Assembly (NCBI GenBank): GCA_013360395.1
Contig: JABWBQ010000008.1
Coordinates: 1-64,000, forward strand
Reading direction: 5' to 3'
DNA length: 64,000 bases
From: Flavobacteriales bacterium
Lineage (GTDB): Bacteria; Bacteroidota; Bacteroidia; Flavobacteriales_F; PHOS-HE28
The notes beneath the pieces were generated by a model that did no database searches, had not been told where the DNA came from, and was given only the letters and a program-made list of their open reading frames with translations. Shown here piece by piece: positions 1 to 64,000 of this stretch (positions are counted from its first letter, which is position 1; each line of letters starts with the position of its first letter). Position numbers and translations under genes: made by a program.

Positions 1-438
1 GGGTGTGGTGGGCCGGTCCGCGGCGAGGTACAACCCGCCGGCCAGCAGCAGGGCGGCGGCGCCACCGACCGCCCAGCCCACCAGGGAACTTCCGGTCGTC
101 GCGGCCGCACCCTGGCCCAGCCGACCTTCAATGACGTTCCAAGCGGCGGTCGGGACCTCCGCTTCGTGGCCTGCGAAACGTTCGCGCAGCAGGCTGTTCA
201 CGGGGTCCGCCTGGCCCGCCCGGTGCTCGATGGCCTCCCAGAGGCCGGGGTCCACGGCGGTCTCATGGCCTGCGAACCGCTCGCGCAGCAGGTCGCACAC
301 CGGGTCGGTGCCGCTGGCCGCCGCCAGGGCCAGCTTTCCGCTGATGGCCTCCCACGTTCCGCGCGGAACGGCGACCTCATGGTCGGCGAAGCGCGCACGC
401 AGGGTCCGGGTCAGTTCATCCTTCCGCTCCATCGCCAT
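1..438 (-). CDS. Putative anti-sigma-like membrane protein with triple repeat (3' end outside window)
   Basis: The first 146 codons of a gene that runs off the window edge. Its start lies inside the 3' end of the sigma factor gene; ATG at 438 and ATG at 432 are both in frame, overlapping it by 23 or 17 bp. The product has three near-identical 20-residue units at about residues 13-32, 51-70 and 84-103. Each has the pattern L-R-x-R-F-A-x-H-E...W-x-x-I. One hydrophobic segment follows at about 118-139. A cytoplasmic domain, then one membrane span, placed directly after an ECF-type sigma gene, is what Bacteroidota anti-sigma-type proteins look like. The role is inferred from position and topology only. 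The periplasmic part is not visible, so an outer-membrane biogenesis or unrelated function cannot be excluded. Confidence 0.6.
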   Translation of the reverse strand, partial: MAMERKDELTRTLRARFADHEVAVPRGTWEAISGKLALAAASGTDPVCDLLRERFAGHETAVDPGLWEAIEHRAGQADPVNSLLRERFAGHEAEVPTAAWNVIEGRLGQGAAATTGSSLVGWAVGGAAALLLAGGLYLAADRPTTP

Positions 439-973
439 AGATGTCGGCCGCCTCCTTGGGCAGCAGTTTGCGCAGGTAGGCGCGCGCTTTCATGAACTGG
501 CTCTTCGAGGTGTTCTCGCTGATGCCCATCATCTCGCTGATCTCCTTGTGGGCGTAGCCTTCGATGGCGAAGAGGTTGAACACCGCCCGGTAGCCCGGCG
601 GCAGCGCCTGGATCAGCTCCATGAGCTCGTCGGTGCTCATCTGGCCCAACACCTGGGCGTCCTCGCTGTGCAGGTGTTCGGCCTCGGTGAGGTCCAGGCT
701 GTGGTCGTAGGGTTTGTTCCGCCGGATGTGGTCCAGGGCGGTGTTCACCATGGTGCGCGCGATCCAGCCCCCCAACGGGCCGTCGCCGCGGTAATGGTCC
801 ATCTTCTGGAACACCTTCACGAAACCGTCCTGCAGGATGTCCTGTGCCTGCTCGCGGCCCGGGGCGTAACGCATGCAGATGCTCATCATCTTGCGGGCAT
901 AGCTGCGGTACAGCTCCTTCTGGGCCAGGGGGTCGCCCCGGAGGCATCCGTTCACGAGCTGTTCGTCGGTCAT
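416..973 (-). CDS. RNA polymerase sigma-70 family (ECF-like) sigma factor
   Basis: A 185-residue protein with the two-domain layout of small ECF sigma factors. A region 2 helix bundle spans about residues 15-85, including an acidic stretch around EQAQDILQDGFVKVF and the GWIARTMVNTALDHIRR segment. A region 4 helix-turn-helix lies at about 112-172 (LPPGYRAVFNLFAIEGYAHKE, then ISEMMGISENTSKSQ). It would direct RNA polymerase to an alternative promoter set. I chose the ATG at 973 (MTDEQLV), where homology begins, over an upstream in-frame ATG at 1024 that adds a low-complexity leader. The anti-sigma-like gene downstream overlaps its stop codon, so the two are probably translated in a coupled way. 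Confidence 0.88.
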   Translation of the reverse strand: MTDEQLVNGCLRGDPLAQKELYRSYARKMMSICMRYAPGREQAQDILQDGFVKVFQKMDHYRGDGPLGGWIARTMVNTALDHIRRNKPYDHSLDLTEAEHLHSEDAQVLGQMSTDELMELIQALPPGYRAVFNLFAIEGYAHKEISEMMGISENTSKSQFMKARAYLRKLLPKEAADIYGDGAEG

Positions 974-1125
974 TTTCGGTCCGGCAGCAGGCTTCCGGGT
1001 GGAATGATGCGATCCACCGGCCAAAGGTTGCCCGGCCCCTGCAAGTTACGGCACCTTCCGGGGTCCGGCCACGGCCGTGGTCGGCCGGTGCGCGGCCCTG
1101 CGGTCCCCGCGGGCGAACGCCACCG

Positions 1126-1133
1126 TACCTTCG
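1126..1133 (+). promoter_or_regulatory. Probable -7 box TACCTTCG for the thioredoxin-like gene
   Basis: A G+C-shifted form of the Bacteroidota TAnnTTTG -7 element, 29 nt before the ATG at 1163. The same octamer recurs before many genes here, including both tRNAs. Confidence 0.45.
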
Positions 1134-1162
1134 TGCGTCCTTTGCAGACAACAGGACCGAAC

Positions 1163-1792
1163 ATGAAGACCGCGATCGCACTTTCCGCCGCAGCCCTGCT
1201 GGGCATGGCCCCGCACGACGTACTGAAGGACCTGAACCTGGGCGACCCGCTGCCGCTGCCCGACCACCGCATGCTGGACGTGAGCGGCCAGGAGAAGAGC
1301 CTGAAGGAGCTGGCCGGCCGCAACGGTCTGTTGGTGATCTTCACCTGCAACACCTGTCCCTTCGTGGTGGGTACCGAGGACAGCGAAGGCTGGGAGGGGC
1401 GTTACCCCGGCCTGGGCGTCCTGGCCCGGCAGCACGGCGTGGGCATGGCGCTGGTGAACAGCAACGAGGCCAAGCGCACGGCGGGCGATGGCTACGAGGA
1501 CATGCGCAAGCGGTACGAGGAGAAGGGCTACAACCACTACTACCTGCTGGACCAGGGCCACCGGGTGGCCGATGCCTTCGCGGCCCGCACCACCCCGCAC
1601 GTGTTCCTGTTCGACAAGGACCTCAAGCTGGTGTACAAGGGTGCGGTGGACGACCGCGTGGAGAAGGCGGCGGACGTGAAGCAGCCCTTCCTGCGCAACG
1701 CCATCGTCAACCTGGCCGAAGGCCGCGCGATCGATCCTGCGGTGACGCGCAACATCGGCTGCAGCATCAAGCGCGTGGAGCACACGCATTGA
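1163..1792 (+). CDS. Exported thioredoxin-fold (redoxin) protein
   Basis: A 209-residue protein of the thioredoxin/AhpC-TSA superfamily. A short hydrophobic N-terminus (about residues 1-16) suggests export. The active site is C62-N-T-C65 followed by PFV, at the end of the first beta strand, and a cis-proline segment (TTPHVFLFD) comes later. The C-terminus has the GCSIKR motif seen in Bacteroidota redoxins related to TlpA/ResA. It is probably a periplasmic thiol-disulfide oxidoreductase or peroxiredoxin-like enzyme; the substrate cannot be read from sequence. The ATG at 1163 gives the signal-like start; the long upstream in-frame extension lies opposite the sigma gene and is not coding. A hairpin follows its stop, so it looks monocistronic. 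Confidence 0.8.
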   Translation: MKTAIALSAAALLGMAPHDVLKDLNLGDPLPLPDHRMLDVSGQEKSLKELAGRNGLLVIFTCNTCPFVVGTEDSEGWEGRYPGLGVLARQHGVGMALVNSNEAKRTAGDGYEDMRKRYEEKGYNHYYLLDQGHRVADAFAARTTPHVFLFDKDLKLVYKGAVDDRVEKAADVKQPFLRNAIVNLAEGRAIDPAVTRNIGCSIKRVEHTH

Positions 1793-1806
1793 GCGGCGTG
1801 CTGTGA

Positions 1807-1850
1807 ACAACAGGCCTGCGGCCGCTCCACCGGGGCGGCCGCGCTGTTGA
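1807..1850 (+). terminator. Strong hairpin between redoxin gene and purD
   Basis: GCGGCCGC at 1818-1825 pairs with GCGGCCGC at 1835-1842 around a 9-nt loop. An outer stem, CAACAG/CTGTTG, adds six pairs. There is no long T tract, only a short A-rich tail. It starts about 15 nt after the redoxin stop. Confidence 0.6.
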
Positions 1851-1910
1851 AAAGAGGTGCCCGCGCGCACGGTGCGCACTTCGTTCCTTTGTGCGAAAGG
1901 CGAAGCGGAC

Positions 1911-3218
1911 ATGAACGTGCTGCTGATCGGTAGCGGGGGACGCGAGCACGCCCTGGCCTGGAAACTGGCCCAGAGCACCCTGCTGGACACCCTCTTCATC
2001 GCCCCGGGCAACCCGGGCATGGCGCGCCACGGGCGCCTGGTGGACCTGGACCTGCACGACGGCAGGGCGCTGCGCCGCTTCCTGCTGGACAACCGGATCC
2101 GCTATGTGGTGGTCGGTCCCGAGGGACCGCTGGTCGAAGGGCTGCACGACCGCATCGCCGATGACCCCAAGCTGGCCGAGGTCACCGTGATCGGCCCGCG
2201 CGCGGCGGCGGCCCGGCTGGAAGGCAGCAAGGACTTCGCCAAGGAGTTCATGTTCCGCCACGGCATCCCCACGGCCGCGCACCGCACCTTCGGCCCCGGC
2301 GAGCTCAAGGAGGCCGTGGCGCACCTGGAGCGCGTGAAGCCGCCCTACGTGCTGAAGGCCGACGGCCTGGCCGCCGGCAAGGGCGTGGTGATCACCCCGG
2401 ACCGGAAGGAGGCCGAAAAAGTCCTGCGTGACATGCTGGAGAAGGGCCGCTTCGGCGCGGCCGGCCAGCGCGTGGTGATCGAGGACCATCTGGCCGGCAT
2501 CGAGGTCAGCACCTTCCTGATCACCGACGGTCGCGCCTTCAAGATGCTGCCTTCAGCCAAGGATTACAAGCGCATCGGCGATGGCGACACCGGGCCCAAC
2601 ACGGGCGGCATGGGCGCGGTGAGCCCCGTGCCCTTTGCCGACAAGGACTTCATGCAGAAGGTGCACGACCGCATCGCGGCGCCCACCATCCGCGGGCTGC
2701 AGCAGGAGGGCATCGCCTACCAGGGTTTCCTCTTCATGGGCCTGATGAACGTGGGGGGCGAGCCGTATGTGATCGAGTACAACGTGCGGCTGGGCGATCC
2801 GGAGGCCGAGGCCATCCTGCCAAGGCTGCGCAGCGACCTCATGGACCTCTTCGAGGGCATCGCCACCGGGACCCTGAGCGAACGGCATGTGGACGTGGAC
2901 GACCGCACCTGCGTGAGCGTGGTGCTGGCCAGCGAGGGCTATCCCGGGGAGGTGACCAAGGGACGGCCCATCCACGGGCTGCAGGAGGTGCGCGGAGCCC
3001 ATGTGTTCCATGCCGGCACCGCCGAGGGGCCGCAAGGACCGGTGACCTCCGGCGGTCGCGTGCTGGTGGTCACGGCCATGGGCAAGGACCTGGAGCACGC
3101 CATCCTGAACTGCTACACGCAGGCGGCAGGCGTCACCTTTCAGGGAAGACAATTGCGGACCGACATCGGCCAGGACCTGGTGCGCCAACCGGCACGCCCG
3201 GGGACCGTGCAGGCCTGA
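1911..3218 (+). CDS. purD: Phosphoribosylamine-glycine ligase (GAR synthetase)
   Basis: Catalyses ATP-dependent joining of glycine to 5-phosphoribosylamine, the second step of de novo purine synthesis. The 435-residue protein is full length for the family. It starts with [15 protein letters not shown], the PurD N-terminal nucleotide-binding loop. An ATP-grasp domain follows ([13 protein letters not shown]), then the signature [12 protein letters not shown], and the metal/ATP-binding [13 protein letters not shown] near residue 300. The ATG at 1911 is where family similarity begins; an upstream in-frame extension has no support. Another purine gene, purQ, lies 1.3 kb downstream, separated by two membrane-protein genes. 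The purD/small membrane protein/DUF6427 neighbourhood recurs in Flavobacteriales as I recall it. Confidence 0.96.
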
Positions 3219-3228
3219 GGGCAGGAGG

Positions 3229-3411
3229 TCAGAGCATGCCGCCCTCCTCCTTGGCCTTGCGGTTGAACCGGCCCTGCAGGCGCAGCCAATAAACGATGCC
3301 GAACCCCAGCACGCAGGCGAAAAGCACCGGCGGCATCCAGCCGAACGGGGTGAGGAACCACTCGAACGTGTTCTGCAGGAAGTGACCGATGCCGAACCAG
3401 ATCTGTTGCAT
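3229..3411 (-). CDS. Small single-span membrane protein (DUF6341-like)
   Basis: A 60-residue protein with aromatic-rich N-terminal residues (FLQNTFEWFLTPFGW), one strong transmembrane segment at about residues 26-43, and a basic cytoplasmic tail (RFNRKAKEEGG). Size, composition and position beside purD and a DUF6427-like gene match the small DUF6341 family of flavobacteria. That match is from memory of the neighbourhood, not a search. A -7-like box TATCTTTG lies at about 3435-3442 on the same strand, about 23 nt before the ATG, supporting a real gene. Its function is unknown. It converges on purD, with 10 bp between the stops. Confidence 0.65.
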   Translation of the reverse strand: MQQIWFGIGHFLQNTFEWFLTPFGWMPPVLFACVLGFGIVYWLRLQGRFNRKAKEEGGML

Positions 3412-3454
3412 GGTGCGCGTGCTTGAGGCCCGCCAAAGATAGGGGACCGACCGG

Positions 3455-4432
3455 ATGCTCGTACGCGCCTATCGCACCTACCAACCCGCGCTCCTGCTGG
3501 GCCTGCTCCTGCTCGCTCCGGCGGTGTGGTCCGGTCCTTTCGTCCAGGGGGTGCCGCTTCCGCAGGGCCCGTACATGCCGGCCTACCGGCCCTTGGCACA
3601 GGCATTCGCGCTGTGGCCCTGGGCCGCGCCGCTGGCGGGCGCGCTGGTCACGGCGGCCCTGGCCCTGCAACTGGACCGGCTGGCCAACGACCGAGAGCTG
3701 TTCGAGCGGCACCATCACCTGCCGGCCCTGCTGTTGCCGTTGTTGCTGGCCACGGGTCCCTTGCGCATGGCCCCCGATCCGGCGATGCTGGGCATGCCGG
3801 CCGTGCTGCACGCCTTGCGCCTTGTGTGGGGAACGCAGGGAAGGCATCAGGTCCTGGGCGCCCTGTTCGACGCGGGTTGTCTGGTGGGCGTGGCCGCCCT
3901 GCTGTACTTTCCCTACGTGTTCCTGGTGGTGGTGCTGTGGGCCTCGGTGGCCGTGATGCGCCCCTACGCCTGGCGGGACTATGCGGTACCGCTGTTGGGC
4001 ATGGTGCTGGTGTTGGTCATGGCCTGGGGCGTGGTGGCGCTGACGGTGGGCCCGGGTGCCTGGGCCCCCTTGAGCACCCTGTCCCTGCGCACGGCCGATC
4101 CGGCACCCACCCACTGGCTGCGCGACCGCTTGGCGCCGTCGACCGTGGTCGTGCTGTGGGCCTTGGCCGTGCCGAGCATGGCCGGTGTGTACCGGCGCAG
4201 CATCATGCGCGAGAAGAACGTGCGCGCCTCCTTCCTGGCATTTGCATTCACGTGCCTGCTGCTGCTGGGCTTCGCGGCCCTGCTGGGGCACCCTCCATCG
4301 GCCGTGCTGGTGGCCTGCCCCCTGGCGGTGGTGCTGAGCTACCCCCTGCAGGCCGCACGGCACCTCTGGCCGGCCGAACTGGCCGTGGCCGTATTGCTGG
4401 TGGCGGCCGTGGCCGGCCCTTGGTGGGGCTGA
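3455..4432 (+). CDS. Polytopic membrane protein (DUF6427-like)
   Basis: A 325-residue, strongly hydrophobic protein with roughly eight to nine predicted membrane spans separated by short polar loops. The segment with LFDAG...VGVAALLYFPYVFLVV, followed by Y-A-W-R-D-Y-A-V-P, resembles the conserved core of DUF6427 proteins in Flavobacteriia. Those commonly sit beside purD and a small membrane protein. No enzymatic motif is visible, so no function is assigned. It is divergent from the small gene at 3229-3411. A new promoter box and start (purQ) follow its stop within 45 bp. Confidence 0.65.
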   Translation: MLVRAYRTYQPALLLGLLLLAPAVWSGPFVQGVPLPQGPYMPAYRPLAQAFALWPWAAPLAGALVTAALALQLDRLANDRELFERHHHLPALLLPLLLATGPLRMAPDPAMLGMPAVLHALRLVWGTQGRHQVLGALFDAGCLVGVAALLYFPYVFLVVVLWASVAVMRPYAWRDYAVPLLGMVLVLVMAWGVVALTVGPGAWAPLSTLSLRTADPAPTHWLRDRLAPSTVVVLWALAVPSMAGVYRRSIMREKNVRASFLAFAFTCLLLLGFAALLGHPPSAVLVACPLAVVLSYPLQAARHLWPAELAVAVLLVAAVAGPWWG

Positions 4433-4433
4433 G

Positions 4434-4441
4434 TACCTTTG
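4434..4441 (+). promoter_or_regulatory. -7 box TACCTTTG upstream of purQ
   Basis: An octamer fitting TAnnTTTG, just after the stop of the preceding membrane protein gene and 34 nt before the purQ ATG. It suggests purQ is transcribed independently. Confidence 0.5.
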
Positions 4442-4475
4442 GCCCCGCCGTTCCCCAAGGCGCGGCCCATCGGTC

Positions 4476-5165
4476 ATGAAGTGCGGCGTCGTCATCTTCC
4501 CGGGCTCCAACTGCGACGAGGACATGGTGCAGGTGCTGGAGGCCCAGGGCGGCGGTCCGGTCGAGCGGCTTTGGCACAAGGAGCACGACCTGCGGGGCTG
4601 CGACCTGGTGGTGCTGCCCGGCGGCTTCAGCTACGGGGACTACCTGCGTTCGGGGGCCATCGCGCGGTTCTCGCCCATCCTGCAGGAGGTGGCGGCCCAT
4701 GCCGAACGCGGCGGGCTCGTGCTGGGCGTGTGCAACGGGTTCCAAGTGCTGTGCGAAGCGGGACTGCTGCCCGGCGCGTTGCTGCACAACGGGGGCCAGC
4801 GCTTCATCTGCCGCAACGTGCACATCACCCCGGCCACCAAGCGCACGGCGCTCACGTCGGCCATCGCACGCAAGGTGCTCACCATCCCCATCGCGCACGG
4901 CGAGGGCCGCTACCACATCGATGCCGCCGGCCTCAAGCGCCTGAAGGACGGCGACCAGGTGCTCTTCCGCTATTGCGATGCCGAAGGGAATGTGCACGAG
5001 GAGGCCAACCCCAACGGCAGCATGGACCACATCGCGGGCGTGTGCAACGAAGGCCGGAACGTGTTCGGCATGATGCCCCATCCGGAGCGTGCGGCCGATG
5101 CCCTGCTGGGCAACACCGACGGCATGGCGCTCTTCACCGGGCTCCTAAAGGCCGTCGCCGTCTGA
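4476..5165 (+). CDS. purQ: Phosphoribosylformylglycinamidine synthase subunit PurQ
   Basis: Class I glutamine amidotransferase subunit that supplies ammonia to the PurL synthetase for FGAR to FGAM conversion in purine synthesis. The 229-residue protein is full length. The nucleophile is C86 in GVCNGFQVL; the other triad members are H202 and E204 in MMPHPERA. The N-terminus has the family motif FPGSNCDED. A stand-alone PurQ implies a separate small PurL and PurS elsewhere in the genome. Its last 21 bp overlap the 3' end of the convergent CotH-family gene, with no room for a terminator between them. Confidence 0.95.
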   Translation: MKCGVVIFPGSNCDEDMVQVLEAQGGGPVERLWHKEHDLRGCDLVVLPGGFSYGDYLRSGAIARFSPILQEVAAHAERGGLVLGVCNGFQVLCEAGLLPGALLHNGGQRFICRNVHITPATKRTALTSAIARKVLTIPIAHGEGRYHIDAAGLKRLKDGDQVLFRYCDAEGNVHEEANPNGSMDHIAGVCNEGRNVFGMMPHPERAADALLGNTDGMALFTGLLKAVAV

Positions 5166-7193
5166 GACCACCGGCACCAGGAGCGGCCGCACCTTCCGGT
5201 CCCCGGCGGGGTCCGCCCACGCCCCCGCGGCATCCTCCCGGCACCCTTCCCAACCCAGCAGCCGCATGCCCGGCGCAGGCAGCGCCTCCAGCCGCAGGGG
5301 TGCGCCCGCGAAGCCGGTGATGCTGTGCCGGCCCGGCGGGAGCACGATGCCGTCGAGCAGCACGGTCCCTTGGGCATTTTCCGGGACCAGGACGGAGACG
5401 GTGCCCAAGGAGGTGCCCGTGAACTCGGCCAGATGGCGCACCAGATGTCCGGGCCGGCGCAGGGCGTGGGCGCGCAGGTCGGCGTGGCTCTCTTCCGGGG
5501 TGGGCATGGCCATGCGACGGTGCCAGAGGGCGTGGTCGGCGCGCATCAGCGCGGCATGCGCCGCGAACAGGCTGTCGGCCAGCGCGGCGGCAGGGGCGGG
5601 TGCCAGCACGGTGGCCAGGAGCGTGGCCGTTCGCGCCAGCAGCAGCGGGCGCAACTGCGGATGGTCCAACAGGGCGGACAGGTAGGGGGCGGCCGGGAGC
5701 GGCGCCTGGGCGATGCGGCTTGCCGAGGGGTCCTCCGGTGGGGCCCACAGGTCCATGTCGTACAGCACCCAGCGCCACCGGCCTCCGGGCTGTGCGGGGC
5801 GCCAGCAGCGCATGTTCAGGTCGTGATCGGCACGGCCGGACCACAGGTCGAAACAGGCCAGTTCAACCAGGCTCTCCAGATCGATGAGGGCCTCCAGGCT
5901 ATCCAGCGGGGCCCGTCGCGCCAGCATGCCCAAGGCCCGTTCGTAGGCGGTCCGGTCCCCCTTCACCACGCGCCCCTCGGGACCCTCCACGATGTCAAGT
6001 CGCTCGGCCCCGGTGCGGGTCAGCAGGAGGTCCTCGTTCTTGGCCGGCATCAGGCGATAGGCGCCCTGCGGGGTGCCGTTGAGCGTCAGCGGCATGGGCG
6101 TTCCGGGCTGCACGTCCAGGCGGTCGCCTGCGCGATGCACGGCCGCAGTGGCGAACAGGTTGCGGAGCAGGGCATGGGGGGTGGCGTCGGCACGCAGCAC
6201 CACGTTGCGCCACGTGCTGCCGTCGGGAAGCGGAAGGCTGTGCCTTCCGTCGGCGGTGCTCAGGTTGAAGGAGCGCTTGGGCAGGCTTCGCGAGCCGGAT
6301 CCCGACAGGCGGAGGCGCACGGCCACCGTCGCGGTGTCCCCCAGGCCGGGCAGGGCCACCCGTGCGGGCCGCACCCAGGCCGGCCCTTTGCGCACATGGT
6401 TGGCGCGGTCCCCCTCGATCATCAAGCCGTGCTGCGGGTCGAACAGCTCCGCCGGGTCGATGCAGAGGGCGGCCTCATCCGGAGCCGCGCCCCTTCCGCG
6501 CACCCAGGTCTCGCGGCTGGGCAGCAGGTCGTCGCGCCAGGCCACGGCCCGCAAGGTGCGGTCGGCGGGCAGGGCCATCGGTCCGTGGGCGGTGGTACCG
6601 TGGGCCCGGGAGGGCGCGCTGCCGTCCGTGGTGCAGACCACCGTGCAGCCCGGGCAGGTGGAGAGCACGAGGCCGTCCGCCGTGTGCTGCACGATCGGTG
6701 CCGGTGCCCGGCCCTGGATGCGCTGCACGGCGCGGTTGGGCGTTCCCGGGCCGGGGAGGGGCAGATAGCTCCAGGTCCCCGCCCCGTCGGGCAGGCGGCC
6801 GATGGAAACGTCCGGTGGCACCGCCCGCCAGCGGAAGGCATCGAGCAAGCGGTTGCCGCCCGCGGCGAAGAGCAACAGTTCACCACCCGCCGCCGGCAGG
6901 TGCAGCAGCGCTCTTCCGTCGGTGCCGCGTCCATGCACCACCACCACCCGGTGCCGGCCTGGCGGCAGGGGTGGCTGGGCCGGCAGCGTGACCCGATAGT
7001 GGTCCCGGACCAGCAGCATGCCTTGGAGGTCCACGGGCAGCGGATCGGCATTGTACAGTTCCACCCAGCCACTGTCCGCCGGGTGCACCATCGGCAGCAC
7101 TTCGTTGATCCTTACGGCCTGGGCGGACGCATCGGGCACGGAACACCACGCCAGCAGCATCGGCAGGACACGGCAAGGCAGGCGGATGCGCAT
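5145..7193 (-). CDS. Secreted lamin-tail / CotH-family protein
   Basis: A 682-residue exported protein. A signal peptide spans about residues 1-26 (LLAWC...ASAQA). A lamin-tail-like domain follows (RINEVLPM...GWVELYNA...), with a chitobiase-type segment (CTTDGSAPS) near residue 200. From about 300 to 600 comes a CotH-like region; the segment ADHDLNMRCW...WRWVLYDMDLW matches the family's D...N and W-x-x-x-x-x-D-x-D motif. CotH proteins are atypical kinases, and in environmental bacteria this domain set sits on secreted surface proteins. I prefer the ATG at 7193 over 7223 because it opens directly on the signal peptide. There is no clear T9SS sorting domain. It overlaps purQ tail to tail by 21 bp. 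Confidence 0.75.
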   Translation of the reverse strand: MRIRLPCRVLPMLLAWCSVPDASAQAVRINEVLPMVHPADSGWVELYNADPLPVDLQGMLLVRDHYRVTLPAQPPLPPGRHRVVVVHGRGTDGRALLHLPAAGGELLLFAAGGNRLLDAFRWRAVPPDVSIGRLPDGAGTWSYLPLPGPGTPNRAVQRIQGRAPAPIVQHTADGLVLSTCPGCTVVCTTDGSAPSRAHGTTAHGPMALPADRTLRAVAWRDDLLPSRETWVRGRGAAPDEAALCIDPAELFDPQHGLMIEGDRANHVRKGPAWVRPARVALPGLGDTATVAVRLRLSGSGSRSLPKRSFNLSTADGRHSLPLPDGSTWRNVVLRADATPHALLRNLFATAAVHRAGDRLDVQPGTPMPLTLNGTPQGAYRLMPAKNEDLLLTRTGAERLDIVEGPEGRVVKGDRTAYERALGMLARRAPLDSLEALIDLESLVELACFDLWSGRADHDLNMRCWRPAQPGGRWRWVLYDMDLWAPPEDPSASRIAQAPLPAAPYLSALLDHPQLRPLLLARTATLLATVLAPAPAAALADSLFAAHAALMRADHALWHRRMAMPTPEESHADLRAHALRRPGHLVRHLAEFTGTSLGTVSVLVPENAQGTVLLDGIVLPPGRHSITGFAGAPLRLEALPAPGMRLLGWEGCREDAAGAWADPAGDRKVRPLLVPVVSDGDGL

Positions 7194-7301
7194 CGGGCCA
7201 AAGTTGGGCAAGGTGCGGTGCATGGCGGTGTGCTGCCCTGGGGCAGTGTGGCTGCCGGCCGTACTGCTTACCTTGCCGGCACTTCAACCTGAACCGCACC
7301 C

Positions 7302-8693
7302 ATGCGCCATTCGACCCTGCTTCTCCTGTCCGGCCTGGCTTTCAGTGCCATGGGACAAGGAACGATCACCAACGTGCAGATCACGCCGAACCCGCTCACC
7401 GAATGCACGTTCATGAACGTGACCGTGATCGGGACCATCCCGGGGAACGCCCAGGTGACCGGATTCGTCCCCGGGCAGAACGGCAACACGATCACCATCG
7501 TGCTGACCGCCACGGGCAGCGGGGGCGGCAACGGTTCGTTCAACCAGCCGCTGCCCCCGCTGGGTCCCTATCCGGCCGGGGCCTACACCATCGCGGTGTC
7601 GCTGGAGCTCAACGGCACCATCACCGACACCGAGACCCTGTCGCGCACGGTGCAGCCCGGAGTGAACCCGGATGCCGGCATGGACGCTTCGGTGCTGGGG
7701 GTGTGCGATACGGACCCCGACTTCCTGCTGATCAATGAGCTGGGTGGCTCGCCCGATCCGGGTGGGGTGTGGACGAACCCGATGAACCAACCGCACAGCG
7801 GCAACTTCAACCCCGGCACCGATCCGGCCGGGCTCTACCTGTACACCATCGAGGCGCTGGCACCGTGCAGCACCGTACAGAGCAGCGTGTACGTGGAATA
7901 TGCGCCCAACAGCGATCCGGGTGACGACGGCGCGGTGACCGTGTGCGTGAACGGGGCACCATTCGACCTTTTCGCCAACCTGCAGGGCAACCCGGAGACC
8001 GGCGGCACCTGGAGCGGCCCCAGCCCGGTGGTGAACGGCCAGTACGACCCGGCCACGATGACGCCCGGAGCCTATGTGTACACCGTACAGGGCATGGGCA
8101 ACTGCGGCGATCCGTCGGCCACGGTGACGGTGACCGAAGCCAACCTGCCCAACGCCGGCACGGCCGTGCCCATCACCGCCTGCGCCACGGACACCAGCCT
8201 GACGCTCAGCACCGGCCTCACCGGCAACCCGCTGCAGACGGGCGTATGGCTCGATCCGCTGGGCTTCCTGCTGGGCCCGTACAACGTGGTCATCAACCCG
8301 TCCATCTACGGAGCGGGCAACCACAACTTCCGCTACGTGGCCACCAACACCTTCTGCCCCAACGACACCACCACGGTGCCGGTGACGCTGCTGGCGGCGC
8401 CGTGCGACATCAGCGTGCAGGAGCAGTTCGCCGGGGTGACCCGCTTCACGGTGATGCCCAACCCGGCGCGCGACCGCGCGACGATCGAGGTGGCCGTCGT
8501 CGCCGGCATGGGCGCGGTACGGCTGGAACTGCTGGGCACCGACGGTCGCTCCTTGCGTCGCGAACGGTTGGCGGGCAACGGCCGCACCGACCTGCGCCAT
8601 GAACTGGACCTGGTTGGCCTGGAGGCTGGGGCCTATCTCGTGCGCCTCACCACCGACCGCGGGAACGTCTCGCGCACCTTGGTGGTGGAGTAG
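7302..8693 (+). CDS. T9SS cargo protein of unknown function
   Basis: A 463-residue secreted protein: signal peptide at about residues 1-19 (LLLLSGLAFSAMGQ), then several immunoglobulin-like beta-sandwich stretches of roughly 80-90 residues. A type A T9SS sorting domain lies in the last 80 residues or so (FTVMPNPARDRATIEV ... LEAGAYLVRLTT). The C-terminal domain would take it through the type IX secretion channel for release or attachment at the surface. No catalytic motif is visible; a structural or adhesive role is only a guess. A -7-like TACCTTGC lies about 25 nt before the ATG. A 73-bp inverted-repeat element begins 2 nt after its stop. Confidence 0.85.
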   Translation: MRHSTLLLLSGLAFSAMGQGTITNVQITPNPLTECTFMNVTVIGTIPGNAQVTGFVPGQNGNTITIVLTATGSGGGNGSFNQPLPPLGPYPAGAYTIAVSLELNGTITDTETLSRTVQPGVNPDAGMDASVLGVCDTDPDFLLINELGGSPDPGGVWTNPMNQPHSGNFNPGTDPAGLYLYTIEALAPCSTVQSSVYVEYAPNSDPGDDGAVTVCVNGAPFDLFANLQGNPETGGTWSGPSPVVNGQYDPATMTPGAYVYTVQGMGNCGDPSATVTVTEANLPNAGTAVPITACATDTSLTLSTGLTGNPLQTGVWLDPLGFLLGPYNVVINPSIYGAGNHNFRYVATNTFCPNDTTTVPVTLLAAPCDISVQEQFAGVTRFTVMPNPARDRATIEVAVVAGMGAVRLELLGTDGRSLRRERLAGNGRTDLRHELDLVGLEAGAYLVRLTTDRGNVSRTLVVE

Positions 8694-8694
8694 C

Positions 8695-8767
8695 GGCTCT
8701 CTCAAAATTGCTTTTGGAAGCGAGCGAAAGACCCTCGCGCAGCCCAACGGGTGTTTTTGAGATAGCC
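8695..8767. repeat. 73-bp MITE/REP-like element with terminal inverted repeats
   Basis: The left end GGCTCTCTCAAAA (8695-8707) is mirrored by the right end, which reads GGCTATCTCAAAA on the other strand (8755-8767), with one mismatch in 13. The interior holds a smaller hairpin, GCGAG/CTCGC. It starts 2 nt after the stop of a T9SS cargo gene. A related end, GGCTATCTCAA, lies 1 nt after the stop of the second large T9SS gene, at 62645-62655. No ORF is inside. Confidence 0.55.
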
Positions 8768-8788
8768 ATCACGGTCTTCCGCAGGGTC

Positions 8789-8817
8789 GGGGGGCGCATC
8801 GCTGCGATGCGCCCCCC
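8789..8817. terminator. Perfect 13-bp stem hairpin between convergent genes
   Basis: GGGGGGCGCATCG (8789-8801) and its exact reverse complement (8805-8817) around a 3-nt loop. It lies between the stops of the T9SS gene (+) and the small gene ending at 8827 (-). It could terminate both, though neither side has a T tract. Confidence 0.65.
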
Positions 8818-8826
8818 GGCGGCTTT

Positions 8827-8991
8827 TCACAGGGCATTGCGCGTCACCCAGTAGCGCCAGGCCACCAACAACTTCTGGGGCTTGGTGAGGCGGGCGAGGT
8901 CCTTGTCCCAGAGCTTGGGCAGCACGGCCTTGTTCAGGCGGGCCAGTAGGCGGAACGCGGTGCGTCGCATGGGCGGGGGTGCGGATCGCAT
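8827..8991 (-). CDS. Small conserved basic protein (54 aa)
   Basis: A 54-residue basic protein: MRRTAFRLLARLNKAVLP, then a K-D-L-A-R-L-T-K-P-Q-K-L segment and a W-R-Y-W-V-T-R-N-A-L end. Proteins of this shape (F-x-x-L-A-x-x-N-K-x-x-L-P followed by a W-x-x-x-V-T tail) are common hypothetical proteins in Flavobacteriales. The start at 8991 shares one base with the stop of the cation efflux gene (TGATG), so the two are likely translationally coupled. An alternative ATG lies at 8970. Function unknown. Confidence 0.6.
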   Translation of the reverse strand: MRSAPPPMRRTAFRLLARLNKAVLPKLWDKDLARLTKPQKLLVAWRYWVTRNAL

Positions 8992-9923
8992 CAATGACAG
9001 TCGGTGCCGCAATGCTCGTTCTCCCACTCCAGTTCGATGGTGGCGTGGTGGATGCCGAGCTCCCGCAGCACCTCCCGGGCGCGGCTTTTGATGGCCAGGG
9101 CTTCCCGGTGCTCCACATCGGCCACCACCAGGTGCACGGTGTGCACCACGAAACTCCCGTCCAGGCTCCAAGTGTGCTGGTCGTGCAGGTCGCGCACGTG
9201 GGGTATGGCCAGCAGCCGTTCGCGCGCGGCGGCCAGGTCGATGCCCTCGGGCACGTGCTGCATGAGGATGGCCGTACCGCGGCGCAGGGTGCCCACGGCG
9301 TTCACCAGGATGAAGAGGCTGATGCCCACGCTCATCAGCGGGTCCACCACGGCCCAGTTGGTGAAGTGGATCACCACGGCACCCACCAGCACGGCGGCCC
9401 ACCCCAGCACATCCTCCAGCAGGTGCAGGTAGGCGCCGCGCTCGTTGAGGGTGGCCCCGCCGTGCAGGCGCCAGGCGGCCAGGCCGTTCATGGCCAGCCC
9501 GAAGAGGGCGATGCCGATCATGCCCACCGTGTGCGGCTCGTGGGGATGCATCACCTTGGGCAGGCTCACCACCAGCATGCCCACGGCGCCGGCGATCAGC
9601 ACCAGGCTGGTGAGCCAGCCGCCCAGCATGCTGAAGCGGCCGTAGCCGTAGCTGTACCGTGCATCACGGCCTTTGAGGGCCACACGCTGCAGCCACCACG
9701 CGGTGCCCAGCACCAGGCAGTCGCCTGCATCGTGCAACGCATCGGTGAGCACGGCGATGCTGCCCGTCCACCAACCCCCGGCCACTTCCACCAGGGTGAA
9801 GGCCAGGTTGAGGAAGAACGCCGCGCGCAGGGCCCGCGCGCCTTCGGCCTGCACATGGCCGTGCGTGTGGCCGGAGCGCTCCGCCCCGTGGTGCGTGTGG
9901 TGCTGCCGATGGACGTGGGCCAC
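8991..9923 (-). CDS. Cation diffusion facilitator (CDF) family metal efflux transporter
   Basis: A 310-residue CDF/Znt-type transporter exporting divalent metal (Zn, Co or similar) by proton antiport at the inner membrane. A His-rich N-terminal tail (HRQHHTHHG, HTHGH) precedes six predicted membrane spans. The metal-site motifs are DALHDAGD in span 2 and HLLEDVLGW in span 5. The cytoplasmic C-terminal domain, with IPHVRDLHDQHTW, is the usual ferredoxin-like dimer domain. I place the start at GTG 9923 because a -7-like TACCTTGC (9928-9935, minus strand) ends 4 nt before it. An ATG at 9968 would add 15 residues but start upstream of that box. Confidence 0.87.
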   Translation of the reverse strand: MAHVHRQHHTHHGAERSGHTHGHVQAEGARALRAAFFLNLAFTLVEVAGGWWTGSIAVLTDALHDAGDCLVLGTAWWLQRVALKGRDARYSYGYGRFSMLGGWLTSLVLIAGAVGMLVVSLPKVMHPHEPHTVGMIGIALFGLAMNGLAAWRLHGGATLNERGAYLHLLEDVLGWAAVLVGAVVIHFTNWAVVDPLMSVGISLFILVNAVGTLRRGTAILMQHVPEGIDLAAARERLLAIPHVRDLHDQHTWSLDGSFVVHTVHLVVADVEHREALAIKSRAREVLRELGIHHATIELEWENEHCGTDCH

Positions 9924-9981
9924 CGGTGCAAGGTAGCCTGCCGGCCGCAAGGGCGGTGGCAGCGGCACGATGCCGGTCCCC

Positions 9982-9989
9982 TACCTTTC
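9982..9989 (+). promoter_or_regulatory. -7 box TACCTTTC immediately before a start codon
   Basis: It fits TAnnTTT[GC] and ends 4 nt before the ATG at 9994, so the transcript would begin at or next to the start codon. Confidence 0.5.
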
Positions 9990-9993
9990 GCCC

Positions 9994-10461
9994 ATGACCA
10001 CGCCCGTCGCTCCCGCGCCACGCACCTTCGGCCAGAAGGTGGGGCGCCTCACCGTTCGCCTGTTCCTGCTGGCCATCGCCGGCCTGCTGGCCTGGCTGCT
10101 GTTCATCTACTACGCGGTGTACAGCGAGGGCAGCCGCAGTGGCATGATCATCCGCCTCAGCAAGCGCGGGGTGGTGTTCAAGACCTGGGAAGGACAGCTG
10201 AACATGCAGAGCTTCGGGGCCATGGACCCCAAGGGAACATCCCTGAACGAGGTGTTCAACTTCAGTGTGCAGAAGGGTGACGAGGAGCTGTACCGCCAGT
10301 TGGAGGCGGCCAGCCTCAGCGGCGAACGGGTGAACCTGCACTACGTGGAGCGCTATGCACGGCTGCCGTGGCGGGGCGAGACGACCTGTTTCGTCACCCG
10401 GGTGGAACGCAGCGGTACGCCGGCGGACACCGGCCGGGACAGGTCGCCCGTGGGGCATTGA
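9994..10461 (+). CDS. Conserved membrane-anchored protein of Bacteroidota
   Basis: A 155-residue protein with one transmembrane segment (about residues 22-42) followed by a small soluble domain containing SEGSRSGMIIRLSKRGVVFKT and a Y-V-E-R-Y...P-W-R-G motif. Close relatives are widespread in Bacteroidota and are often mislabelled '6-phosphogluconate dehydrogenase'. Nothing in this sequence supports an enzymatic role, so I leave the function open. A -7 box ends 4 nt before its ATG. Its stop abuts the dnaG stop on the other strand with no spacer. Confidence 0.7.
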   Translation: MTTPVAPAPRTFGQKVGRLTVRLFLLAIAGLLAWLLFIYYAVYSEGSRSGMIIRLSKRGVVFKTWEGQLNMQSFGAMDPKGTSLNEVFNFSVQKGDEELYRQLEAASLSGERVNLHYVERYARLPWRGETTCFVTRVERSGTPADTGRDRSPVGH

Positions 10462-12429
10462 TCAGCCCACCACCACGCGGCCGGTCTTCCGGGAGAGGGC
10501 CAGCTTGGCGTTGATCAGGTCCATCTTCTCGCGCAGGATGGCCATCTGCTCGTCGGGCACCGCCGTTCCGCGCAGGCGCTCGTCGAGCGCCTCCAGCATG
10601 CGGTCCAGGCGGCGTTCCCGCAGGATGTCCACGCCCTCTTCGATCGCGTCGATCAAAATGTCGCGCTCGTGCACGGTGTGGATCCGGTGGCGTTCCTTCC
10701 AATTGGGGCTCAGCAGGTGCCGCTCGGTAAGCAGGTCGATGGCCAGATGCCGCCAGTCCGTCTGCTCGTGGCCGGCATAGCGCCCGGCCTCAACCTCCAC
10801 GCCCAGGTTCTTGGCATGCCGGTAATCCAGGTAGATCTCCTTGAACAGGGGTTCATCGAACAGGATGTCGTCCAGGGCCATCAGCTCGAACAGGAACTCG
10901 GCCACGGTGTAATCCTCCTCGCGGGTTTCGCCGCCCTCGGTCCGCACCGGGACCATGATGTGCTGGTGGCCGTAGTTGAGCAGCATGCGCAGCAGGTCGC
11001 GCTCCTGCGCCGCGGTGCCCTTGATGGCCACGGGCGGGGGCTGGGGTGCCTGCAGCGCGGGGACCTCGGCCTCCGGGGCCTCCAACGGTCCGTGCTGTTT
11101 GCGGAGGGCCCGCCGCAGCACCTTGTTCATCTCGCTCAGCAGGGCCTGTTCGCTCACCTCCATCAGGCGGCCGCATTGCTGGATGTACAGCTGGCGCAGC
11201 ACCTGGTCGGGGATGCGGGCGATGCTCTCCACGATGTTATGGATGGCCGCCGCCTTGAGCACGGGATCGCCGCCGGTGTCCTTCACCAGCAGCTCGGTCT
11301 TGAACACCAGGAAGTCCTTGGCACTGTCGCGCAGGAAGGCCTCCACTTCACTGCTGGGGCGGCTACGCGCGAAGCTGTCGGGGTCCTCCCCGTCGGGGAA
11401 GAGCACCACCTTCACGCCCAGGCCCTCGGCCAGGATGAGATCGATGCCGCGCAGGCTGGCCTTGATGCCGGCGGGATCGCCGTCGTATAGGATGGTGACC
11501 TGGCGGGCGTAGCGCTTGATCAGGCGCACCTGGTCCTCGGTGAGGCTCGTGCCGCTGCTGGCCACCACGTTGGCGATGCCGGCCTGGTGCAGGCTGATCA
11601 CATCGGTGTAGCCCTCCACCAGCAGGCAGATGCCGCTGTCGGCGATGGCCTTCCGGGCGAAGTGGATGCCGTACAGCGAGCGGCTCTTGACGTAGAGGGC
11701 GCTCTCCGGGCTGTTGAAGTACTTGGGCAGCTTGGCCCCGCCGGCAGGGCCCTTGTCGGTGCGCAGGGCGCGCGCGCCGAAGGCGATCACCTGACCGCCG
11801 AGCCCATGCACCGGGAAGGTCACCCGGCCGGCGAAGAAGTCCCACGCCGTGCCGTCCTCGCGGCGCTTGATCCAGCCCGCCTTCTCCAGCAGCTCGGGAT
11901 CGAAGCCCTGGGCACGGGCGGCCGTGGCGAAGGCGGCACCCTGTTCGGGCACATAGCCCAGTTGGAAGGTGCGGATCACCTCGTCGCGGAAGCCGCGCTC
12001 GTGGAAGTAGGCCAGGCCGATGCGGCGCCCCTCGTCGGTGTCCCAGAGCTGGGCGGTGCTCCATTCGGTGGCGAAGCGCTGTACGGCGGCCAGGCTCTCG
12101 CGTTCGCTGTGCTCCAGCTGCTGCTCGGGCGTGGCCTCCGTCTCGGGCAGGTCGATGTTGTACCGCTTGGCCAGCCAGCGGATCGCCTCCACGTAGCTGA
12201 GGTGCTCATGCTTCTGGAGGAAGGTGATGGCATCGCCGGCCTCGCCGCAGCCGAAGCACTTGAAGATGCCCAGGGCCGGGCTGACGTTGAAGCTGGGCGT
12301 CTTCTCGTTGTGGAACGGGCACAGACCCAGATAGCGCGGCCCCTTGCGTTTCAGGGCCACGAATTCGCCCACGACCTCGTCCACGCGGACGGCGTCCTTG
12401 ACACGTTGGATGGCATCGGGGGCGATCAC
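10462..12429 (-). CDS. dnaG: DNA primase
   Basis: Synthesises RNA primers for replication with the DnaB helicase. The 655-residue protein has the N-terminal zinc-binding domain (C37, H40, C58, C61 in LCPFHNEKTPSF and FKCFGCGEAGD). A catalytic core and TOPRIM domain follow (LLVEGYTDVISLHQAGI, then ILYDGDPAGIKA), and a C-terminal region of about 200 residues would serve helicase binding. The start is a GTG at 12429: no ATG lies near where similarity begins, and a TACCTTCG box lies at 12457-12464 on the same strand. The gene therefore has its own promoter within the gap to the upstream lipoprotein gene. Confidence 0.95.
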   Translation of the reverse strand: MIAPDAIQRVKDAVRVDEVVGEFVALKRKGPRYLGLCPFHNEKTPSFNVSPALGIFKCFGCGEAGDAITFLQKHEHLSYVEAIRWLAKRYNIDLPETEATPEQQLEHSERESLAAVQRFATEWSTAQLWDTDEGRRIGLAYFHERGFRDEVIRTFQLGYVPEQGAAFATAARAQGFDPELLEKAGWIKRREDGTAWDFFAGRVTFPVHGLGGQVIAFGARALRTDKGPAGGAKLPKYFNSPESALYVKSRSLYGIHFARKAIADSGICLLVEGYTDVISLHQAGIANVVASSGTSLTEDQVRLIKRYARQVTILYDGDPAGIKASLRGIDLILAEGLGVKVVLFPDGEDPDSFARSRPSSEVEAFLRDSAKDFLVFKTELLVKDTGGDPVLKAAAIHNIVESIARIPDQVLRQLYIQQCGRLMEVSEQALLSEMNKVLRRALRKQHGPLEAPEAEVPALQAPQPPPVAIKGTAAQERDLLRMLLNYGHQHIMVPVRTEGGETREEDYTVAEFLFELMALDDILFDEPLFKEIYLDYRHAKNLGVEVEAGRYAGHEQTDWRHLAIDLLTERHLLSPNWKERHRIHTVHERDILIDAIEEGVDILRERRLDRMLEALDERLRGTAVPDEQMAILREKMDLINAKLALSRKTGRVVVG

Positions 12430-12456
12430 GGTGGAGGCCCCGCCTTCAGCGGGGAT

Positions 12457-12464
12457 CGAAGGTA
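12457..12464 (-). promoter_or_regulatory. -7 box TACCTTCG for dnaG
   Basis: On the minus strand, 27 nt before the GTG start of dnaG, in the 50-bp gap after the lipoprotein gene. Confidence 0.45.
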
Positions 12465-12479
12465 CGGCGCGATGGCCCG

Positions 12480-12941
12480 TCAGTATTCGGCGACCACCGT
12501 GCCGGTGCTGTCGTACACCACGGTCTTGAGCAGCCCGCCGGCCTCGTCGTGGAAGCGCCATTCGCCCACCGGCGTGCCGTGGTGGTTGCGGCCCAGGTAG
12601 CGCACCGTGCCGTTGGGGTGGAACACCACGACGGGGCCATGGGTCACGCCGTCGCGGTACTCGGTCTGGCTGAGCAGGCGCCCCTGGGGGGTGAAGCTGC
12701 GCCAGATGCCATGCCGCTTCCCGTGGCGGATCACCCCGCGCAGGCTGGTGCCGTCGGGCATTTGCTGCACCTGGGGCCCGTCGTGCGGCACGGCGCGGGC
12801 GGTGTCGCCCGGCAGGGCGCCGCCGGGGTTGTTCCCTTCCGCGGCCGGTGGGGCCTGCGGTGTGCCGCAGGAGAGCGCGGCCAGGAGCAGGGACAACGGC
12901 CAGACCTTGAACGGCTGCGGGAGGGTCTGGCGGTGGCTCAT
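12480..12941 (-). CDS. MORN-repeat lipoprotein
   Basis: A 153-residue protein with a lipoprotein signal: hydrophobic segment about 15-24 and lipobox LAALS-C25. A Pro/Gly-rich linker follows, then about three MORN_2-type repeats (G-x-x-H-G-x-W, Y-R-D-G-x-x-H-G-P, F-H-P-N-G-T-V-R-Y, G-E-W-R-F-H-D). Such repeats occur in YwqK-like proteins, where the role is unclear. It should be membrane-anchored. The ATG overlaps the stop of the upstream polyprenyl synthase gene by ATGA, so it is coupled to it; a functional connection is not implied by sequence. Confidence 0.75.
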   Translation of the reverse strand: MSHRQTLPQPFKVWPLSLLLAALSCGTPQAPPAAEGNNPGGALPGDTARAVPHDGPQVQQMPDGTSLRGVIRHGKRHGIWRSFTPQGRLLSQTEYRDGVTHGPVVVFHPNGTVRYLGRNHHGTPVGEWRFHDEAGGLLKTVVYDSTGTVVAEY

Positions 12942-13924
12942 TTCTCGCGGTCCACGGTGAGGTGCACGAGCCCTTCGAGGGAGCGCCGTGCCGGGGTGTC
13001 GGCAAAGGTGTGCAGCACGGCCAGGGCCTGGTCGCGGTATTCCAGCATGCGCTGGCGTGCGTGGGCCACGCCGCCCACCTCCACCACGCGGCGCACCACG
13101 CGCTCCACGGTGGCCCGGTCCTGCCGGCGGGCCTTCACGGCGCGCACCATCCAGCGGCGGTCGTCGGCGGGCACCTGGCGCAGGGCGTGGATCAGCGGCA
13201 GGGTGAGCTTGCGCTCCTTGATGTCCAGGCCGGTGGGCTTGCCGGTGCGGGCGCTGCCCTCGCCGCCCCCGGGGTAGTCGAACAGGTCGTCCTTGATCTG
13301 GAAGGCGATGCCGGCCAGTTCACCGAAGCGGCGCATGCGCTCCACCTCGTCGGCGGCGGCGCCGGCGGCGGCGGCGCCGCTGGCACAGCAGGCGGCGATC
13401 AGGCTGGCGGTCTTCTGGCGGATGATCTCGAAGTACACCTCCTCGCTGAAGTTCAGCGAACGGGCCTTCTCCAACTGCAGCAGCTCGCCCTCGCTCATCT
13501 CGCGCACGGCGCGGCTCACGATGCCCAGCAGCTCGAACTGGCGGTGCTCCACGGCCAGCAGCAGGCCCCGGCTCAGCAGGTAGTCGCCCACCAGCACGGC
13601 GATCTTGTTCTTCCACAGGGCGTTGATGCTGAAGAAGCCGCGGCGCAGGGGGCTGGTGTCCACCACATCATCATGCACCAGGGTGGCCGTGTGCAGCAGC
13701 TCGATGAGGCTGGCGGCCACGAAGCCGTTGTCGTTCACCGGCCCGAAGTGGCGCGCGCTGAGCAGGGTGAACATGGGCCGCATCTGCTTGCCCTTGCGCC
13801 GCACGATGTAGTGCATCACCCGGTCCAGTAGCGCCACGCGGCTGCGCATGGCCTCGCGGAACCGCCCCTCGAACACGCGCATTTCCCCGGCGATGGGGCG
13901 CTGGATCTCCTCGAGGCTGGGCAT
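12938..13924 (-). CDS. Polyprenyl (trans-isoprenyl) diphosphate synthase
   Basis: Chain-elongating prenyltransferase, probably making the octaprenyl/heptaprenyl side chain of menaquinone. The 328-residue all-helical protein has both aspartate-rich motifs: D85-D-V-V-D89 after the LLHTATLVH motif, and D212/D213-L-F-D216. The basic K-G-K-Q-M-R-P patch near residue 45 binds isopentenyl diphosphate. I choose ATG 13924 (MPSLEEIQRPI) over 13996, because a -7-like CATCTTTG sits just upstream of it and homology begins there. The gene shares an ATGA overlap with the downstream lipoprotein gene. Chain length cannot be fixed by eye. Confidence 0.92.
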   Translation of the reverse strand: MPSLEEIQRPIAGEMRVFEGRFREAMRSRVALLDRVMHYIVRRKGKQMRPMFTLLSARHFGPVNDNGFVAASLIELLHTATLVHDDVVDTSPLRRGFFSINALWKNKIAVLVGDYLLSRGLLLAVEHRQFELLGIVSRAVREMSEGELLQLEKARSLNFSEEVYFEIIRQKTASLIAACCASGAAAAGAAADEVERMRRFGELAGIAFQIKDDLFDYPGGGEGSARTGKPTGLDIKERKLTLPLIHALRQVPADDRRWMVRAVKARRQDRATVERVVRRVVEVGGVAHARQRMLEYRDQALAVLHTFADTPARRSLEGLVHLTVDREK

Positions 13925-14009
13925 GGACCGGGGGCGGAGGGCAAAGATGCGCATCGGCCGGTCGGTGGGAGGCACCGCCGCTGCGGATCCCATCACCGCT
14001 GCGGACCCT

Positions 14010-14621
14010 TCAGGGCTTCACGGGCCGCGGTCGGTCGTCCCCGGCCAGGGTCCAGCCGCCGTTCTCCACCACGGCGCGCAGCACCACCAGGAACTCCTCC
14101 TTCTGCTTCGCGGCGGCTTCGAAGAGCCCGCTCTGCGGCAGCCGTTGCTCGATGCGGGCCTTGGCCTGGGCCTGCATGCGGGTGTGGTCCGCGGCGCTGA
14201 AATCGGCGAAGGCCCCCTCCTGCAGGTCGAAATACTTCACGTCGTGCTCCAGGGCCAGGAGCTTCGGTGCGGCCATGCCGGTGAGGCGCACCGTGCGCGT
14301 GGCCTCGTCGAAGGAGAGCCCCAGCCCGTCCAGGTCGTAGCCCACCGAGGCGCGGGCCTTCACCAGCAGGATGGCCTGCTTGCGGTTCCAGCCCATGTTC
14401 CTGGTCCAGTCGAACCACGCCGCGCTGTTGTCGCTGTAGGTGAACACTTCGCTGAGGTCGCCCTCCACCGTCACCAGCTTCAGCACCGGGCGGATGCGCT
14501 CCAACAACACGGTCTCCGTCACCTGTTCGGCCGGTGCGTCGGGCCGGTACGCCTCGCGGGTGAGGAAGAATACCAGCAGGGCGACGCCCAGCAGGACCAG
14601 GAGGCCGGTGATACGTTTCAT
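14010..14621 (-). CDS. DUF4230 family membrane-anchored protein
   Basis: A 203-residue protein with one N-terminal transmembrane helix (about residues 4-20). The rest is a soluble domain with the DUF4230 pattern: a LKLVTVEGDLSEVFTYSD segment, then KQAILLVKARASVGYDLDGL and the FSAADHTRMQAQAKARIEQRL helix. The function of the family is unknown; it is found in many Bacteroidota and Firmicutes as a signal-anchored extracytoplasmic protein. The ATG at 14621 is preceded at 10 nt by the -7-like box CACCTTTG. It is divergently transcribed from the redoxin lipoprotein gene, with 45 bp between starts. Confidence 0.8.
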   Translation of the reverse strand: MKRITGLLVLLGVALLVFFLTREAYRPDAPAEQVTETVLLERIRPVLKLVTVEGDLSEVFTYSDNSAAWFDWTRNMGWNRKQAILLVKARASVGYDLDGLGLSFDEATRTVRLTGMAAPKLLALEHDVKYFDLQEGAFADFSAADHTRMQAQAKARIEQRLPQSGLFEAAAKQKEEFLVVLRAVVENGGWTLAGDDRPRPVKP

Positions 14622-14654
14622 GCGGATGCCGCAAAGGTGGCACGATGCCGCCGA

Positions 14655-14662
14655 TACCTTTG
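14655..14662 (+). promoter_or_regulatory. -7 box TACCTTTG, 4 nt before a start codon
   Basis: A match to TAnnTTTG ending 4 nt before the ATG at 14667. A divergent -7-like CACCTTTG for the DUF4230 gene lies at 14632-14639 on the other strand. Confidence 0.55.
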
Positions 14663-14666
14663 GCCG

Positions 14667-15263
14667 ATGCGCCGTGGGCCGATCCTTGCCGCTTGCACCG
14701 GATGGCTGGTGCTGGCGGGCTGCGGCGCGGGGCCACGGGTGGACCTGGAGGTGCTGCGCGCCGGTCGTTTCACCCTGGCGGACGGCACGCAGGCCGATGG
14801 CCGTGAACTGTTCGGCGGGGGCCACACCCTGGTGCTGACGCTCGATCCCGAATGCCCCCTGTGCCTGATGCACGCTCCGGAGCTGGCCGGGATCGTCCCC
14901 GACACGGGGTTGCGCATCGTGGGCCTTTACGCCTCGCCCTACATCGTGGCCGACAGTGTGCGGGCGTTCGCCTTGCGCCACGGGTTCGTGTTCCCGCAGG
15001 TGCTTGATCCGGATTGCACCGTGGCCGCCGCCCTGCACGCCGTAATGACCCCCGAGGCCTTTCTGCTCGACGCCGGGGGCACGGTGCTGTACCGCGGCGC
15101 CATCGACGACCGGGCCGTGCGCGCCGGCCGCAAGAAGCCCCAGGCCGCCCGGCACCACCTGCGCGACGCCCTGGAGGCCGTACGGCGTGGCCAGGCACCG
15201 CCGCAGCCGCAGGTGCGGGCCGTGGGCTGCTTTCTGGAATGCACGGAAGTGGAGGTGCCATGA
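14667..15263 (+). CDS. Redoxin-domain lipoprotein (copper-enzyme partner)
   Basis: A 198-residue lipoprotein (lipobox LAG-C19) with a thioredoxin-like fold. The redox pair is C63-P-L-C66 in DPECPLCLMHAPEL, and the cis-proline region is VMTPEAFLLD. The C-terminal AVGCFLECTE recalls the GC-[LI] tail of redoxins linked to copper monooxygenases. It probably acts in the periplasm as a SCO/TlpA-like thiol protein that reduces or metallates its neighbour. The gene overlaps the cytochrome c/copper monooxygenase gene by ATGA, which makes joint function likely. In some bacteria these parts occur as one polypeptide, to my recollection; here they are split. Confidence 0.8.
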   Translation: MRRGPILAACTGWLVLAGCGAGPRVDLEVLRAGRFTLADGTQADGRELFGGGHTLVLTLDPECPLCLMHAPELAGIVPDTGLRIVGLYASPYIVADSVRAFALRHGFVFPQVLDPDCTVAAALHAVMTPEAFLLDAGGTVLYRGAIDDRAVRAGRKKPQAARHHLRDALEAVRRGQAPPQPQVRAVGCFLECTEVEVP

Positions 15264-16690
15264 GGGGGATGGCCATCATCGTGGTCCTTGCGGCCTGGCT
15301 GGCCCTGCTGCCCGGCTGTGGTCCGGTGGACCCGGTGGATGCCGTGACGGACCTGCCCGACACGGTGACCTTCGCCGGGCACATCGCCCCGCTGGTGCGC
15401 ACGCACTGCATGCCATGCCACAGCCCGGGCCACGCCGGCCCCTTCGCGCTCACCACCTATGCCGAGGTCCGGCGCAAGGCGCGCACCATCCGGCATGTCA
15501 CGCGGGAACGCTTCATGCCGCCCTGGCCTGCGGACACGGGGTACAGCCGGTTCGTGGGCGAGCGGGTGCTCACCGCCAGGCAGATCGCGCTCATCGGGCG
15601 CTGGGTGGAACAGGGCATGCCCCCGGGCGATACGGCCGCGCTGCCCCCGCCCCCGGTCGTCGAGGAGGCCGACGGCCTGGGCCCGCCGGACCTGGTGGTT
15701 CCCGTGCCGGGCACCTTCACCATCCCGGGTGATGGGCGCGACCGCTTCATCATCGCCAAGGCGCCCTTCGCGCTGGCGCAGGACACCTTCCTGCGGGCGG
15801 TGGCCTTCGTGCCGGGGAACCGGCGGCTGGTGCACCACATGAACGGTGCGCTCATCAACTATCCCGAGGGGGCCAAGGCCGATGTCTTCGCCGGAAGCGC
15901 CTTCCTGGATGCCGAGCAGCAGGGCGGCCCGGCGGCCTTCGCCCGCCTGGGCCTGGCCAACGACGACGGCAGCTGGCCGCCGCTGGTGCCCAGCGTGGTG
16001 AACTACCTGCCGGGGCTGGCGCCTTTGGTGCTGCCCGAGGGGCTGGGCGGGCTCTACCTGGCGCGCAAGGGCGCCTTTCTGCTCAACACGGTGCACTACG
16101 GCCCCAGCGACCGGGAGGCCGAAGACCGCAGCCGTTTCCACCTGTGGTTCGCGCCGCGTGCGCCGGAACGTCCGTTGCAGGAGCTCGCCCTGGGCAGCAC
16201 GCACACGCCCGTGGTGCCGCCCCTGCACCTGGCCCCCGGCGAGGTGCGCACGTTCACCACGCGCCTCACTGTGCCCAAGGCCATCAGCGTGCTGGCGGTG
16301 AACCCCCACATGCACCTGCTGGGCACGCAATTCACGGCCTACGCGCTGCGCGGCACGGACACCATACCGCTGGTGCGGATCCGCGACTGGGATTTCCGCT
16401 GGCAGTACAGCTACACCTTCAGGCATCCGGTCGTATTGCAGGCCGGGGATGTCATCGTGGCCGAGGGCAGCTTCGACAACACAGCGGAGAACCCGGACCA
16501 GCCCTTCGATCCGCCGCGCGAGGTGCAGGGTCGCGACAGCCGGTTCATGCGCACCACCGATGAGATGTTCCAGTTCTTCGTCATTTACGTGGATCACCAG
16601 GCGGGGGATGAGGACGTGAAGCTGGGTGTGAGCGGGGAGGGGCGAGCAGCGCGCGACCGCCTACACGCGAACGCACCGCCTGGCGAGTGA
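15260..16690 (+). CDS. Cytochrome c / copper type II ascorbate-dependent monooxygenase-like protein
   Basis: A 476-residue lipoprotein (signal at about 1-20, probable lipid Cys20) with two parts. First is a c-type heme motif, C50-M-P-C53-H54, in a short cytochrome domain to about residue 125. Second is a region resembling peptidylglycine alpha-hydroxylating monooxygenase (PHM) cores. H192-H193 and H279 would form one copper site; H350-x-H352 and M436 would form the other. The order H-H, H, H-x-H, M matches the two-copper layout of that family. Substrate unknown; electrons could come through the attached heme. It starts by ATGA overlap with the redoxin gene. The last 25 residues or so are low complexity. 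Confidence 0.78.
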   Translation: MRGMAIIVVLAAWLALLPGCGPVDPVDAVTDLPDTVTFAGHIAPLVRTHCMPCHSPGHAGPFALTTYAEVRRKARTIRHVTRERFMPPWPADTGYSRFVGERVLTARQIALIGRWVEQGMPPGDTAALPPPPVVEEADGLGPPDLVVPVPGTFTIPGDGRDRFIIAKAPFALAQDTFLRAVAFVPGNRRLVHHMNGALINYPEGAKADVFAGSAFLDAEQQGGPAAFARLGLANDDGSWPPLVPSVVNYLPGLAPLVLPEGLGGLYLARKGAFLLNTVHYGPSDREAEDRSRFHLWFAPRAPERPLQELALGSTHTPVVPPLHLAPGEVRTFTTRLTVPKAISVLAVNPHMHLLGTQFTAYALRGTDTIPLVRIRDWDFRWQYSYTFRHPVVLQAGDVIVAEGSFDNTAENPDQPFDPPREVQGRDSRFMRTTDEMFQFFVIYVDHQAGDEDVKLGVSGEGRAARDRLHANAPPGE

Positions 16691-16724
16691 ATGCCCGTCC
16701 GGTCCTTCACGCGCCACTCCCCGC

Positions 16725-17639
16725 TCAAACCTGCGCCAGCGGATCGGGCTCGGTGACCTCGCTCGAGCGCTTGCCGCGCTGCAGCCAGCCATTCACGAAG
16801 AGGCAGCCCAGGATGAGGGCGAAGCCCAGGTAGGACCCCACGGTGAGCCGTTCCTCCTCGCCCCAGATCAGCAGGGCGATGACGATGGTGTACACGGGCT
16901 CCAGGTTCACGGTGAGCATCACGGTGAAGGGGCTGAGCTGGCGCATGACGGCGATGCCGGCCACGAAGGCGAACGTGGTGCAGACCAGGCCCAGCAACAA
17001 CTGGTAGAGGATGTCGCTGGCGGGCAGCCGCCACAGCGGCGGGGCCAGGTCGCCGGTGAACAGGCCGTACAGGGCCAGTGCGGCCACCACGCTGAGCATC
17101 TCGTAGAAGCCGATGCGCAGGGCGTTGTCACGCTGGACGAGCACGCCGTTCACCACGTTGAACCAGGCGCTGAGCAGGGCGCTGAGGGTGGCCACGGCGA
17201 TGCCCAGCCGGTGCTGCACCTCCAGCCCGAAGATGAGCAGCAGGGCGGCCACCACCACCACACCGAGCACCACCTCGCTCACGCGGATGCGGCGCTTGAA
17301 CCAGAAGGGCTCCATGAGCGCGGTGAACACCGTGCTGGTGCTGAGACAGGCCGCGGCGATGCTGGCGGTGCTGAGCTTGATGGCCCCGTAGAAGGTGATC
17401 CAGTGGCCCAGGATGATGAGGCCCACCAGCAGGTAGTTCACCAGGCCCGGGGTGCGTGGGGAGAGGCTGCGGCGCATCACCAGGGCGGTGGCCGCCAGGC
17501 CCAGCATGCCGATCACCGTGCGCGTGTACACCAGGTGCAGCGTGGGCTGCTGGATCAGCTTGCCCAGGATGCCCGTGAAGCCCCACACGAACACCGTGAC
17601 GTGCAGCAGCACGAGTGCCTGGCGTTGGGCGTTGGGCAT
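16725..17639 (-). CDS. EamA/DMT family transporter
   Basis: A 304-residue membrane protein with ten predicted spans built as two EamA halves. The first half holds FVWGFTGILGKLI and FYGAIKLSTASIAAACLSTSTVFTALMEPFWFKRR; the second holds CTTFAFVAGIAVMRQLSPFTVMLTVNLEPVYTIVIALLIWGE, the usual drug/metabolite transporter signature. It would sit in the inner membrane and export or import a small metabolite; the substrate cannot be predicted. It ends head-to-tail 6 bp from the DUF502 gene upstream and is probably in one unit with it. Confidence 0.88.
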   Translation of the reverse strand: MPNAQRQALVLLHVTVFVWGFTGILGKLIQQPTLHLVYTRTVIGMLGLAATALVMRRSLSPRTPGLVNYLLVGLIILGHWITFYGAIKLSTASIAAACLSTSTVFTALMEPFWFKRRIRVSEVVLGVVVVAALLLIFGLEVQHRLGIAVATLSALLSAWFNVVNGVLVQRDNALRIGFYEMLSVVAALALYGLFTGDLAPPLWRLPASDILYQLLLGLVCTTFAFVAGIAVMRQLSPFTVMLTVNLEPVYTIVIALLIWGEEERLTVGSYLGFALILGCLFVNGWLQRGKRSSEVTEPDPLAQV

Positions 17640-17645
17640 CGGGGT

Positions 17646-18224
17646 TCAGGACGCGTCATCGTCCACCTTGGAGACCCCGCCGCTCACCACGAACTTCATC
17701 ACATCGGCCGCCCGCGCATCGAGCAGCGTGACGTTGGCGGCCGGCACGATCACCAGGTTGCCGCTCCAGGCGAAGCTGTGCGGCATGTACACGGCCACCT
17801 TGCCCTTGGGCAGGCCCAGGTGCGCCAGGTCGTCCTCGGTGATGAAGCCGAGCCGCTCCAGGTCGCTGGAGGCGGAAAGCCGCACCAGCACCGGCCGGTC
17901 GAAGCGCCGCTTGTTGCCCACCACGGCCTCCACCAGGTCCTTGATGGCCCCGTAGAAGGTCTTCAGGAAGGGGATGCGCTTGAGCACCTCCTCGCCGATC
18001 TCGGCCACCGGCTGGTAGAGGATGGTGCTGCCCAGCCAGCCGAACAGGGTGAGGCCCACCAGCAGGGTGAGCAGGCCCACGCCCGGGATGTCGATCGGGA
18101 TGATGCCGTCCAGGAAGGCGAGGGCCTTCCACAGGGCCCAGATGAGCACGGTGGCCGGCACTACCAGCAACAGGCCGCGCAGGAAGTAGCCCAACAGGAT
18201 GCGGCCGATGCGGCGGGGGCCCAT
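17646..18224 (-). CDS. DUF502 family membrane protein
   Basis: A 192-residue protein. Two transmembrane segments (about residues 13-33 and 45-68) are followed by a conserved cytoplasmic region with the family pattern R-I-P-F-L-K-T-F-Y-G-A-I-K-D-L. Another conserved segment, GKVAVYMPHSFAWSGNLVIVPAANV, resembles the P-x-x-P-[NS]-P-x-[ST]-G segment of other members. The molecular function is unknown; some relatives are linked to membrane-protein or antibiotic-stress phenotypes. The ATG at 18224 is chosen over 18290, because a -7-like box TACTTTTG lies at 18232-18239, 7 nt before it. Confidence 0.85.
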   Translation of the reverse strand: MGPRRIGRILLGYFLRGLLLVVPATVLIWALWKALAFLDGIIPIDIPGVGLLTLLVGLTLFGWLGSTILYQPVAEIGEEVLKRIPFLKTFYGAIKDLVEAVVGNKRRFDRPVLVRLSASSDLERLGFITEDDLAHLGLPKGKVAVYMPHSFAWSGNLVIVPAANVTLLDARAADVMKFVVSGGVSKVDDDAS

Positions 18225-18281
18225 GACGGGGCAAAAGTAACCGGCGGCCCGAGCGCTCAGCGTCGGCCGTCGCCCTGTGTT

Positions 18282-18298
18282 CCGGACCATGGGTCCGG
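18282..18298. terminator. Hairpin between cyclase and DUF502 genes
   Basis: CCGGACC and GGTCCGG pair perfectly around a 3-nt loop. It lies 133 bp past the stop of the minus-strand cyclase gene and before the DUF502 promoter. Confidence 0.4.
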
Positions 18299-18430
18299 CG
18301 CATACGGCGCAAGGTGTTCACCACCGGCCAGGGGAGGGGGCTGCCGCCCGTGTGGCAGGCCGCACGGCACGGGCCAGGCCCGGCGCGTGGGCGGGGGGGG
18401 GCGGCATGGCGCGCACCGCGTCCGCGAGGG

Positions 18431-19195
18431 TCACGGCAGCAGCGCGTAGAGCACGGGACGGCTGGGGGCGGCGTCGTTGATCCAGTGGGCCACCTGCAGC
18501 TCCAGCAGGTACCGGCCATCGGGCACGCTGTCGGGCACGTGGATCAGTTCGGTGATGGTGCGCGCCGTGTCCACCGTGGCCGGGAAATCCCAGAAGGCGT
18601 GGTGCGCGGCCAGCACACCGCCGTCCTCCTCGCGGTCCACGCTGGGCAGGTCCACCAGCAGGTGCTTGACACCGATGCTGCGCAGCCAGGCCGTGGCGGT
18701 GCTCTGCAGGTAGGGCGGGTTGGAGCCGCACCAGTCGCGTGCCTCCTTGCCGGAGGCGTTGGGGAGGGTGCGCAGCACCAGGGCTTCGCGGGGCCGTTCG
18801 TCCAGCGTATGGCGCAACTGCTCCAGGGTGATGAGGAGGTCGGTGCGACCGTCCGGGGCGCGGCGCTGTTCGGGCCGCAGGCTGATCACTTCCGCCGTGA
18901 AGAAGTAGCGGTCGAGCATCCCGCCCACCGGGGTGACGGCGGCGTCCAGGTGGCCCACGCTCTCGGTGTGCGTGCCGTGGCCGTGGGGGTTGACGACCAC
19001 GGTGCGGAAGTTGAGCGGTGCGCCCGCGCTCACGGCGTAGGTGCGGTCACCGGCCACCACGGGCTCCATGCGCACGGGGTCCACGTACCAGGCGCGCAGC
19101 CGGCCCTCCCCGGCCTGCAACGGCAGGCTCAGGTCCACGGGGCGGGCCAGGTCCACGCGGAACTTGCGTCCGTGGTGTTCGATCTCGGCGATCAT
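18431..19195 (-). CDS. Cyclase family metal-dependent hydrolase
   Basis: A 254-residue protein of the cyclase/kynurenine formamidase (KynB-like) superfamily. The metal-binding signature is H73-G-T-H76-T-E-x-x-x-H82 in NPHGHGTHTESVGH. Further family features are PVDLSLPLQ at the N-terminus and GVKHLLVDLPSVD near residue 175. These enzymes hydrolyse amides or lactones such as N-formylkynurenine; the real substrate here is not evident. It starts with an ATGA overlap on the stop of hemW, so the two are co-translated, although no shared pathway is obvious. Confidence 0.82.
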   Translation of the reverse strand: MIAEIEHHGRKFRVDLARPVDLSLPLQAGEGRLRAWYVDPVRMEPVVAGDRTYAVSAGAPLNFRTVVVNPHGHGTHTESVGHLDAAVTPVGGMLDRYFFTAEVISLRPEQRRAPDGRTDLLITLEQLRHTLDERPREALVLRTLPNASGKEARDWCGSNPPYLQSTATAWLRSIGVKHLLVDLPSVDREEDGGVLAAHHAFWDFPATVDTARTITELIHVPDSVPDGRYLLELQVAHWINDAAPSRPVLYALLP

Positions 19196-20310
19196 GGGTC
19201 GGCGAAGAGCTCCATGGCGATGCGGTCGGCGAAGTGCCTTCCGCGTTCGGTCAAAACTAACCGGCCGTCCTCCAGTTGCGCGAGGCCCTGCGACAGGTAG
19301 TGCACGATCCGTTGCTCATTGCGCGGACGGATGTCCACCGGCAGGGCATCGAGCTGCACGCCGCGGTGGGTGCGCAGTCCGGTGAGGAGCAGTTCGTTGG
19401 TGCGCTGGGCCGCGGTGAGCGTTTCGGAATCGCTGAACACGTCCCCTTTTTCGACGGCGGCGGTGTAGCGCGCGTTGTTGGCCACGTTCCACCGGCGCGT
19501 GGTGCCCGAGAAGCTGTGCGCCGCCGGCCCGATGCCCAGGTAGGGCGCGCCCTCCCAGTAGCTGCTGTTGTGCCGGCTGAAGTGGCCGGGCCGACCGAAG
19601 TTGCTGATCTCGTAATGCAGCAGCCCCGCTTCCTTCATGCGGGCCATGAGGTGGTCGAACTGGGCCGCGGTGGCCTCATCCCCGGCGGGCACCACGCGCC
19701 CCCGCTTCACCTGGTGGGCCAGGGCGGTGCGGGGCTCCACGGTCAGGGCGTAGGCGCTCAGGTGCGGCAGGCCGTGGTCCAGCGCGATGCGCAGTTGTTC
19801 ATCCCATTCGGGAAGGGTCATGCCGGGCAGGCCGTAGATGAGGTCGATGGTCCAGGAGGTGAAGCCGGCACGGGCGATGAGCGCAATGCTGCGCAGGGCC
19901 TGCCCGGCGTTGTGCGCACGTCCCATCCACGCCAGGCGGTCGTCGCGGAAGCTCTGCGTGCCCAGGCTCAGCCTGGTGATGCCCATCGCCTTCCATTGTT
20001 CCAGCCGCTCGGGGGTGATGTCGTCCGGGTTGGCCTCAAGGGTCACTTCGGCATCGCGCTGCACGCGCAGCAGGTCGCGGGCCAGCTGCAGCAGGGCGGC
20101 GATGCGTGCCGGCTCCAGCAGGCTGGGCGTGCCGCCGCCGAAGTAGATGCTGGCCACCGGGGCGTCGCCGAGCTCGCGGGCGCGCAGCACCAGTTCCTTC
20201 TCCATGGCGTCCAGCAGCGCCTCCCGGCCCCGTACCGCGGTGCTGAAATGGAAGTCGCAGTAAGTGCAGGCCTTCCGGCAGAAGGGAATGTGGAAGTAGA
20301 GGCCGGGCAT
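19192..20310 (-). CDS. hemW: Radical SAM heme chaperone HemW
   Basis: A 372-residue radical SAM protein with the cluster motif C11-x-x-x-C15-x-x-C18 (CRKACTYCDF). It also has the glycine motif YFGGGTPSLLEP, the TLEANPDDIT segment, and the C-terminal HemW domain with YLGIGPAAHSF and RTNELLLTGLRT. HemW binds heme and delivers it to respiratory proteins; older annotations call it an oxygen-independent coproporphyrinogen oxidase. The lack of a fourth N-terminal Cys in the motif, typical of HemN, supports HemW. It is followed by the overlapping cyclase gene. Confidence 0.92.
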   Translation of the reverse strand: MPGLYFHIPFCRKACTYCDFHFSTAVRGREALLDAMEKELVLRARELGDAPVASIYFGGGTPSLLEPARIAALLQLARDLLRVQRDAEVTLEANPDDITPERLEQWKAMGITRLSLGTQSFRDDRLAWMGRAHNAGQALRSIALIARAGFTSWTIDLIYGLPGMTLPEWDEQLRIALDHGLPHLSAYALTVEPRTALAHQVKRGRVVPAGDEATAAQFDHLMARMKEAGLLHYEISNFGRPGHFSRHNSSYWEGAPYLGIGPAAHSFSGTTRRWNVANNARYTAAVEKGDVFSDSETLTAAQRTNELLLTGLRTHRGVQLDALPVDIRPRNEQRIVHYLSQGLAQLEDGRLVLTERGRHFADRIAMELFADP

Positions 20311-20384
20311 GGGCGGATGGCATCAAGTGTACGGCGGCAGGGGAGGCCGCGTGGGCGGGTCCGTTCACGGCCCGGCCCCGGCGA

Positions 20385-21893
20385 TCAGGCCTTGAGCGTG
20401 ATCCGGAACGTGGTGCCTTTGCCCGGGGCGCTGCGCTTGACGAAGATGCGGCCGCCGTGGTACTGCTCGATGATGCGTTTGCTGAGCGAGAGGCCCAGGC
20501 CCCAGCCGCGCTTCTTGGTGGTGAAGCCGGGCCGGAACACCGTGCGGTGCTGGGCGGCGGGGATGCCCTTGCCGGTGTCGGTGACGTCCACGTGCACCTG
20601 CCCGCCCTCGCGTTCCAGGGCCACCGTGATGGAGCCTTCCCCCTCCATGGCATCCACCGCGTTGCGGATCAGGTTCTCGATCACCCAGCTGAACAGGGGG
20701 CGGTTGAGGGGGACGGACAGGTCGGTATCGGCAGGGGGCGCCACCTCCACGCGGGCTTTGCTGGGCAGCCGCGGGCGCAGGTAGAGCACCGTGGCGCGCA
20801 GGGTGTGGTAAAGCTTCTCGGGCGTCAGTTCGGGTGCGCTGCCGATCTTGCTGAAACGCTCGGTGACCACCTCCAGGCGGTCCACATCCTTGCGCATCTC
20901 GGTCAGGGCGGTGGGGTCCACGTTGCGGCCCTTGAGCAGTTCCATCCAGGCCATCAACGAGCTGAGCGGTGTGCCCAGCTGGTGGGCGGTCTCCTTGGCC
21001 ATGCCCACCCACACCTGGTTCTGTTCGGCGTTGCGGAAGATGCTGAACAGCGCATAGCTCACCAGCAGGAACAGGCCGATGATGACCAGTTGGGCGTAGG
21101 GGAAGTAGCGCAGCTGGGTGATCACGAGCGATTCCTCGAAGAAGATGCGGTGGCGGCCCTGCCCGGCGAGGGTCACTTCCAGGGGGCGGTTGCGGGCGGC
21201 CATTTCCTCCAACTTGGCGGCCAGGCGCACCGGGTCGCGCAGCACCAGGCTGTCCACGTTGCCGCTCTCCACCACGCGGGTGCCGGTGCTGTCGGTGAGG
21301 ATCACGGGCACGGCGGCGGTGTTCATCACGGTCTCGCTGATGAAGGAGCGGATGATGCCGTCCATCACGTCCTGCAGTTCGCGCAGCAGGCGGCTGTCCT
21401 GGTAGTGCAGGTACTGTTTCTGGGCGCCGTACACCAGGATCTCCACGGGCGGCCGTCGTGCGGCCATGTCGGCCACGGCCTGGCGCAGGCGCTCGGGGTC
21501 GACGGCCACCAGGCTGTCCAGGTTGCGGTGGAACTTCACCCGGCCTTGCGCATCGGTGATCACCACGGGCACGGTGGTGTTGTCGCTCACCACCTTCAGG
21601 TAGAAGGAGAGGTCGCCGGGTTCGGCGGTGCCCACCAGGCGCAGCATGGCCTGTGCCCAGAGCTCCACCTTCTTGCGTTCCTCCTCACGCAGGCGTGCGA
21701 AGAGACCGTCGGTGAGGTTCACCAGGCGGGCGCGGTTCTGCACGGCCTGTGCCCAGAGCTCCACCTTGCGCCGTTCCTCCTGGCGCACCTTGTCCACGAT
21801 GCGGTTGCTGTACCACAACGAGGCGATCACGATCAGCAGGGCGGCCAGGGCCAGCACCAGCTTCCAGCGCTGTTTGCGGGAGTAGAGGTCCAC
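20385..21893 (-). CDS. Sensor histidine kinase with duplicated extracytoplasmic sensor module
   Basis: A 502-residue membrane kinase. Transmembrane segments lie at about 11-29 and 268-285. The cytoplasmic H-box is A-K-E-T-A-H304-Q-L-G-T-P, with N-box (ENLIRNAVDAMEG), G1 (DTGKGIP) and G2 (GWGLGLSLSKRII) motifs. The periplasmic part is unusual. Residues 107-173 and 195-261 are two copies of one module (V-P-V-x-x-T-D...N-x-D-S-L-V...D-P-x-R-L...M-A-A-R). The helix E-E-R-[RK]-K-V-E-L-W-A-Q-A also occurs twice, at 39-50 and 71-82. Related Bacteroidota kinases I recall have a single module and about 390 residues. No response regulator gene is adjacent. Confidence 0.9.
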   Translation of the reverse strand: MDLYSRKQRWKLVLALAALLIVIASLWYSNRIVDKVRQEERRKVELWAQAVQNRARLVNLTDGLFARLREEERKKVELWAQAMLRLVGTAEPGDLSFYLKVVSDNTTVPVVITDAQGRVKFHRNLDSLVAVDPERLRQAVADMAARRPPVEILVYGAQKQYLHYQDSRLLRELQDVMDGIIRSFISETVMNTAAVPVILTDSTGTRVVESGNVDSLVLRDPVRLAAKLEEMAARNRPLEVTLAGQGRHRIFFEESLVITQLRYFPYAQLVIIGLFLLVSYALFSIFRNAEQNQVWVGMAKETAHQLGTPLSSLMAWMELLKGRNVDPTALTEMRKDVDRLEVVTERFSKIGSAPELTPEKLYHTLRATVLYLRPRLPSKARVEVAPPADTDLSVPLNRPLFSWVIENLIRNAVDAMEGEGSITVALEREGGQVHVDVTDTGKGIPAAQHRTVFRPGFTTKKRGWGLGLSLSKRIIEQYHGGRIFVKRSAPGKGTTFRITLKA

Positions 21894-21928
21894 GGGTTCG
21901 GTCCGTGAAGATGGGGCTTCGGCGCGGC

Positions 21929-24598
21929 TCAGGGCTCCACCTCGATCACCACCGGGGGCGGATCGGGCTGGTGCTTGCGCGGCTTGGGCGGGTCGTGCCG
22001 GGTCCTGTTGGCCTCCTCCACATCGTCCGGGTCCTCCACGTGGAAGCGTACCGCACCGGCCATCGCGGGGTTGTGGTCACGCCCCTCCAGGTCCTTGCGG
22101 AAGAGGTCCTTCAACGCCTGCTTCTCCTGCTGCCACTGGCGCCCGCGCCGTGCGGCGGCCATCTCGGGGTCGGTGCTGAAGAGGGGGGCGCTGGCCTGGC
22201 CCTGCATGCGCAGGAAGAGCCGTGGTCCGGTGCCGTCATCCACCACCGGGCCGAACTCGTCCTGCGGCGGAGCGCCGCGCAGCAGGTCGCCCAGGCGGAA
22301 GTTGAGGCGGTGGTCGATGCGGCCGTCGAAGCCGTGCACGCCGCTGAGCTCAATGTCCAGGGCGCTGCTCTTCACCTCCATCAAGGGGATGCGCACCTGG
22401 CGGTCGCGGATCTCCACACGGTTCTCCAGGCGGGCGAACCGCACCTCGGCCAGGCGCCGGGCCAGTTGGTCGGCATCCACCAGCAGGCCGGCCAGTTTTT
22501 TCCGTTCCACGTAGTCCGCCACCTCCATCAGCGGGGCGTGGCCTTTGAGGACGCCCTTTTCCACCACCACATCGGCCGTGCAGGCCAGGCGGTCGAGATC
22601 GAAGTGCAGGTCGGGCCGCAGCGGTGCGTCGAAGCGCACCTCGGCGCGGCAGGTGCCCTGCAGGTGCCGGTGGCCGATGAAGTCCTGGCCGAAGTCCTTG
22701 AACTCGGCGAACAGGTGGTGGATGTCGATGCCGTTCAGGGAGGCGCGTACGGCCAGGGGGTAGGCGGCCGGTGCACGGCCGTCCAGCGCGATGGCCCCGG
22801 CCACCGATCCCCCCGCGGTGGTGAAGCGCACGGGCTCGGCGCGCAGCACGCGGTCGGCCAGCACCACGCGGCCGCTGATGCCGGTGGCGGAGAAGCCCTC
22901 GTACACCAGCTGTGCCACGCGCACGTTCAGGTCCAGGGCCAGGGAGGCCGGCAGGGTGAGGTCGGCCGGCCCGTCGCCGCCACCCTGCACCCAGCGGGCC
23001 AGGTCGATCCGCTCGGCCGAACCGGACGCGGTGATGGCCAGCGGCTGCCCCTCCAGCAGCAGGTAGGGCAGCAGGCCTTGCAGCGTGCCGGAGAGTTGCA
23101 CCCGGTCGCCCTGCACGTTGGCCACCAGGCGCTGCACCCGGGCGTCGCGGCCTTCCATCGTCAGGTCGGCGTCCACTTCGGTGATGGCCAGGCCCCCGCC
23201 GTGCAGCGTGAGGGTGGCGCCGCGCAGGCTCACGGTGCCGCCGGTGGAAAGGGCCTGCAGGTCGCGGGCCTTCAACTTGTCCAGGCGGGGCAGGGTGCCC
23301 CGTGCGGTGAGGTCGGCCCGCAGGCGCCCCCGGGTTTGCTGCAGGCTGTCCAGCCGCAGGAAACGCAACAGTGCGCCCAGGTCCAGATCGGCCTTGAGCC
23401 CCGCATCCACCCGCGCCGCGTTGCCGCCCCGCAGGTGCAGCTGGCCGCCGAGGGTGCCGCCGCCGCCATGGGCCCGCAGGTCGCGCACCTTCAGTTCGGC
23501 CAGGGTGCCGTCGCCGGTGAGGGCCACGTCGGCCCGTCCGTGCACCTTTTCGAAGGTGGCCCCGGTGTGGCGTTCGCGGAAGCGGCCGTCGCGCACGGCG
23601 AGCTGGAGGGCCAGGGCCGGCGGGGTGCCGCCGCCGATGGTGCCGGCATAGCGGGCCACCACATCGGCCTCGCCCTTCAGGCCGTAGGGGTGCAGCGGCC
23701 GGGTGAGCTCCGGGGGCAGCAGCGCCAGCAGCCGCTCCAACGCGCACCCGTCGGTGGCGGCGCGCAGGTCGAGGAACAGGCCGTCGGCCTCGGGCACCAC
23801 GGCCAGCGTGCTGTTGAGGCGCACCCCGCCGCTGTTCACTTCGCCGTTGGTGATGCGGAAGGCACCGTCGGCGTCCCCGAAGGTCATGGTCAGCAGCACC
23901 TCGGCCTCGCGGTCGGCCAGGATGCGGCGGGGGCCCTGGTGCCAATCGAGCAGGTGCAGGTGGCCTTCGGCGCGCAGGCTGTTGGGCCCCTGGCCCAGGG
24001 TGCCGCGCAGGGCGATGCGGTCGCTGGCGCCGGTGACCTCGGTGGCGCTGCCTCCGTGGCGGTAGCGCACCCACAGGTCCTCCAGGGTGAGCCGTTCCAA
24101 GGGCAGGCGCCCGCCGGCCAGGCTGTCGGTGCGCCAGATGCGGTAGTTGGGCCGGCCCAGCGCGTCGTGGGCGATGTGGGCGCGCACACCCTCGCCATGG
24201 ATGCGGCGGATGCCGTAGTTGCCGGTGAGGAGCTCCGCGAGGTTGAAGTCCAGGTAAAGGTCCTTCACATGGAGCAGGCTGTCGGCCGCGGCGCTGTCGG
24301 CGCGCACCTCGCGCACGAACACCCCTTGCAGGTGGAGGCTGGCCAGGGGGAAGCGGCGCAGCAGGGTGAGGTCGATGTGCTGCACCTGCACCGGCGTGGC
24401 CAGCTGGGCGTTGAGCAGGCCCAGCAGGCGGGCCTTCACCTCGTCCTCGTACAGGGTGGCCACCACCGCCAGGGCCCCGGCGAAGAGGACCAGCAGCGCG
24501 CTGCCCCACAGGAGGACGCGGCGGAGGGAACGGGCGAGCACCTTCAACAAAGGTCCGGGGGCATGGGGGCCTGCCGACGCCGCGAAGGGGCGGCTCAT
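21929..24598 (-). CDS. AsmA-like inner membrane / periplasmic protein
   Basis: An 889-residue protein with one N-terminal transmembrane helix (about residues 28-50) and a very long beta-rich periplasmic region. It starts with the AsmA pattern (LLNAQLATPVQVQHIDLTLLRRFPLASLHLQGV) and ends with an AsmA-like C-terminal region (HHLFAEFKDFGQDFIGHRHLQGTCRAEVRF..., LENRVEIRDRQVRIPLMEVKSSALDIELSGVHGFDG). AsmA/TamB-type proteins are thought to bridge the envelope and move lipids to the outer membrane. The last 50 residues are charged and Pro-rich. It lies 35 bp upstream of the histidine kinase gene on the same strand, possibly one transcript. Confidence 0.85.
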   Translation of the reverse strand: MSRPFAASAGPHAPGPLLKVLARSLRRVLLWGSALLVLFAGALAVVATLYEDEVKARLLGLLNAQLATPVQVQHIDLTLLRRFPLASLHLQGVFVREVRADSAAADSLLHVKDLYLDFNLAELLTGNYGIRRIHGEGVRAHIAHDALGRPNYRIWRTDSLAGGRLPLERLTLEDLWVRYRHGGSATEVTGASDRIALRGTLGQGPNSLRAEGHLHLLDWHQGPRRILADREAEVLLTMTFGDADGAFRITNGEVNSGGVRLNSTLAVVPEADGLFLDLRAATDGCALERLLALLPPELTRPLHPYGLKGEADVVARYAGTIGGGTPPALALQLAVRDGRFRERHTGATFEKVHGRADVALTGDGTLAELKVRDLRAHGGGGTLGGQLHLRGGNAARVDAGLKADLDLGALLRFLRLDSLQQTRGRLRADLTARGTLPRLDKLKARDLQALSTGGTVSLRGATLTLHGGGLAITEVDADLTMEGRDARVQRLVANVQGDRVQLSGTLQGLLPYLLLEGQPLAITASGSAERIDLARWVQGGGDGPADLTLPASLALDLNVRVAQLVYEGFSATGISGRVVLADRVLRAEPVRFTTAGGSVAGAIALDGRAPAAYPLAVRASLNGIDIHHLFAEFKDFGQDFIGHRHLQGTCRAEVRFDAPLRPDLHFDLDRLACTADVVVEKGVLKGHAPLMEVADYVERKKLAGLLVDADQLARRLAEVRFARLENRVEIRDRQVRIPLMEVKSSALDIELSGVHGFDGRIDHRLNFRLGDLLRGAPPQDEFGPVVDDGTGPRLFLRMQGQASAPLFSTDPEMAAARRGRQWQQEKQALKDLFRKDLEGRDHNPAMAGAVRFHVEDPDDVEEANRTRHDPPKPRKHQPDPPPVVIEVEP

Positions 24599-24665
24599 CC
24601 ACAGGCGCTTGTTACCACCGAATAACGTGCCAGCGGCCCCGGTGGTCTGTAGGGCGGTGGCGGGT

Positions 24666-24673
24666 TACCTTCG
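24666..24673 (+). promoter_or_regulatory. -7 box TACCTTCG before tRNA-Arg
   Basis: It ends 18 nt before the mature 5' end of the tRNA. Because tRNA leaders are short, this supports TACCTTCG as a genuine -7 element in this genome. Confidence 0.55.
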
Positions 24674-24691
24674 CGGCCCTGCGCCGGGCGC

Positions 24692-24766
24692 GACCCCATA
24701 GTTCAATGGATAGAATAGGAGTTTCCTAAACTCTTGATCCAGGTTCGACTCCTGGTGGGGTCACCA
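24692..24766 (+). tRNA. tRNA-Arg (anticodon CCT)
   Basis: A 75-nt cloverleaf including an encoded CCA. The acceptor stem pairs GACCCCA with TGGGGTC. The anticodon arm GGAGT/ACTCT has one G-T pair and loop TTCCTAA, with anticodon CCT. The T arm is CAGG/CCTG around TTCGACT. It decodes AGG. Confidence 0.93.
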
Positions 24767-24813
24767 GCCCGGCCCTCCTGCGACCCGAGCCCTGCCTTCC
24801 GGCCCTCCCCCCG

Positions 24814-25449
24814 ATGATCGAGCACCGCGGTATCCTGCTGAGCGAGGACCTCTTCGAGAAGCGCTTCGTGTGCGACCTGTCGGCGTGCAAGGGCGCCTGC
24901 TGCGAGCAGGGCGACAGCGGCGCACCGCTCACCCCCGAGGAGGCCCGCTTGATCGGGAAGCACTACGCCGCGTTGCAGCCGTACATGACCGCCCGCGGCC
25001 GCAAGGCCGTGAAGGACCAGGGCCACACCAGCCTGGTGGACAGCGACGGCGAGCTGGTGACCCCGCTCGTGGGCGAGTACCAGGAATGCGTCTTCGCGAA
25101 GCGCAATGCCCAAGGCATCTGGATGTGCGGCATCGAGCAGGCGTACCGCAACGGCGAGGTGCCTTTCAACAAGCCCATCAGCTGCCACCTGTACCCCATC
25201 CGGGTGGTGAAGCTCCGGGAGACCGACGGCCTGAACTACGAGCGGTGGGACATCTGTGCGCCGGCCTGTGCCTGTGGCGAGCGGTTGGAGGTGCCGGTGT
25301 TCCGCTTCCTGAAGAGCGCCCTGGTGCGGGCCTATGGACAGGCGTGGTACGATGGGCTGGAGGAGGTGTACGAGGCCTGGCGGAAGCGCCCGGTGAAGAA
25401 GGCCCGCAAGGCGACCACCCGGCGTGCGCGTCCTGAACGCGGCGGCTGA
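24814..25449 (+). CDS. DUF3109 family cysteine-cluster protein
   Basis: A 211-residue soluble protein with many conserved cysteines arranged as C-D-L-S-A-C-K-G-A-C-C near residue 20. Later come QECVF, WMCGIEQAY, SCHLYPIR and CAPACACG. This matches DUF3109, a family distantly related to YkgJ-type cysteine-cluster proteins that probably bind zinc or an iron-sulfur cluster. The biochemical role is unknown. The last 25 residues are Lys/Arg-rich and probably disordered. It lies 47 bp after tRNA-Arg and could be read through from the same promoter. Confidence 0.85.
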   Translation: MIEHRGILLSEDLFEKRFVCDLSACKGACCEQGDSGAPLTPEEARLIGKHYAALQPYMTARGRKAVKDQGHTSLVDSDGELVTPLVGEYQECVFAKRNAQGIWMCGIEQAYRNGEVPFNKPISCHLYPIRVVKLRETDGLNYERWDICAPACACGERLEVPVFRFLKSALVRAYGQAWYDGLEEVYEAWRKRPVKKARKATTRRARPERGG

Positions 25450-25977
25450 CCGTGGTTTGCCGTCATCGGCCGCGTATGAGCAGCATCCCTCGGGCGCGAG
25501 CGCGGGCCGCAGGGCGGGTACCCCTTGCCGATCGGGCGATGCAGGCCGTGCGCGGCGTGTACAGCCCATGCACCGCGTGGTCCGCGAGCAGGGCCGTGCC
25601 CTGCCGCACCAGCCGCGAACGTTGCGCCGCCTCCCCCGGGCACGCGCCCGCCACAGTGCCGCCCGGCCCGTCGTGGCCACGCGTGGACCCGCGTCCCCCA
25701 AGGCTTCGCGCCGTTGTTGAGGGATCGTGAAAAGAAAAGGCTTGCACGGATCGGGAGGCGATCCCCCGCCCGATCGGCGCAGGGTATGGGCGCGTGTTGA
25801 CAACTTGGGAAACATCCCGCGGTGCGATCCTTGGCGGCGGCGGCCTGCGGGGCCACTTTTGTGAGCCCGGGACGAGCCGACCGCGGACCGCCGCCGGGAC
25901 CCTGAACATCACGCGCAAGAAAGAATGGGGCTGGCACCCAAGGAGATGCCCTTCCCCGCCCCCAAGGACCGACCCCG
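25450..25977. other. 528-bp intergenic region upstream of nrdB
   Basis: No convincing ORF on either strand. The first 270 bp are G+C-rich with no recognised RNA. At 25748-25775 two mutually exclusive hairpins are possible: GGATCG/CGATCC (25748-25753 with 25759-25764) and GATCGGG/CCCGATC (25749-25755 with 25769-25775). A promoter-like pair follows: TTGG at 25831-25834, then CACTTTTG at 25854-25861 after 19 nt. I see no recognisable NrdR box or cobalamin riboswitch. Confidence 0.4.
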
Positions 25978-27012
25978 ATGGACACCCCCAAGCAGACCCA
26001 GATGAGCCTCGACGACGTGCTGACCACCCGCAGCGACGCGGCCAACGAACCCCTGTTGAAGGAGAACAAGGACCGCTTCGTCCTGTTCCCCATCCAGCAC
26101 CACGACATCTGGAACTTCTACAAAAAGCATGAGGCCAGCTTCTGGACCGCCGAGGAGATCGACCTGAGTCCCGACCTGGTGGACTGGAACACCAAGCTCA
26201 ACGACGACGAGCGCTTCTTCATCAAGCACGTGCTGGCCTTCTTCGCCGCCAGCGACGGCATCGTGAACGAGAACCTGGCCGTCAACTTCCTCAACGAAGT
26301 GCAATACCCGGAGGCCCGCTGCTTCTACGGGTTCCAGGTGATGATGGAGAACATCCACAGCGAGACCTACAGCCTGCTGATCGACACCTACATCAAGGAC
26401 CCGCTGGAGAAGGACCGCCTGCTGCACGCCATCGACACGGTGGACTGCGTGAAGAAGAAGGCCGAGTGGGCGTTGCGCTGGATCGGTAAGGGCAGCTTCG
26501 CCGAGCGCCTCATCGCCTTCGCCGCCGTGGAGGGCATCTTCTTCAGCGGCAGCTTCTGCAGCATCTTCTGGCTCAAGAAGCGCGGCCTGATGCCCGGCCT
26601 CAGCTTCAGCAACGAGCTCATCAGCCGTGACGAGGGCCTGCACTGCGACTTCGCCTGCCTGCTCTACACCAGGCACCTCGCCCACCGGTTGCCCAAGAAG
26701 ACCGTGGAGACCATCATCAAGGACGCCGTGGAGATCGAGAAGGAGTTCGTCACCGATGCGCTGCCGGTCAACCTCATCGGCATGAACGCCAAGCTCATGC
26801 AGCAGTACATCGAGTTCGTGGCCGACCGCCTGCTGCTGGAGCTGGGCAACGAGAAGGTGTACCACGCCACCAATCCCTTCGACTTCATGGACATGATCAG
26901 CCTGCAGGGCAAGACCAACTTCTTCGAGAAGCGGGTGGGCGAATACCAGAAGGCGGGCGTGATGACCCAAAGCAAGGAGGCGAACAAGTTCAGCCTCGAC
27001 GCCGATTTCTGA
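25978..27012 (+). CDS. nrdB: Ribonucleoside-diphosphate reductase subunit beta (class Ia)
   Basis: The R2 radical-generating subunit, which makes the tyrosyl radical used by NrdA to reduce ribonucleotides. The 344-residue protein carries the diiron and radical motif E124-N-I-H127-S-E-T-Y131, equivalent to the E-x-x-H-S-x-x-Y signature. It also has an upstream aspartate, D93, in the FFAASDGIV helix, and a second ligand set in [12 protein letters not shown] and [11 protein letters not shown]. It is an aerobic enzyme. nrdA lies 233 bp downstream in the same direction, an order (B then A) common in Bacteroidota. Confidence 0.96.
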
Positions 27013-27167
27013 ACCCCGGCCGAAGGAGCGCCCCTGCCCCATGCGATCGCCTGCGAACGAGGGAACGCCGATCGGGACCCTGGACGGTCCCACCGCCCCG
27101 ATCCCACATCCAACGGTTGAAGAAGAGGCTGCGGAGCGGGGCCGGGAGGAGGGGCCCCGGCGCCATC

Positions 27168-27181
27168 TTACCGGTCGGTAA
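27168..27181. promoter_or_regulatory. Short palindrome between nrdB and nrdA
   Basis: TTACCG and CGGTAA are separated by 2 nt, 64 bp before the nrdA ATG. A possible operator; no known regulator site matches it. Confidence 0.2.
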
Positions 27182-27245
27182 CGGACGAAAAAACCAACAC
27201 GGGGGCAGGCGGGAGCCGGGCCTCCGGAAACAAGGAAAAGGAACC

Positions 27246-29702
27246 ATGTACGTCATCAAACGCGACGGCCGCCGGGAGGCGGTGAAATTCGACAAGATCA
27301 CCGCCCGGGTGAAGAAGCTGTGCTACGGGCTGGACCCCCTGGTGGACGCCACGGCGCTGACCATGAAGGTGATCGAAGGCATCTACGACGGGGTCACCAC
27401 CACCGAACTGGACAACCTGGCCGCCGAGGTGGCCGCCACCATGACGGTGCGCCACCCGGACTATGCGCAGCTCGCCAGCCGCATCGCCGTCAGCAACCTG
27501 CACAAGAACACCAAGAAGTCCTTCAGCGAGACCATGAAGGACCTGCACGGGTACATCGACCCCCGCACGGGCGAGCATGCCGGCCTCATCGCCGACGACG
27601 TGTGGGCCATCATCCGCGACCATGCCGAGGTGCTGGACAGCGCCATCATCTACGACCGCGATTTCACCTACGACTTCTTCGGCTTCAAGACCCTGGAGCG
27701 CAGCTACCTGCTGAAGCTGGACGGCCGGGTGGTGGAGCGCCCGCAGCACCTGCTGATGCGCGTGGCCGTGGGCATCCACAAGGCCGACATCGACAGCGTG
27801 ATCGCCACCTACAACGACCTCAGCGAGGGCTGGTACACCCACGCCACGCCCACGCTCTTCAACGCCGGCACGCCCAAGCCGCAGATGAGCAGCTGCTTCC
27901 TGCTGCAGCTCAAGGAGGACAGCATCAGCGGCATCTACGACACGCTGAAGCAGTGCGCGCAGATCAGCCAGAGCGCCGGCGGCATCGGCCTGAGCGTGCA
28001 CAACCTGCGCGCCAAGGGCAGCTACATCAAGGGCACCAACGGCACCAGCAACGGCATCGTCCCCATGCTGCGCGTGTTCAACGACACGGCCCGCTACGTG
28101 GACCAGGGCGGCGGCAAGCGCAAGGGCAGCTTCGCGATCTACCTGGAGCCCTGGCATGCCGACATCGAGGATTTCCTGGACCTGAAGAAGAACCACGGCA
28201 AGGAGGAGCTGCGGGCGCGCGACCTCTTCTACGCCCTGTGGATCCCCGACCTGTTCATGAAGCGCGTGGAGCAGAACGGCGACTGGACGCTGATGTGCCC
28301 CAACGAGTGCCCCGGCCTGAGCGACACGCACAGCGAGGAGTTCGAGGCCCTGTACGAGCGGTACGAGGCCGAGGGCCGCGGCCGCCGCACCATCAAGGCA
28401 CAGGACCTGTGGTTCCGCGTGCTGGAGAGCCAGATCGAGACCGGCACCCCCTACATCCTCTTCAAGGACGCCGCCAACCGCAAGAGCAACCAGCGCAACC
28501 TGGGCACCATCAAGAGCTCCAACCTCTGCACCGAGATCATCGAGTACACCAGTGCCGACGAGGTCGCCGTGTGCAACCTGGGCTCCATCGCCCTGCCCAA
28601 GTTCGTCCACAAGGGCCGCTTCGACCACGACAAGCTCTTCGAGGTCACCATGCGCCTGACGCGGAACCTCAACCGCATCATCGACAACAACCACTACCCC
28701 ATCCCCGAGGCGCGCCGCAGCAACATGCGCCACCGCCCCATCGGCATCGGGGTGCAGGGCCTGGCCGACGCCTTCATCCTCATGCGCTACCCCTTCGACA
28801 GCGTGGAGGCCAAGGTGCTGAACCGGGAGATCTTCGAGACCATCCACTACGCCGCCCTCACCGCCAGCAAGGACCTGGCCAGGGAGGAGGGCCCCTACGA
28901 GACCTACGCCGGCAGCCCCATCAGCCAGGGCATCCTGCAGCCCGACATGTGGGGTGTGCGCCCCAGCGACCGCTGGGAGTGGGATGCGCTGCGCGCCGAG
29001 ATCAAACAGTACGGCGTGCGCAACAGCCTGCTGCTGGCCCCCATGCCCACGGCCAGCACCGCCCAGATCCTGGGCAACAACGAGTGCTTCGAACCCTACA
29101 CGAGCAACCTGTACACGCGGCGCGTGCTCAGCGGTGAGTTCATCGTGGTGAACAAATACCTGCTGCGCGACCTGGTGAAGCTGGGCCTGTGGAGCGAGGA
29201 GCTCAAGAACAAGATCATCGCCAGCAACGGCAGCGTGGCCCACATCCCGGAGATCCCCCAGAACCTCAAGGACCTTTACAAGACCGCCTGGGAGATCAGC
29301 CAGAAGGTGATCATCGACATGGCCGCCGACCGTGGCGCGTACATCTGCCAGAGCCAGAGCCTGAACATCTTCATGGAGAACGTGAACTTCGCCAAGCTCA
29401 CCAGCATGCACTTCTACGGCTGGAAGGCGGGGCTGAAGACCGGCATGTACTACCTGCGCACCAAGGCCGCCACCGACGCCATCAAGTTCACCCTGGACAA
29501 GAGCAAATTGGCCCAACCCCAAGCCGAGGCCGCTGTCCCCGCCGCCGAGGCCGTGGTGGAGCCCGTGCTCAGCGCACCCACCGTCACCGGGCCCGTGGCC
29601 GCGGAACTGGCCGGCCAACGCGCCGCCGCCCTCGGCCAGGCCCAGGCCCAGATCGCCTGCAGCCTGGACAACCCGGACAGCTGCGAGATGTGCAGTGGGT
29701 AG
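27246..29702 (+). CDS. nrdA: Ribonucleoside-diphosphate reductase subunit alpha (class Ia)
   Basis: The R1 catalytic subunit, 818 residues. An N-terminal ATP-cone ([18 protein letters not shown]...) gives allosteric control. The ten-stranded barrel carries the [19 protein letters not shown] and N-L-G-S-I active-site segments, with the late [19 protein letters not shown] motif. The C-terminus ends with the redox pair C813-E-M-C816 that shuttles electrons from thioredoxin or glutaredoxin. Before it is a roughly 50-residue Ala/Pro/Val-rich linker, longer than usual, which would act as a flexible tether. The ATG at 27246 is chosen because the preceding 43 in-frame codons are low-complexity and lie outside the family. 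Confidence 0.96.
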
Positions 29703-29730
29703 GACGAGCCGAATGAACGGAACAAGGGAG

Positions 29731-29753
29731 AGCGGCTCGAGTGGCCGCTTTTC
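29731..29753 (+). terminator. Rho-independent terminator after nrdA
   Basis: AGCGGC (29731-29736) pairs with GCCGCT (29744-29749) around a 7-nt loop, followed by a T run. About 28 nt after the nrdA stop. Confidence 0.75.
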
Positions 29754-29905
29754 CATGCGCGGCCGGACCGCCAATGATCCGTGCCAGCGATCGGATCGGC
29801 ACACTGGACCGCGCCCGTGCGAAATGCCGCATACCCGCACATCCTTGCACACCTGCTCCCCTCCGTCCCTGCACGATGAACGCCCGCTCCAGGCCGCTGG
29901 TGCTG

Positions 29906-29913
29906 TAAGTTTG
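29906..29913 (+). promoter_or_regulatory. Perfect -7 box TAAGTTTG, 4 nt before ATG
   Basis: An exact match to TAnnTTTG; the ATG at 29918 starts 4 nt later. It drives the two-gene T9SS/collagen-like unit and predicts a leaderless message. Confidence 0.65.
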
Positions 29914-29917
29914 AAGC

Positions 29918-30397
29918 ATGCGCGCCCCGATCATCGCCGGCCTGCTGTGCCTGATCGCAGGCGACAGTGAGGCACAGCAGGAGGCGGCGGCATCGGGCGG
30001 GGAGGCCACCGGTCCCGGCGGCACCGTGAGCTGGACCATCGGCCAGGTGGCCGACTTGCGGGCCGACGGCACGGGCGGCACGGCCCTCGAGGGCGTGCAG
30101 CAGCCCTTCGATGGGCTGCCCACCGGCACAGCACCGCCGCCGCCGGCACCATCGCCCTTGGTGTGGCCCACCCTCGCCCGGCAAGCCGTGCATGTGGACC
30201 TGCGCGATCCGGCGGTGCGGTCGGTACGGGTCCAGGTCCTGGACGCCCTGGGGCGCGTGGTGTTGGAACACCGGGCCCGGCAGGTCTGCACCACCGTGCC
30301 GATCGACGGTCTGGCGGCCGGCCGCTACCTGCTGCGCCTCACCGGCAATGGCCGACCGGCCGGCACCTTCGACCTGATCAAGACCCACGACCCATGA
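29918..30397 (+). CDS. Small T9SS-sorted secreted protein
   Basis: A 159-residue protein. A signal peptide (about residues 1-19) is followed by the Bacteroidota pattern A-S-G-G-E-A-T-G-x-G-G-T-V-S-W-T-I-G-Q-V and G-V-Q-Q-P-F, and a Pro-rich linker. The C-terminal half resembles a type A T9SS sorting domain: P-L-V-W-P-T, a VRSVRVQVLDALGRVV strand pair, and LAAGRYLLRLT. There is almost nothing between signal and sorting domain, so it is close to a minimal T9SS cargo. Its stop overlaps the next start by ATGA, coupling it to the collagen-like protein gene. Confidence 0.78.
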   Translation: MRAPIIAGLLCLIAGDSEAQQEAAASGGEATGPGGTVSWTIGQVADLRADGTGGTALEGVQQPFDGLPTGTAPPPPAPSPLVWPTLARQAVHVDLRDPAVRSVRVQVLDALGRVVLEHRARQVCTTVPIDGLAAGRYLLRLTGNGRPAGTFDLIKTHDP

Positions 30398-31362
30398 GGA
30401 TCCCCCTTCTCCTATGCGCCGGCCTGTGTGCTGCGCTGTCGCAAGCTCAGGCCCCCGGCCTCATGAGCTACCAGGCCGTGGTGCGCGACGCCACCAACAC
30501 GCTGGTGGTGAACGCCCCCGTGGGCATGCGAGTGAGCATCGTGCAGGGCACGGCCAACGGCCCGGAGGTGTATGCGGAGACGCACACCCCGCAGAGCAAT
30601 GCCAACGGGCTGGTGACCGTGGCGATCGGCGGGGGCGTGGTGGAGACCGGCAGCATGGCCGCCATCGATTGGGCCGCCGGCCCCTACTTCGTGCGCACCG
30701 AGACCGACCCGGCCGGCGGCACGGCGTACAGCATCACCGGTGTGCAGCAGTTGCTGAGCGTGCCCTATGCGCTGTACGCGGCCAATGGCGGCACGCAGGG
30801 CCCGCCGGGTCCTCCGGGTCCGCAGGGGCCGGTGGGTCCGCAGGGCCCGAGCGCCTGCGACCTGGTGCGCACGCGCGACGGACGTGCGGTGGTGTACACG
30901 ACCGACGCCGCGTACGGCTTCAGCAACAACGCGTTCGGCGCCAGCGCGTGGGTGTCCACCACGCTGGACGGCCCGGTGCTGGGCGCGGCCGCTTCGGATA
31001 CCATCGCGGTGGTGTACACGGCCACCACGGCCTACGCCTTCGGGCCCACCAGTACGGGCAGCACCGGCTGGGTGTCCACGGCGCTCAACGGCAGCCCCCT
31101 GGGCGCGGTGGCATCCACCGGCCGCGTGGTGGTGTACACCGATGCGGCGGGTCACGGCGTCGGTCGCACGGGCACGGGCAGCACCGGATGGACCTCCATC
31201 GCCTTCAACGGCGTGCCGCTGGGCCATCAGGCCAGCGGCAACCGGGTGGTGGTGTACACCGCCGTCGGCGCGTACGGCTTCGGCATCACCGGCACGGGCA
31301 GCAGCGGTTGGTCCAGCACCACCCTGTCCACACCGCCCGACGGCAGCGTGGGCACGCGGTAG
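30394..31362 (+). CDS. Secreted collagen-like tandem-repeat protein
   Basis: A 322-residue exported protein in three parts. After a signal peptide (about 1-19) comes a conserved N-terminal domain of about 110 residues (MSYQAVVRDATNTLV...; YAETHTPQSNANGLVTVAIGGG; YFVRTETDPAGG; QQLLSVPYALYA). This is seen on many Bacteroidota fibre-like proteins. A short collagen-like Gly-x-Pro stretch (GPPGPPGPQGPVGPQGP) follows. Then come four repeats of about 40 residues, each with V-V-Y-T, a Y-[GA]-F-type segment, G-[ST]-[TS]-G-W and S-x-x-L-N-G-x-P-L-G. No T9SS sorting domain is present. The architecture suggests a trimeric stalk with a beta-rich head; the role is unknown. Confidence 0.75.
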   Translation: MRIPLLLCAGLCAALSQAQAPGLMSYQAVVRDATNTLVVNAPVGMRVSIVQGTANGPEVYAETHTPQSNANGLVTVAIGGGVVETGSMAAIDWAAGPYFVRTETDPAGGTAYSITGVQQLLSVPYALYAANGGTQGPPGPPGPQGPVGPQGPSACDLVRTRDGRAVVYTTDAAYGFSNNAFGASAWVSTTLDGPVLGAAASDTIAVVYTATTAYAFGPTSTGSTGWVSTALNGSPLGAVASTGRVVVYTDAAGHGVGRTGTGSTGWTSIAFNGVPLGHQASGNRVVVYTAVGAYGFGITGTGSSGWSSTTLSTPPDGSVGTR

Positions 31363-31485
31363 GGAAGCACGGTCGGACCGCTCCCGCGATGTGCGGACCG
31401 GTCGGGGACGGGCGCAGGCCGCACCATGAGGACTACCTTCGCGCCCCGCCACGTCGCAGCATTCCAGGACGTTGACGAACCCGCC

Positions 31486-33027
31486 ATGAGCACCAACGAA
31501 GACAAGCTTAAGACCCTCATCGGCCATGCCAAGGAGTATGGCTACGTGTTCCCCAGCAGCGAGATCTACGACGGCCTGAGCGCCACCTACGACTACGGTC
31601 CGTACGGCGTGGAGCTCAAGAACAACATCCGCCGCTACTGGTGGGAGGCCATGACCAAGCTGCACGAGAACATCGTGGGCATCGACGCGGCCATCTTCAT
31701 GCACCCCACCACGTGGAAGGCCAGCGGCCACGTGGACGCCTTCAACGATCCGCTGATCGACAACAAGGACAGCAAGAAGCGCTACCGCGCCGACGTGTTG
31801 CTCGAAGAGCACATGGCCAAGTACGCCGAAAAGATCGAGAAGGAGGTGGAGAAGGGCCGCAAGAAGTTCGGCGAGGCCTTCGACGAGGCGCAGTTCCGCG
31901 CCACCAACCCCAACGTGAAGCGCGCCCAGGAGCGCATCGACGCCGTGGAGGGCCGCATGAAGACCGCGCTCGACGCGAACGACCTGGTGGCACTGCGCCA
32001 GTTGATCCTGGACGAGGAGATCAAGTGCCCGATCAGCGGCACCGCCAACTGGACCGAGGTGCGCCAGTTCAACCTGATGTTCGCCACCGAACTGGGCAGC
32101 GTGAGCGGCGAGAGCAGCACCATCTACCTGCGGCCCGAGACCGCCCAGGGCATCTTCGTGAACTTCCTCAACGTGCAGAAGAGCGCACGCATGAAGATCC
32201 CCTTCGGCATCGCGCAGACCGGCAAGGCCTTCCGCAACGAGATCGTGGCGCGCCAGTTCATCTTCCGCATGCGCGAGTTCGAGCAGATGGAGATGCAGTT
32301 CTTCGTGAAGCCCGGTACCGAGATGGAGTGGTACAACGCGTGGAAGGAGAAGCGCATCGCCTGGCACAAGGCCCTGGGCCTGCCCGCGGAGAACTACCGC
32401 TTCCACGACCACATCAAGCTGGCACACTACGCCAACGCCGCCTGCGACATCGAGTTCAAGTTCCCCATGGGCTTCAAGGAGCTCGAGGGCATCCACAGCC
32501 GCACCGATTTCGACCTGGGCAACCACGAGAAGTACAGCGGCAAGAAGCTGCGCTACTTCGACACCGAGACCAACGAGAGCTACGTGCCCTACGTGGTGGA
32601 GACCTCCATCGGCCTGGACCGCATGTTCCTCGCCGTGCTCAGCGCGGCCTTCCAGGTGGAGCAGCTGCCCAACGGCGAAACGCGCGACGTGCTGCGCATC
32701 CCCGCGCCGCTGGCCCCGGTGAAGGTGGCCGTGCTGCCGCTGGTGAGGAAGGACGGCCTGCCGGAGAAGGCCCGCGCCATCATCGACACGCTGAAGTTGG
32801 ACCACAACTGCCAGTACGACGACAAGGACAGCATCGGCAAGCGCTACCGCCGCCAGGATGCCATCGGCACGCCCTACTGCATCACCGTGGACCACGAAAC
32901 GCTCACCACCGACACGGTGACCATCCGCGAACGCGATACCATGGCGCAGGAGCGCGTGGCCATCGGCGAGCTGCCCCGCATCGTGGGTGAGAAGGTGGAC
33001 CTGCGCGGGTTGCTGCGGAAGCTGTGA
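31486..33027 (+). CDS. glyS: Glycine-tRNA ligase (homodimeric type)
   Basis: Charges tRNA-Gly. The 513-residue protein is the class II alpha2-type enzyme found in Bacteroidota. The N-terminal LKTLIGHAKEYGYVFPSSEIYDG is followed by the YDYGPYGVELKNNI motif 1 region. Motif 2 is around FRNEIVARQFIFRMREFEQME, and motif 3 around SIGLDRMFLAVL. The anticodon-binding domain begins near residue 405 (PLAPVKVAVLPLV). ATG 31486 is chosen because the 20 upstream in-frame codons fall over the promoter box TACCTTCG (about 31433-31440) and are outside the family. Confidence 0.96.
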   Translation: MSTNEDKLKTLIGHAKEYGYVFPSSEIYDGLSATYDYGPYGVELKNNIRRYWWEAMTKLHENIVGIDAAIFMHPTTWKASGHVDAFNDPLIDNKDSKKRYRADVLLEEHMAKYAEKIEKEVEKGRKKFGEAFDEAQFRATNPNVKRAQERIDAVEGRMKTALDANDLVALRQLILDEEIKCPISGTANWTEVRQFNLMFATELGSVSGESSTIYLRPETAQGIFVNFLNVQKSARMKIPFGIAQTGKAFRNEIVARQFIFRMREFEQMEMQFFVKPGTEMEWYNAWKEKRIAWHKALGLPAENYRFHDHIKLAHYANAACDIEFKFPMGFKELEGIHSRTDFDLGNHEKYSGKKLRYFDTETNESYVPYVVETSIGLDRMFLAVLSAAFQVEQLPNGETRDVLRIPAPLAPVKVAVLPLVRKDGLPEKARAIIDTLKLDHNCQYDDKDSIGKRYRRQDAIGTPYCITVDHETLTTDTVTIRERDTMAQERVAIGELPRIVGEKVDLRGLLRKL

Positions 33028-33036
33028 GGCTGGCGA

Positions 33037-33375
33037 TCACGCCAATTCCATAACCGCGGAACTTCCTTCCTCCGTTTCCTGAACGAAGTCCAGGATCTGC
33101 TGTTGCTTCATGATAAGAAGTGACGCGATCGCCGCATACCTCGGGTTCCGCAAGGTCAGCAGCAACACCTTCGGAGGGAACCCGTAGAGGGCCGCCAACT
33201 GCACAAAATCGTGGTCAAAGGTCACCAGAACGAGATCGTGGGCGCGTGCATGTTCCCAGATCGCCTTGTCCCCCTTCAGGCCCTGGATCGCGGAGACATG
33301 GCATGTCCCCGGAAAGACCTCCTGCACCGAACGCTGCACCCGGTACGAGATATTCTCGTCAAGCAGCAGCTTCAC
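33037..33375 (-). CDS. DUF5615 PIN-like protein (putative toxin)
   Basis: A 112-residue protein of the DUF5615/Mut7-C-like PIN fold: VKLLLDENISYRV at the start with the first acidic residues, then VLVTFDHDFVQLAALYG with the second acidic cluster. PIN-like proteins are often ribonuclease toxins, but activity is unproven for this family. The start is a GTG at 33375 overlapping the stop of the DUF433 gene (GTGA); an upstream ATG at 33423 would overlap that gene heavily. DUF433 plus DUF5615 is a recurring toxin-antitoxin-like pair. Base composition is lower in G+C than neighbouring genes. Confidence 0.75.
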   Translation of the reverse strand: MKLLLDENISYRVQRSVQEVFPGTCHVSAIQGLKGDKAIWEHARAHDLVLVTFDHDFVQLAALYGFPPKVLLLTLRNPRYAAIASLLIMKQQQILDFVQETEEGSSAVMELA

Positions 33376-33599
33376 GTGGCCCGCCTCAACGTTTGTTCCC
33401 GTTCTGCGGCATAGGCCAAGCACGCTCGGATGTCCGCCTCGGTCAATTGCGGGAAATCGTCGCGGATCTCCTGGTGCGTCATCCCGGCTGCCAACCAGCT
33501 GAGCACGTCATACACGGCAATGCGCGTATCGCGGACACAAGGCTTGCCGAACCGGCGATCCGGGTCGATGGTGATGATGTCACGGTAGTCCATGGCCAT
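33372..33599 (-). CDS. DUF433 antitoxin-like protein
   Basis: A 75-residue protein of the DUF433 family (ITIDPDRRFGKPCVRDTRIAVYDVLSWLAAGMTHQEIRDDFPQLTEADIRACLAYA). It contains a winged-helix-like DNA-binding region and is presumed to be the antitoxin/repressor of the following DUF5615 gene. Two in-frame ATGs, at 33599 and 33593, are possible. A perfect -7 box TAACTTTG at 33606-33613 on this strand ends 6 nt before the first. Confidence 0.78.
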   Translation of the reverse strand: MAMDYRDIITIDPDRRFGKPCVRDTRIAVYDVLSWLAAGMTHQEIRDDFPQLTEADIRACLAYAAEREQTLRRAT

Positions 33600-33605
33600 G
33601 GACTT

Positions 33606-33613
33606 CAAAGTTA
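33606..33613 (-). promoter_or_regulatory. -7 box TAACTTTG of the DUF433/DUF5615 pair
   Basis: An exact TAnnTTTG match on the minus strand, 6 nt before ATG 33599. The pair therefore has its own promoter, separate from the upstream AbiEii-type pair. Confidence 0.6.
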
Positions 33614-33658
33614 CTTCCCGAACCGCACCATGGGAAAGCGCCGCTGACCGATTCCGGC

Positions 33659-34288
33659 CTACCGCAGGAAATCGCTCACCGCCTCGCTGATCGAGGCCTT
33701 CACTCCGGCCCAGGTCTGCCCTTTCAGGCTGACGGGATCCTCGCTGTCCTCGGCATCCTTGAACCAAGTGATGGCCGACGGAATGCTGATCGCGATGGAA
33801 TGGTCGGGGTATTTGCGGCGGTGCCATTCCATGATCTTCGGCAGTCCATGCGTCCGGAGCAACAGGTCGAGGTCGAAGAAGTCCTTCTTCTTGGCCCGGT
33901 GCAGGATGGCCTGGACCTTCATCGGCGCGATATCGGCATCAGCGTACATGCGGAAGCCTTCACGTTCCTCCACCGGTGCAATGCACGGATGGGGAAAATG
34001 GATCAGGTCCACCTTCACCTCATCGATGAAGCCGAAAACAGCCCATTTGGCCCGCTGGTCCTTGCGGTAACTGAATCTTTCGCCGAAGCGGGTCTCCAGT
34101 TCCTTGGTCACTGCATCGGTATCCATCGGCCGGGTGCTGAACAGGTCGATATCGACCGAAATGCGATGCCCGTAACGCAGTGCCAACGCGGTGCCGCCCA
34201 CCAAGGCATGATCTCCCAGCACGGGAACCCGCGCCAGCTCCCTCAATACGGGAAGGACCCGGGGCGGGAGCGCATTGCAGTGTAGCAT
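33659..34288 (-). CDS. AbiEii-type nucleotidyltransferase toxin-like protein
   Basis: A 209-residue protein with the AbiEii/AbiGii toxin pattern: LVGGTALALRYGHRISVDIDLFS is the nucleotidyltransferase motif (G-G-T, then H-R-x-S-x-D-x-D-L-F). Later come KVDLIHFPHP and AKKKDFFDLDLLL. AbiEii toxins transfer nucleotides to tRNAs and cause growth arrest or phage abortive infection; this distant member may act similarly. Its ATG lies inside the 3' end of the upstream DUF6922-like gene, a 46-bp overlap, and the two form a putative toxin-antitoxin unit. Codon use is less G+C-biased than in neighbouring housekeeping genes. Confidence 0.8.
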   Translation of the reverse strand: MLHCNALPPRVLPVLRELARVPVLGDHALVGGTALALRYGHRISVDIDLFSTRPMDTDAVTKELETRFGERFSYRKDQRAKWAVFGFIDEVKVDLIHFPHPCIAPVEEREGFRMYADADIAPMKVQAILHRAKKKDFFDLDLLLRTHGLPKIMEWHRRKYPDHSIAISIPSAITWFKDAEDSEDPVSLKGQTWAGVKASISEAVSDFLR

Positions 34289-34542
34289 CGGAACTTCTCC
34301 AGTGGTTCACCCACCACGGCACTGGCCAAATAGATGGTCTGCTCCGGCAGGTACTTCGCCTCCAGCAGCGCCGTGCGCACCTTCTCATCGCCGTAGTAGC
34401 GGCGGCACTGGCGGATGTCCTCCACGTCGCCCCGCTCGAACACACGCTCGATCACGAAGCGCCATTTGGCATCGAGGTCCATGCGGTCGTAGTCCACATC
34501 CCAGAAGATGCGGCGGTCCAGCACGGGCCAGGGCTTGGGCAT
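34243..34542 (-). CDS. DUF6922-like protein, putative partner of the AbiEii-type toxin
   Basis: A 99-residue protein: RIFWDVDYDRMDLDAKWRF, then VIERVFERGDVEDIRQCRRYYGDEKVRTALL and a YLPEQTIYLASAVVGEPLEKFRCY tail. Short proteins of this type sit upstream of AbiEii-like genes in many Bacteroidota and are presumed antitoxins. The ATG at 34542 is supported by a TACCTTCG box at 34547-34554 ending 4 nt before it. A much longer frame through this position is antisense to ispG and is not coding. Confidence 0.72.
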   Translation of the reverse strand: MPKPWPVLDRRIFWDVDYDRMDLDAKWRFVIERVFERGDVEDIRQCRRYYGDEKVRTALLEAKYLPEQTIYLASAVVGEPLEKFRCYTAMRSRPGSFPY

Positions 34543-34546
34543 GCAG

Positions 34547-34554
34547 CGAAGGTA
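34547..34554 (-). promoter_or_regulatory. -7 box TACCTTCG of the DUF6922/AbiEii pair
   Basis: It ends 4 nt before ATG 34542 and is divergent from the ispG promoter 54 bp away. Confidence 0.55.
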
Positions 34555-34607
34555 CGGGGCGGGCCGGGGTCCACGGGGCGTTGACATGCGAGCCGTGGCG
34601 GGGCCCC

Positions 34608-34615
34608 TATCTTCG
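34608..34615 (+). promoter_or_regulatory. -7 box TATCTTCG of ispG
   Basis: It ends 5 nt before ATG 34621. A TTGAC at 34581-34585 lies at about the right distance for a -33 element, with a slightly long spacer. Confidence 0.55.
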
Positions 34616-34620
34616 TTCGC

Positions 34621-36567
34621 ATGACCACGGCCAGCCTGATCGACCGGCAGTACTGTCCCTCGCTCACCCGCTATGAACGATGGCCCACGCGCGCGGTGCG
34701 TGTGGGCGGCATCGGCATCGGCGGCGACCATCCCATCCGGGTGCAGAGCATGACCACCACGGACACCATGGACACCGCCGCCACCGTGGCCCAGAGCATC
34801 CGCATGATCGAAGCGGGCTGCGAACTGGTGCGCATCACCGCGCCCAGCAGGGACGAGGCGGAGAACCTGGCGGAGATCAAGAAGCGCATCCGCGCCGCCG
34901 GCTTCGACACCCCGCTGGTGGCCGACATCCACTTCACGCCCAACGCCGCCGAGACCGCCGCACGCATCGTGGAGAAGGTGCGCATCAACCCCGGCAACTA
35001 CGCCGACAAGAAGAAGTTCGATGTGCGCGAGTACACCGATGCCCAATACGATGCGGAGCTCGAACGCATCCGCAAGCGCTTCCTGCCCCTGGTGCACATC
35101 TGCAAGGAGAACGGCACGGCCATGCGCATCGGCACCAACCACGGCAGCCTCAGCGACCGCATCCTGAACCGCTACGGCGATACGCCGCTGGGCATGGTGG
35201 AGAGCGCCTTCGAGTTCCTGCGCATCTGCCGCGACGAAGGATATCATGACATCGTGCTGAGCATGAAGGCCAGCAACCCGCAGGTGATGGTGCAGGCCTA
35301 CCGGCTGCTCGTGCACCGGATGATGGAGCAGGGCTGGGACTACCCGTTGCACCTTGGTGTCACCGAGGCCGGTGATGGCGAGGACGGCCGCGTGAAGAGC
35401 GCCGTGGGCATCGGGGCGCTGCTGGAGGACGGCCTGGGCGACACCATCCGTGTGAGCCTCACCGAGGACCCCGAGGCGGAGATCCCCGTGGCCAAAGCCC
35501 TGGCCGACCGGTACAGCGTGCGACGCGGGCACGACCCCATCCCCGAGGTGCACCGGCTGCCCATCGACCCCTTCGGCCACACGCGCCGGACGGCCCGCGA
35601 GGTGCTCAACCTCGGTGCGCGGCATGTGCCCGTGGTCGTCGCCGACCTGAGCACCAAGGCCCGGATCACCCCCGCCACGCTGTTCCCCTGGGGCTATCAC
35701 TACAGTGTGCCGCTGGACAAGTGGCACCTCACCGATCAGGCCTGCGACTACCTTTTTCTGGGCGACCATCACCTGGACTTCGAGCTCCCCGGCACCCTGA
35801 GCGTGGTGCAGGAGCACGGCACCTGGCTGAAGGACCGCAACAAACCGCGCCACTATCCGCTGGTGTCCGCGGCGGACCTCCTGGCGAACGTGCCCGTGCA
35901 CCGCGACCTCAACTTCGTGTACGCCACCCTGAAGGACCTCACGGCCGAGCTCATCGCGGCGCTGGACGAGGACGACAGCTGCGTGCTGCTGCTCGACACC
36001 CTGAACGGACACGGCCTGGCCGAACAGCGCGCCGCCTTCTTCCGCCTGCTGGAGGCCAAGTGCTCCGTGCCGGTGGTCATCGGCCGCGACTACGTGAACC
36101 TCGATCCCGAGCACCTGATGCTGCACGCCAGCACCGACCTGGGCGCGCTCTTGCTCGACGGCCTGGGCGATGGGGTGATGATCTGCCCGGAGAACAGCGG
36201 CGGCGACGATGTGGTGTGCCGCACCGCCTTCGGCATCCTGCAGGCCACGCGCACCCGAATCAGCAAGACCGAATACATCAGCTGCCCCAGCTGCGGCCGC
36301 ACGCTGTTCGACCTTCAGGAGACCACGGCGCGGATCCGCGCACGGACCAGCCACCTCAAGGGGGTCAAGATCGGGATCATGGGCTGCATCGTGAACGGCC
36401 CCGGGGAGATGGCCGACGCGGACTTCGGCTATGTGGGCACGGGCCCCGGCGTGGTCACCCTGTACCGGGAGAAGGATGTGGTGAAGCGCAACGTGCCGAG
36501 CGCCGACGCGGTGGACGAGCTGATCGCCCTGATCAAGCAGCACGGCATGTGGGTGGAGCCCGCCTGA
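34621..36567 (+). CDS. ispG: 4-hydroxy-3-methylbut-2-enyl-diphosphate synthase (IspG/GcpE, long form)
   Basis: Converts MEcPP to HMBPP in the MEP isoprenoid pathway using a [4Fe-4S] cluster. The 648-residue length marks the long form of plants, Chlamydiae and Bacteroidota, which has an extra central domain (about residues 300-480) between the TIM barrel and the cluster domain. The barrel starts with VRVGGIGIGGDHPIRVQSMTTTDT. Cluster ligands are in SCPSCGRTLFDLQ and GIMGCIVNGPGEM. The initiator ATG lies 5 nt after a -7 box. ispD, of the same pathway, is 10 kb downstream. Confidence 0.96.
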   Translation: MTTASLIDRQYCPSLTRYERWPTRAVRVGGIGIGGDHPIRVQSMTTTDTMDTAATVAQSIRMIEAGCELVRITAPSRDEAENLAEIKKRIRAAGFDTPLVADIHFTPNAAETAARIVEKVRINPGNYADKKKFDVREYTDAQYDAELERIRKRFLPLVHICKENGTAMRIGTNHGSLSDRILNRYGDTPLGMVESAFEFLRICRDEGYHDIVLSMKASNPQVMVQAYRLLVHRMMEQGWDYPLHLGVTEAGDGEDGRVKSAVGIGALLEDGLGDTIRVSLTEDPEAEIPVAKALADRYSVRRGHDPIPEVHRLPIDPFGHTRRTAREVLNLGARHVPVVVADLSTKARITPATLFPWGYHYSVPLDKWHLTDQACDYLFLGDHHLDFELPGTLSVVQEHGTWLKDRNKPRHYPLVSAADLLANVPVHRDLNFVYATLKDLTAELIAALDEDDSCVLLLDTLNGHGLAEQRAAFFRLLEAKCSVPVVIGRDYVNLDPEHLMLHASTDLGALLLDGLGDGVMICPENSGGDDVVCRTAFGILQATRTRISKTEYISCPSCGRTLFDLQETTARIRARTSHLKGVKIGIMGCIVNGPGEMADADFGYVGTGPGVVTLYREKDVVKRNVPSADAVDELIALIKQHGMWVEPA

Positions 36568-36607
36568 GGGCGGCCACCGGGCATGTCGTGCATTCGGGGG
36601 CTTCCGC

Positions 36608-36736
36608 TCAGCGTGCCATGGCGGTGCTGTCCACGGGGGGCGTGGCAGGGGCCGCAGGGCGCCGCAGGGCGACCACCGCGGTGATCAGGAGCACGATCAG
36701 GGCGGCTTGGATGAGGGTGCGGGTCTTCGGTTCCAT
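36608..36736 (-). CDS. Possible 42-aa single-span membrane protein
   Basis: A short frame encoding MEPKTRTLIQAALIVLLITAVVALRR followed by a Pro/Ala-rich tail. One good transmembrane helix and a positively charged N-terminus suggest a small membrane protein, but there is no recognisable family and no clear promoter. An upstream in-frame ATG at 36829 would add 31 unlikely residues. Treat as tentative. Confidence 0.3.
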   Translation of the reverse strand: MEPKTRTLIQAALIVLLITAVVALRRPAAPATPPVDSTAMAR

Positions 36737-36880
36737 GGGTGTTCGGATCGGGCTTGAGGGCCTCGTTCGGTCCTCATACGGCCGCCGAATGCGAGGTATG
36801 CACCGATCCGACGGGTCTGCCATGCCCACCCACCAAGGGGCCGGTCCGGTCGACGGATCCCGAAGGGGGCGGGACGGGCG

Positions 36881-36896
36881 GCGGGCTTCGGCCCGC
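36881..36896 (-). terminator. Hairpin after the regulator gene
   Basis: GCGGGC and GCCCGC pair around a stable TTCG tetraloop, 4 nt beyond the regulator stop on the minus strand. No T tract. Confidence 0.55.
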
Positions 36897-36899
36897 AGC

Positions 36900-37196
36900 T
36901 CACCCCGCCGCGGGCCCCAGGTATTGCTTCAAGGCCTGCACGTATTGTTCAAAGGCCTTCAAGCCTTTGGCGGACAGTGCGCAGCGCGTGTTCGGGTAGT
37001 TGTCCTTGAAGGTCTTCTTCACGGTGATGTAGCCCGCATCCTTCAGGTTGGTGATCTGCACGCTGAGGTTGCCGCGCGTGGCCCCGGTCTTCTCCAACAA
37101 GAAGGTGAAGTCCGCACTGTCCACGCTCACCAACAGGCTCACCACCGCCAGCCGCAGCTGGTTGTGCAGCACCGGGTCAAGCGGGGCGAAGGCCAT
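36900..37196 (-). CDS. Winged-helix transcriptional regulator (MarR/ArsR-like)
   Basis: A 98-residue single-domain DNA-binding protein. Helices around LDPVLHNQLRLAVVSLLV, a recognition region TFLLEKTGATRGNLSVQITNLKDAGYITVKK, and a wing with NTRCALSAKGLKAFEQYVQAL match the small 'transcriptional regulator' family (HTH_34-like) paired with membrane proteins in Bacteroidota. Its start overlaps the 3' end of the upstream membrane protein gene by 20 bp, so both are made from one message. The palindromic site at 37797-37820, over the operon promoter, is its likely target. Confidence 0.8.
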   Translation of the reverse strand: MAFAPLDPVLHNQLRLAVVSLLVSVDSADFTFLLEKTGATRGNLSVQITNLKDAGYITVKKTFKDNYPNTRCALSAKGLKAFEQYVQALKQYLGPAAG

Positions 37197-37764
37197 CCTC
37201 CTGGCGTTTGAGCATGGCTCCGGGAACGATGTAGCCGAAGAGCATCGCGCAGCAATACAGCACGCAGAGGACCGCGCGGTCCTGCACGAAGAACATCGCC
37301 GTGCCGATCGCCCAGAACAGCACCCCGCCCAGCACCAAGGGTCTGAACCGCATGATCCGCCCCGTCAGAAAGGTGGGCAGTCCGGTGAGGATGGTGATCC
37401 CCGGGCCGGGGTCCATCCCCTTCGTGGCACCGCCCACGATGGTGAGCAGCAGGGTGATGACAAAGGCCGCCCAGACCGCGCCGACGATCCCGTCCATGGG
37501 ATTGGACACGACCTCTTTGCGGCCCAAGGACGCACCGCGGACCGCACTGATGAGCCCGCCGGCAAGGCCGGCGATGCCCCACGGAAGTCCTTGGGCCATG
37601 GCCGGCCCCAGGTCGCGCAACAGGTAGGTGGCCAGCATGGCCGCGATCAGAAGAAAGCCCCACAGCAGGAAGAAGAAGCTGATGCGACTGAAACTCTGCT
37701 TGGCCTGGCCGATCATGGTCTCGATCAGCCGAAGGCTCTCGGTAGGGGTGAGTTGTTGTTCCAT
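37177..37764 (-). CDS. Multi-span membrane protein co-transcribed with regulator
   Basis: A 195-residue protein. A short soluble N-terminus (EQQLTPTESLRLIETMIGQAKQ) is followed by about five membrane spans, with conserved small loops (GRKEVVSNPMDGIVGAVW; GLPTFLTGRIMRFRPLVLGG). No transporter or enzyme motif is recognisable. It is the first gene of a two-gene unit with a winged-helix regulator, an arrangement known from several Bacteroidota, where the regulator probably controls the membrane protein. ATG 37764 is chosen: it follows a perfect promoter by 28 nt, and the longer upstream frame crosses that promoter. Confidence 0.75.
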   Translation of the reverse strand: MEQQLTPTESLRLIETMIGQAKQSFSRISFFFLLWGFLLIAAMLATYLLRDLGPAMAQGLPWGIAGLAGGLISAVRGASLGRKEVVSNPMDGIVGAVWAAFVITLLLTIVGGATKGMDPGPGITILTGLPTFLTGRIMRFRPLVLGGVLFWAIGTAMFFVQDRAVLCVLYCCAMLFGYIVPGAMLKRQEDGLRPA

Positions 37765-37792
37765 GGTCGGGGTGTTCCAAGGGTTGGTTGGG

Positions 37793-37824
37793 CAAACATA
37801 AATATGTTTATGATATAAACCAAA
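37793..37824 (-). promoter_or_regulatory. Consensus promoter overlapped by two palindromes (putative operator)
   Basis: On the minus strand, TTTG (37821-37824) and TATGTTTG (37793-37800) are separated by exactly 20 nt, a textbook Bacteroidota promoter. The spacer holds a perfect inverted repeat GTTTAT/ATAAAC with a 3-nt gap (37806-37820). A second, CATAAA/TTTATG with a 4-nt gap (37797-37812), overlaps the -7 box. The A+T-rich block stands out strongly from its surroundings. Likely site of autoregulation by the downstream winged-helix protein. Confidence 0.7.
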
Positions 37825-37903
37825 TTGTTCACTTTCCAACCGATCGTGATCACGCGCCAGGGAAGTGGGGTGGGCTCGCTCCGGGCCGGCCAACGCGCGG
37901 GTA

Positions 37904-39175
37904 TCAGAACACGACCGGCCGCACCTCCCTGCCTCCGGCCTGGTCCAGGGCCAGCAGCAGGCGGTCGCGTTCGCGTTGGAAGGCATCACGGTGCGCCGCG
38001 GCCACGGGCTCGGCGCTGGGGAACTCCTCGCGCCGGTGGTCCACCTGCTTGCCGTTCTTCCAGAAGCGGAAGCATACGTGGGGGCCGGTGGCCAGGCCCG
38101 TGCTGCCCACCTCGCCGATGGTCTGGCCCTGTTGCACCCGTTGGCCGGTCCGCACGAGGATCTTGCGCATGTGCAGGTACTGCGTGCTGTAGGTCCCGTT
38201 GTGGCGCAGCTTCACATAGTTCCCGTTGCCCGCCGTGTAGCCTGCCTTCTCCACCACGCCGTCGCCCACCGCGAGGATGGGCGTTCCGTACGGTGCGGCA
38301 TAGTCGGTGCCCAGGTGGGCCTTGAACCGTTTCTGCACCGGATGGAAGCGCCGCATGCTGAAGCCCGAACTGATGCGGCTGTACTTCAACGGCGCCTTCA
38401 GGAAAGCCTTGCGCAGGCTGTTGCCCTCCCCGTCGAAGTACGCCTCCTTGCCGCCCTCGGGTGCGAAGAGGAACGCCTCGCGGGCCTGATCGCCGCCGTG
38501 GTAACGTGCGGCCAGGATCCGGGGTGGACCGTACGGCGCGCCGTCCACGCGCTGTTCCAGGAACACCACGGTGAAGCGGTCGCCCTTCTGGATGCGGTAG
38601 AAGTCCACGGTCCAGGCGAAGACCTCGGCGAGTTGCAGGCTCAGCAACGGATCCACCCCGGCCCGGGCCAGGTCGTTGTACAGCGCACCTGTCACCGCCA
38701 CTTCCACACTGCGCTCGGTGGTGATGATCGGCCGGCGGTGCACATGCACCCCCAGCGGCAGGGTGGTGGTGAAGACCACGTGCTCCACGGCATCGGCCTC
38801 GTACACGAAGTAGCGCAACTGGCGGTGGGCGTCGTCCGTGAAGATGAAGGCGATGGGATGGCCCGCGCGCATGCGCCGTACGTCGAAGACGCCGTCGGCC
38901 AGGCGCACCAGGCTGTCCACCAGCGGGTAGGGAACGCCGTGCGCCGCCAGCAGATCGCCGAAGGTGCTGCCGCTGTGCACCTTGGCGCGTTCCACCACGA
39001 AGCCGTCCAGGGGGATGCCGTACGCGCTTGGTGGGTCGGGCAGCGTGTCCTCGACCGCGGCCGTGGCGGGGTCGGGCACGTATTCCACCGGCGGTGCCAG
39101 GTCCACGGTCAACACGATGGCGAGCACCAGCACCAGCATGCCGGCCAGGGTGCCCCACAGGCGGATCCTCCTCAT
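37904..39175 (-). CDS. M23-family peptidoglycan metallopeptidase
   Basis: A 423-residue envelope protein. An N-terminal membrane anchor (about residues 8-25) is followed by an OapA/LysM-like helical region (VHSGSTFGDLLAAHGVP; YNDLARAGVDPLLSLQLAEVF) and a C-terminal LytM/M23 domain. Metal-site residues are H287-L-G-T-D291, the usual H-x-x-x-D, and H335. The final H-x-H is here H366-V-C368, so one expected His is Cys; I recall the same GPHVCFRFW segment in flavobacterial relatives. It would cut peptide cross-links or act as a regulator of amidases. ATG 39175 is chosen over 39202 for the cleaner signal-anchor. Confidence 0.87.
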   Translation of the reverse strand: MRRIRLWGTLAGMLVLVLAIVLTVDLAPPVEYVPDPATAAVEDTLPDPPSAYGIPLDGFVVERAKVHSGSTFGDLLAAHGVPYPLVDSLVRLADGVFDVRRMRAGHPIAFIFTDDAHRQLRYFVYEADAVEHVVFTTTLPLGVHVHRRPIITTERSVEVAVTGALYNDLARAGVDPLLSLQLAEVFAWTVDFYRIQKGDRFTVVFLEQRVDGAPYGPPRILAARYHGGDQAREAFLFAPEGGKEAYFDGEGNSLRKAFLKAPLKYSRISSGFSMRRFHPVQKRFKAHLGTDYAAPYGTPILAVGDGVVEKAGYTAGNGNYVKLRHNGTYSTQYLHMRKILVRTGQRVQQGQTIGEVGSTGLATGPHVCFRFWKNGKQVDHRREEFPSAEPVAAAHRDAFQRERDRLLLALDQAGGREVRPVVF

Positions 39176-39258
39176 GGGCGGACAAGAAACAGCATGGCCC
39201 ACGGAGCCAACGCCCGCAGGGCCGCGATCATTTCAACGGTGCGCTGGGGATAGCGCGG

Positions 39259-40074
39259 TCACTCCACCCGGGCGAGGGGATGCACCAGCCCTTCGTGTCC
39301 GCTCAGTTCCATCTTGATGGAGCCCACCAGCACCTTGGCCTTGGCCAGCACCGGGATGCGGTTGCCGTCATCGGTGATCCAGACGTTGAGGTCGTCGTTG
39401 GTGGCGAAGATGCGGCCCTCCTGCACCACGGGCTGGAATTTCAGGCAGCGGTAACGGCCGTTGCGGATCCGGATGGTCTCGCGGCCCACGTAGCGCATGC
39501 GCAGGGGCCACAGCTCGTCGTCCAGAAAGCAGGGGATGGTGAACTCCTGCCCCGGCGCGACGTTGGACAGGTCGAGGGTGCGGGCATAGTAGAACGCGCT
39601 GAGCATGTCCTGCACATGCAACGGCACGGTGTGCGTGCGCTGCTTCTGGGTGGTCACCACCTGCTTGTGCTGCAGGTACACATAGTCCTGGGTGAAGGTG
39701 TAGCCCCCCTCGTTCACGCTGCGCTTGAAGATCCAGGGGAACACGCCGTCGCGGTCGAACCAGGTGTCGTAGCGGTCGTCCACCTTGTAGAAGAGGTTGA
39801 ACGCGCCCAGGCTGCGGCCCACGCCCTTGGCATGCAGCAGCGGGCGGCCTTCCATGCGCAGGTCGCTCTCCTGCAGCTCCAGCACGGCCTCGCCGGCGTC
39901 CATCAGGCCGTAGTGCACCACGTAGGTGAGCTTTTCGCCGGGCCTGAAGGCGTTGTGGGCCACGGTGCGCAGCGCGGCCCCGTGGTCCAGGGCGCCCACG
40001 GGCACAGGCGCCTGCGCCCGGCCCAGGCCCAGGCCCAGCACCAGGGCACCGAAAAGGGATCCGTGACGGAACAT
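39259..40074 (-). CDS. DUF3108 family exported protein
   Basis: A 271-residue protein with a signal peptide (about residues 1-20, GALVLGLGLGRAQA) and the DUF3108 beta-rich domain: AFRPGEKLTYVVHYGLMDAGEAVLE, VDDRYDTWFDRDGVFPWIFKRSVNEGGY, and the C-terminal R-Y-R-C-L-K-F and WITDDGNRIPVLAKAKVLVGSIKMEL. The domain resembles lipid-binding periplasmic folds; its function is not established. ATG 40074 follows a -7-like CACCTTTG (40088-40095) at 13 nt; the longer frame upstream has no support. Confidence 0.83.
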   Translation of the reverse strand: MFRHGSLFGALVLGLGLGRAQAPVPVGALDHGAALRTVAHNAFRPGEKLTYVVHYGLMDAGEAVLELQESDLRMEGRPLLHAKGVGRSLGAFNLFYKVDDRYDTWFDRDGVFPWIFKRSVNEGGYTFTQDYVYLQHKQVVTTQKQRTHTVPLHVQDMLSAFYYARTLDLSNVAPGQEFTIPCFLDDELWPLRMRYVGRETIRIRNGRYRCLKFQPVVQEGRIFATNDDLNVWITDDGNRIPVLAKAKVLVGSIKMELSGHEGLVHPLARVE

Positions 40075-40164
40075 GGCCTCCACCACGCAAAGGTGATGCC
40101 GATCGGTGCCGTCCGGTCCGCCCGCGCCCCGCCCCGGGTCGTGCGGGGCGCACGGCACGCACCG

Positions 40165-43029
40165 CTACACCACGATGTTCACGATGCGCCGGGGCACCAC
40201 GATCACCTTCTTCGGGGCCTTGCCGTCCAGCCGGGCCAGCACCTCGGGGTCGGCCAGCACCTGCGCCTCCACCTCATCCTTGCTCAGGCCGATGGGGAGC
40301 GCCAGTTGCAGGCGCGTCTTCCCGTTGAAGCTGATCGGATAGCTGAAGCTGTCCTCCACAAGGTGTTCGGCCTCCCACGTCGGCCAGGGTGCATCGGCGA
40401 TGCCCTCCCGGTGACCCAGCTTCTCCCACAATTCCTCGGCGATGTGCGGTGCGAAAGGCGAAAGGGCGATGGTGAGCGGCTCCAGCACCGCGCGCTTGTT
40501 GCACTTCAGCGTGTGCAGTTCGTTCACCGCGATCATGAACTGCGACACGCATGTGTTGAAGCTCATCTTCGGGATGTCCTCGGTCACCTTCTTCAACGTG
40601 GCGTGCAATACCTTCAATTCAGCCTTGGTCGCTGCATCGTCGCTCACGTGTATCGGGTCGCCCCCGCCCGCCTTCGCTGAAGCTACGGCGGACTCGTGGG
40701 TCGACGGTACAGATTGATCTGGGCCGGCACCTGCGTGGAAGAGGTTCCAGAACTTCCGCAGGAAACGGAAGGTGCCTTCGATGCCGTGGGTGTCCCACGG
40801 CTTGCTCTGCTCCAAGGGGCCCAGGAACATCTCGTAGAGCCGCAGTGTGTCGGCCCCGTACTTGGCGATGATGTCGTCCGGGTTCACCACGTTGAACTTG
40901 GACTTGGACATCTTCTCGACCACGGGTTTCAGTTCGATGACCGGAGCGTCCAGGTAATAGTCGCGGAAAGCGGAAATGGAACGCGTTCTATTCGCTCCCT
41001 CTTCGTTGATCCAATATCTGCCATCGCGGAAGGTGACATGGTCCACCGGATAGTTACGCTCGAAGGCCCCTTCCACTTTGTTGTTCAGTGCCAGAAGGCG
41101 ATAATGTTCCTCGCCGTTCCTGGATGATGCCAGAACATTCGCCATCATGCTCATCCCCTGGACCATCCCCTGGTTCACCAGCTTCTTGACCGGCTCGTCG
41201 AAGGGCACCAGGCCGAGGTCATGGAGGAACTTGGTCCAGAAGCGGAAGTAGAGCAGGTGGCCGGTGGCGTGCTCGCTGCCGCCGATGTACAGGTCCACTT
41301 GGCCCCAATGGTCGATGGCTTCCTTGGCCACGAAGCGCTCTGCGTTGTGCGGGTCCATGTACCGCAGGAAGTACCAACTGCTGCCGGCCCAGCCGGGCAT
41401 GGTGGTGGTCTCCAGCGGATGGCCCTCGTAGGCCCAGTTCTTGGCACGGGCCAGCGGCGGTTCGCCGCTCTCGGTGGGCAGGAATTTGTCCACCTCCGGC
41501 AGCACCAGCGGCAGCGCGCTTTCCGGCAGGGGGTAGGGGATGTCGTCCTTGTAATAGATGGGGATCGGTTCGCCCCAGTAGCGTTGGCGGCCGAAGGCGG
41601 CATCGCGCAGGCGGAAGTTCACCTTGCCCGTGCCGGCACCGATCCGCTCCAACTCTTCAATGGCGCGGGTGATCGCCTGTGGCACCTTCAGACCCTTGAG
41701 GAAGCCTTCGCTGCAGATGGTGGCGTCCTTGCGCTCATCGGCCTCCTTGTCGATGTCGGCGCCTTCCGTGACCGCGATGATGGGCAGGCCGAAATGTTTG
41801 GCGAAGCGCCAGTCGCGCTGGTCGCCGCCGGGCACGGCCATCACCGCGCCGGTGCCGTAGCCGCCCAGCACGTAATCGCCCACCCACACGGGGATGTCGG
41901 CCCCGGTGAAGGGATGCTTGGCGTAGCTGCCGGTGAAGACGCCGCTCACCTTGTCCACCTCGGCCTGGCGCTCGCGCTCGCTACGGTTCTTGGCCGTGGC
42001 CACATAGGCCTCCACCTCGGCGCGCCGATCGGGTGTGGTGAACTTGGGAACGAGCACATGCTCCGGCGCCAGCGTGAGGAAGCTGACCCCGAAGAGCGTA
42101 TCGGGCCGGGTGGTGAAGACCTCGATGAAGTCGTCGCCGAGGGGGAAGCGCACGGTGGCGCCTTCGCTCCTCCCGATCCAGTTGCGCTGCGCCTCCTTGA
42201 TGCTCTCGCTCCAGTCAAGGCCGTCCAGGCCGTCGAGCAGGCGCTGGGCGTAGGCGGTGATGCGCAGGCTCCATTGCGGCATGCGCTTGCGCTCCACGGG
42301 ATGGCCGCCGCGCTCGCTCACGCCGTCCTTCACTTCATCGTTGGCCAGCACGGTGCCCAGGGCCGGGCACCAGTTCACCCACGCATCGCTGAGGTAGGCC
42401 AGGCGGAAGTGCTGCAGCACCATTTGCCTGGTGCGCTCGTCGAAGCCCTTCCATTCGTCCGCGGTGAAGGGGCCGATGAACTCCTCGGTGTCGCCCGTCA
42501 GCACGTCGGCATCCTGGCCCTGGCAGCCCTGCCGCTCGAAGCGGGCCACCAGTTCGGCGATGGGCCGGGCCTTGTCGGCGCGCGGGTCGTACCAGCTGTT
42601 GAAGAGCTGCAGGAAGATCCACTGGGTCCACTTGTAGAAGGCGGGGTCGCTGGTGCGCACCTCGCGGTCCCAGTCGAAGCTGAAGCCGATGGCATCGAGC
42701 TGTTGGCGGTAGCGTGCGGCGTTCTCCTCGGTGGTCTTGGCGGGATGCTGTCCCGTTTGGATGGCGTACTGCTCGGCGGGCAGGCCGAAGCTGTCGTAGC
42801 CCATGGGGTGTAGCACGTTGAAGCCGCGATGGCGCATGTGGCGGGCCACGATGTCGCTGGCGATGTAGCCCAGCGGATGGCCCACGTGCAGGCCGGCGCC
42901 GCTGGGGTAGGGGAACATGTCCAGCACGTAGTACTTGGGCCGGGCGGGGTCCCGTTCCACGCGGTAGGTGCCGCGCTTGCGCCACTGCTCCCGCCACTTC
43001 CGCTCGATGTCCGTGTGCTCGTAGGCCAT
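40165..43029 (-). CDS. leuS: Leucine-tRNA ligase
   Basis: Charges tRNA-Leu. The 954-residue class Ia synthetase has the HIGH-like motif H48-V-G-H51 in GAGLHVGHPLGYIASDI, an editing (CP1) domain, and KMSKSKFNVV before the anticodon-binding domain. At residues about 775-795, between the KMSKS-containing core and the C-terminal helices, lies an Ala/Ser/Gly-rich stretch encoded by a palindromic repeat (see the repeat at 40668-40691). The reading frame is kept. ATG 43029 is preceded at 18 nt by TACTTTCG (43048-43055) and is divergent from ftsX. Confidence 0.95.
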   Translation of the reverse strand: MAYEHTDIERKWREQWRKRGTYRVERDPARPKYYVLDMFPYPSGAGLHVGHPLGYIASDIVARHMRHRGFNVLHPMGYDSFGLPAEQYAIQTGQHPAKTTEENAARYRQQLDAIGFSFDWDREVRTSDPAFYKWTQWIFLQLFNSWYDPRADKARPIAELVARFERQGCQGQDADVLTGDTEEFIGPFTADEWKGFDERTRQMVLQHFRLAYLSDAWVNWCPALGTVLANDEVKDGVSERGGHPVERKRMPQWSLRITAYAQRLLDGLDGLDWSESIKEAQRNWIGRSEGATVRFPLGDDFIEVFTTRPDTLFGVSFLTLAPEHVLVPKFTTPDRRAEVEAYVATAKNRSERERQAEVDKVSGVFTGSYAKHPFTGADIPVWVGDYVLGGYGTGAVMAVPGGDQRDWRFAKHFGLPIIAVTEGADIDKEADERKDATICSEGFLKGLKVPQAITRAIEELERIGAGTGKVNFRLRDAAFGRQRYWGEPIPIYYKDDIPYPLPESALPLVLPEVDKFLPTESGEPPLARAKNWAYEGHPLETTTMPGWAGSSWYFLRYMDPHNAERFVAKEAIDHWGQVDLYIGGSEHATGHLLYFRFWTKFLHDLGLVPFDEPVKKLVNQGMVQGMSMMANVLASSRNGEEHYRLLALNNKVEGAFERNYPVDHVTFRDGRYWINEEGANRTRSISAFRDYYLDAPVIELKPVVEKMSKSKFNVVNPDDIIAKYGADTLRLYEMFLGPLEQSKPWDTHGIEGTFRFLRKFWNLFHAGAGPDQSVPSTHESAVASAKAGGGDPIHVSDDAATKAELKVLHATLKKVTEDIPKMSFNTCVSQFMIAVNELHTLKCNKRAVLEPLTIALSPFAPHIAEELWEKLGHREGIADAPWPTWEAEHLVEDSFSYPISFNGKTRLQLALPIGLSKDEVEAQVLADPEVLARLDGKAPKKVIVVPRRIVNIVV
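40668..40691. repeat. Palindromic REP-like repeat inside leuS
   Basis: A 24-nt imperfect palindrome (CCGC/GCGG outer arms, CTTC/GAAG around AGC inner hairpin) within the leuS coding sequence. Read in the leuS frame it encodes Ala-Val-Ala-Ser-Ala-Lys-Ala. The sequence type, CGCCTTCGCTGAAGCTACGG, resembles an intergenic repeat I remember from many Bacteroidota genomes. Confidence 0.6.
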
Positions 43030-43047
43030 GTCCTCGGGTTCGCTGCG

Positions 43048-43055
43048 CGAAAGTA
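43048..43055 (-). promoter_or_regulatory. -7 box TACTTTCG of leuS
   Basis: Minus strand, 18 nt before ATG 43029; it lies 19 bp from the divergent ftsX box. Confidence 0.45.
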
Positions 43056-43074
43056 GCGGACCGGCCGCGGCGGG

Positions 43075-43082
43075 TATCTTCG
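43075..43082 (+). promoter_or_regulatory. -7 box TATCTTCG of ftsX
   Basis: It ends 5 nt before ATG 43088 and probably drives the ftsX-DUF3098-uppP-truB run. Confidence 0.55.
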
Positions 43083-43087
43083 CGGCC

Positions 43088-43963
43088 ATGGCCATGGAGC
43101 GACCCTACCGGCGCCGCACGCGCACGGCCACGGTGGGCACGGTGGTGGGCATCGCGCTGGTGCTGTTCATGCTGGGGGTGCTGGGTTTCCTGGTGCTGAA
43201 CGCGCGCGCGCTGGACCGCTACTTCAAGGAGCATGTGCGGGTGGATGTGTTCCTGAAGCGGGGCCTGAAGGAGACCGACGTGATGCAGTTCCGCAAGGCG
43301 CTGGACACCGAGCCGTGGGTGCTGGAGACACGCTACGTGACGGCCGATGAGGCGGCCGAACGGCTGAAGCAGGACCTGGGCGAGGACTTCCTGGGGGTGC
43401 TGGGCAGCAACCCGCTGCTGGCGAGCATAGAACTGCGGCTGGCGGCCACGCACGCCCATCCGGACAGTGTGCAATGGGTGGTGGAGCACCTGCAGCAGGA
43501 CCCGCGCACGCACGAGGTGGCCTACAACGCGGCGGTGGTGCGCAACATCCAGGCGAACATGGGCAAGCTGGGACTGGCCGTGCTGGGCTTCAGCATCCTG
43601 CTGCTGATCATCGCCGTGGCGTTGATCAACAACACCATCCGGCTGGCGGTGTACAGCCAGCGCTTCCTGATCCGCACCATGCACCTGGTGGGTGCCACGC
43701 GGTGGTTCATCCAGCGGCCCTTCCTGGGGCAGAGCCTCTGGCAGGGTGTGCTCAGCGCGGTGTTGGCCATCGGCCTGCTGGTGCTCACCCTGCGCCTGGC
43801 CCTGCGCGCGGTGCCCGACCTGCTGGCCTTCACCGACGCCCCCACCCTGGCCCTGCTCTTCGCGGCCGTGCTGCTGCTGGGCCTGTTGATCTCCCTGGCC
43901 AGCACCTGGTTCGCCGTGCGGCGCTACCTTCGCATGTCCGCCGAGGACGTACACTGGAGCTGA
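43088..43963 (+). CDS. ftsX: Cell division protein FtsX-like permease
   Basis: A 291-residue membrane protein of the FtsX family. A basic cytoplasmic N-terminus (RPYRRRTRTATVGTVV) leads into TM1 (about residues 18-38). An extracytoplasmic domain of about 125 residues follows (KEHVRVDVFLKRGLKETDV; LLASIELRLAATHA), then three C-terminal spans with R-T-M-H-L-V-G-A-T-R-W-F-I-Q-R-P-F. With FtsE it transmits ATP-driven signals to peptidoglycan hydrolases at the septum; ftsE is not adjacent. It heads the ftsX-DUF3098-uppP-truB gene order typical of Bacteroidota. ATG 43094 is an alternative start. Confidence 0.9.
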   Translation: MAMERPYRRRTRTATVGTVVGIALVLFMLGVLGFLVLNARALDRYFKEHVRVDVFLKRGLKETDVMQFRKALDTEPWVLETRYVTADEAAERLKQDLGEDFLGVLGSNPLLASIELRLAATHAHPDSVQWVVEHLQQDPRTHEVAYNAAVVRNIQANMGKLGLAVLGFSILLLIIAVALINNTIRLAVYSQRFLIRTMHLVGATRWFIQRPFLGQSLWQGVLSAVLAIGLLVLTLRLALRAVPDLLAFTDAPTLALLFAAVLLLGLLISLASTWFAVRRYLRMSAEDVHWS

Positions 43964-43976
43964 ACCCCCGACCCGC

Positions 43977-44216
43977 ATGGCCGCGCACGACGACAACGAG
44001 ATGCCCTTCACCCGCGTGAACTACCGCCTGCTGCTGGTCGGCCTGGGCATCGTGGTGCTCGGTTTCATCCTGATGGCCGGCGGGGGCACGGGCGACCCCG
44101 AGGCGTTCGACGCAGCGGCCATCTTCAGCGCACGCCGCATCACCCTGGCCCCCTTGGTGGCCCTGGCCGGCTACCTCTTCATCTTCTACGCCATCCTGAA
44201 GCGCCCGGCGCGCTAG
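43977..44216 (+). CDS. DUF3098 family small membrane protein
   Basis: A 79-residue protein with two transmembrane helices (about residues 18-36 and 55-74). The signature is Y-R-L-L-L-V-G-L-G-I-V-V-L-G-F-I-L-M-A-G-G-G followed by the F-S-A-R-R-I-T-L-A-P loop. It is nearly always found between ftsX and uppP in Bacteroidota; function unknown. It starts 13 bp after ftsX and ends 9 bp before uppP, so co-transcription is likely. Confidence 0.88.
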   Translation: MAAHDDNEMPFTRVNYRLLLVGLGIVVLGFILMAGGGTGDPEAFDAAAIFSARRITLAPLVALAGYLFIFYAILKRPAR

Positions 44217-44225
44217 TCGGCGGCC

Positions 44226-45020
44226 ATGGGCATCCTGGAGGCCATCGTGCTGGCCATCATCGAGGGCCTCACGGAGTTCCTGCCCGTGAGCAGCACCGGC
44301 CACATGATCATCGGCTCCACGCTGATGGGCATCGCCCACGACGACTTCGTGAAGTTGTTCACCGTGGCCATCCAGTTCGGGGCCATCCTCAGCGTCGTGG
44401 TCCTCTACTGGAAGCGCTTCCTGGTGGGCATCGACCTGTACCTGAAGCTGCTGGCGGGTTTCCTGCCGGCGGTGGCGATGGGCCTGCTGTTCAAGGACCA
44501 CATCGATGCGCTGCTGGAGAACGTCACCGTCGTGGCCCTGGCGCTGCTGGTCGGCGGGGTGGTGTTCCTGTTCATCGACCGTTGGGCGCCCGGGGGCCGG
44601 GACAGCGACGGGGGGACGGTGACCTACCGGCAGGCCCTGCTCATCGGGTGCTTTCAATGCCTGGCCATGGTGCCCGGGGTGAGCCGTTCGGCGGCCACCC
44701 TCATCGGCGGCATGGCCCAGGGCCTGAGCCGCAGGCACGCGGCCGAGTTCAGCTTCCTGCTGGCGGTGCCCACCATGTTCGCGGCGACCGTCAAGAGCCT
44801 CTACGACTACTTGGGCGACGGCGGCGCCTTCACCAGTGCCCACATGCGCCTGTTCGCCATCGGCAACGTGGTGGCCTTCGTGGTGGCGCTGCTGGCCATC
44901 AAGGCCTTCATCGCCTACCTGCAACGCCATGGGCTGGCCGCCTTCGGCTGGTACCGCATCGCCCTGGGCGGCCTGCTCTTGCTGCTGCTGGCCCTGGGGC
45001 TGCCCCTGCAACTGGTGTGA
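44226..45020 (+). CDS. uppP: Undecaprenyl-diphosphatase (UppP/BacA)
   Basis: Dephosphorylates undecaprenyl pyrophosphate at the inner membrane to recycle the lipid carrier for peptidoglycan and surface glycans; overproduction gives bacitracin resistance in other bacteria. The 264-residue polytopic protein carries both family motifs: [14 protein letters not shown] near the N-terminus and the P-G-V-S-R-S-A-A-T motif at mid-protein. The second catalytic region is in the [13 protein letters not shown] helix. It lies 4 bp upstream of truB. Confidence 0.96.
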
Positions 45021-45024
45021 GCCC

Positions 45025-45723
45025 ATGGCCGACCCGGGACCCATCGACCTGGAGGGCGGCGGCCTGCTGCTGGTGGACAAGCCGGTGGGTTGGACCAGCT
45101 TCGACGTGGTGGGCAAACTGCGCGGTGCCCTCAATTCCCTGGCCGGCCGCCGGGTGAAGGTGGGCCATGCCGGCACCCTGGACCCCCTGGCCAGCGGCCT
45201 GCTGGTGCTGGCCTACGGGCGGCGCACCAAGGACCTGCCCGGCCTCACGGGCCTGGACAAGACCTATGTGGGCACCCTCACCCTGGGGGAGGTGACCCCT
45301 TCGCAGGACGGCGAGACACCGGCGGTCGCGCACGGGCCTTGGGAGCACCTGGACCGCCGCGCCGTGGAGGCCGTGCTGCCGCGGTTCACCGGCGCATTGC
45401 TCCAACGCCCACCGCTGTACAGCGCCAAGCATCACAAGGGCGAGCGTGCCTACTTCCTGGCCCGCGACGGCCGGACCGCCGAGATGGAGCCGGTGCAGGT
45501 GAACGTGCACCACCTGGCCGTGCTGGACATGGACGGGCCGCGGGTCACCTTCACGGCCACCGTGGGTAAGGGCACTTATATCCGCACCCTGGCGCACGAC
45601 ATCGGGCAGGCCCTGGGCTGCGGCGCCTGGCTCAGCGCCCTGCGCCGCACGCGCATCGCCCAGCTGGACGTGGCGGACGCCCTGCCGCCGGCGGAACTGG
45701 CCCAGCGCATCGCGCCCCGGTGA
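45025..45723 (+). CDS. truB: tRNA pseudouridine(55) synthase
   Basis: Makes pseudouridine 55 in the T-loop of tRNAs. The 232-residue protein has the short TruB architecture without a PUA domain. Catalytic D53 is in KVGHAGTLDPLASGLL. Other family segments are LLVDKPVGWTSFDVV, LDKTYVGTLTLGEVT, QRPPLYSAKHHKGERAY and GKGTYIRTLAHDIG. Its ATG at 45025 follows the uppP stop by 4 bp. A 45796-45803 promoter box separates it from queA. Confidence 0.95.
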   Translation: MADPGPIDLEGGGLLLVDKPVGWTSFDVVGKLRGALNSLAGRRVKVGHAGTLDPLASGLLVLAYGRRTKDLPGLTGLDKTYVGTLTLGEVTPSQDGETPAVAHGPWEHLDRRAVEAVLPRFTGALLQRPPLYSAKHHKGERAYFLARDGRTAEMEPVQVNVHHLAVLDMDGPRVTFTATVGKGTYIRTLAHDIGQALGCGAWLSALRRTRIAQLDVADALPPAELAQRIAPR

Positions 45724-45795
45724 GGTGCCGGTCGGGTTATCAACAGCCTAAGTGTCTATCTCTCAGGGATTTTCACATTTCCTTAACGATCGCAT

Positions 45796-45803
45796 TATCT
45801 TCG
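45796..45803 (+). promoter_or_regulatory. -7 box TATCTTCG of queA
   Basis: It lies in an A+T-richer stretch, 44 nt before ATG 45848. Confidence 0.5.
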
Positions 45804-45847
45804 CCGCCCCTTCCACCGAACGACGGGCCCGTAAGCCACGCCAGACC

Positions 45848-46897
45848 ATGAAACTCACCGCATTCAAGTTCAACCTGCCCAAGGAGCAGATCGCCCTCTA
45901 CCCCACCAAGGACCGCGACGGCAGCAAGCTGATGGTGCTGCACCGCAAGGACGGCAAGATCGAGCACAAGAAGTTCAAGGATATCATCAACTACTTCGAC
46001 GAGGGCGACACCTTCATCCTGAACGACACCAAGGTGTTCCCCGCGCGCATGTGGGGCAACAAGGAGAAGACCGGGGCCAAGATCGAGGTGTTCATGCTGC
46101 GCGAACTGAACCGCGACAGCCTGCTGTGGGACGTGATCGTGGACCCGGCCCGCAAGATCCGCATCGGCAACAAGCTGTACTTCGGCAAGGACGATGAACT
46201 GGTGGCCGAGGTGATCGACAACACCACCAGCCGGGGGCGCACCCTGCGCTTCCTTTTCGACGGCACGTACGAGGAGTTCAAGCAGGCCATCACCGAGATG
46301 GGTGAGACGCCCCTGCCGCGCTACATCAAGCGCGACACCGAGCCCAGCGACGCCGAGCGCTACCAGACCATCTTTGCCCGCCACGAGGGCGCGGTGGCGG
46401 CGCCCACCGCCGGGCTTCATTTCAGCCGCGAGCTCATGAAGCGCATGGAGCTCAAGGGCATCCACTTCGCGCACATCACCCTGCACGTGGGCCTGGGCAC
46501 CTTCCGCCCCGTGGAGGTCGAGGACCTCACCAAGCACAAGATGGACAGCGAGCAGGCCATCATCACCCGCGAAGCGTGCGACGTGGTGAACCGGGCCAAG
46601 GATGCGCGCAAGAAGGTGTGCTGCGTGGGCACCACCACCATGCGGGCCATCGAGAGCAGCGTCAGCACCCAGAACCACCTGAAGCCCTTCAACGGCTGGA
46701 CCAACAAGTTCATCTTCCCGCCGTACGACTTCAGCATCGCCGACCGCATGATCACCAACTTCCACATGCCCGAGAGCACGCTGCTGATGCAGGTGGCCGC
46801 ATTCGGGGGCTACGACCATGTGTGGAACGCCTACAAGGTGGCCTTGAAGGAGAAGTACCGCTTCCTGAGCTACGGGGATGCGATGTTGATCATTTGA
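45848..46897 (+). CDS. queA: S-adenosylmethionine:tRNA ribosyltransferase-isomerase
   Basis: Transfers and isomerises the ribosyl of SAM onto 7-aminomethyl-7-deazaguanine in tRNA, giving epoxyqueuosine. The 349-residue protein is full length. Family segments include [22 protein letters not shown] at the start, [18 protein letters not shown], the [22 protein letters not shown]...[13 protein letters not shown] core, and [20 protein letters not shown] near the end. The start at 45848 matches the family; the upstream in-frame extension crosses the promoter. The 3' flank holds a large inverted repeat. Confidence 0.96.
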
Positions 46898-46910
46898 GGT
46901 CTTGTAGGGG

Positions 46911-46985
46911 GTTGCGTGTTGGCGTGTTACGCGTTGGCGTGTTACGCGTTGAGGAGCCCTAGCACGTAACACGCCAACACGCAAC
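46911..46985. repeat. Inverted repeat with internal 15-bp direct repeats after queA
   Basis: Two 21-nt arms (46911-46931 and 46965-46985) are perfect reverse complements around a 33-nt loop. The left arm and loop also contain an 18-nt unit (GTTGGCGTGTTACGCGTT) repeated at a 15-bp period (46918-46935 and 46933-46950). It lies 13 bp after the queA stop and 30 bp before ispD. It may act as a terminator or be a BIME/REP-like element. Confidence 0.7.
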
Positions 46986-47015
46986 ACGCGACCTGAGTTC
47001 GACATCCCTCGTGCC

Positions 47016-47684
47016 ATGGCGGTGAACAAGCATGCCATCATCGTCGCCGGCGGCTCCGGCAAACGCCTGGGTGGCCCGGTGCCCAAGCAGTTCCAGAGCG
47101 TGAAAGGACGTCCGCTGCTGATGTGGACCATCGAGGCCTTCCACCGCCACGACCCGGCCATGCCGTTGATCGTGGTGCTGCCCAGGGAGCACTTCGACAT
47201 CTGGAAGGCGCTGTGCATGGGGCATCGCTTCATCATCAAGCACGAGGTGGTGGCCGGTGGCGAACAGCGCTGGCACAGCGTGAAGGCCGGGCTGGAGAAG
47301 GTGCGGGGCGATGGGCTGGTGGCGGTGCACGATGGCGTGCGTCCCCTGGTGAGCACGGACCTGATCGCCCGCTGCTTCGATGCCGCCGATGCGCAGGCCG
47401 CTGCGATCCCCGTGGTGCCCGTGGTGCCCAGCATCCGGGAGACCACGGCGGAAGGCTCCTGTGCCTTGGACCGTTCGCGCCTGCTGGCCGTGCAAACGCC
47501 GCAATGCTTCCACACCGACCTGCTGCGCAAAGCCTTCGAGCAGCCCTACGACAGTGCCTTCACCGATGAAGCCACCTTGGTGGAGCGGCTCGGGGTGAAG
47601 GTGACGCTGGTGGAAGGCGAGGAGCACAACATCAAGGTGACAACGAGCGTGGATATGCGGGTGGCGGAGGTGCTGCTGGGGTAG
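47016..47684 (+). CDS. ispD: 2-C-methyl-D-erythritol 4-phosphate cytidylyltransferase (3' end replaced)
   Basis: Third step of the MEP pathway: CTP plus MEP gives CDP-ME. The 222-residue protein has the nucleotide loop A11-G-G-S-G-K-R17-L-G-G-P-V-P-K-Q, the HDGVRPLVS segment, and the C-terminal E-E-H-N-I-K-V-T-T-S-V-D-M-R-V-A-E typical of IspD. The final residues are odd in origin. The last coding stretch (47637-47668) is repeated at 48328-48359. The second copy continues in the same frame to its own stop, as if it were the former ispD end. The present C-terminus E-V-L-L-G therefore probably arrived with the PIN cassette. The catalytic domain is intact, so the enzyme should work. Confidence 0.93.
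   Translation: MAVNKHAIIVAGGSGKRLGGPVPKQFQSVKGRPLLMWTIEAFHRHDPAMPLIVVLPREHFDIWKALCMGHRFIIKHEVVAGGEQRWHSVKAGLEKVRGDGLVAVHDGVRPLVSTDLIARCFDAADAQAAAIPVVPVVPSIRETTAEGSCALDRSRLLAVQTPQCFHTDLLRKAFEQPYDSAFTDEATLVERLGVKVTLVEGEEHNIKVTTSVDMRVAEVLLG
47637..47668 (+). repeat. Direct repeat, left copy (within ispD)
   Basis: 32 nt, identical to 48328-48359 except for one A/G difference at the sixth position. The two copies are 691 bp apart and bracket the PIN toxin and its partner. Confidence 0.85.
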
Positions 47685-47699
47685 CGCCGGCTTTGCCTG

Positions 47700-47707
47700 T
47701 AACTTTG
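47700..47707 (+). promoter_or_regulatory. -7 box TAACTTTG of the PIN cassette
   Basis: An exact TAnnTTTG match, 15 nt after the ispD stop and 4 nt before the GTG start of the PIN gene. The cassette carries its own promoter. Confidence 0.6.
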
Positions 47708-47711
47708 AAAG

Positions 47712-48158
47712 GTGCGCATCTATCTGGACACGTCGGTATTGGGTGGCTGCTTCGACGAGGAATTCGAGGAGTGGTCCGTTCCATTGATGGAAGCGGTAAG
47801 GAGTGGGCGGTATAAGGCGGTGATCTCGGAGGTTACTGAAATGGAGCTTCGCTATGCCCCGGATAGTGTGAAGGGTCTCGTGCAAGCCATTCCGTCCAAA
47901 CAGATGGAGGTCCATGTGCTTTCGGAAGAGGCCAAGGAGCTGGCTGCGGCCTACATCAAGGAGAAGGTCGTGCCCCGCAAGTCCATGGCCGATACGCAGC
48001 ACATTGCGGTGGCCTCCATCGCTCGGGTCGACCTGCTGGTCAGTTGGAATTTCAAGCACATCGTCAACTACGATCGGATCCGCCTGTATAACGCCGTCAA
48101 CCTCAAGCTCGGATACCCTTTGCTGGAGATCCGCAGCCCCAGAGATCTGATCTCATGA
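47712..48158 (+). CDS. PIN-domain toxin-like ribonuclease
   Basis: A 148-residue PIN-domain protein. The first catalytic aspartate is in R-I-Y-L-D-T-S-V-L-G-G; others are in ISEVTEMELRYAP and in the K-S-M-A-D-T-Q-H-I-A-V-A helix, followed by R-V-D-L-L-V-S-W-N-F-K-H-I. PIN toxins cleave RNA and are blocked by a cognate antitoxin. The start is GTG at 47712, 4 nt after a -7 box. The next gene overlaps by ATGA. G+C content is clearly lower than in ispD and rlmN on either side, consistent with transfer. It sits between 32-bp direct repeats. Confidence 0.82.
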   Translation: MRIYLDTSVLGGCFDEEFEEWSVPLMEAVRSGRYKAVISEVTEMELRYAPDSVKGLVQAIPSKQMEVHVLSEEAKELAAAYIKEKVVPRKSMADTQHIAVASIARVDLLVSWNFKHIVNYDRIRLYNAVNLKLGYPLLEIRSPRDLIS

Positions 48159-48331
48159 AAAAGCGAACCAAACGATTCGATGCCGTGCTCATGGTCCGCG
48201 AGATCCGCGAAGCCATGTACCGCAAGGCGAACGACCCCGACTTCGAACCCAAGGAACTGGCCCGGATCAAGGCGAAGTGGTCCAAGCTACTGGCTGAGCA
48301 GGAGAAACCACGAACGAAGAACGCTGCGTGA
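48155..48331 (+). CDS. Small partner (putative antitoxin) of the PIN protein
   Basis: A 58-residue, strongly charged protein (K-R-T-K-R-F-D-A-V-L-M-V-R-E-I-R-E-A-M-Y, then a P-K-E-L-A-R-I-K-A-K-W-S-K-L-L helix). Short proteins beginning with this K-x-F-D-x-V-x-M-x-R-x-I-R pattern follow PIN genes of this type in other bacteria, as I recall. It starts by ATGA overlap with the PIN stop. Its own stop codon, TGA, lies within the right-hand direct repeat (48329-48331), so its C-terminus is set by former ispD sequence and may be shortened. Confidence 0.68.
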   Translation: MKKRTKRFDAVLMVREIREAMYRKANDPDFEPKELARIKAKWSKLLAEQEKPRTKNAA

Positions 48332-48375
48332 CGACGAGCGTGGATATGCGGGTGGCGGAATCTTTATTGACCTGA
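48328..48375 (+). pseudogene. Remnant of the original ispD 3' end
   Basis: The right copy of the 32-nt repeat (48328-48359) continues in the ispD frame for five more codons to a TGA at 48373-48375. It reads V-T-T-S-V-D-M-R-V-A-E-S-L-L-T. The matching end of the present ispD reads V-T-T-S-V-D-M-R-V-A-E-V-L-L-G. It has no start of its own and is best explained as the displaced C-terminal coding end of ispD. Confidence 0.75.
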
Positions 48376-48390
48376 AAAGCCGCCGAACGA

Positions 48391-49461
48391 ATGAGCTCCA
48401 CCGACATCCGCTCCCTCTCCCCCGACGAGATCAAGTCCCTCGTCGCGGACCTCGGTGAGAAACCCTACCGCGCCAAACAATTGTGGGAGTGGCTGTGGAA
48501 GAGGAAGGCCCGCTCGTTCGAGGACATGAGCGACCTGCCGAAGGCCTTCCGCGCCCGGTTGGCGGAGCGCACGGTGCTGCGTCCGCTCGTGCTGGTGGAG
48601 GAACAGCGCAGCAGCGACGGCACGGTGAAGTGCGCGTTCAAGACCTGGGATGGCCACGTGGTGGAGGGCGTGCTGATCCCCACGCCCACGCGGCTCACCG
48701 CCTGCATCAGCAGCCAGATCGGCTGCAGCCTCGCGTGCAGCTTCTGCGCCACGGGCAAGCTCAAGCGCATCCGCAACCTCGACGCACAGGAGATCTACGA
48801 CCAGGTTGTGCTGATCGATGGACTGGCGCACAAGTACTACAGCGAGGGTCTGACCAACATCGTGTACATGGGCATGGGCGAGCCGCTGCTCAACTACGCC
48901 AACACCCTGCGCAGCGCGGAGCGTATCACCGCCGAGGACGGGCTGGGCATGAGCGCACGACGCATCACGGTGAGCACGGCGGGCATCGCCAAGATGATCC
49001 GCAAGCTGGCCGACGATGGCGCCCGGTTCAACCTGGCGCTCTCGCTGCACGCCGCCAACGATGCCAAGCGCGACCGCATCATGCCCATCAACGAGCAGAA
49101 CACCCTCGCCGAGCTGAAGGACGCACTGCGCTACTACACCCGCACCACGCGCAAGGAGGTCACCTTCGAGTACATCCTGCTGCGCGGCTTCAACGACTCA
49201 CTGGCCGATGCGCAGGAACTTGTGCGCTACGCCAGCGACGTGCATGCCAAGGTGAACCTGATCGAGTACAACCCCATCGACGAGGGCGGCTTCGGGCGCA
49301 CCGACAGCAAGGATGCCGAGGCCTTCCAGCAATACCTCGACCGGAAGGGCATCATGGCGCGCATCCGCCGCAGCCGCGGCCGGGACATCGACGCGGCTTG
49401 CGGGCAGTTGGCCAACAAGAACGAACCCGCACTGAAGGACGGCGAGCGGGTGATGAAATAG
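48391..49461 (+). CDS. rlmN: 23S rRNA (adenine-2503-C2)/tRNA methyltransferase RlmN
   Basis: A dual-specificity radical SAM enzyme methylating A2503 of 23S rRNA and A37 of some tRNAs. The 356-residue protein has C112-S-L-A-C116-S-F-C119 binding the [4Fe-4S] cluster. It also has the N-terminal accessory domain (EKPYRAKQLWEWLWKRK), the Y-M-G-M-G-E-P-L-L-N glycine motif, S-T-A-G-I, and a C-terminal active Cys in R-G-R-D-I-D-A-A-C-G-Q-L. The start at 48391 lies 15 bp after the ispD remnant; before the cassette arrived it would have followed ispD closely. Confidence 0.95.
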   Translation: MSSTDIRSLSPDEIKSLVADLGEKPYRAKQLWEWLWKRKARSFEDMSDLPKAFRARLAERTVLRPLVLVEEQRSSDGTVKCAFKTWDGHVVEGVLIPTPTRLTACISSQIGCSLACSFCATGKLKRIRNLDAQEIYDQVVLIDGLAHKYYSEGLTNIVYMGMGEPLLNYANTLRSAERITAEDGLGMSARRITVSTAGIAKMIRKLADDGARFNLALSLHAANDAKRDRIMPINEQNTLAELKDALRYYTRTTRKEVTFEYILLRGFNDSLADAQELVRYASDVHAKVNLIEYNPIDEGGFGRTDSKDAEAFQQYLDRKGIMARIRRSRGRDIDAACGQLANKNEPALKDGERVMK

Positions 49462-49496
49462 GGCCTTCGCCCGGAACGCGGCCATCGGCCTCAGCC

Positions 49497-50258
49497 TCAG
49501 AACCCGAGCCCCACCTTCACCCCGAGGAAGAAGGCCGGTACGATGTCGTTGCTCGGCTCCTCGGTGTAGCGGTACTGGGGCGGCTCATCGGTGGAGTTGG
49601 GGTCGGGGTCCAGCACCAGCGTCTCCTTCACCAGGTTCAGGCCCCGGTTCCGCAGCGCCACGCCGCCGTACACGTCGAAGAGCCAGTTGCTGCTGGCGCT
49701 CAGCAACTGGTAACCGCAGAGCAACCGGATGTCGTTGTAGATGCGCTGGTCCCGGTGCTTGATCGTGCTGAACGAGCCGTCCGCATTGCGCTCCTTGATG
49801 TCCTTGACGTATTCGATGTGCGCGAAGCCCAGCTGCGTGTACCAGCCCTGCGGTTCGATGTCGTCCGTGTGGTACCAGCGCAGGCCCAGGTGGTAGGTGG
49901 GTTTGGCAATGATGTTGGTGCCTGCACCATAGTCGTCCGCATCCCCGCCACCGCTGGTGAAGTTGAGGTTGAGGTAATCGCGCCAGGTGAAGCCCACCCC
50001 CGCCTCCACGCTGAGGCGGTGCGTGAGCGCGCGTTCGTACATCAACGGGATCTCGCCGCGGAAGAAGAGCAGCGGATTGAGCTTCAGGGCGTTCTTCACG
50101 CACTTCACGGTGTCCCACTTGGCGGCCACCATGTCGCGGTAGAGGAGCACACCGGTCTTCTTGCGGGCCGGCTTGCCCTGGGCCATGGCCGGGGTGGCCA
50201 GCAGCAGGGCCACGACCGCGACGAGCAGCGGCAGGGTACGGTGCCGGGCGGTGTGCAT
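49497..50258 (-). CDS. Putative outer-membrane beta-barrel protein
   Basis: A 253-residue protein with a signal peptide (about residues 8-27, LLVAVVALLLATPAMAQ). Alternating amphipathic strands with many aromatic residues follow, ending in F-F-L-G-V-K-V-G-L-G-F with a terminal Phe, as in outer-membrane barrels. Segments such as FRGEIPLMYERALTHRLSVEAGVGFTWRDYL recall DUF3575-like porin-fold proteins. No specific function. I start at ATG 50258: a TACTTTCG box (50264-50271, minus strand) ends 5 nt before it, whereas the GTG at 50264 would overlap that box. Confidence 0.7.
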   Translation of the reverse strand: MHTARHRTLPLLVAVVALLLATPAMAQGKPARKKTGVLLYRDMVAAKWDTVKCVKNALKLNPLLFFRGEIPLMYERALTHRLSVEAGVGFTWRDYLNLNFTSGGGDADDYGAGTNIIAKPTYHLGLRWYHTDDIEPQGWYTQLGFAHIEYVKDIKERNADGSFSTIKHRDQRIYNDIRLLCGYQLLSASSNWLFDVYGGVALRNRGLNLVKETLVLDPDPNSTDEPPQYRYTEEPSNDIVPAFFLGVKVGLGF

Positions 50259-50263
50259 GTGCA

Positions 50264-50271
50264 CGAAAGTA
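50264..50271 (-). promoter_or_regulatory. -7 box TACTTTCG of the outer-membrane protein gene
   Basis: It ends 5 nt before ATG 50258 on the minus strand. Confidence 0.5.
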
Positions 50272-50403
50272 CGGTGCGGCTCCCGACCGTTCCCTCCATG
50301 CGGCGCCGTCCCCCCCGCCCGGATGCTGGAAGCCGGTACGGTCGATGAGGGGGGCGGGGCCCGGGGGCAGGCATCCGGCGGCCGGTGGCACGCGGGCGGG
50401 GCC

Positions 50404-50411
50404 TATCTTCG
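50404..50411 (+). promoter_or_regulatory. -7 box TATCTTCG before tRNA-Leu
   Basis: It ends 14 nt before the mature tRNA 5' end. A second stable-RNA promoter supporting this consensus. Confidence 0.55.
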
Positions 50412-50425
50412 CGCTCCCAACACCC

Positions 50426-50507
50426 ACCCAGGTGGCGGAATCGGTAGACGCGCTGGTCTCAAACACCAGTGAAGCAATTCGTGCGGGTTCGAGTCCCGCC
50501 CTGGGTA
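50426..50507 (+). tRNA. tRNA-Leu (anticodon CAA)
   Basis: An 82-nt cloverleaf without encoded CCA. The acceptor ACCCAGG pairs with CCTGGGT. The D arm is typical of leucine tRNAs (TGGCGGAATCGGTAGACGC). The anticodon stem CTGGT/ACCAG has loop CTCAAAC, with anticodon CAA. There is a long variable arm and T arm GCGGG/CCCGC. It decodes TTG. Confidence 0.93.
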
Positions 50508-50537
50508 CTGGATCCATGGGCTCCCACCGCCCGTCGC

Positions 50538-50993
50538 ATGCAGCAGGACGCACTGGTCTATCCCGACCCCGCCAAGCAGGAACGCTATGACCGGGCCTAC
50601 ATGCGCATGGCGCTGGAGTGGGCCAAGCTGAGCCATTGCCGGCGCAAACAGGTGGGCGCGCTGATCGTGAAGGACGGCATGCTGATCAGCGACGGTTACA
50701 ACGGCACGCCCACGGGGTTCCCCAACGCGTGCGAGGATGAGAACGGCCTCACCCTGTGGTACGTGCTGCACGCCGAGGCCAACGCCATCATGAAGGTGGC
50801 CCGCAGCACCAACGATGCCCGGGGTTCCACGTTGTACCTGACGCATTCGCCCTGCAAGGAGTGCAGCAAGCTGATCCTGCAGGCCGGCATCCGGCGCCTG
50901 GTGTACCTCCATCCGTACAAGGACCCCTCCGGCCTGGAACTGCTGGAACGCGGCGGCGTGGTCCTGTTGCACTTGGACCCGGACCTGGCATGA
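50538..50993 (+). CDS. Deoxycytidylate (dCMP) deaminase
   Basis: Deaminates dCMP to dUMP, feeding thymidylate synthesis. The 151-residue zinc enzyme has the catalytic H78-A-E80 motif and the metal pair P-C106-x-x-C109. The family segment KQVGALIVKDGMLISDGYNGTPTGFPN precedes them. ATG 50538 is chosen because upstream in-frame codons run into the tRNA-Leu gene. It is 31 bp after that tRNA, so it may be read from the tRNA promoter. It overlaps the S41 protease gene by ATGA. Confidence 0.93.
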   Translation: MQQDALVYPDPAKQERYDRAYMRMALEWAKLSHCRRKQVGALIVKDGMLISDGYNGTPTGFPNACEDENGLTLWYVLHAEANAIMKVARSTNDARGSTLYLTHSPCKECSKLILQAGIRRLVYLHPYKDPSGLELLERGGVVLLHLDPDLA

Positions 50994-52606
50994 GGGACCG
51001 GCGCATCATCCATCCCGTGGTGCCGCTGCTGCTGAGCCTGGCGTTGGTGGCCGGGCTGTTCATCGGCCATGGTTCGCAGCGCAGCGACACGCCACTGCCG
51101 GCCCTGTTCACCGTGCGGGGCGCCGGCCCGTCGGACAAGGTGGAACAGGTGCTGGACCTGATCGACCGGCAATATGTGGACACCGTGGCCAAGGCCCTTC
51201 TGGTGGAGGAGGTGATCCAGGACCTGCTGCAGCGCCTGGACCCGCACAGCTACTACATCAGCGCTGAAGAACTGCGCGCGGCCCAGGAGCCTTTGGAGGG
51301 CAGCTTCGAGGGCATCGGGGTGGAGTTCGCCATCCAGCACGACACGGTGGTGGTGATCGCCCCGGTGGAAGGTGGCCCCAGCGCTGCACTGGGCATCCGG
51401 GCCGGCGACCGCATCGTGGCGGCCGACAACCGGTCCCTGACCGGCAAGGAGATCACCAACGAACAGGTCATGGAGCGCCTGCGCGGTCCCGGAGGCAGCA
51501 CGGTCGTTGTCACCATCGTGCGCAGGGGCCAGGAGAAGCCCTTCCAGGTCACCATCCGGCGCGGCAAGATCCCCATCACCAGTGTGGCGGTGAGCCTGCT
51601 GCGCCCCGGCGGCACCGGCTACCTCAAGCTGGTGCGCTTCGCACGCACCACCCATCAGGAGTTCGTGGAGGCCGCCCGGGCCCTGCAGAAGGCGGGCATG
51701 CAGCGGCTGGTGCTCGACCTGCGGGGCAACGGCGGGGGCTACCTCAACGCCGCGATCGAACTGGCGGACGAGTTCCTGCCCGAGGGCCGCATGATCGTGT
51801 ACACCCAGGGCCGTGCCCATCCCCGGCAGGACTACAGGGCAACGCGCAACGGACTGCTGGAGACCGTGCCCCTGGCGGTGCTGATCGACGAGGGCAGCGC
51901 CAGCGCCAGCGAGATCCTGGCCGGTGCCGTGCAGGACAACGACCGCGGGGTGATCGTGGGCCGCCGCAGCTTCGGCAAGGGCCTGGTGCAGGAACACCTG
52001 GACCTGCCCGACCACAGTGCCGTGCGCCTCACCACCGCACGTTATTACACGCCCAGCGGTCGCAGCATCCAACGGCCGTACGGGGAGGGGATCGACTATG
52101 CCGACGACCTGGCCGAGCGCTACGACCACGGGGAGATGCTCCATGCCGACAGTGCCAGGGTCGACTCCGACCAAGTGTACCGCACGCAGGGGGGGCGCGT
52201 CGTTTACGGGGGTGGCGGCATCACACCGGACCTCTTCGTGGCCGCCGATACCGCCGGTACCACCCGTTTCCTGAATGAGTTGTTCTTCAGCGGTTCGCTC
52301 AATCAGTTCGCCTTCGACGTGGTGGACCGCGACCGGGCCCGATTCGAGGCCTTCGGCGATCCGCTGGTGTTCCGCGACCGGTTCCGGATGGACGAGCAGT
52401 TGTGGTCCGACCTGCTGGACCACGCTGCACGTGAAGGTATCGCCGACCGCCCCGCGGAGCGGGTGCGCAGCGCGCAGGTCATCGAACAGCGGCTCAAGGC
52501 CGGTATTGCGCGCAACGTCTGGGGCAACGACGGGTTCTACCGCATCCTGCTGGACACGGACAGCATCTTCCTGAAGGCCGACGAGCGCCTGCGCGCCGGT
52601 GGTTGA
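50990..52606 (+). CDS. S41 family (C-terminal processing) periplasmic protease
   Basis: A 538-residue CtpA/Prc-like serine protease. An N-terminal signal-anchor (about residues 9-26) is followed by a helical linker, a PDZ domain at about 103-190 (FEGIGVEFAIQHDTVVVIAPVEGGPSA...GIRAGDRIV), and the protease core. The Ser-Lys dyad is probably S305 in I-D-E-G-S-A-S-A-S-E-I and K330 in G-R-R-S-F-G-K-G-L-V-Q, spaced by 25 residues as in the family. An extra C-terminal region of about 130 residues follows. It would trim or degrade envelope proteins in the periplasm. Its start overlaps the dCMP deaminase stop. Confidence 0.93.
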   Translation: MRDRRIIHPVVPLLLSLALVAGLFIGHGSQRSDTPLPALFTVRGAGPSDKVEQVLDLIDRQYVDTVAKALLVEEVIQDLLQRLDPHSYYISAEELRAAQEPLEGSFEGIGVEFAIQHDTVVVIAPVEGGPSAALGIRAGDRIVAADNRSLTGKEITNEQVMERLRGPGGSTVVVTIVRRGQEKPFQVTIRRGKIPITSVAVSLLRPGGTGYLKLVRFARTTHQEFVEAARALQKAGMQRLVLDLRGNGGGYLNAAIELADEFLPEGRMIVYTQGRAHPRQDYRATRNGLLETVPLAVLIDEGSASASEILAGAVQDNDRGVIVGRRSFGKGLVQEHLDLPDHSAVRLTTARYYTPSGRSIQRPYGEGIDYADDLAERYDHGEMLHADSARVDSDQVYRTQGGRVVYGGGGITPDLFVAADTAGTTRFLNELFFSGSLNQFAFDVVDRDRARFEAFGDPLVFRDRFRMDEQLWSDLLDHAAREGIADRPAERVRSAQVIEQRLKAGIARNVWGNDGFYRILLDTDSIFLKADERLRAGG

Positions 52607-52637
52607 CGGGGAGAACGCGGGGCCCGGGAACGAGAAA

Positions 52638-52653
52638 GGGGCCTTGCGGCCCC
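52638..52653. terminator. Terminator hairpin between convergent genes
   Basis: GGGGCC and GGCCCC pair around TTGC, with an A run before and a short CTT after. It serves the S41 protease (+) and probably the lipoprotein gene (-). Confidence 0.65.
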
Positions 52654-52678
52654 CTTCCAGTTCGATCACGTTCGGAGC

Positions 52679-52951
52679 TTAGTGGCCCACCGCCTTCTTG
52701 GCAGCGTCCACGGCGCCTTCCACCTTGGCGGCGGCGCTGTCGACCATGGCACCGGCGGTGCTGTCCACAGCGGCGGCGGCGGCAGCAGCGGCGGCAGCGG
52801 CTTCAGCGGCCTTGATGCTGTCCATGCGCAGCACGTTGGCGATGCTGTCGGCAGTGGCTTTGGCCTTGGCCTCCAGCTCTTCAGCGCTCGGACCGCCGCA
52901 GGCGACGAGCAGTGCGGCCATGGCGGCCAGCACGGCGAACTTCTTGTTCAT
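52679..52951 (-). CDS. Small alanine-rich lipoprotein
   Basis: A 90-residue lipoprotein: MNKKFAVLAAMAALLVACGG gives a short signal with a lipobox at Cys18. The mature part is one long alanine-rich helix (A-E-E-L-E-A-K-A-K-A-T-A-D-S-I..., a run of about 11 alanines) ending in V-E-G-A-V-D-A-A-K-K-A-V. This resembles small envelope lipoproteins such as murein-lipoprotein-like helices, but no family is certain. ATG 52951 is chosen for the signal; a TACTTTTG box lies at 52983-52990 on the same strand, divergent from sodA. Confidence 0.75.
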   Translation of the reverse strand: MNKKFAVLAAMAALLVACGGPSAEELEAKAKATADSIANVLRMDSIKAAEAAAAAAAAAAAVDSTAGAMVDSAAAKVEGAVDAAKKAVGH

Positions 52952-52982
52952 TGACGTGGTGGTGTTTTGGTGAAAGTGGCGG

Positions 52983-52990
52983 CAAAAGTA
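52983..52990 (-). promoter_or_regulatory. -7 box TACTTTTG of the small lipoprotein gene
   Basis: Minus strand, 31 nt before ATG 52951; divergent from the sodA promoter. Confidence 0.45.
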
Positions 52991-53035
52991 ATGAGCTTCA
53001 GCATATTCCAAACATTTTCCGACCGGCGTGGTGGC

Positions 53036-53043
53036 TATCTTTG
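53036..53043 (+). promoter_or_regulatory. -7 box TATCTTTG of sodA
   Basis: A perfect TAnnTTTG match, 41 nt before ATG 53085. Confidence 0.55.
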
Positions 53044-53084
53044 TACCGCACCCTCATCACGGACCACATAACCTGTTGAAGATC

Positions 53085-53693
53085 ATGGCATTTCAACTCC
53101 CCGAACTTCCCTACCCGCACGCTGCGCTCGAGCCGGTGATCGACACGCTGACCATGCAGATCCACCACGGCAAGCATCATCAGGCCTACGTGACGAACCT
53201 GAACAAGGCCATCGAAGGCACGGCGCTGGACGGACGCCCCATTGAGGAGGTGCTCAAAGGGCTGGACATGTCCAACATGGCCGTGCGCAACAACGGCGGC
53301 GGGCATTACAACCACAGCCTGTTCTGGACCATCATGGCCCCCAACGCGGGAGGCGCTCCGGGTGGTGAACTGGCCGCGGCGATCGTGGCGGCCTTCGGCT
53401 CGTTCGAGGCGTTCAAGGAGAAGTTCGCGGCCGCGGGCGCCACACGTTTCGGCAGCGGCTGGGCATGGCTCTGCGCCCATCCGGGCGGTCGGCTCGAGGT
53501 CTGCTCCACCCCCAACCAGGACAATCCGCTGATGCCCAACACCGGCTGCGGTGGTACGCCCATCCTGGGTCTCGATGTGTGGGAGCACGCCTACTACCTG
53601 CACTACCAGAACCGCCGGCCGGATTACATCGCCGCCTGGTGGAACGTGGTGAACTGGAAGGAGGTGGAGCGGCGCTACGCCGCCGCGCGGTAG
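53085..53693 (+). CDS. sodA: Superoxide dismutase (Mn or Fe/Mn)
   Basis: Dismutates superoxide in the cytoplasm. The 202-residue protein has the four metal ligands H27, H77, D164 and H168, in [20 protein letters not shown] and L-D-V-W-E-H-A-Y. The second-shell Gln is Q145 in [10 protein letters not shown], the position used by Mn enzymes; Fe enzymes place it elsewhere. Mn or cambialistic activity is therefore likely, but metal use cannot be proven from sequence. ATG 53085 fits the family start. Confidence 0.93.
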
Positions 53694-53714
53694 GTGCCGG
53701 CCCGGCGGGCCTGA

Positions 53715-53722
53715 TACCTTTG
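53715..53722 (+). promoter_or_regulatory. -7 box TACCTTTG, 5 nt before ATG
   Basis: It ends 5 nt before the TM2-protein ATG at 53728 and 19 nt after the sodA stop. Confidence 0.55.
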
Positions 53723-53727
53723 GGCGC

Positions 53728-54093
53728 ATGGGCCGTGCGGCGTGTGTGCTTGTGGCCGCGGCGCTGCTCGGCAACGCTGCGGCCGCGCACGGTGCGGGGC
53801 CCTGGGTACCGCTGTGTCCGGCGGCCCCCGCCGGTGATACGCTGCGCCGGGAGCCGGAACGCTTGATCGCCTGTGTGCTGGCCGTGGGTTTGGGCACCTT
53901 CGGCGCTCACCGCATCTACCTGGGCACCCGCCCGGGCGTGCCCATTCTTTACGGGGTCACTTTCGGCGGGTTCGGCGTACTGCCCCTGCTGGACCTGGGG
54001 CATCTGCTGTTCACCAAGGACCTGGCGCCCTACCGGGGCAACAGGCAGGTGTTCATGTGGGCCAGGCCGCGGCCGCCCGCGACGGCGCCTTAG
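53728..54093 (+). CDS. TM2-domain membrane protein
   Basis: A 121-residue protein. A signal-like N-terminus (ACVLVAAALLGNAAA) is followed by a TM2 domain at about 47-95: LIACVLAVGLGTFGAHRIYLGTRPGVPILYGVTFGGFGVLPLLDLGHLLF. The G-x-x-G-x-H-R-x-Y-L-G loop and the D in the second helix are the TM2 signature. The function of bacterial TM2 proteins is not known. It converges on glmS with 12 bp between stops. Confidence 0.82.
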   Translation: MGRAACVLVAAALLGNAAAAHGAGPWVPLCPAAPAGDTLRREPERLIACVLAVGLGTFGAHRIYLGTRPGVPILYGVTFGGFGVLPLLDLGHLLFTKDLAPYRGNRQVFMWARPRPPATAP

Positions 54094-54105
54094 GAGCCCC
54101 AAGGG

Positions 54106-55950
<1,845 letters not shown>

Positions 55951-55956
55951 GGCCGC

Positions 55957-57315
55957 TCAGTAGGTGGTAAAAGTAAGGATGAGCCGCATGGGGTCCTCGG
56001 GGTCCAGCGGGCCGCGCAGCACGGTGCGGTCCACGGCCACCCCGCCGTTGCCCGGAACGATGGAGAGGCCGGTGTTGGGGTAGGCCCCGTTGAGGAGCCG
56101 CTGCATGTAGCGGGTGATGACGAAGCGGTACACCCCATCGTCCGCGTCGAGCTCGCCACCGATGGAGAGCCCGGCGCTCAGCTGGTCGGGGAGCAGCAGG
56201 TCCTCACCGTCCTCGTTGGTGCGGAACACGAAGAGGGAGGTCGAGGGCGGCAGTGCGTCGGGCCAGTCGCCGCGCACAGGCACCACCAGCTCGGCCTTGG
56301 CCAGGGCATGCAGGCCCCGGTCCGGATAGTCCAAGATGTGCGGCACCGCCAGCCTGGTGCGCAGGCCGCCGAGGGATTGGAGGTAGCAGGCGGTGCCCAG
56401 GGCGGTATCGGCCAGTGCTTCCGGAAGGCCGGGCTCCACGGCCGCGCCGTGCCCGTGTTCCATCAGGGTGTAGCGCACGCAGTTCTCGTTGATGAGCAGG
56501 TCGAAGCTCAGGGTGTCCTCGGCGCCGGGCAGGGTGTTGCGGTAGTACAGGGTGAGCCGGCTTTCGGCCAGCAGCAGGTTGAGGTAGAGGATCCCGCCCT
56601 GGCCCGGCATCTGGCCGGGGTTGTCCACCCCGATCAACAGGCCCTTGAGGTGGTTCAGGAAGGCGGCGTTGTCCACCATGTCCGCGGTGCCGAAGCGCCC
56701 CAGCAACCGTTGGCCGAACGCGGGGTCGAGGGGTATGCGCAATTGGGTCCCGAGGGTATCCCCGCCCACCACGGGGCGCACGTCGGGACGGGGGGTGATC
56801 AGGCCGCTGTGCGCCCGCACCAGGTCGTCCGGGAGCGTGGCGGGCACATCGTCCACCCGGTAGGTGCTGTCCAGGGATAGGGCGTCGGTGATCTCGTGGA
56901 CCGTGAAGTGCTGTGCGCTCAGGTCGCCGTAGCCCGGCGTGCTGGGCTCGAAGCGCAGGGCCAGCACCGCCGAATCGATCACCAGGCCGCTGTTGTCCTG
57001 CCCGGCGCCCACGTTGTTGGTGCTCAGGCGCACCTGGGTCACGATCCGCGCGCGCACCGTGCCGAAGCGCGGGTCCACATAACTGCCCAGCGCGTTGCGG
57101 CTCAATCCGTTGGTCTTGACCGGCTGTTCGCGCACCGTCCAGGCTAGCAGGGTGGTGCTGTCGGACACCACCACGCCCAAGGTGTCGGCCGGGCCGATGA
57201 GGTCACGGCCCAGTTCGGCTTCGGGCCGTTTGCAGGCGGCCAGGGCCAGCAGGGCCAGGGAGCCCAGCAGCACACCGGCGCTGCGGAAGGGTGGGGGCGC
57301 GGCCAAGGCGATCAC
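55957..57315 (-). CDS. DUF4270 family lipoprotein
   Basis: A 452-residue lipoprotein (lipobox L-A-L-A-A-C28). The DUF4270 beta-rich domain includes G-R-D-L-I-G-P-A-D near the mature N-terminus, LGSYVDPRFGTVRARIVTQVRL, GLVIDSAVLALRF, and late YRFVITRYMQRLLNG. The family is restricted to Bacteroidota and its function is not established; it is probably on the outer-membrane side. The start overlaps the glycogen synthase stop by ATGA, and glmS begins 6 bp after its stop. Confidence 0.82.
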   Translation of the reverse strand: MIALAAPPPFRSAGVLLGSLALLALAACKRPEAELGRDLIGPADTLGVVVSDSTTLLAWTVREQPVKTNGLSRNALGSYVDPRFGTVRARIVTQVRLSTNNVGAGQDNSGLVIDSAVLALRFEPSTPGYGDLSAQHFTVHEITDALSLDSTYRVDDVPATLPDDLVRAHSGLITPRPDVRPVVGGDTLGTQLRIPLDPAFGQRLLGRFGTADMVDNAAFLNHLKGLLIGVDNPGQMPGQGGILYLNLLLAESRLTLYYRNTLPGAEDTLSFDLLINENCVRYTLMEHGHGAAVEPGLPEALADTALGTACYLQSLGGLRTRLAVPHILDYPDRGLHALAKAELVVPVRGDWPDALPPSTSLFVFRTNEDGEDLLLPDQLSAGLSIGGELDADDGVYRFVITRYMQRLLNGAYPNTGLSIVPGNGGVAVDRTVLRGPLDPEDPMRLILTFTTY

Positions 57316-58133
57316 ACCAGGGCTTCCTCCAGCACGCTTTGGTAGAACTCGGCGTGGGCCGTGACCAGCTCATCGGCCGCCGGGTACGCCATCACCGGCT
57401 TTCCACCGGTCTTGATGGCGCTCTCCAGACCCTTGCCCAGTTTGGCGCTGCCCTTTACCACGGCATCGCTCAGTTCGATGCCGAACTTGTACAGCTCGTC
57501 CGTGGTGGGCTTCGCCAGGCCCTTGAAGAGATCCTTGGAGAAGCCCTCCAGCTCCAGCTTGCGCGCCAGCCCCTTGTCCAGCGGTTCGGCTTTCTCGTCG
57601 TACACGCTGAACACCAGCTTGGCGTTCTCGAAGTGGGGGTCGTCGTTGAAGTGATGCTTCACATAAAGGGGCACGAAGGCCGTCATCCAGCCGTGGCAGT
57701 GGATGATGTCCGGCACCCAGCCCAGCTTGCGCACGGTCTCCAGCACACCGCGGCAGAAGAAGAGCGCCCTTTCGTCGTTGTCGGGATGGAACACACCGTC
57801 GCTGTCGTTCCAGGTGCACTTGCGCTTGAAGTACTCCTCGTTGTCGATGAAGTACACCTGCATGCGCGCGCTGGGCACGCTGGCCACCTTGATCAGCAGG
57901 GCGTGGTCCGTGTCGTTGATGATCAGGTTCATGCCGCTGAGGCGGATGACCTCGTGCAACTGGTGCCGGCGCTCGTTGATGCAACCGAACTTGGGCATGA
58001 AGACCCGGATCTCGTTGCCGCACTCCAGGATGCCCTGGGGAAGCTGGCGCGTGGCCTGGGCCATCTGATGGTCCTCCAAGAACGGGTGGATCGACTGGGC
58101 TATGGTCAGGACTTTCACGTTCTTGAGGCTCAT
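57312..58133 (-). CDS. Glycogen/starch synthase-type GT5 domain protein (short form)
   Basis: A 273-residue protein matching only the N-terminal Rossmann half of glycogen synthase (GT5). It has A-T-R-Q-L-P-Q-G-I-L-E-C-G-N-E-I-R-V-F-M-P-K-F-G, V-Y-F-I-D-N-E-E-Y-F-K-R-K, and W-V-P-D-I-I-H-C-H-G-W-M-T-A-F-V-P-L-Y-V-K. The C-terminal nucleotide-sugar half is missing; this short form is usual in Bacteroidota, so catalysis by this chain alone is doubtful. ATG 58133 (MSLKNVKVL) is preferred over 58139. A TATTTTTG box lies at 58160-58167, 26 nt upstream on this strand. Confidence 0.82.
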   Translation of the reverse strand: MSLKNVKVLTIAQSIHPFLEDHQMAQATRQLPQGILECGNEIRVFMPKFGCINERRHQLHEVIRLSGMNLIINDTDHALLIKVASVPSARMQVYFIDNEEYFKRKCTWNDSDGVFHPDNDERALFFCRGVLETVRKLGWVPDIIHCHGWMTAFVPLYVKHHFNDDPHFENAKLVFSVYDEKAEPLDKGLARKLELEGFSKDLFKGLAKPTTDELYKFGIELSDAVVKGSAKLGKGLESAIKTGGKPVMAYPAADELVTAHAEFYQSVLEEALV

Positions 58134-58159
58134 CGGCAAGGGGTAAGGGAAAACGGGTA

Positions 58160-58167
58160 CAAAAATA
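58160..58167 (-). promoter_or_regulatory. -7 box TATTTTTG of the glycogen synthase-DUF4270-glmS set
   Basis: A perfect TAnnTTTG match on the minus strand, in an A+T-rich patch between the divergent GT5 and panC genes. Confidence 0.6.
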
Positions 58168-58258
58168 TAGACTTTTCAGCCGACCTTCAACCGCAACAGC
58201 TAGCTTGGCGCCCCGCCGTCACGACGTTTCCCCTTGTCGGACAGGGGATTCCGGACCC

Positions 58259-59161
58259 ATGGACCATTGCGTCGACCCCATCAAGGTGGCCGCCTGGCAG
58301 GCCGAACGCCGGCGTCGGGGCGAGCGCATCGGCTTCGTACCCACGATGGGCGCGCTGCATGCCGGCCATCTCGCCTTGGTGCAGGAGGCGCGGCGGCGGT
58401 GCGACCGGGTGGTGGTGAGCATCTTCGTGAACCCCCTGCAGTTCAACAATCCCGAGGACCTGGCGCGGTATCCCCGGCAGCCCGAGGCCGACGCCGGACT
58501 GTTGCGCACTGCGGGCTGCGACCTGCTCTTCACGCCCGAGGCCGAGGGGATCTTCCGCGACCATCGGCCCCGGGAATACGACCTGGGCGGCCTGGACCTG
58601 CACTGGGAGGGTCCGGACCGGCCGGGGCATTTCCAAGGGGTGGTGAACGTGGTGGAACGGCTCTTCCACTATGTGCGGCCCGACATGGCCTTCTTCGGGG
58701 AGAAGGACCGCCAGCAGCTCACCATCATCAGGCACGTGGCACGCAGCCTGCACTGGCCGGAGGACATAGTGGCGTGTCCCACCCAACGCGAGGCCGATGG
58801 CCTGGCCATGAGCAGCCGTAACCAGCGGCTGGACCCGGCCGACCGGGCCCGGGCACCGCTGTTGTACCAGGCGTTGCAAGCCGTGGCCCGTGCCGCCTTC
58901 CGCAGTACCGTGGACCAGGCGCGCCAGGCCGGCCTGGACGTACTGGCCTCCGACCCGGCCATCCGGCCGGACCATCTCGGCATCGCCCACCCCGCGACCC
59001 TGGCACCGATCGACGGGTGGGACGGGCTCCAGGAGGCCGTTGTCCTGGTGGCCGCCCGGGTGGGCCCGGTACGTCTGATCGACAACCTGGTCCTGCAGCG
59101 GGATGGGCCGGGCGGCGATACCTTTGCCGCCCGCCATCCGCGGCATCCCCATGACCATTGA
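58259..59161 (+). CDS. panC: Pantoate-beta-alanine ligase
   Basis: Condenses pantoate and beta-alanine with ATP, the last step of pantothenate synthesis. The 300-residue protein has the HIGH-like motif in V-P-T-M30-G-A-L-H34-A-G-H37. It also has [13 protein letters not shown], the [10 protein letters not shown] segment, [10 protein letters not shown], and the M-S-S-R-N-Q-R-L signature loop. ATG 58259 is at the family start. The 3' end overlaps panD by 11 bp, so the beta-alanine supplier and consumer are co-expressed. Confidence 0.95.
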
Positions 59162-59504
59162 AGTCCTTCGCGCCAAGATCCACCGCGTTCGTGTCACCGA
59201 GGCTGAGATCAACTACATCGGCAGCATCACCCTGGACGAGGACCTGATCGATGCCGCCGGCCTGGTGGAGGGCGAAAAGGTGCAGGTGCTCAACGTCAAC
59301 AACGGCGACCGGCTGTACACCTACGTCATCAAGGGCGCGCGGGGCAGCGGGGTGGTCTGCCTCAACGGCCCGGCGGCCCGGCGGGTGACCGTGGGCGACA
59401 TCGTGATCGTGGTGGCCTATGCGCACATGACCATCGAGGAGGCCCGCAGCCACCGCCCCACGGTGATCTTCCCGGACGAGCGCACCAACAAGCTCGTTCC
59501 ATAA
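59151..59504 (+). CDS. panD: Aspartate 1-decarboxylase (pyruvoyl-dependent)
   Basis: Produces beta-alanine for PanC. The 117-residue proenzyme self-cleaves at G24-S25 in N-Y-I-G-S-I-T-L-D to form the pyruvoyl group. Other family motifs are K-I-H-R-V-R-V-T near residue 9, [11 protein letters not shown], and N-G-P-A-A-R near residue 75. The ATG at 59151 lies inside the panC 3' end. UPF0104 and rfaE2 genes follow at 4 bp and by ATGA overlap, a common Flavobacteriales order. Confidence 0.96.
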
Positions 59505-59508
59505 GGAC

Positions 59509-60519
59509 ATGCGTAAGGCGGTGGTGGGCACCCTGAAAGTGGCGGTGCCCATCGCCCTGGGGATCGGGCTGGTGCTCCACTTCTACCGCCAGCTGGACGA
59601 GGCGCAGCGGGCCGCGCTCTTCGACGCCTTCGGCCGGGCCTCCGTGCCGTGGCTGTTGTGGAGCAACCTGCTGGGTTGGCTGAGCCACGTGAGCCGCGCC
59701 TGGCGCTGGCGCTATCTGCTGCGGCACATGGGCCATGCGCCCGGTTTCTGGTCCTGCTACCATGCCGTGATGGGCGGCTACTTCATGAACATGCTGCTTC
59801 CCCGCGCCGGCGAGGCCAGTCGCGCCGCCATGCTGTACCGGTCCGAGGGGGTGCCTTTCGAGAAGGGCTTCGGCACCATCCTGGCCGAGCGAGCCGTGGA
59901 CATGGTGATGCTCCTGGGCATCGCGGGCCTCACCCTGCTGCTGCAGGCCGACAAGCTGGACCTGTTCCGGCAGCGCATCGCGACCTTCCGGGCCCAGCAG
60001 GGACCGGCCGCCGAGGAGGGCGGAACGGGGTGGTGGCTGCTGGCGCTGCTGGGCGCCGCGGCCCTGGCGGCGACCTATCTGCTCCTGCAACGCCCGGCGG
60101 CGCGTGCCCGGCTGCGGGACGCTGTGCGCGGCTTCGCCGAGGGGATGCGTTCCATCCTGCGCACCCCGGACAAGGGGCCCTTCCTGTTCCACACCGTGCT
60201 CATCTGGGTGCTGTACGTGGCCATGTTCGCCGTGGGTTTCCTGGCCCTGCCCGAAACACGCACGGTGCCGGCCGCGGGGGTCATGGCCGGCTTCATCGCC
60301 GGGTCGGTGGGCATCGTGCTGGTGCAGGGCGGCATCGGGGCCTACCCGGCATTCGTGGCCTTGATCGTCAGCGTGTACATGACCGGTGGCGACGGCACCC
60401 TGATCCGCCCGGAGGCCCTGGCGATGGGATGGCTGCTGTGGGTGGCGCAAACGCTCATGATCATCAGCCTGGGAGGCCTCTCGCTACTTTTGGCCGCGCG
60501 CAAGCGTAGCAGCCCATGA
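59509..60519 (+). CDS. UPF0104 / lysylphosphatidylglycerol synthase transmembrane-domain protein
   Basis: A 336-residue polytopic protein with about eight spans. The UPF0104 pattern is [15 protein letters not shown], then [17 protein letters not shown], and late [16 protein letters not shown]. It matches the membrane flippase-like part of MprF-type proteins but lacks the soluble aminoacyl-transfer domain, so lipid transport or glycolipid export is more plausible than lysyl transfer. It is flanked within 4 bp by panD and overlaps rfaE2 by ATGA. Confidence 0.87.
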
Positions 60520-61019
60520 CCGCCGAAACCGCCCCCGCCCCCGTGCACCCTCATCTGACGGACCGCGCCGGAGCGGTGCGCCTGGCCCATGTGTGGCGTG
60601 TGAAGGGTGACCGCATCGTGTTCACCAACGGGTGCTTCGACCTGCTGCACCGCGGCCATGTGGCGTACCTGGAAGAAGCCGCCGCCCTGGGCGACAGGCT
60701 GGTGGTGGGCATCAACAGCGACGCCAGTGTGCGGCGCCTGGGCAAGGGCCCCGACCGCCCGCTGAACGACGAACTGAGCCGGGCCCTGGTGGTGGCCGCC
60801 TTGCGCTGCGTGGACGCCGTGGTCATCTTCGAGGAGGACACCCCCCTGGAACTGATCACCGCCATCCGGCCCGATGTGCTGACCAAGGGCGGCGATTGGA
60901 AACCCGAGCAGATCGTGGGCGCCGATGTGGTGAAAGCCCACGGCGGCAGCGTGCACAGTCTGAAGTTCGTGGAAGGCTTTTCCACCACCGCCCTGGTCGA
61001 GCGGGTCCGCAAGGGCTGA
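60516..61019 (+). CDS. rfaE2: D-glycero-beta-D-manno-heptose 1-phosphate adenylyltransferase
   Basis: Activates heptose-1-phosphate with ATP to ADP-heptose for the LPS inner core. The 167-residue protein corresponds to the C-terminal nucleotidyltransferase half of HldE. The motif is G-C-F-D-L-L-H45-R-G-H48-V, with later [18 protein letters not shown] and V-L-T-K-G-G-D-W. As a stand-alone gene it needs a separate kinase (RfaE1/HldA) elsewhere. It starts with an ATGA overlap on the UPF0104 stop. Confidence 0.92.
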
Positions 61020-61153
61020 GACCGTCCGCCATGCGTTGTCGCTCGGCCCAAGGGCATGTTGTTCATCGGCCCGGCACTTTGCGCCCCGGGAAGGGCCACC
61101 GCGCCATGCGGCCGATCACCGCTTCTGCTCCGGGCCTGACCTGAACCGACGCC

Positions 61154-62596
61154 ATGGCCAAGGTGCGTTCCCAATACGTCTGCCAGAATTGCGGTTCGGC
61201 CTTTCCACAGTGGCTGGGCCAATGCCCTGGCTGCAAGCAGTGGAACACCCTGGCCGAGGAGGTGCGCGACCGCGTGGAGGAGAAGCGCGGGACCCCGGCC
61301 AGCGTGAAAGGCCGTACGGCCAGGCCCGTGGCCATCGGCGACATTCCCGCACAGGAGGGTCCGCGGATCCCGCTCAGCGACGGTGAGCTGGCCCGGGTGC
61401 TTGGCGGTGGCCTGGTGCCCGGCAGCATCACGCTCATCGGCGGCGAACCGGGCATCGGCAAGAGCACCCTGCTGCTGCAAACGGCCCTGCGCGACCCGCA
61501 ACTGCGGACCCTGTACATCTCCGGTGAGGAGAGCGAGCACCAGGTGAGGATGCGGGCGGAGCGGCTGGGCGTGGCGCGTAACGAGCCGCACGTAACGGGT
61601 GGCCGATCGTTCGGGGACGGGTCCCCGGCTCGCCGGTCGTCACTCGCCGCCGGCCACGCCGACAGCTGCTACGTCTTGACGGAAACGAACACGCAGAACA
61701 TCTTCCGGCATATCGAGGCGCTGAAGCCCGGGTTGGTGGTGATCGACAGCGTGCAGACCCTGCACACGGCCGCCTTGGACGCCAGCCCCGGCAGCGTGGG
61801 GCAGGTGCGCGAGTGCACGGCCGAGATCATGCGCTTCGCCAAGACCGCCGACGTACCCTTCGTGCTCATCGGCCACATCACCAAGGACGGGTACATCGCC
61901 GGGCCGAAGGTGCTGGAGCACATGGTGGACTGTGTGCTGCAGTTCGAGGGCGACCGCGACCATGCGTACCGGTTGCTGCGGCCGCTCAAGAACCGCTTCG
62001 GCAGCACCAACGAGCTGGGCATCTACGAGATGCACGGCACGGGTCTGGCCGCCGTGGAGGACACGGGCCGGCTGCTGCTGGGTGAGCGGGAGGACAGCCC
62101 CAGCGGCGTGGCCGTGTGCGCCACCTTGGAAGGGCAGCGCCCCCTGTTGGTGGAGGTGCAGGCGCTGGTGAGCAGCGCGGTGTACGGCACACCCCAGCGC
62201 AGCGCCACCGGCTTCGACCTGCGGCGCCTGAACATGCTGTTGGCCGTGCTCGAAAAGCGGTGCGGCTTCCGCCTGGGGCAGAAGGACGTCTTCCTGAACC
62301 TGGCCGGCGGCCTGCGCGTGGAGGAGCCGGCGATCGACCTGGCCGTGGCCTGTGCCGTGCTCAGCAGCAATGTGGACATCCCCATTCCCATGGACACGGT
62401 GTTCTGCGGTGAGGTGGGCCTCACCGGCGAGGTGCGGCCGGTGGCACGCACCGAGCAACGCATCGCCGAGGCGCGCAAGCTGGGGTTCCGCCGCATGCTC
62501 ATTGCCCAGGGCGGCAAGGGAGCGGTCTCCGCCGAGGGCATCACGGTGGTCCCGGTGAGCCGCATGAGCGAGGTGCCCGCGCTCCTGTTCGGCTGA
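61154..62596 (+). CDS. radA: DNA repair protein RadA (with in-frame insertion)
   Basis: A RecA-like ATPase/Lon-like protein that promotes branch migration in recombination. The 480-residue protein has the zinc motif C10-x-x-C13...C24-x-x-C27, Walker A G97-E-P-G-I-G-K-S-T, the R-A-E-R-L-G segment, L-K-N-R-F-G-S-T-N-E, and the C-terminal Lon-type domain. Residues about 144-169 form a Gly/Ser/Arg-rich insertion between R-A-E-R-L-G-V and S-C-Y-V-L-T-E-T. That join is normally short, and the DNA here contains a palindrome. The frame is open and the motifs are intact, so it is probably functional. Confidence 0.94.
   Translation: MAKVRSQYVCQNCGSAFPQWLGQCPGCKQWNTLAEEVRDRVEEKRGTPASVKGRTARPVAIGDIPAQEGPRIPLSDGELARVLGGGLVPGSITLIGGEPGIGKSTLLLQTALRDPQLRTLYISGEESEHQVRMRAERLGVARNEPHVTGGRSFGDGSPARRSSLAAGHADSCYVLTETNTQNIFRHIEALKPGLVVIDSVQTLHTAALDASPGSVGQVRECTAEIMRFAKTADVPFVLIGHITKDGYIAGPKVLEHMVDCVLQFEGDRDHAYRLLRPLKNRFGSTNELGIYEMHGTGLAAVEDTGRLLLGEREDSPSGVAVCATLEGQRPLLVEVQALVSSAVYGTPQRSATGFDLRRLNMLLAVLEKRCGFRLGQKDVFLNLAGGLRVEEPAIDLAVACAVLSSNVDIPIPMDTVFCGEVGLTGEVRPVARTEQRIAEARKLGFRRMLIAQGGKGAVSAEGITVVPVSRMSEVPALLFG
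61604..61639. repeat. Palindromic insertion within radA
   Basis: CGGGGAC (61612-61618) and GTCCCCG (61621-61627) pair around GG. An outer stem of CGATCG (61604-61609) with CGGTCG (61634-61639) has one wobble pair. It lies within the unusual Gly/Ser/Arg-rich insertion of RadA. Confidence 0.55.
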
Positions 62597-62610
62597 ACCG
62601 GCCAATGGCC

Positions 62611-62628
62611 TCCGCGGTGTTCCGCGGA
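62611..62628. terminator. Hairpin between convergent radA and T9SS genes
   Basis: TCCGCGG and CCGCGGA pair perfectly around a 4-nt TGTT loop, 15 nt after the radA stop. No T run. Confidence 0.55.
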
Positions 62629-62644
62629 CCGGACACCAATGTTA

Positions 62645-62655
62645 TTGAGATAGCC
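62645..62655 (-). repeat. Solo end of the 73-bp element downstream of a T9SS gene
   Basis: On the minus strand it reads GGCTATCTCAA, 1 nt after the stop of the T9SS gene ending at 62657. It matches the terminal inverted repeat of the element at 8695-8767, and similarity may continue a few bases (AACA...TTGG). Confidence 0.4.
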
Positions 62656-62656
62656 T

Positions 62657-64000
62657 CTACTGCTTCAGCAGCCGCTGGCTCCACACCTGATCCGCCGATC
62701 CCACCCGCACCAGGTACACGCCGGCCGGGAGACCTTCGGGCAGGGTGACCGCCACCGGAGCCGCGCTGTGGGTGATCCGTTGTGCGAGCACCAGGCCCCC
62801 GCGCAGGTCCAGCACGGTGAGGTCCAGGTCCTGTGGGGCCGTACCGGGAAGTTGCATCCAGCACGTGTTGTCCAACAGGGGCTGCGGCCAGATGCGAAGG
62901 TCCTCCCCGACGGCGGCTTCCAGGGCGCGTTGCGGGGCCATCGGCGTGTTGTCGATGATCACCTGGCAGCTTTCCCCGAAGGGGCAGTAGGTGCCGCCGC
63001 CGTCGAAGCTGGCCTGCACCGTGACGTTGTACGTGTCGCCGTCCACCAGGGGCAGGGTGTACCAGCTCAGCACCAGCGAGGCCGAGGTGGCCACCACCTG
63101 GCGCACGAAGCCGCCGCCGTCCCGCTCGAACCGGAAGCGGTAGTGCGTGGCCCCGGCGAGCGGGTAACAGTGCACTTTGTCCGAGGCGCCGAAGCTGCGC
63201 ACCACCCCGCAGGAATAGTTGAGGTGGTACGGTGCGTCGATGAGCTTGGTGTCCGGGCAGCTCTCGGGCACGGAGAGCACTTGCAGGCGGCAGGCCGCAC
63301 CGAAGGGGCCGTACACACCGTTCACCAGGGTCCGCACGCGCACGTTGAGCAGCAGGTCCAGGGGCAGGGGGTTGGTGACGATGCTGGCCAGGGCCAGGCG
63401 GCAGGCGCGCGTGGCCACGGCGGGTCCGAAACCACCGCTGGTGGCGTGCGTGCGCAGGATCCTGCGCGAGTAGCTGCCGTTGGGGTCGAAGAACCAGAAC
63501 TGATAACCGTCGTCGGTCTGGTCACCCACGCCCCATTCGGCGCTCACGGCCGGGTCGGGGTCGCATTCGATGGCATCGCCGATCAGCAGGTCCTCCTTGT
63601 CGCAGTTGCGGAAGGTGAGGTCCACCGTGCCGTTGGGCAGGCAGAACCCCTGCTGGTTGTACAGGGCGCTTTCGGTGGTGAAGCCGCCACCGTTGCCCAC
63701 GTTGTCGATGATGCGCAGGCCGGAGGTGTCGCGCAGCACATAGCCGCCACCGGGGATGCCGTCGCCCCCCGCATCGAGCACCCGCAGCCGGAAGCAGCCC
63801 GTGGGCAGGCAAGCGCTCACGGTCAGGGTGGCATTGTCCGGGTAGCCGCTTCCGCTCAGGATGGCATAGGTGAAGCCGATGGGGATGATCTCCCAGCTGG
63901 TCTCGGCGCCGTTGCCGTCCGTGGTGAGTTCCAGTTCGATCGGGTTGTCACAGCCCAGGAGCACGCCCGCCAGGCGGGTCCTCGAGGTGCCGTTGTAGGT
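62657..64000 (-). CDS. Large T9SS cargo protein (5' end outside window)
   Basis: At least 447 residues of a secreted protein whose start lies beyond the window; the frame is open to base 64000. It contains Cys-rich beta domains (C-F-R-L-R-V-L-D-A-G-G-D-G-I-P-G-G-G-Y, as found in Bacteroidota surface proteins) and fibronectin-like sandwiches (H-Y-R-F-R-F-E-R-D-G-G-G, G-D-T-Y-N-V-T-V-Q-A-S-F). The end is a T9SS type A sorting domain (L-R-I-W-P-Q-P-L-L ... G-L-P-A-G-V-Y-L-V-R-V). Probably exported by the type IX system; specific function unknown. The GTG at 63964 is not the true start, because the frame continues upstream. Confidence 0.82.
   Translation of the reverse strand, partial: TYNGTSRTRLAGVLLGCDNPIELELTTDGNGAETSWEIIPIGFTYAILSGSGYPDNATLTVSACLPTGCFRLRVLDAGGDGIPGGGYVLRDTSGLRIIDNVGNGGGFTTESALYNQQGFCLPNGTVDLTFRNCDKEDLLIGDAIECDPDPAVSAEWGVGDQTDDGYQFWFFDPNGSYSRRILRTHATSGGFGPAVATRACRLALASIVTNPLPLDLLLNVRVRTLVNGVYGPFGAACRLQVLSVPESCPDTKLIDAPYHLNYSCGVVRSFGASDKVHCYPLAGATHYRFRFERDGGGFVRQVVATSASLVLSWYTLPLVDGDTYNVTVQASFDGGGTYCPFGESCQVIIDNTPMAPQRALEAAVGEDLRIWPQPLLDNTCWMQLPGTAPQDLDLTVLDLRGGLVLAQRITHSAAPVAVTLPEGLPAGVYLVRVGSADQVWSQRLLKQ

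Follow-up and report, generated by a model that had tools for sequence, protein, structure and literature searches.

The window (the whole stretch of 64,000 nucleotides analysed here) carries two overlapping genes whose products are a redoxin lipoprotein and, judging from its predicted structure, a true relative of PHM and DBH, the animal copper monooxygenases that make peptide hormones and noradrenaline. The pairing of the two genes is conserved. Taken as a whole, the pair probably codes a copper monooxygenase of the cell envelope that works free of ascorbate, fed by its own cytochrome domain, with the redoxin as an accessory protein. The features on which this reading is built are listed in Table 1.

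Table 1. Features of the redoxin/copper enzyme gene pair (positions in the window; residues numbered within each protein)
Feature	Position	Strand	Basis
Redoxin lipoprotein, 198 aa	14667..15263	+	ORF; thioredoxin-like fold of the 2cvb/3u5r/2ywi kind
Redoxin C63-P-L-C66	14853..14864	+	C63 in 50/50 and Cys at C66 in 37/50 upstream-type redoxins
Redoxin C188 in C-terminal GC motif, likely partner of C63	15228..15230	+	Cys in 50/50
ATGA overlap of both genes (ATG at 15260, TGA at 15261-15263)	15260..15263	+	Sequence
Heme/copper lipoprotein, 476 aa: N-terminal c-type heme domain and PHM/DBH-type domain (residues ~141-450)	15260..16690	+	ORF, PF03712, model
Heme c motif C50-M-P-C53-H54	15407..15421	+	Invariant in 80/80 aligned proteins
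M86-P-P-W-P; M86 likely second heme ligand	15515..15529	+	M86 in 80/80
H192-H193, CuH; align with rat PHM H107-H108	15833..15838	+	Profile alignment, 80/80
H279, CuH; aligns with rat PHM H172	16094..16096	+	Profile alignment, 80/80
H350-M-H352, CuM; align with rat PHM H242-x-H244	16307..16315	+	Profile alignment, 80/80
M436, CuM; aligns with rat PHM M314	16565..16567	+	Profile alignment, 80/80

Both reading frames, their coordinates and the ATGA overlap joining them had been proposed by a first-pass annotation made from the DNA letters alone and were borne out, as were the single CxxCH motif and the numbering of the six His and Met residues that it had assigned to two copper sites. Signal sequences and lipoboxes were read from both translations (LAGC with C19 in the redoxin, LPGC with C20 in the copper enzyme). 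Further along the window, a putative cyclase is coded at 18434-19195 on the minus strand (PF04199, E 6e-14); the PF04199 family includes arylformamidases.

The copper enzyme matches PF03712, the C-terminal copper monooxygenase domain, in Pfam (E 1.1e-7, 31.9 bits, cut-off 23), and this profile recognises 73 of 80 family members at E 0.01. The N-terminal copper domain PF01082 gave no match for the window enzyme in the Pfam search, and its score for a paralogue coded in the same genome (28.8 bits, E 1.5e-6) lies just below the cut-off of 30. The heme domain matches PF13442 weakly and below cut-off (E 0.004); a weak likeness (E 1.2) of this domain to hydrazine synthase was set aside. No useful name was obtained from the NCBIfam search, PHM was not reached in PDB sequence searches with the enzyme alone or with its profile, and the searches made among plasmids and viral contigs found no relatives. 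The relation to PHM was reached by fold comparison together with profile alignment to rat PHM. The AlphaFold model of the 476-residue protein, built on 80 sequences, has a pLDDT of 88.1 and a pTM of 0.82. In a Foldseek comparison to the PDB every one of its top 31 matches is a PHM or DBH entry (E 5e-14 to 1e-9), unrelated folds starting only at 4.5e-5. VIA-align places DBH best (Z 20.3, 282 residues aligned, rmsd 3.5), followed by PHM entries (Z 16.0-20.0), while the best other fold scores 7.6. The predicted model thus displays the double jelly-roll fold of PHM, and the PHM-type assignment of the first-pass annotation, with both copper sites, stands at the level of fold and of alignment.

The profile alignment to rat PHM brings all six copper ligands into register, with an E of 8.8e-4 and a probability of only 23 % against a single-sequence template. 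Conservation was assessed in an alignment of 80 proteins, composed of the window protein and those of 79 of 80 related loci (L084, whose N-terminal part is missing, was excluded). The three-His CuH site (H192, H193, H279) and the CuM site made of the HxH pair and a Met (H350, H352, M436) are kept in 80/80 proteins, and so are C50, C53, H54 and M86 of the heme domain, in sequences whose identity to the window protein goes down to 42 %. The same ten residues are invariant in an 18-member alignment including six members of the distant paralogue group (34-37 % identical there). A residue set invariant in all 80 aligned proteins is not due to chance. Seven more residues of the enzyme (N195, W377, F379, W381, Q382, Y385 and Q438) are likewise found in 80/80.

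The paralogue of the same genome (L002; contig 24, 25546-26712, minus strand) is 39 % identical to the window enzyme. Its gene lies between tadA-like and recJ-like genes (names given by eye) and has no adjacent redoxin, and this paralogue group of the heme-PHM protein occurs across the genus. Its C-terminal tail was considered as a T9SS secretion tail, which NCBIfam did not confirm and which is not claimed.

Two readings of the copper domain compete with that of a monooxygenase acting on some other substrate. The first-pass annotation had named hydroxylation of glycine-extended peptides as the known reaction of PHM, and a PHM-like amidating enzyme that, like PAM in animals, hydroxylates exported peptides at their C-terminal glycine would share with our protein the fold and the copper ligands, PHM being similar to DBH in fold score. 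Such a reaction was not supported here. Rat PHM residues R240, N316 and Y318, which we take to be those binding the peptide carboxylate, align in the profile alignment with N348, Q438 and F440; the corresponding columns hold N in 71/80 proteins, Q in 80/80 and I or F, respectively. As the carboxylate residues are not kept, peptide amidation is not supported. In addition, the structural disulfides of PHM are all missing from the window protein, and the redoxin is the only conserved neighbour, so that no lyase or precursor peptide gene is shared: within the neighbourhoods, a partner lyase (PAL) was not seen as a shared neighbour, clusters other than the redoxin being common to at most 11 of 80 loci. 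Amidation is therefore very improbable, and, with only the redoxin conserved around the enzyme, gene context offers no clue to the substrate. The other competing reading is that the PHM domain is degenerate and serves as a non-catalytic binder of copper or substrate, leaving the heme as the working part. No activity is known for the protein, and a similar fold is found in non-oxygenases such as PNGase F, both in our fold comparison and in a study of double jelly-roll proteins (PMC8812541). Against this stand the six copper ligands and the seven additional residues named above, all invariant in 80/80 proteins despite identities as low as 42 %, which make a degenerate domain improbable. A copper monooxygenase remains our preferred reading of the protein.

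The only cysteines of the mature window enzyme, besides the lipidated C20, are C50 and C53 of the heme motif, and 43 of the 80 aligned enzymes, once past the N-terminus, likewise contain no cysteine but those two. In the core of rat PHM there are ten cysteines. With no cysteine besides the heme pair in the mature protein, the redoxin cannot form disulfides there, and this role was excluded for the window enzyme. The CxxCH motif is kept with or without a redoxin in 80/80 proteins (again leaving aside the truncated L084, whose sequence does not reach the motif); because it is never lost in the set, the heme belongs to the work of the enzyme. M86, by its conservation, is probably the second axial ligand. 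The genome codes a cytochrome c assembly protein (PF01578 twice on C38) and a DsbD-type protein; ResB (PF05140) was not found in it.

The coupling of the two genes was followed in the best 80 of at least 529 enzyme relatives obtained from a scan of genome contigs; by record title, all 80 are from Bacteroidota. The redoxin gene is directly upstream on the same strand in 50 of these best 80 loci, a redoxin of another type (2cvb-like, CNTC) is directly downstream in 6, a redoxin is found neither upstream nor directly downstream in 20, and the remaining 4 have too little DNA. Clustering of the 670 neighbouring reading frames of the 80 loci gave no other conserved partner: after the redoxin, the next cluster is present in 11 loci, and further conserved neighbours were rejected. 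Note that the redoxin cluster itself holds 49 loci and that the profile count (50 upstream, 6 downstream) was used instead. The coupling is also observed within the genus. Both proteins were searched in 44 congeneric genomes, 20 of which code an enzyme orthologue (>500 bits). Of these 20 genomes, 18 give a strong match to the redoxin (E 8e-33 or better), as against none of the 24 without orthologue (Fisher p 2e-10, the genomes of one genus not being independent); one of the 24 carries a fragment of the enzyme where a contig begins. Among 60 genomes of the class, a redoxin match lies at most 1000 bases from 19 of 56 PHM-type genes, 17 times upstream on the same strand and twice divergently (G052 contig 28, ~15225-17020; G057 contig 18, ~166104-167927). 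On G093 contig 7, G056 contig 47 and G099 contig 1, copper enzyme genes were observed side by side on one strand. The redoxin proposed by the first-pass annotation as a coupled partner is thus a conserved one. It is not strictly needed, since it is missing at 20 of the 80 loci, in 2 of the 20 congeneric genomes with the enzyme and beside the paralogue. In two congeneric loci lacking the redoxin (L008 and L010) the enzyme gene adjoins a DUF4230 gene (identified by eye), the same neighbour that in the window, at 14013-14618 on the minus strand, is divergent from the gene pair.

In a quick tree of the enzyme almost every group includes members with the upstream redoxin, and its presence or absence changes at least 10 times. 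This suits an old association of redoxin and enzyme with repeated loss, a quick tree being unable to tell gain from loss. The six loci with a downstream redoxin of the other type (L091, L093, L104, L105, L108 and L111) fall in one group from which the upstream redoxin is missing, and it looks as if the latter was replaced there. The window carries a second redoxin gene (1163-1789, plus strand; PF08534, E 8e-10) of this same 2cvb-like type (CNTC...GC). Taken broadly, the redoxin family occurs in 151 of the 198 genomes that make up the phylum sample, in most cases not close to an enzyme of this kind, and the enzyme profile A1 is matched in 17 of the 198. These counts speak against a close tie between the two.

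Fusions of redoxin, heme and PHM domains occur in Planctomycetes and Acidobacteria. The survey of split and fused forms that the first-pass annotation had called for was run within Bacteroidota and gave separate genes throughout: a redoxin is fused in the enzyme's own frame in 0/80 loci (best 80 of at least 529). Long redoxin frames were also looked for, and none exceeds 596 aa in the class sample, nor 483 aa among the phylum-sample matches listed.

The redoxin has a match to PF00578 (AhpC-TSA, E 9e-7), and its model has a pLDDT of 92.5 and a pTM of 0.87. Its closest fold matches, which cover nearly the full length of the redoxin, are 2cvb from Thermus (Z 21.4), 3u5r from Sinorhizobium (20.3) and 2ywi from Geobacillus (20.2), the kinds of DsbF, ResA and CcmG coming next (Z 12.7-15.3). 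The profile search gave the same three proteins first (E 3e-31 to 3e-27; 2cvb 3.4e-31). The whole redoxin aligns with this 2cvb type (Thermus thermophilus 2cvb/2ywo, Sinorhizobium SMc02350 3u5r, Geobacillus 2ywi), including the C-terminal extension and the CP and GC motifs, so that the fold is present in its whole length. The C-x-x-C sequence named by the first-pass annotation is there, as C63-P-L-C66, but it is not the conserved pair. Among the 50 upstream-type redoxins, C63 and the C-terminal C188 are Cys in 50/50, and position 66 holds Cys in 37 of them, Ser in 9 and Thr in 4; C63 and C188 are hence probably the working pair. In 2cvb, 2ywi and the second redoxin type of these genomes a Cys is found three places before C63, a position taken by Ser in 3u5r; the PHM-linked redoxins differ in having no Cys there (0/50) and mostly C66 instead.

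The working of the system may be pictured as follows. The second gene would give an exported, lipid-anchored copper monooxygenase of PHM/DBH fold that holds two copper ions, one at each of CuH and CuM, with a c-type cytochrome domain (the CxxCH motif and probably M86) ahead of them. Each turnover of PHM or DBH needs two electrons, which ascorbate supplies; for a bacterium, a cytochrome with covalent heme built into the same polypeptide would be the obvious replacement. The heme would take electrons from the pool of periplasmic cytochromes and pass them singly to the coppers, and CuM would activate O2 for hydroxylation of a C-H bond of the substrate. The redoxin would be an accessory thiol-redox protein acting via C63 and C188. 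Because the enzyme has no other cysteines, it would most likely either hold the CxxC of the heme motif in reduced form so that heme can be attached, or help to load or reduce copper.

These options for the redoxin can be weighed further. Proteins like ResA, CcmG and TlpA are thiol reductases of cytochrome c maturation whose partner is a c-type cytochrome, and it is possible, if on the doubtful side, that the redoxin is a reductase of this CcmG/ResA kind dedicated to the CxxC of the partner's heme motif rather than a copper or electron factor. The mature enzyme offers no thiol target other than the heme pair, and ResA, CcmG and DsbE are among the relatives of the redoxin by sequence or fold. 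Its nearest solved relatives are nevertheless the 2cvb group; ResA, CcmG and TlpA share the thioredoxin fold and match its core only, leaving the C-terminal GC extension unaligned (Z 12.7-14.3 vs 21.4). Moreover, its conserved pair is C63/C188 and not the CxxC, and the same-genome paralogue as well as 20 of the best 80 loci (of at least 529) have the heme site with no redoxin adjacent. A function as copper chaperone or copper reductase of the PHM domain, comparable to that of SCO for CuA oxidases, would agree with the two invariant cysteines and with the coupling to a copper enzyme. SCO1 is a thioredoxin-type domain serving copper enzymes, with CxxxC and a metal-binding His as what we take to be its hallmarks. 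Neither is found in the redoxin, which has a CxxC with variable C66 (Cys in 37/50) and, among the 50 upstream-type redoxins, no conserved His (best column 32/50); with no His conserved, it is not SCO-like. The genome has two separate SCO1-family matches elsewhere. SCO-type proteins are also absent among the 50 fold matches listed for the redoxin, an absence that carries no weight against SCO. The chaperone function appears somewhat unlikely. Still less likely is that the redoxin removes peroxide or re-reduces sites oxidised in uncoupled turnover, or serves during turnover as a carrier of electrons from DsbD to the heme. The AhpC-TSA/redoxin profile match, the occurrence of peroxiredoxin Q among the fold matches and the DsbD-type protein of the genome speak for such a role. 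Peroxiredoxin Q, however, scores Z 12.6-14 vs 21.4 for 2cvb, and V56 and D60 occupy in the window redoxin the places of P and T in P-x3-(T/S)-x2-C, presumably the peroxiredoxin motif. The preferred reading thus keeps the redoxin as an accessory protein, probably working through C63 and C188.

The fold and the copper sites of the family are known from the animal enzymes. Rat PHM (PDB 1opm, 1sdw) has the same fold (Z 16-20) with both copper sites in register, and differs in that the bacterial protein adds the heme c domain, is a lipoprotein, has no structural disulfides, does not keep the carboxylate residues and has no lyase as shared neighbour. Human DBH (PDB 4zel), the best VIA match, has like the window enzyme an extra N-terminal domain before the copper core. 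This domain is DOMON in DBH. In the window enzyme it is the CxxCH heme domain, and the protein is a bacterial lipoprotein without disulfide cysteines. To our knowledge, a heme c domain, the lipoprotein form, the absence of disulfides and a redoxin partner are not features of animal PHM or DBH. Full-text literature searches, judged by title and start of abstract and lying mostly outside subscription papers, listed nothing on a heme-PHM protein from bacteria. The 2022 double jelly-roll study (PMC8812541) describes PHM as widely distributed among eukaryotes, and the bacterial branch therefore seems to have been little noticed.

It may be, at slightly less than even odds, that the enzymes described here form a widespread bacterial branch of the PHM/DBH family in which a built-in cytochrome c stands in for ascorbate and a redoxin with C63 and C188 is dedicated to the enzyme, that is, a self-wired dicopper oxygenase of the envelope. 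The handling of electrons and oxygen by PHM and DBH, whose two copper ions lie far apart, is an old question, and most work on it has used the animal enzymes with ascorbate as reductant. In a bacterial relative with its own heme, the reductant could be controlled via one defined site and, if the reading is true, the protein would be a natural system for counting electrons singly into CuH and CuM. Its substrate would moreover be of a class with no known counterpart in animals. The enzyme or its paralogue is present in 31 of 45 congeneric genomes and the enzyme type in 33 of 60 genomes of the class, which points to an unassigned oxygenase in many Bacteroidota.
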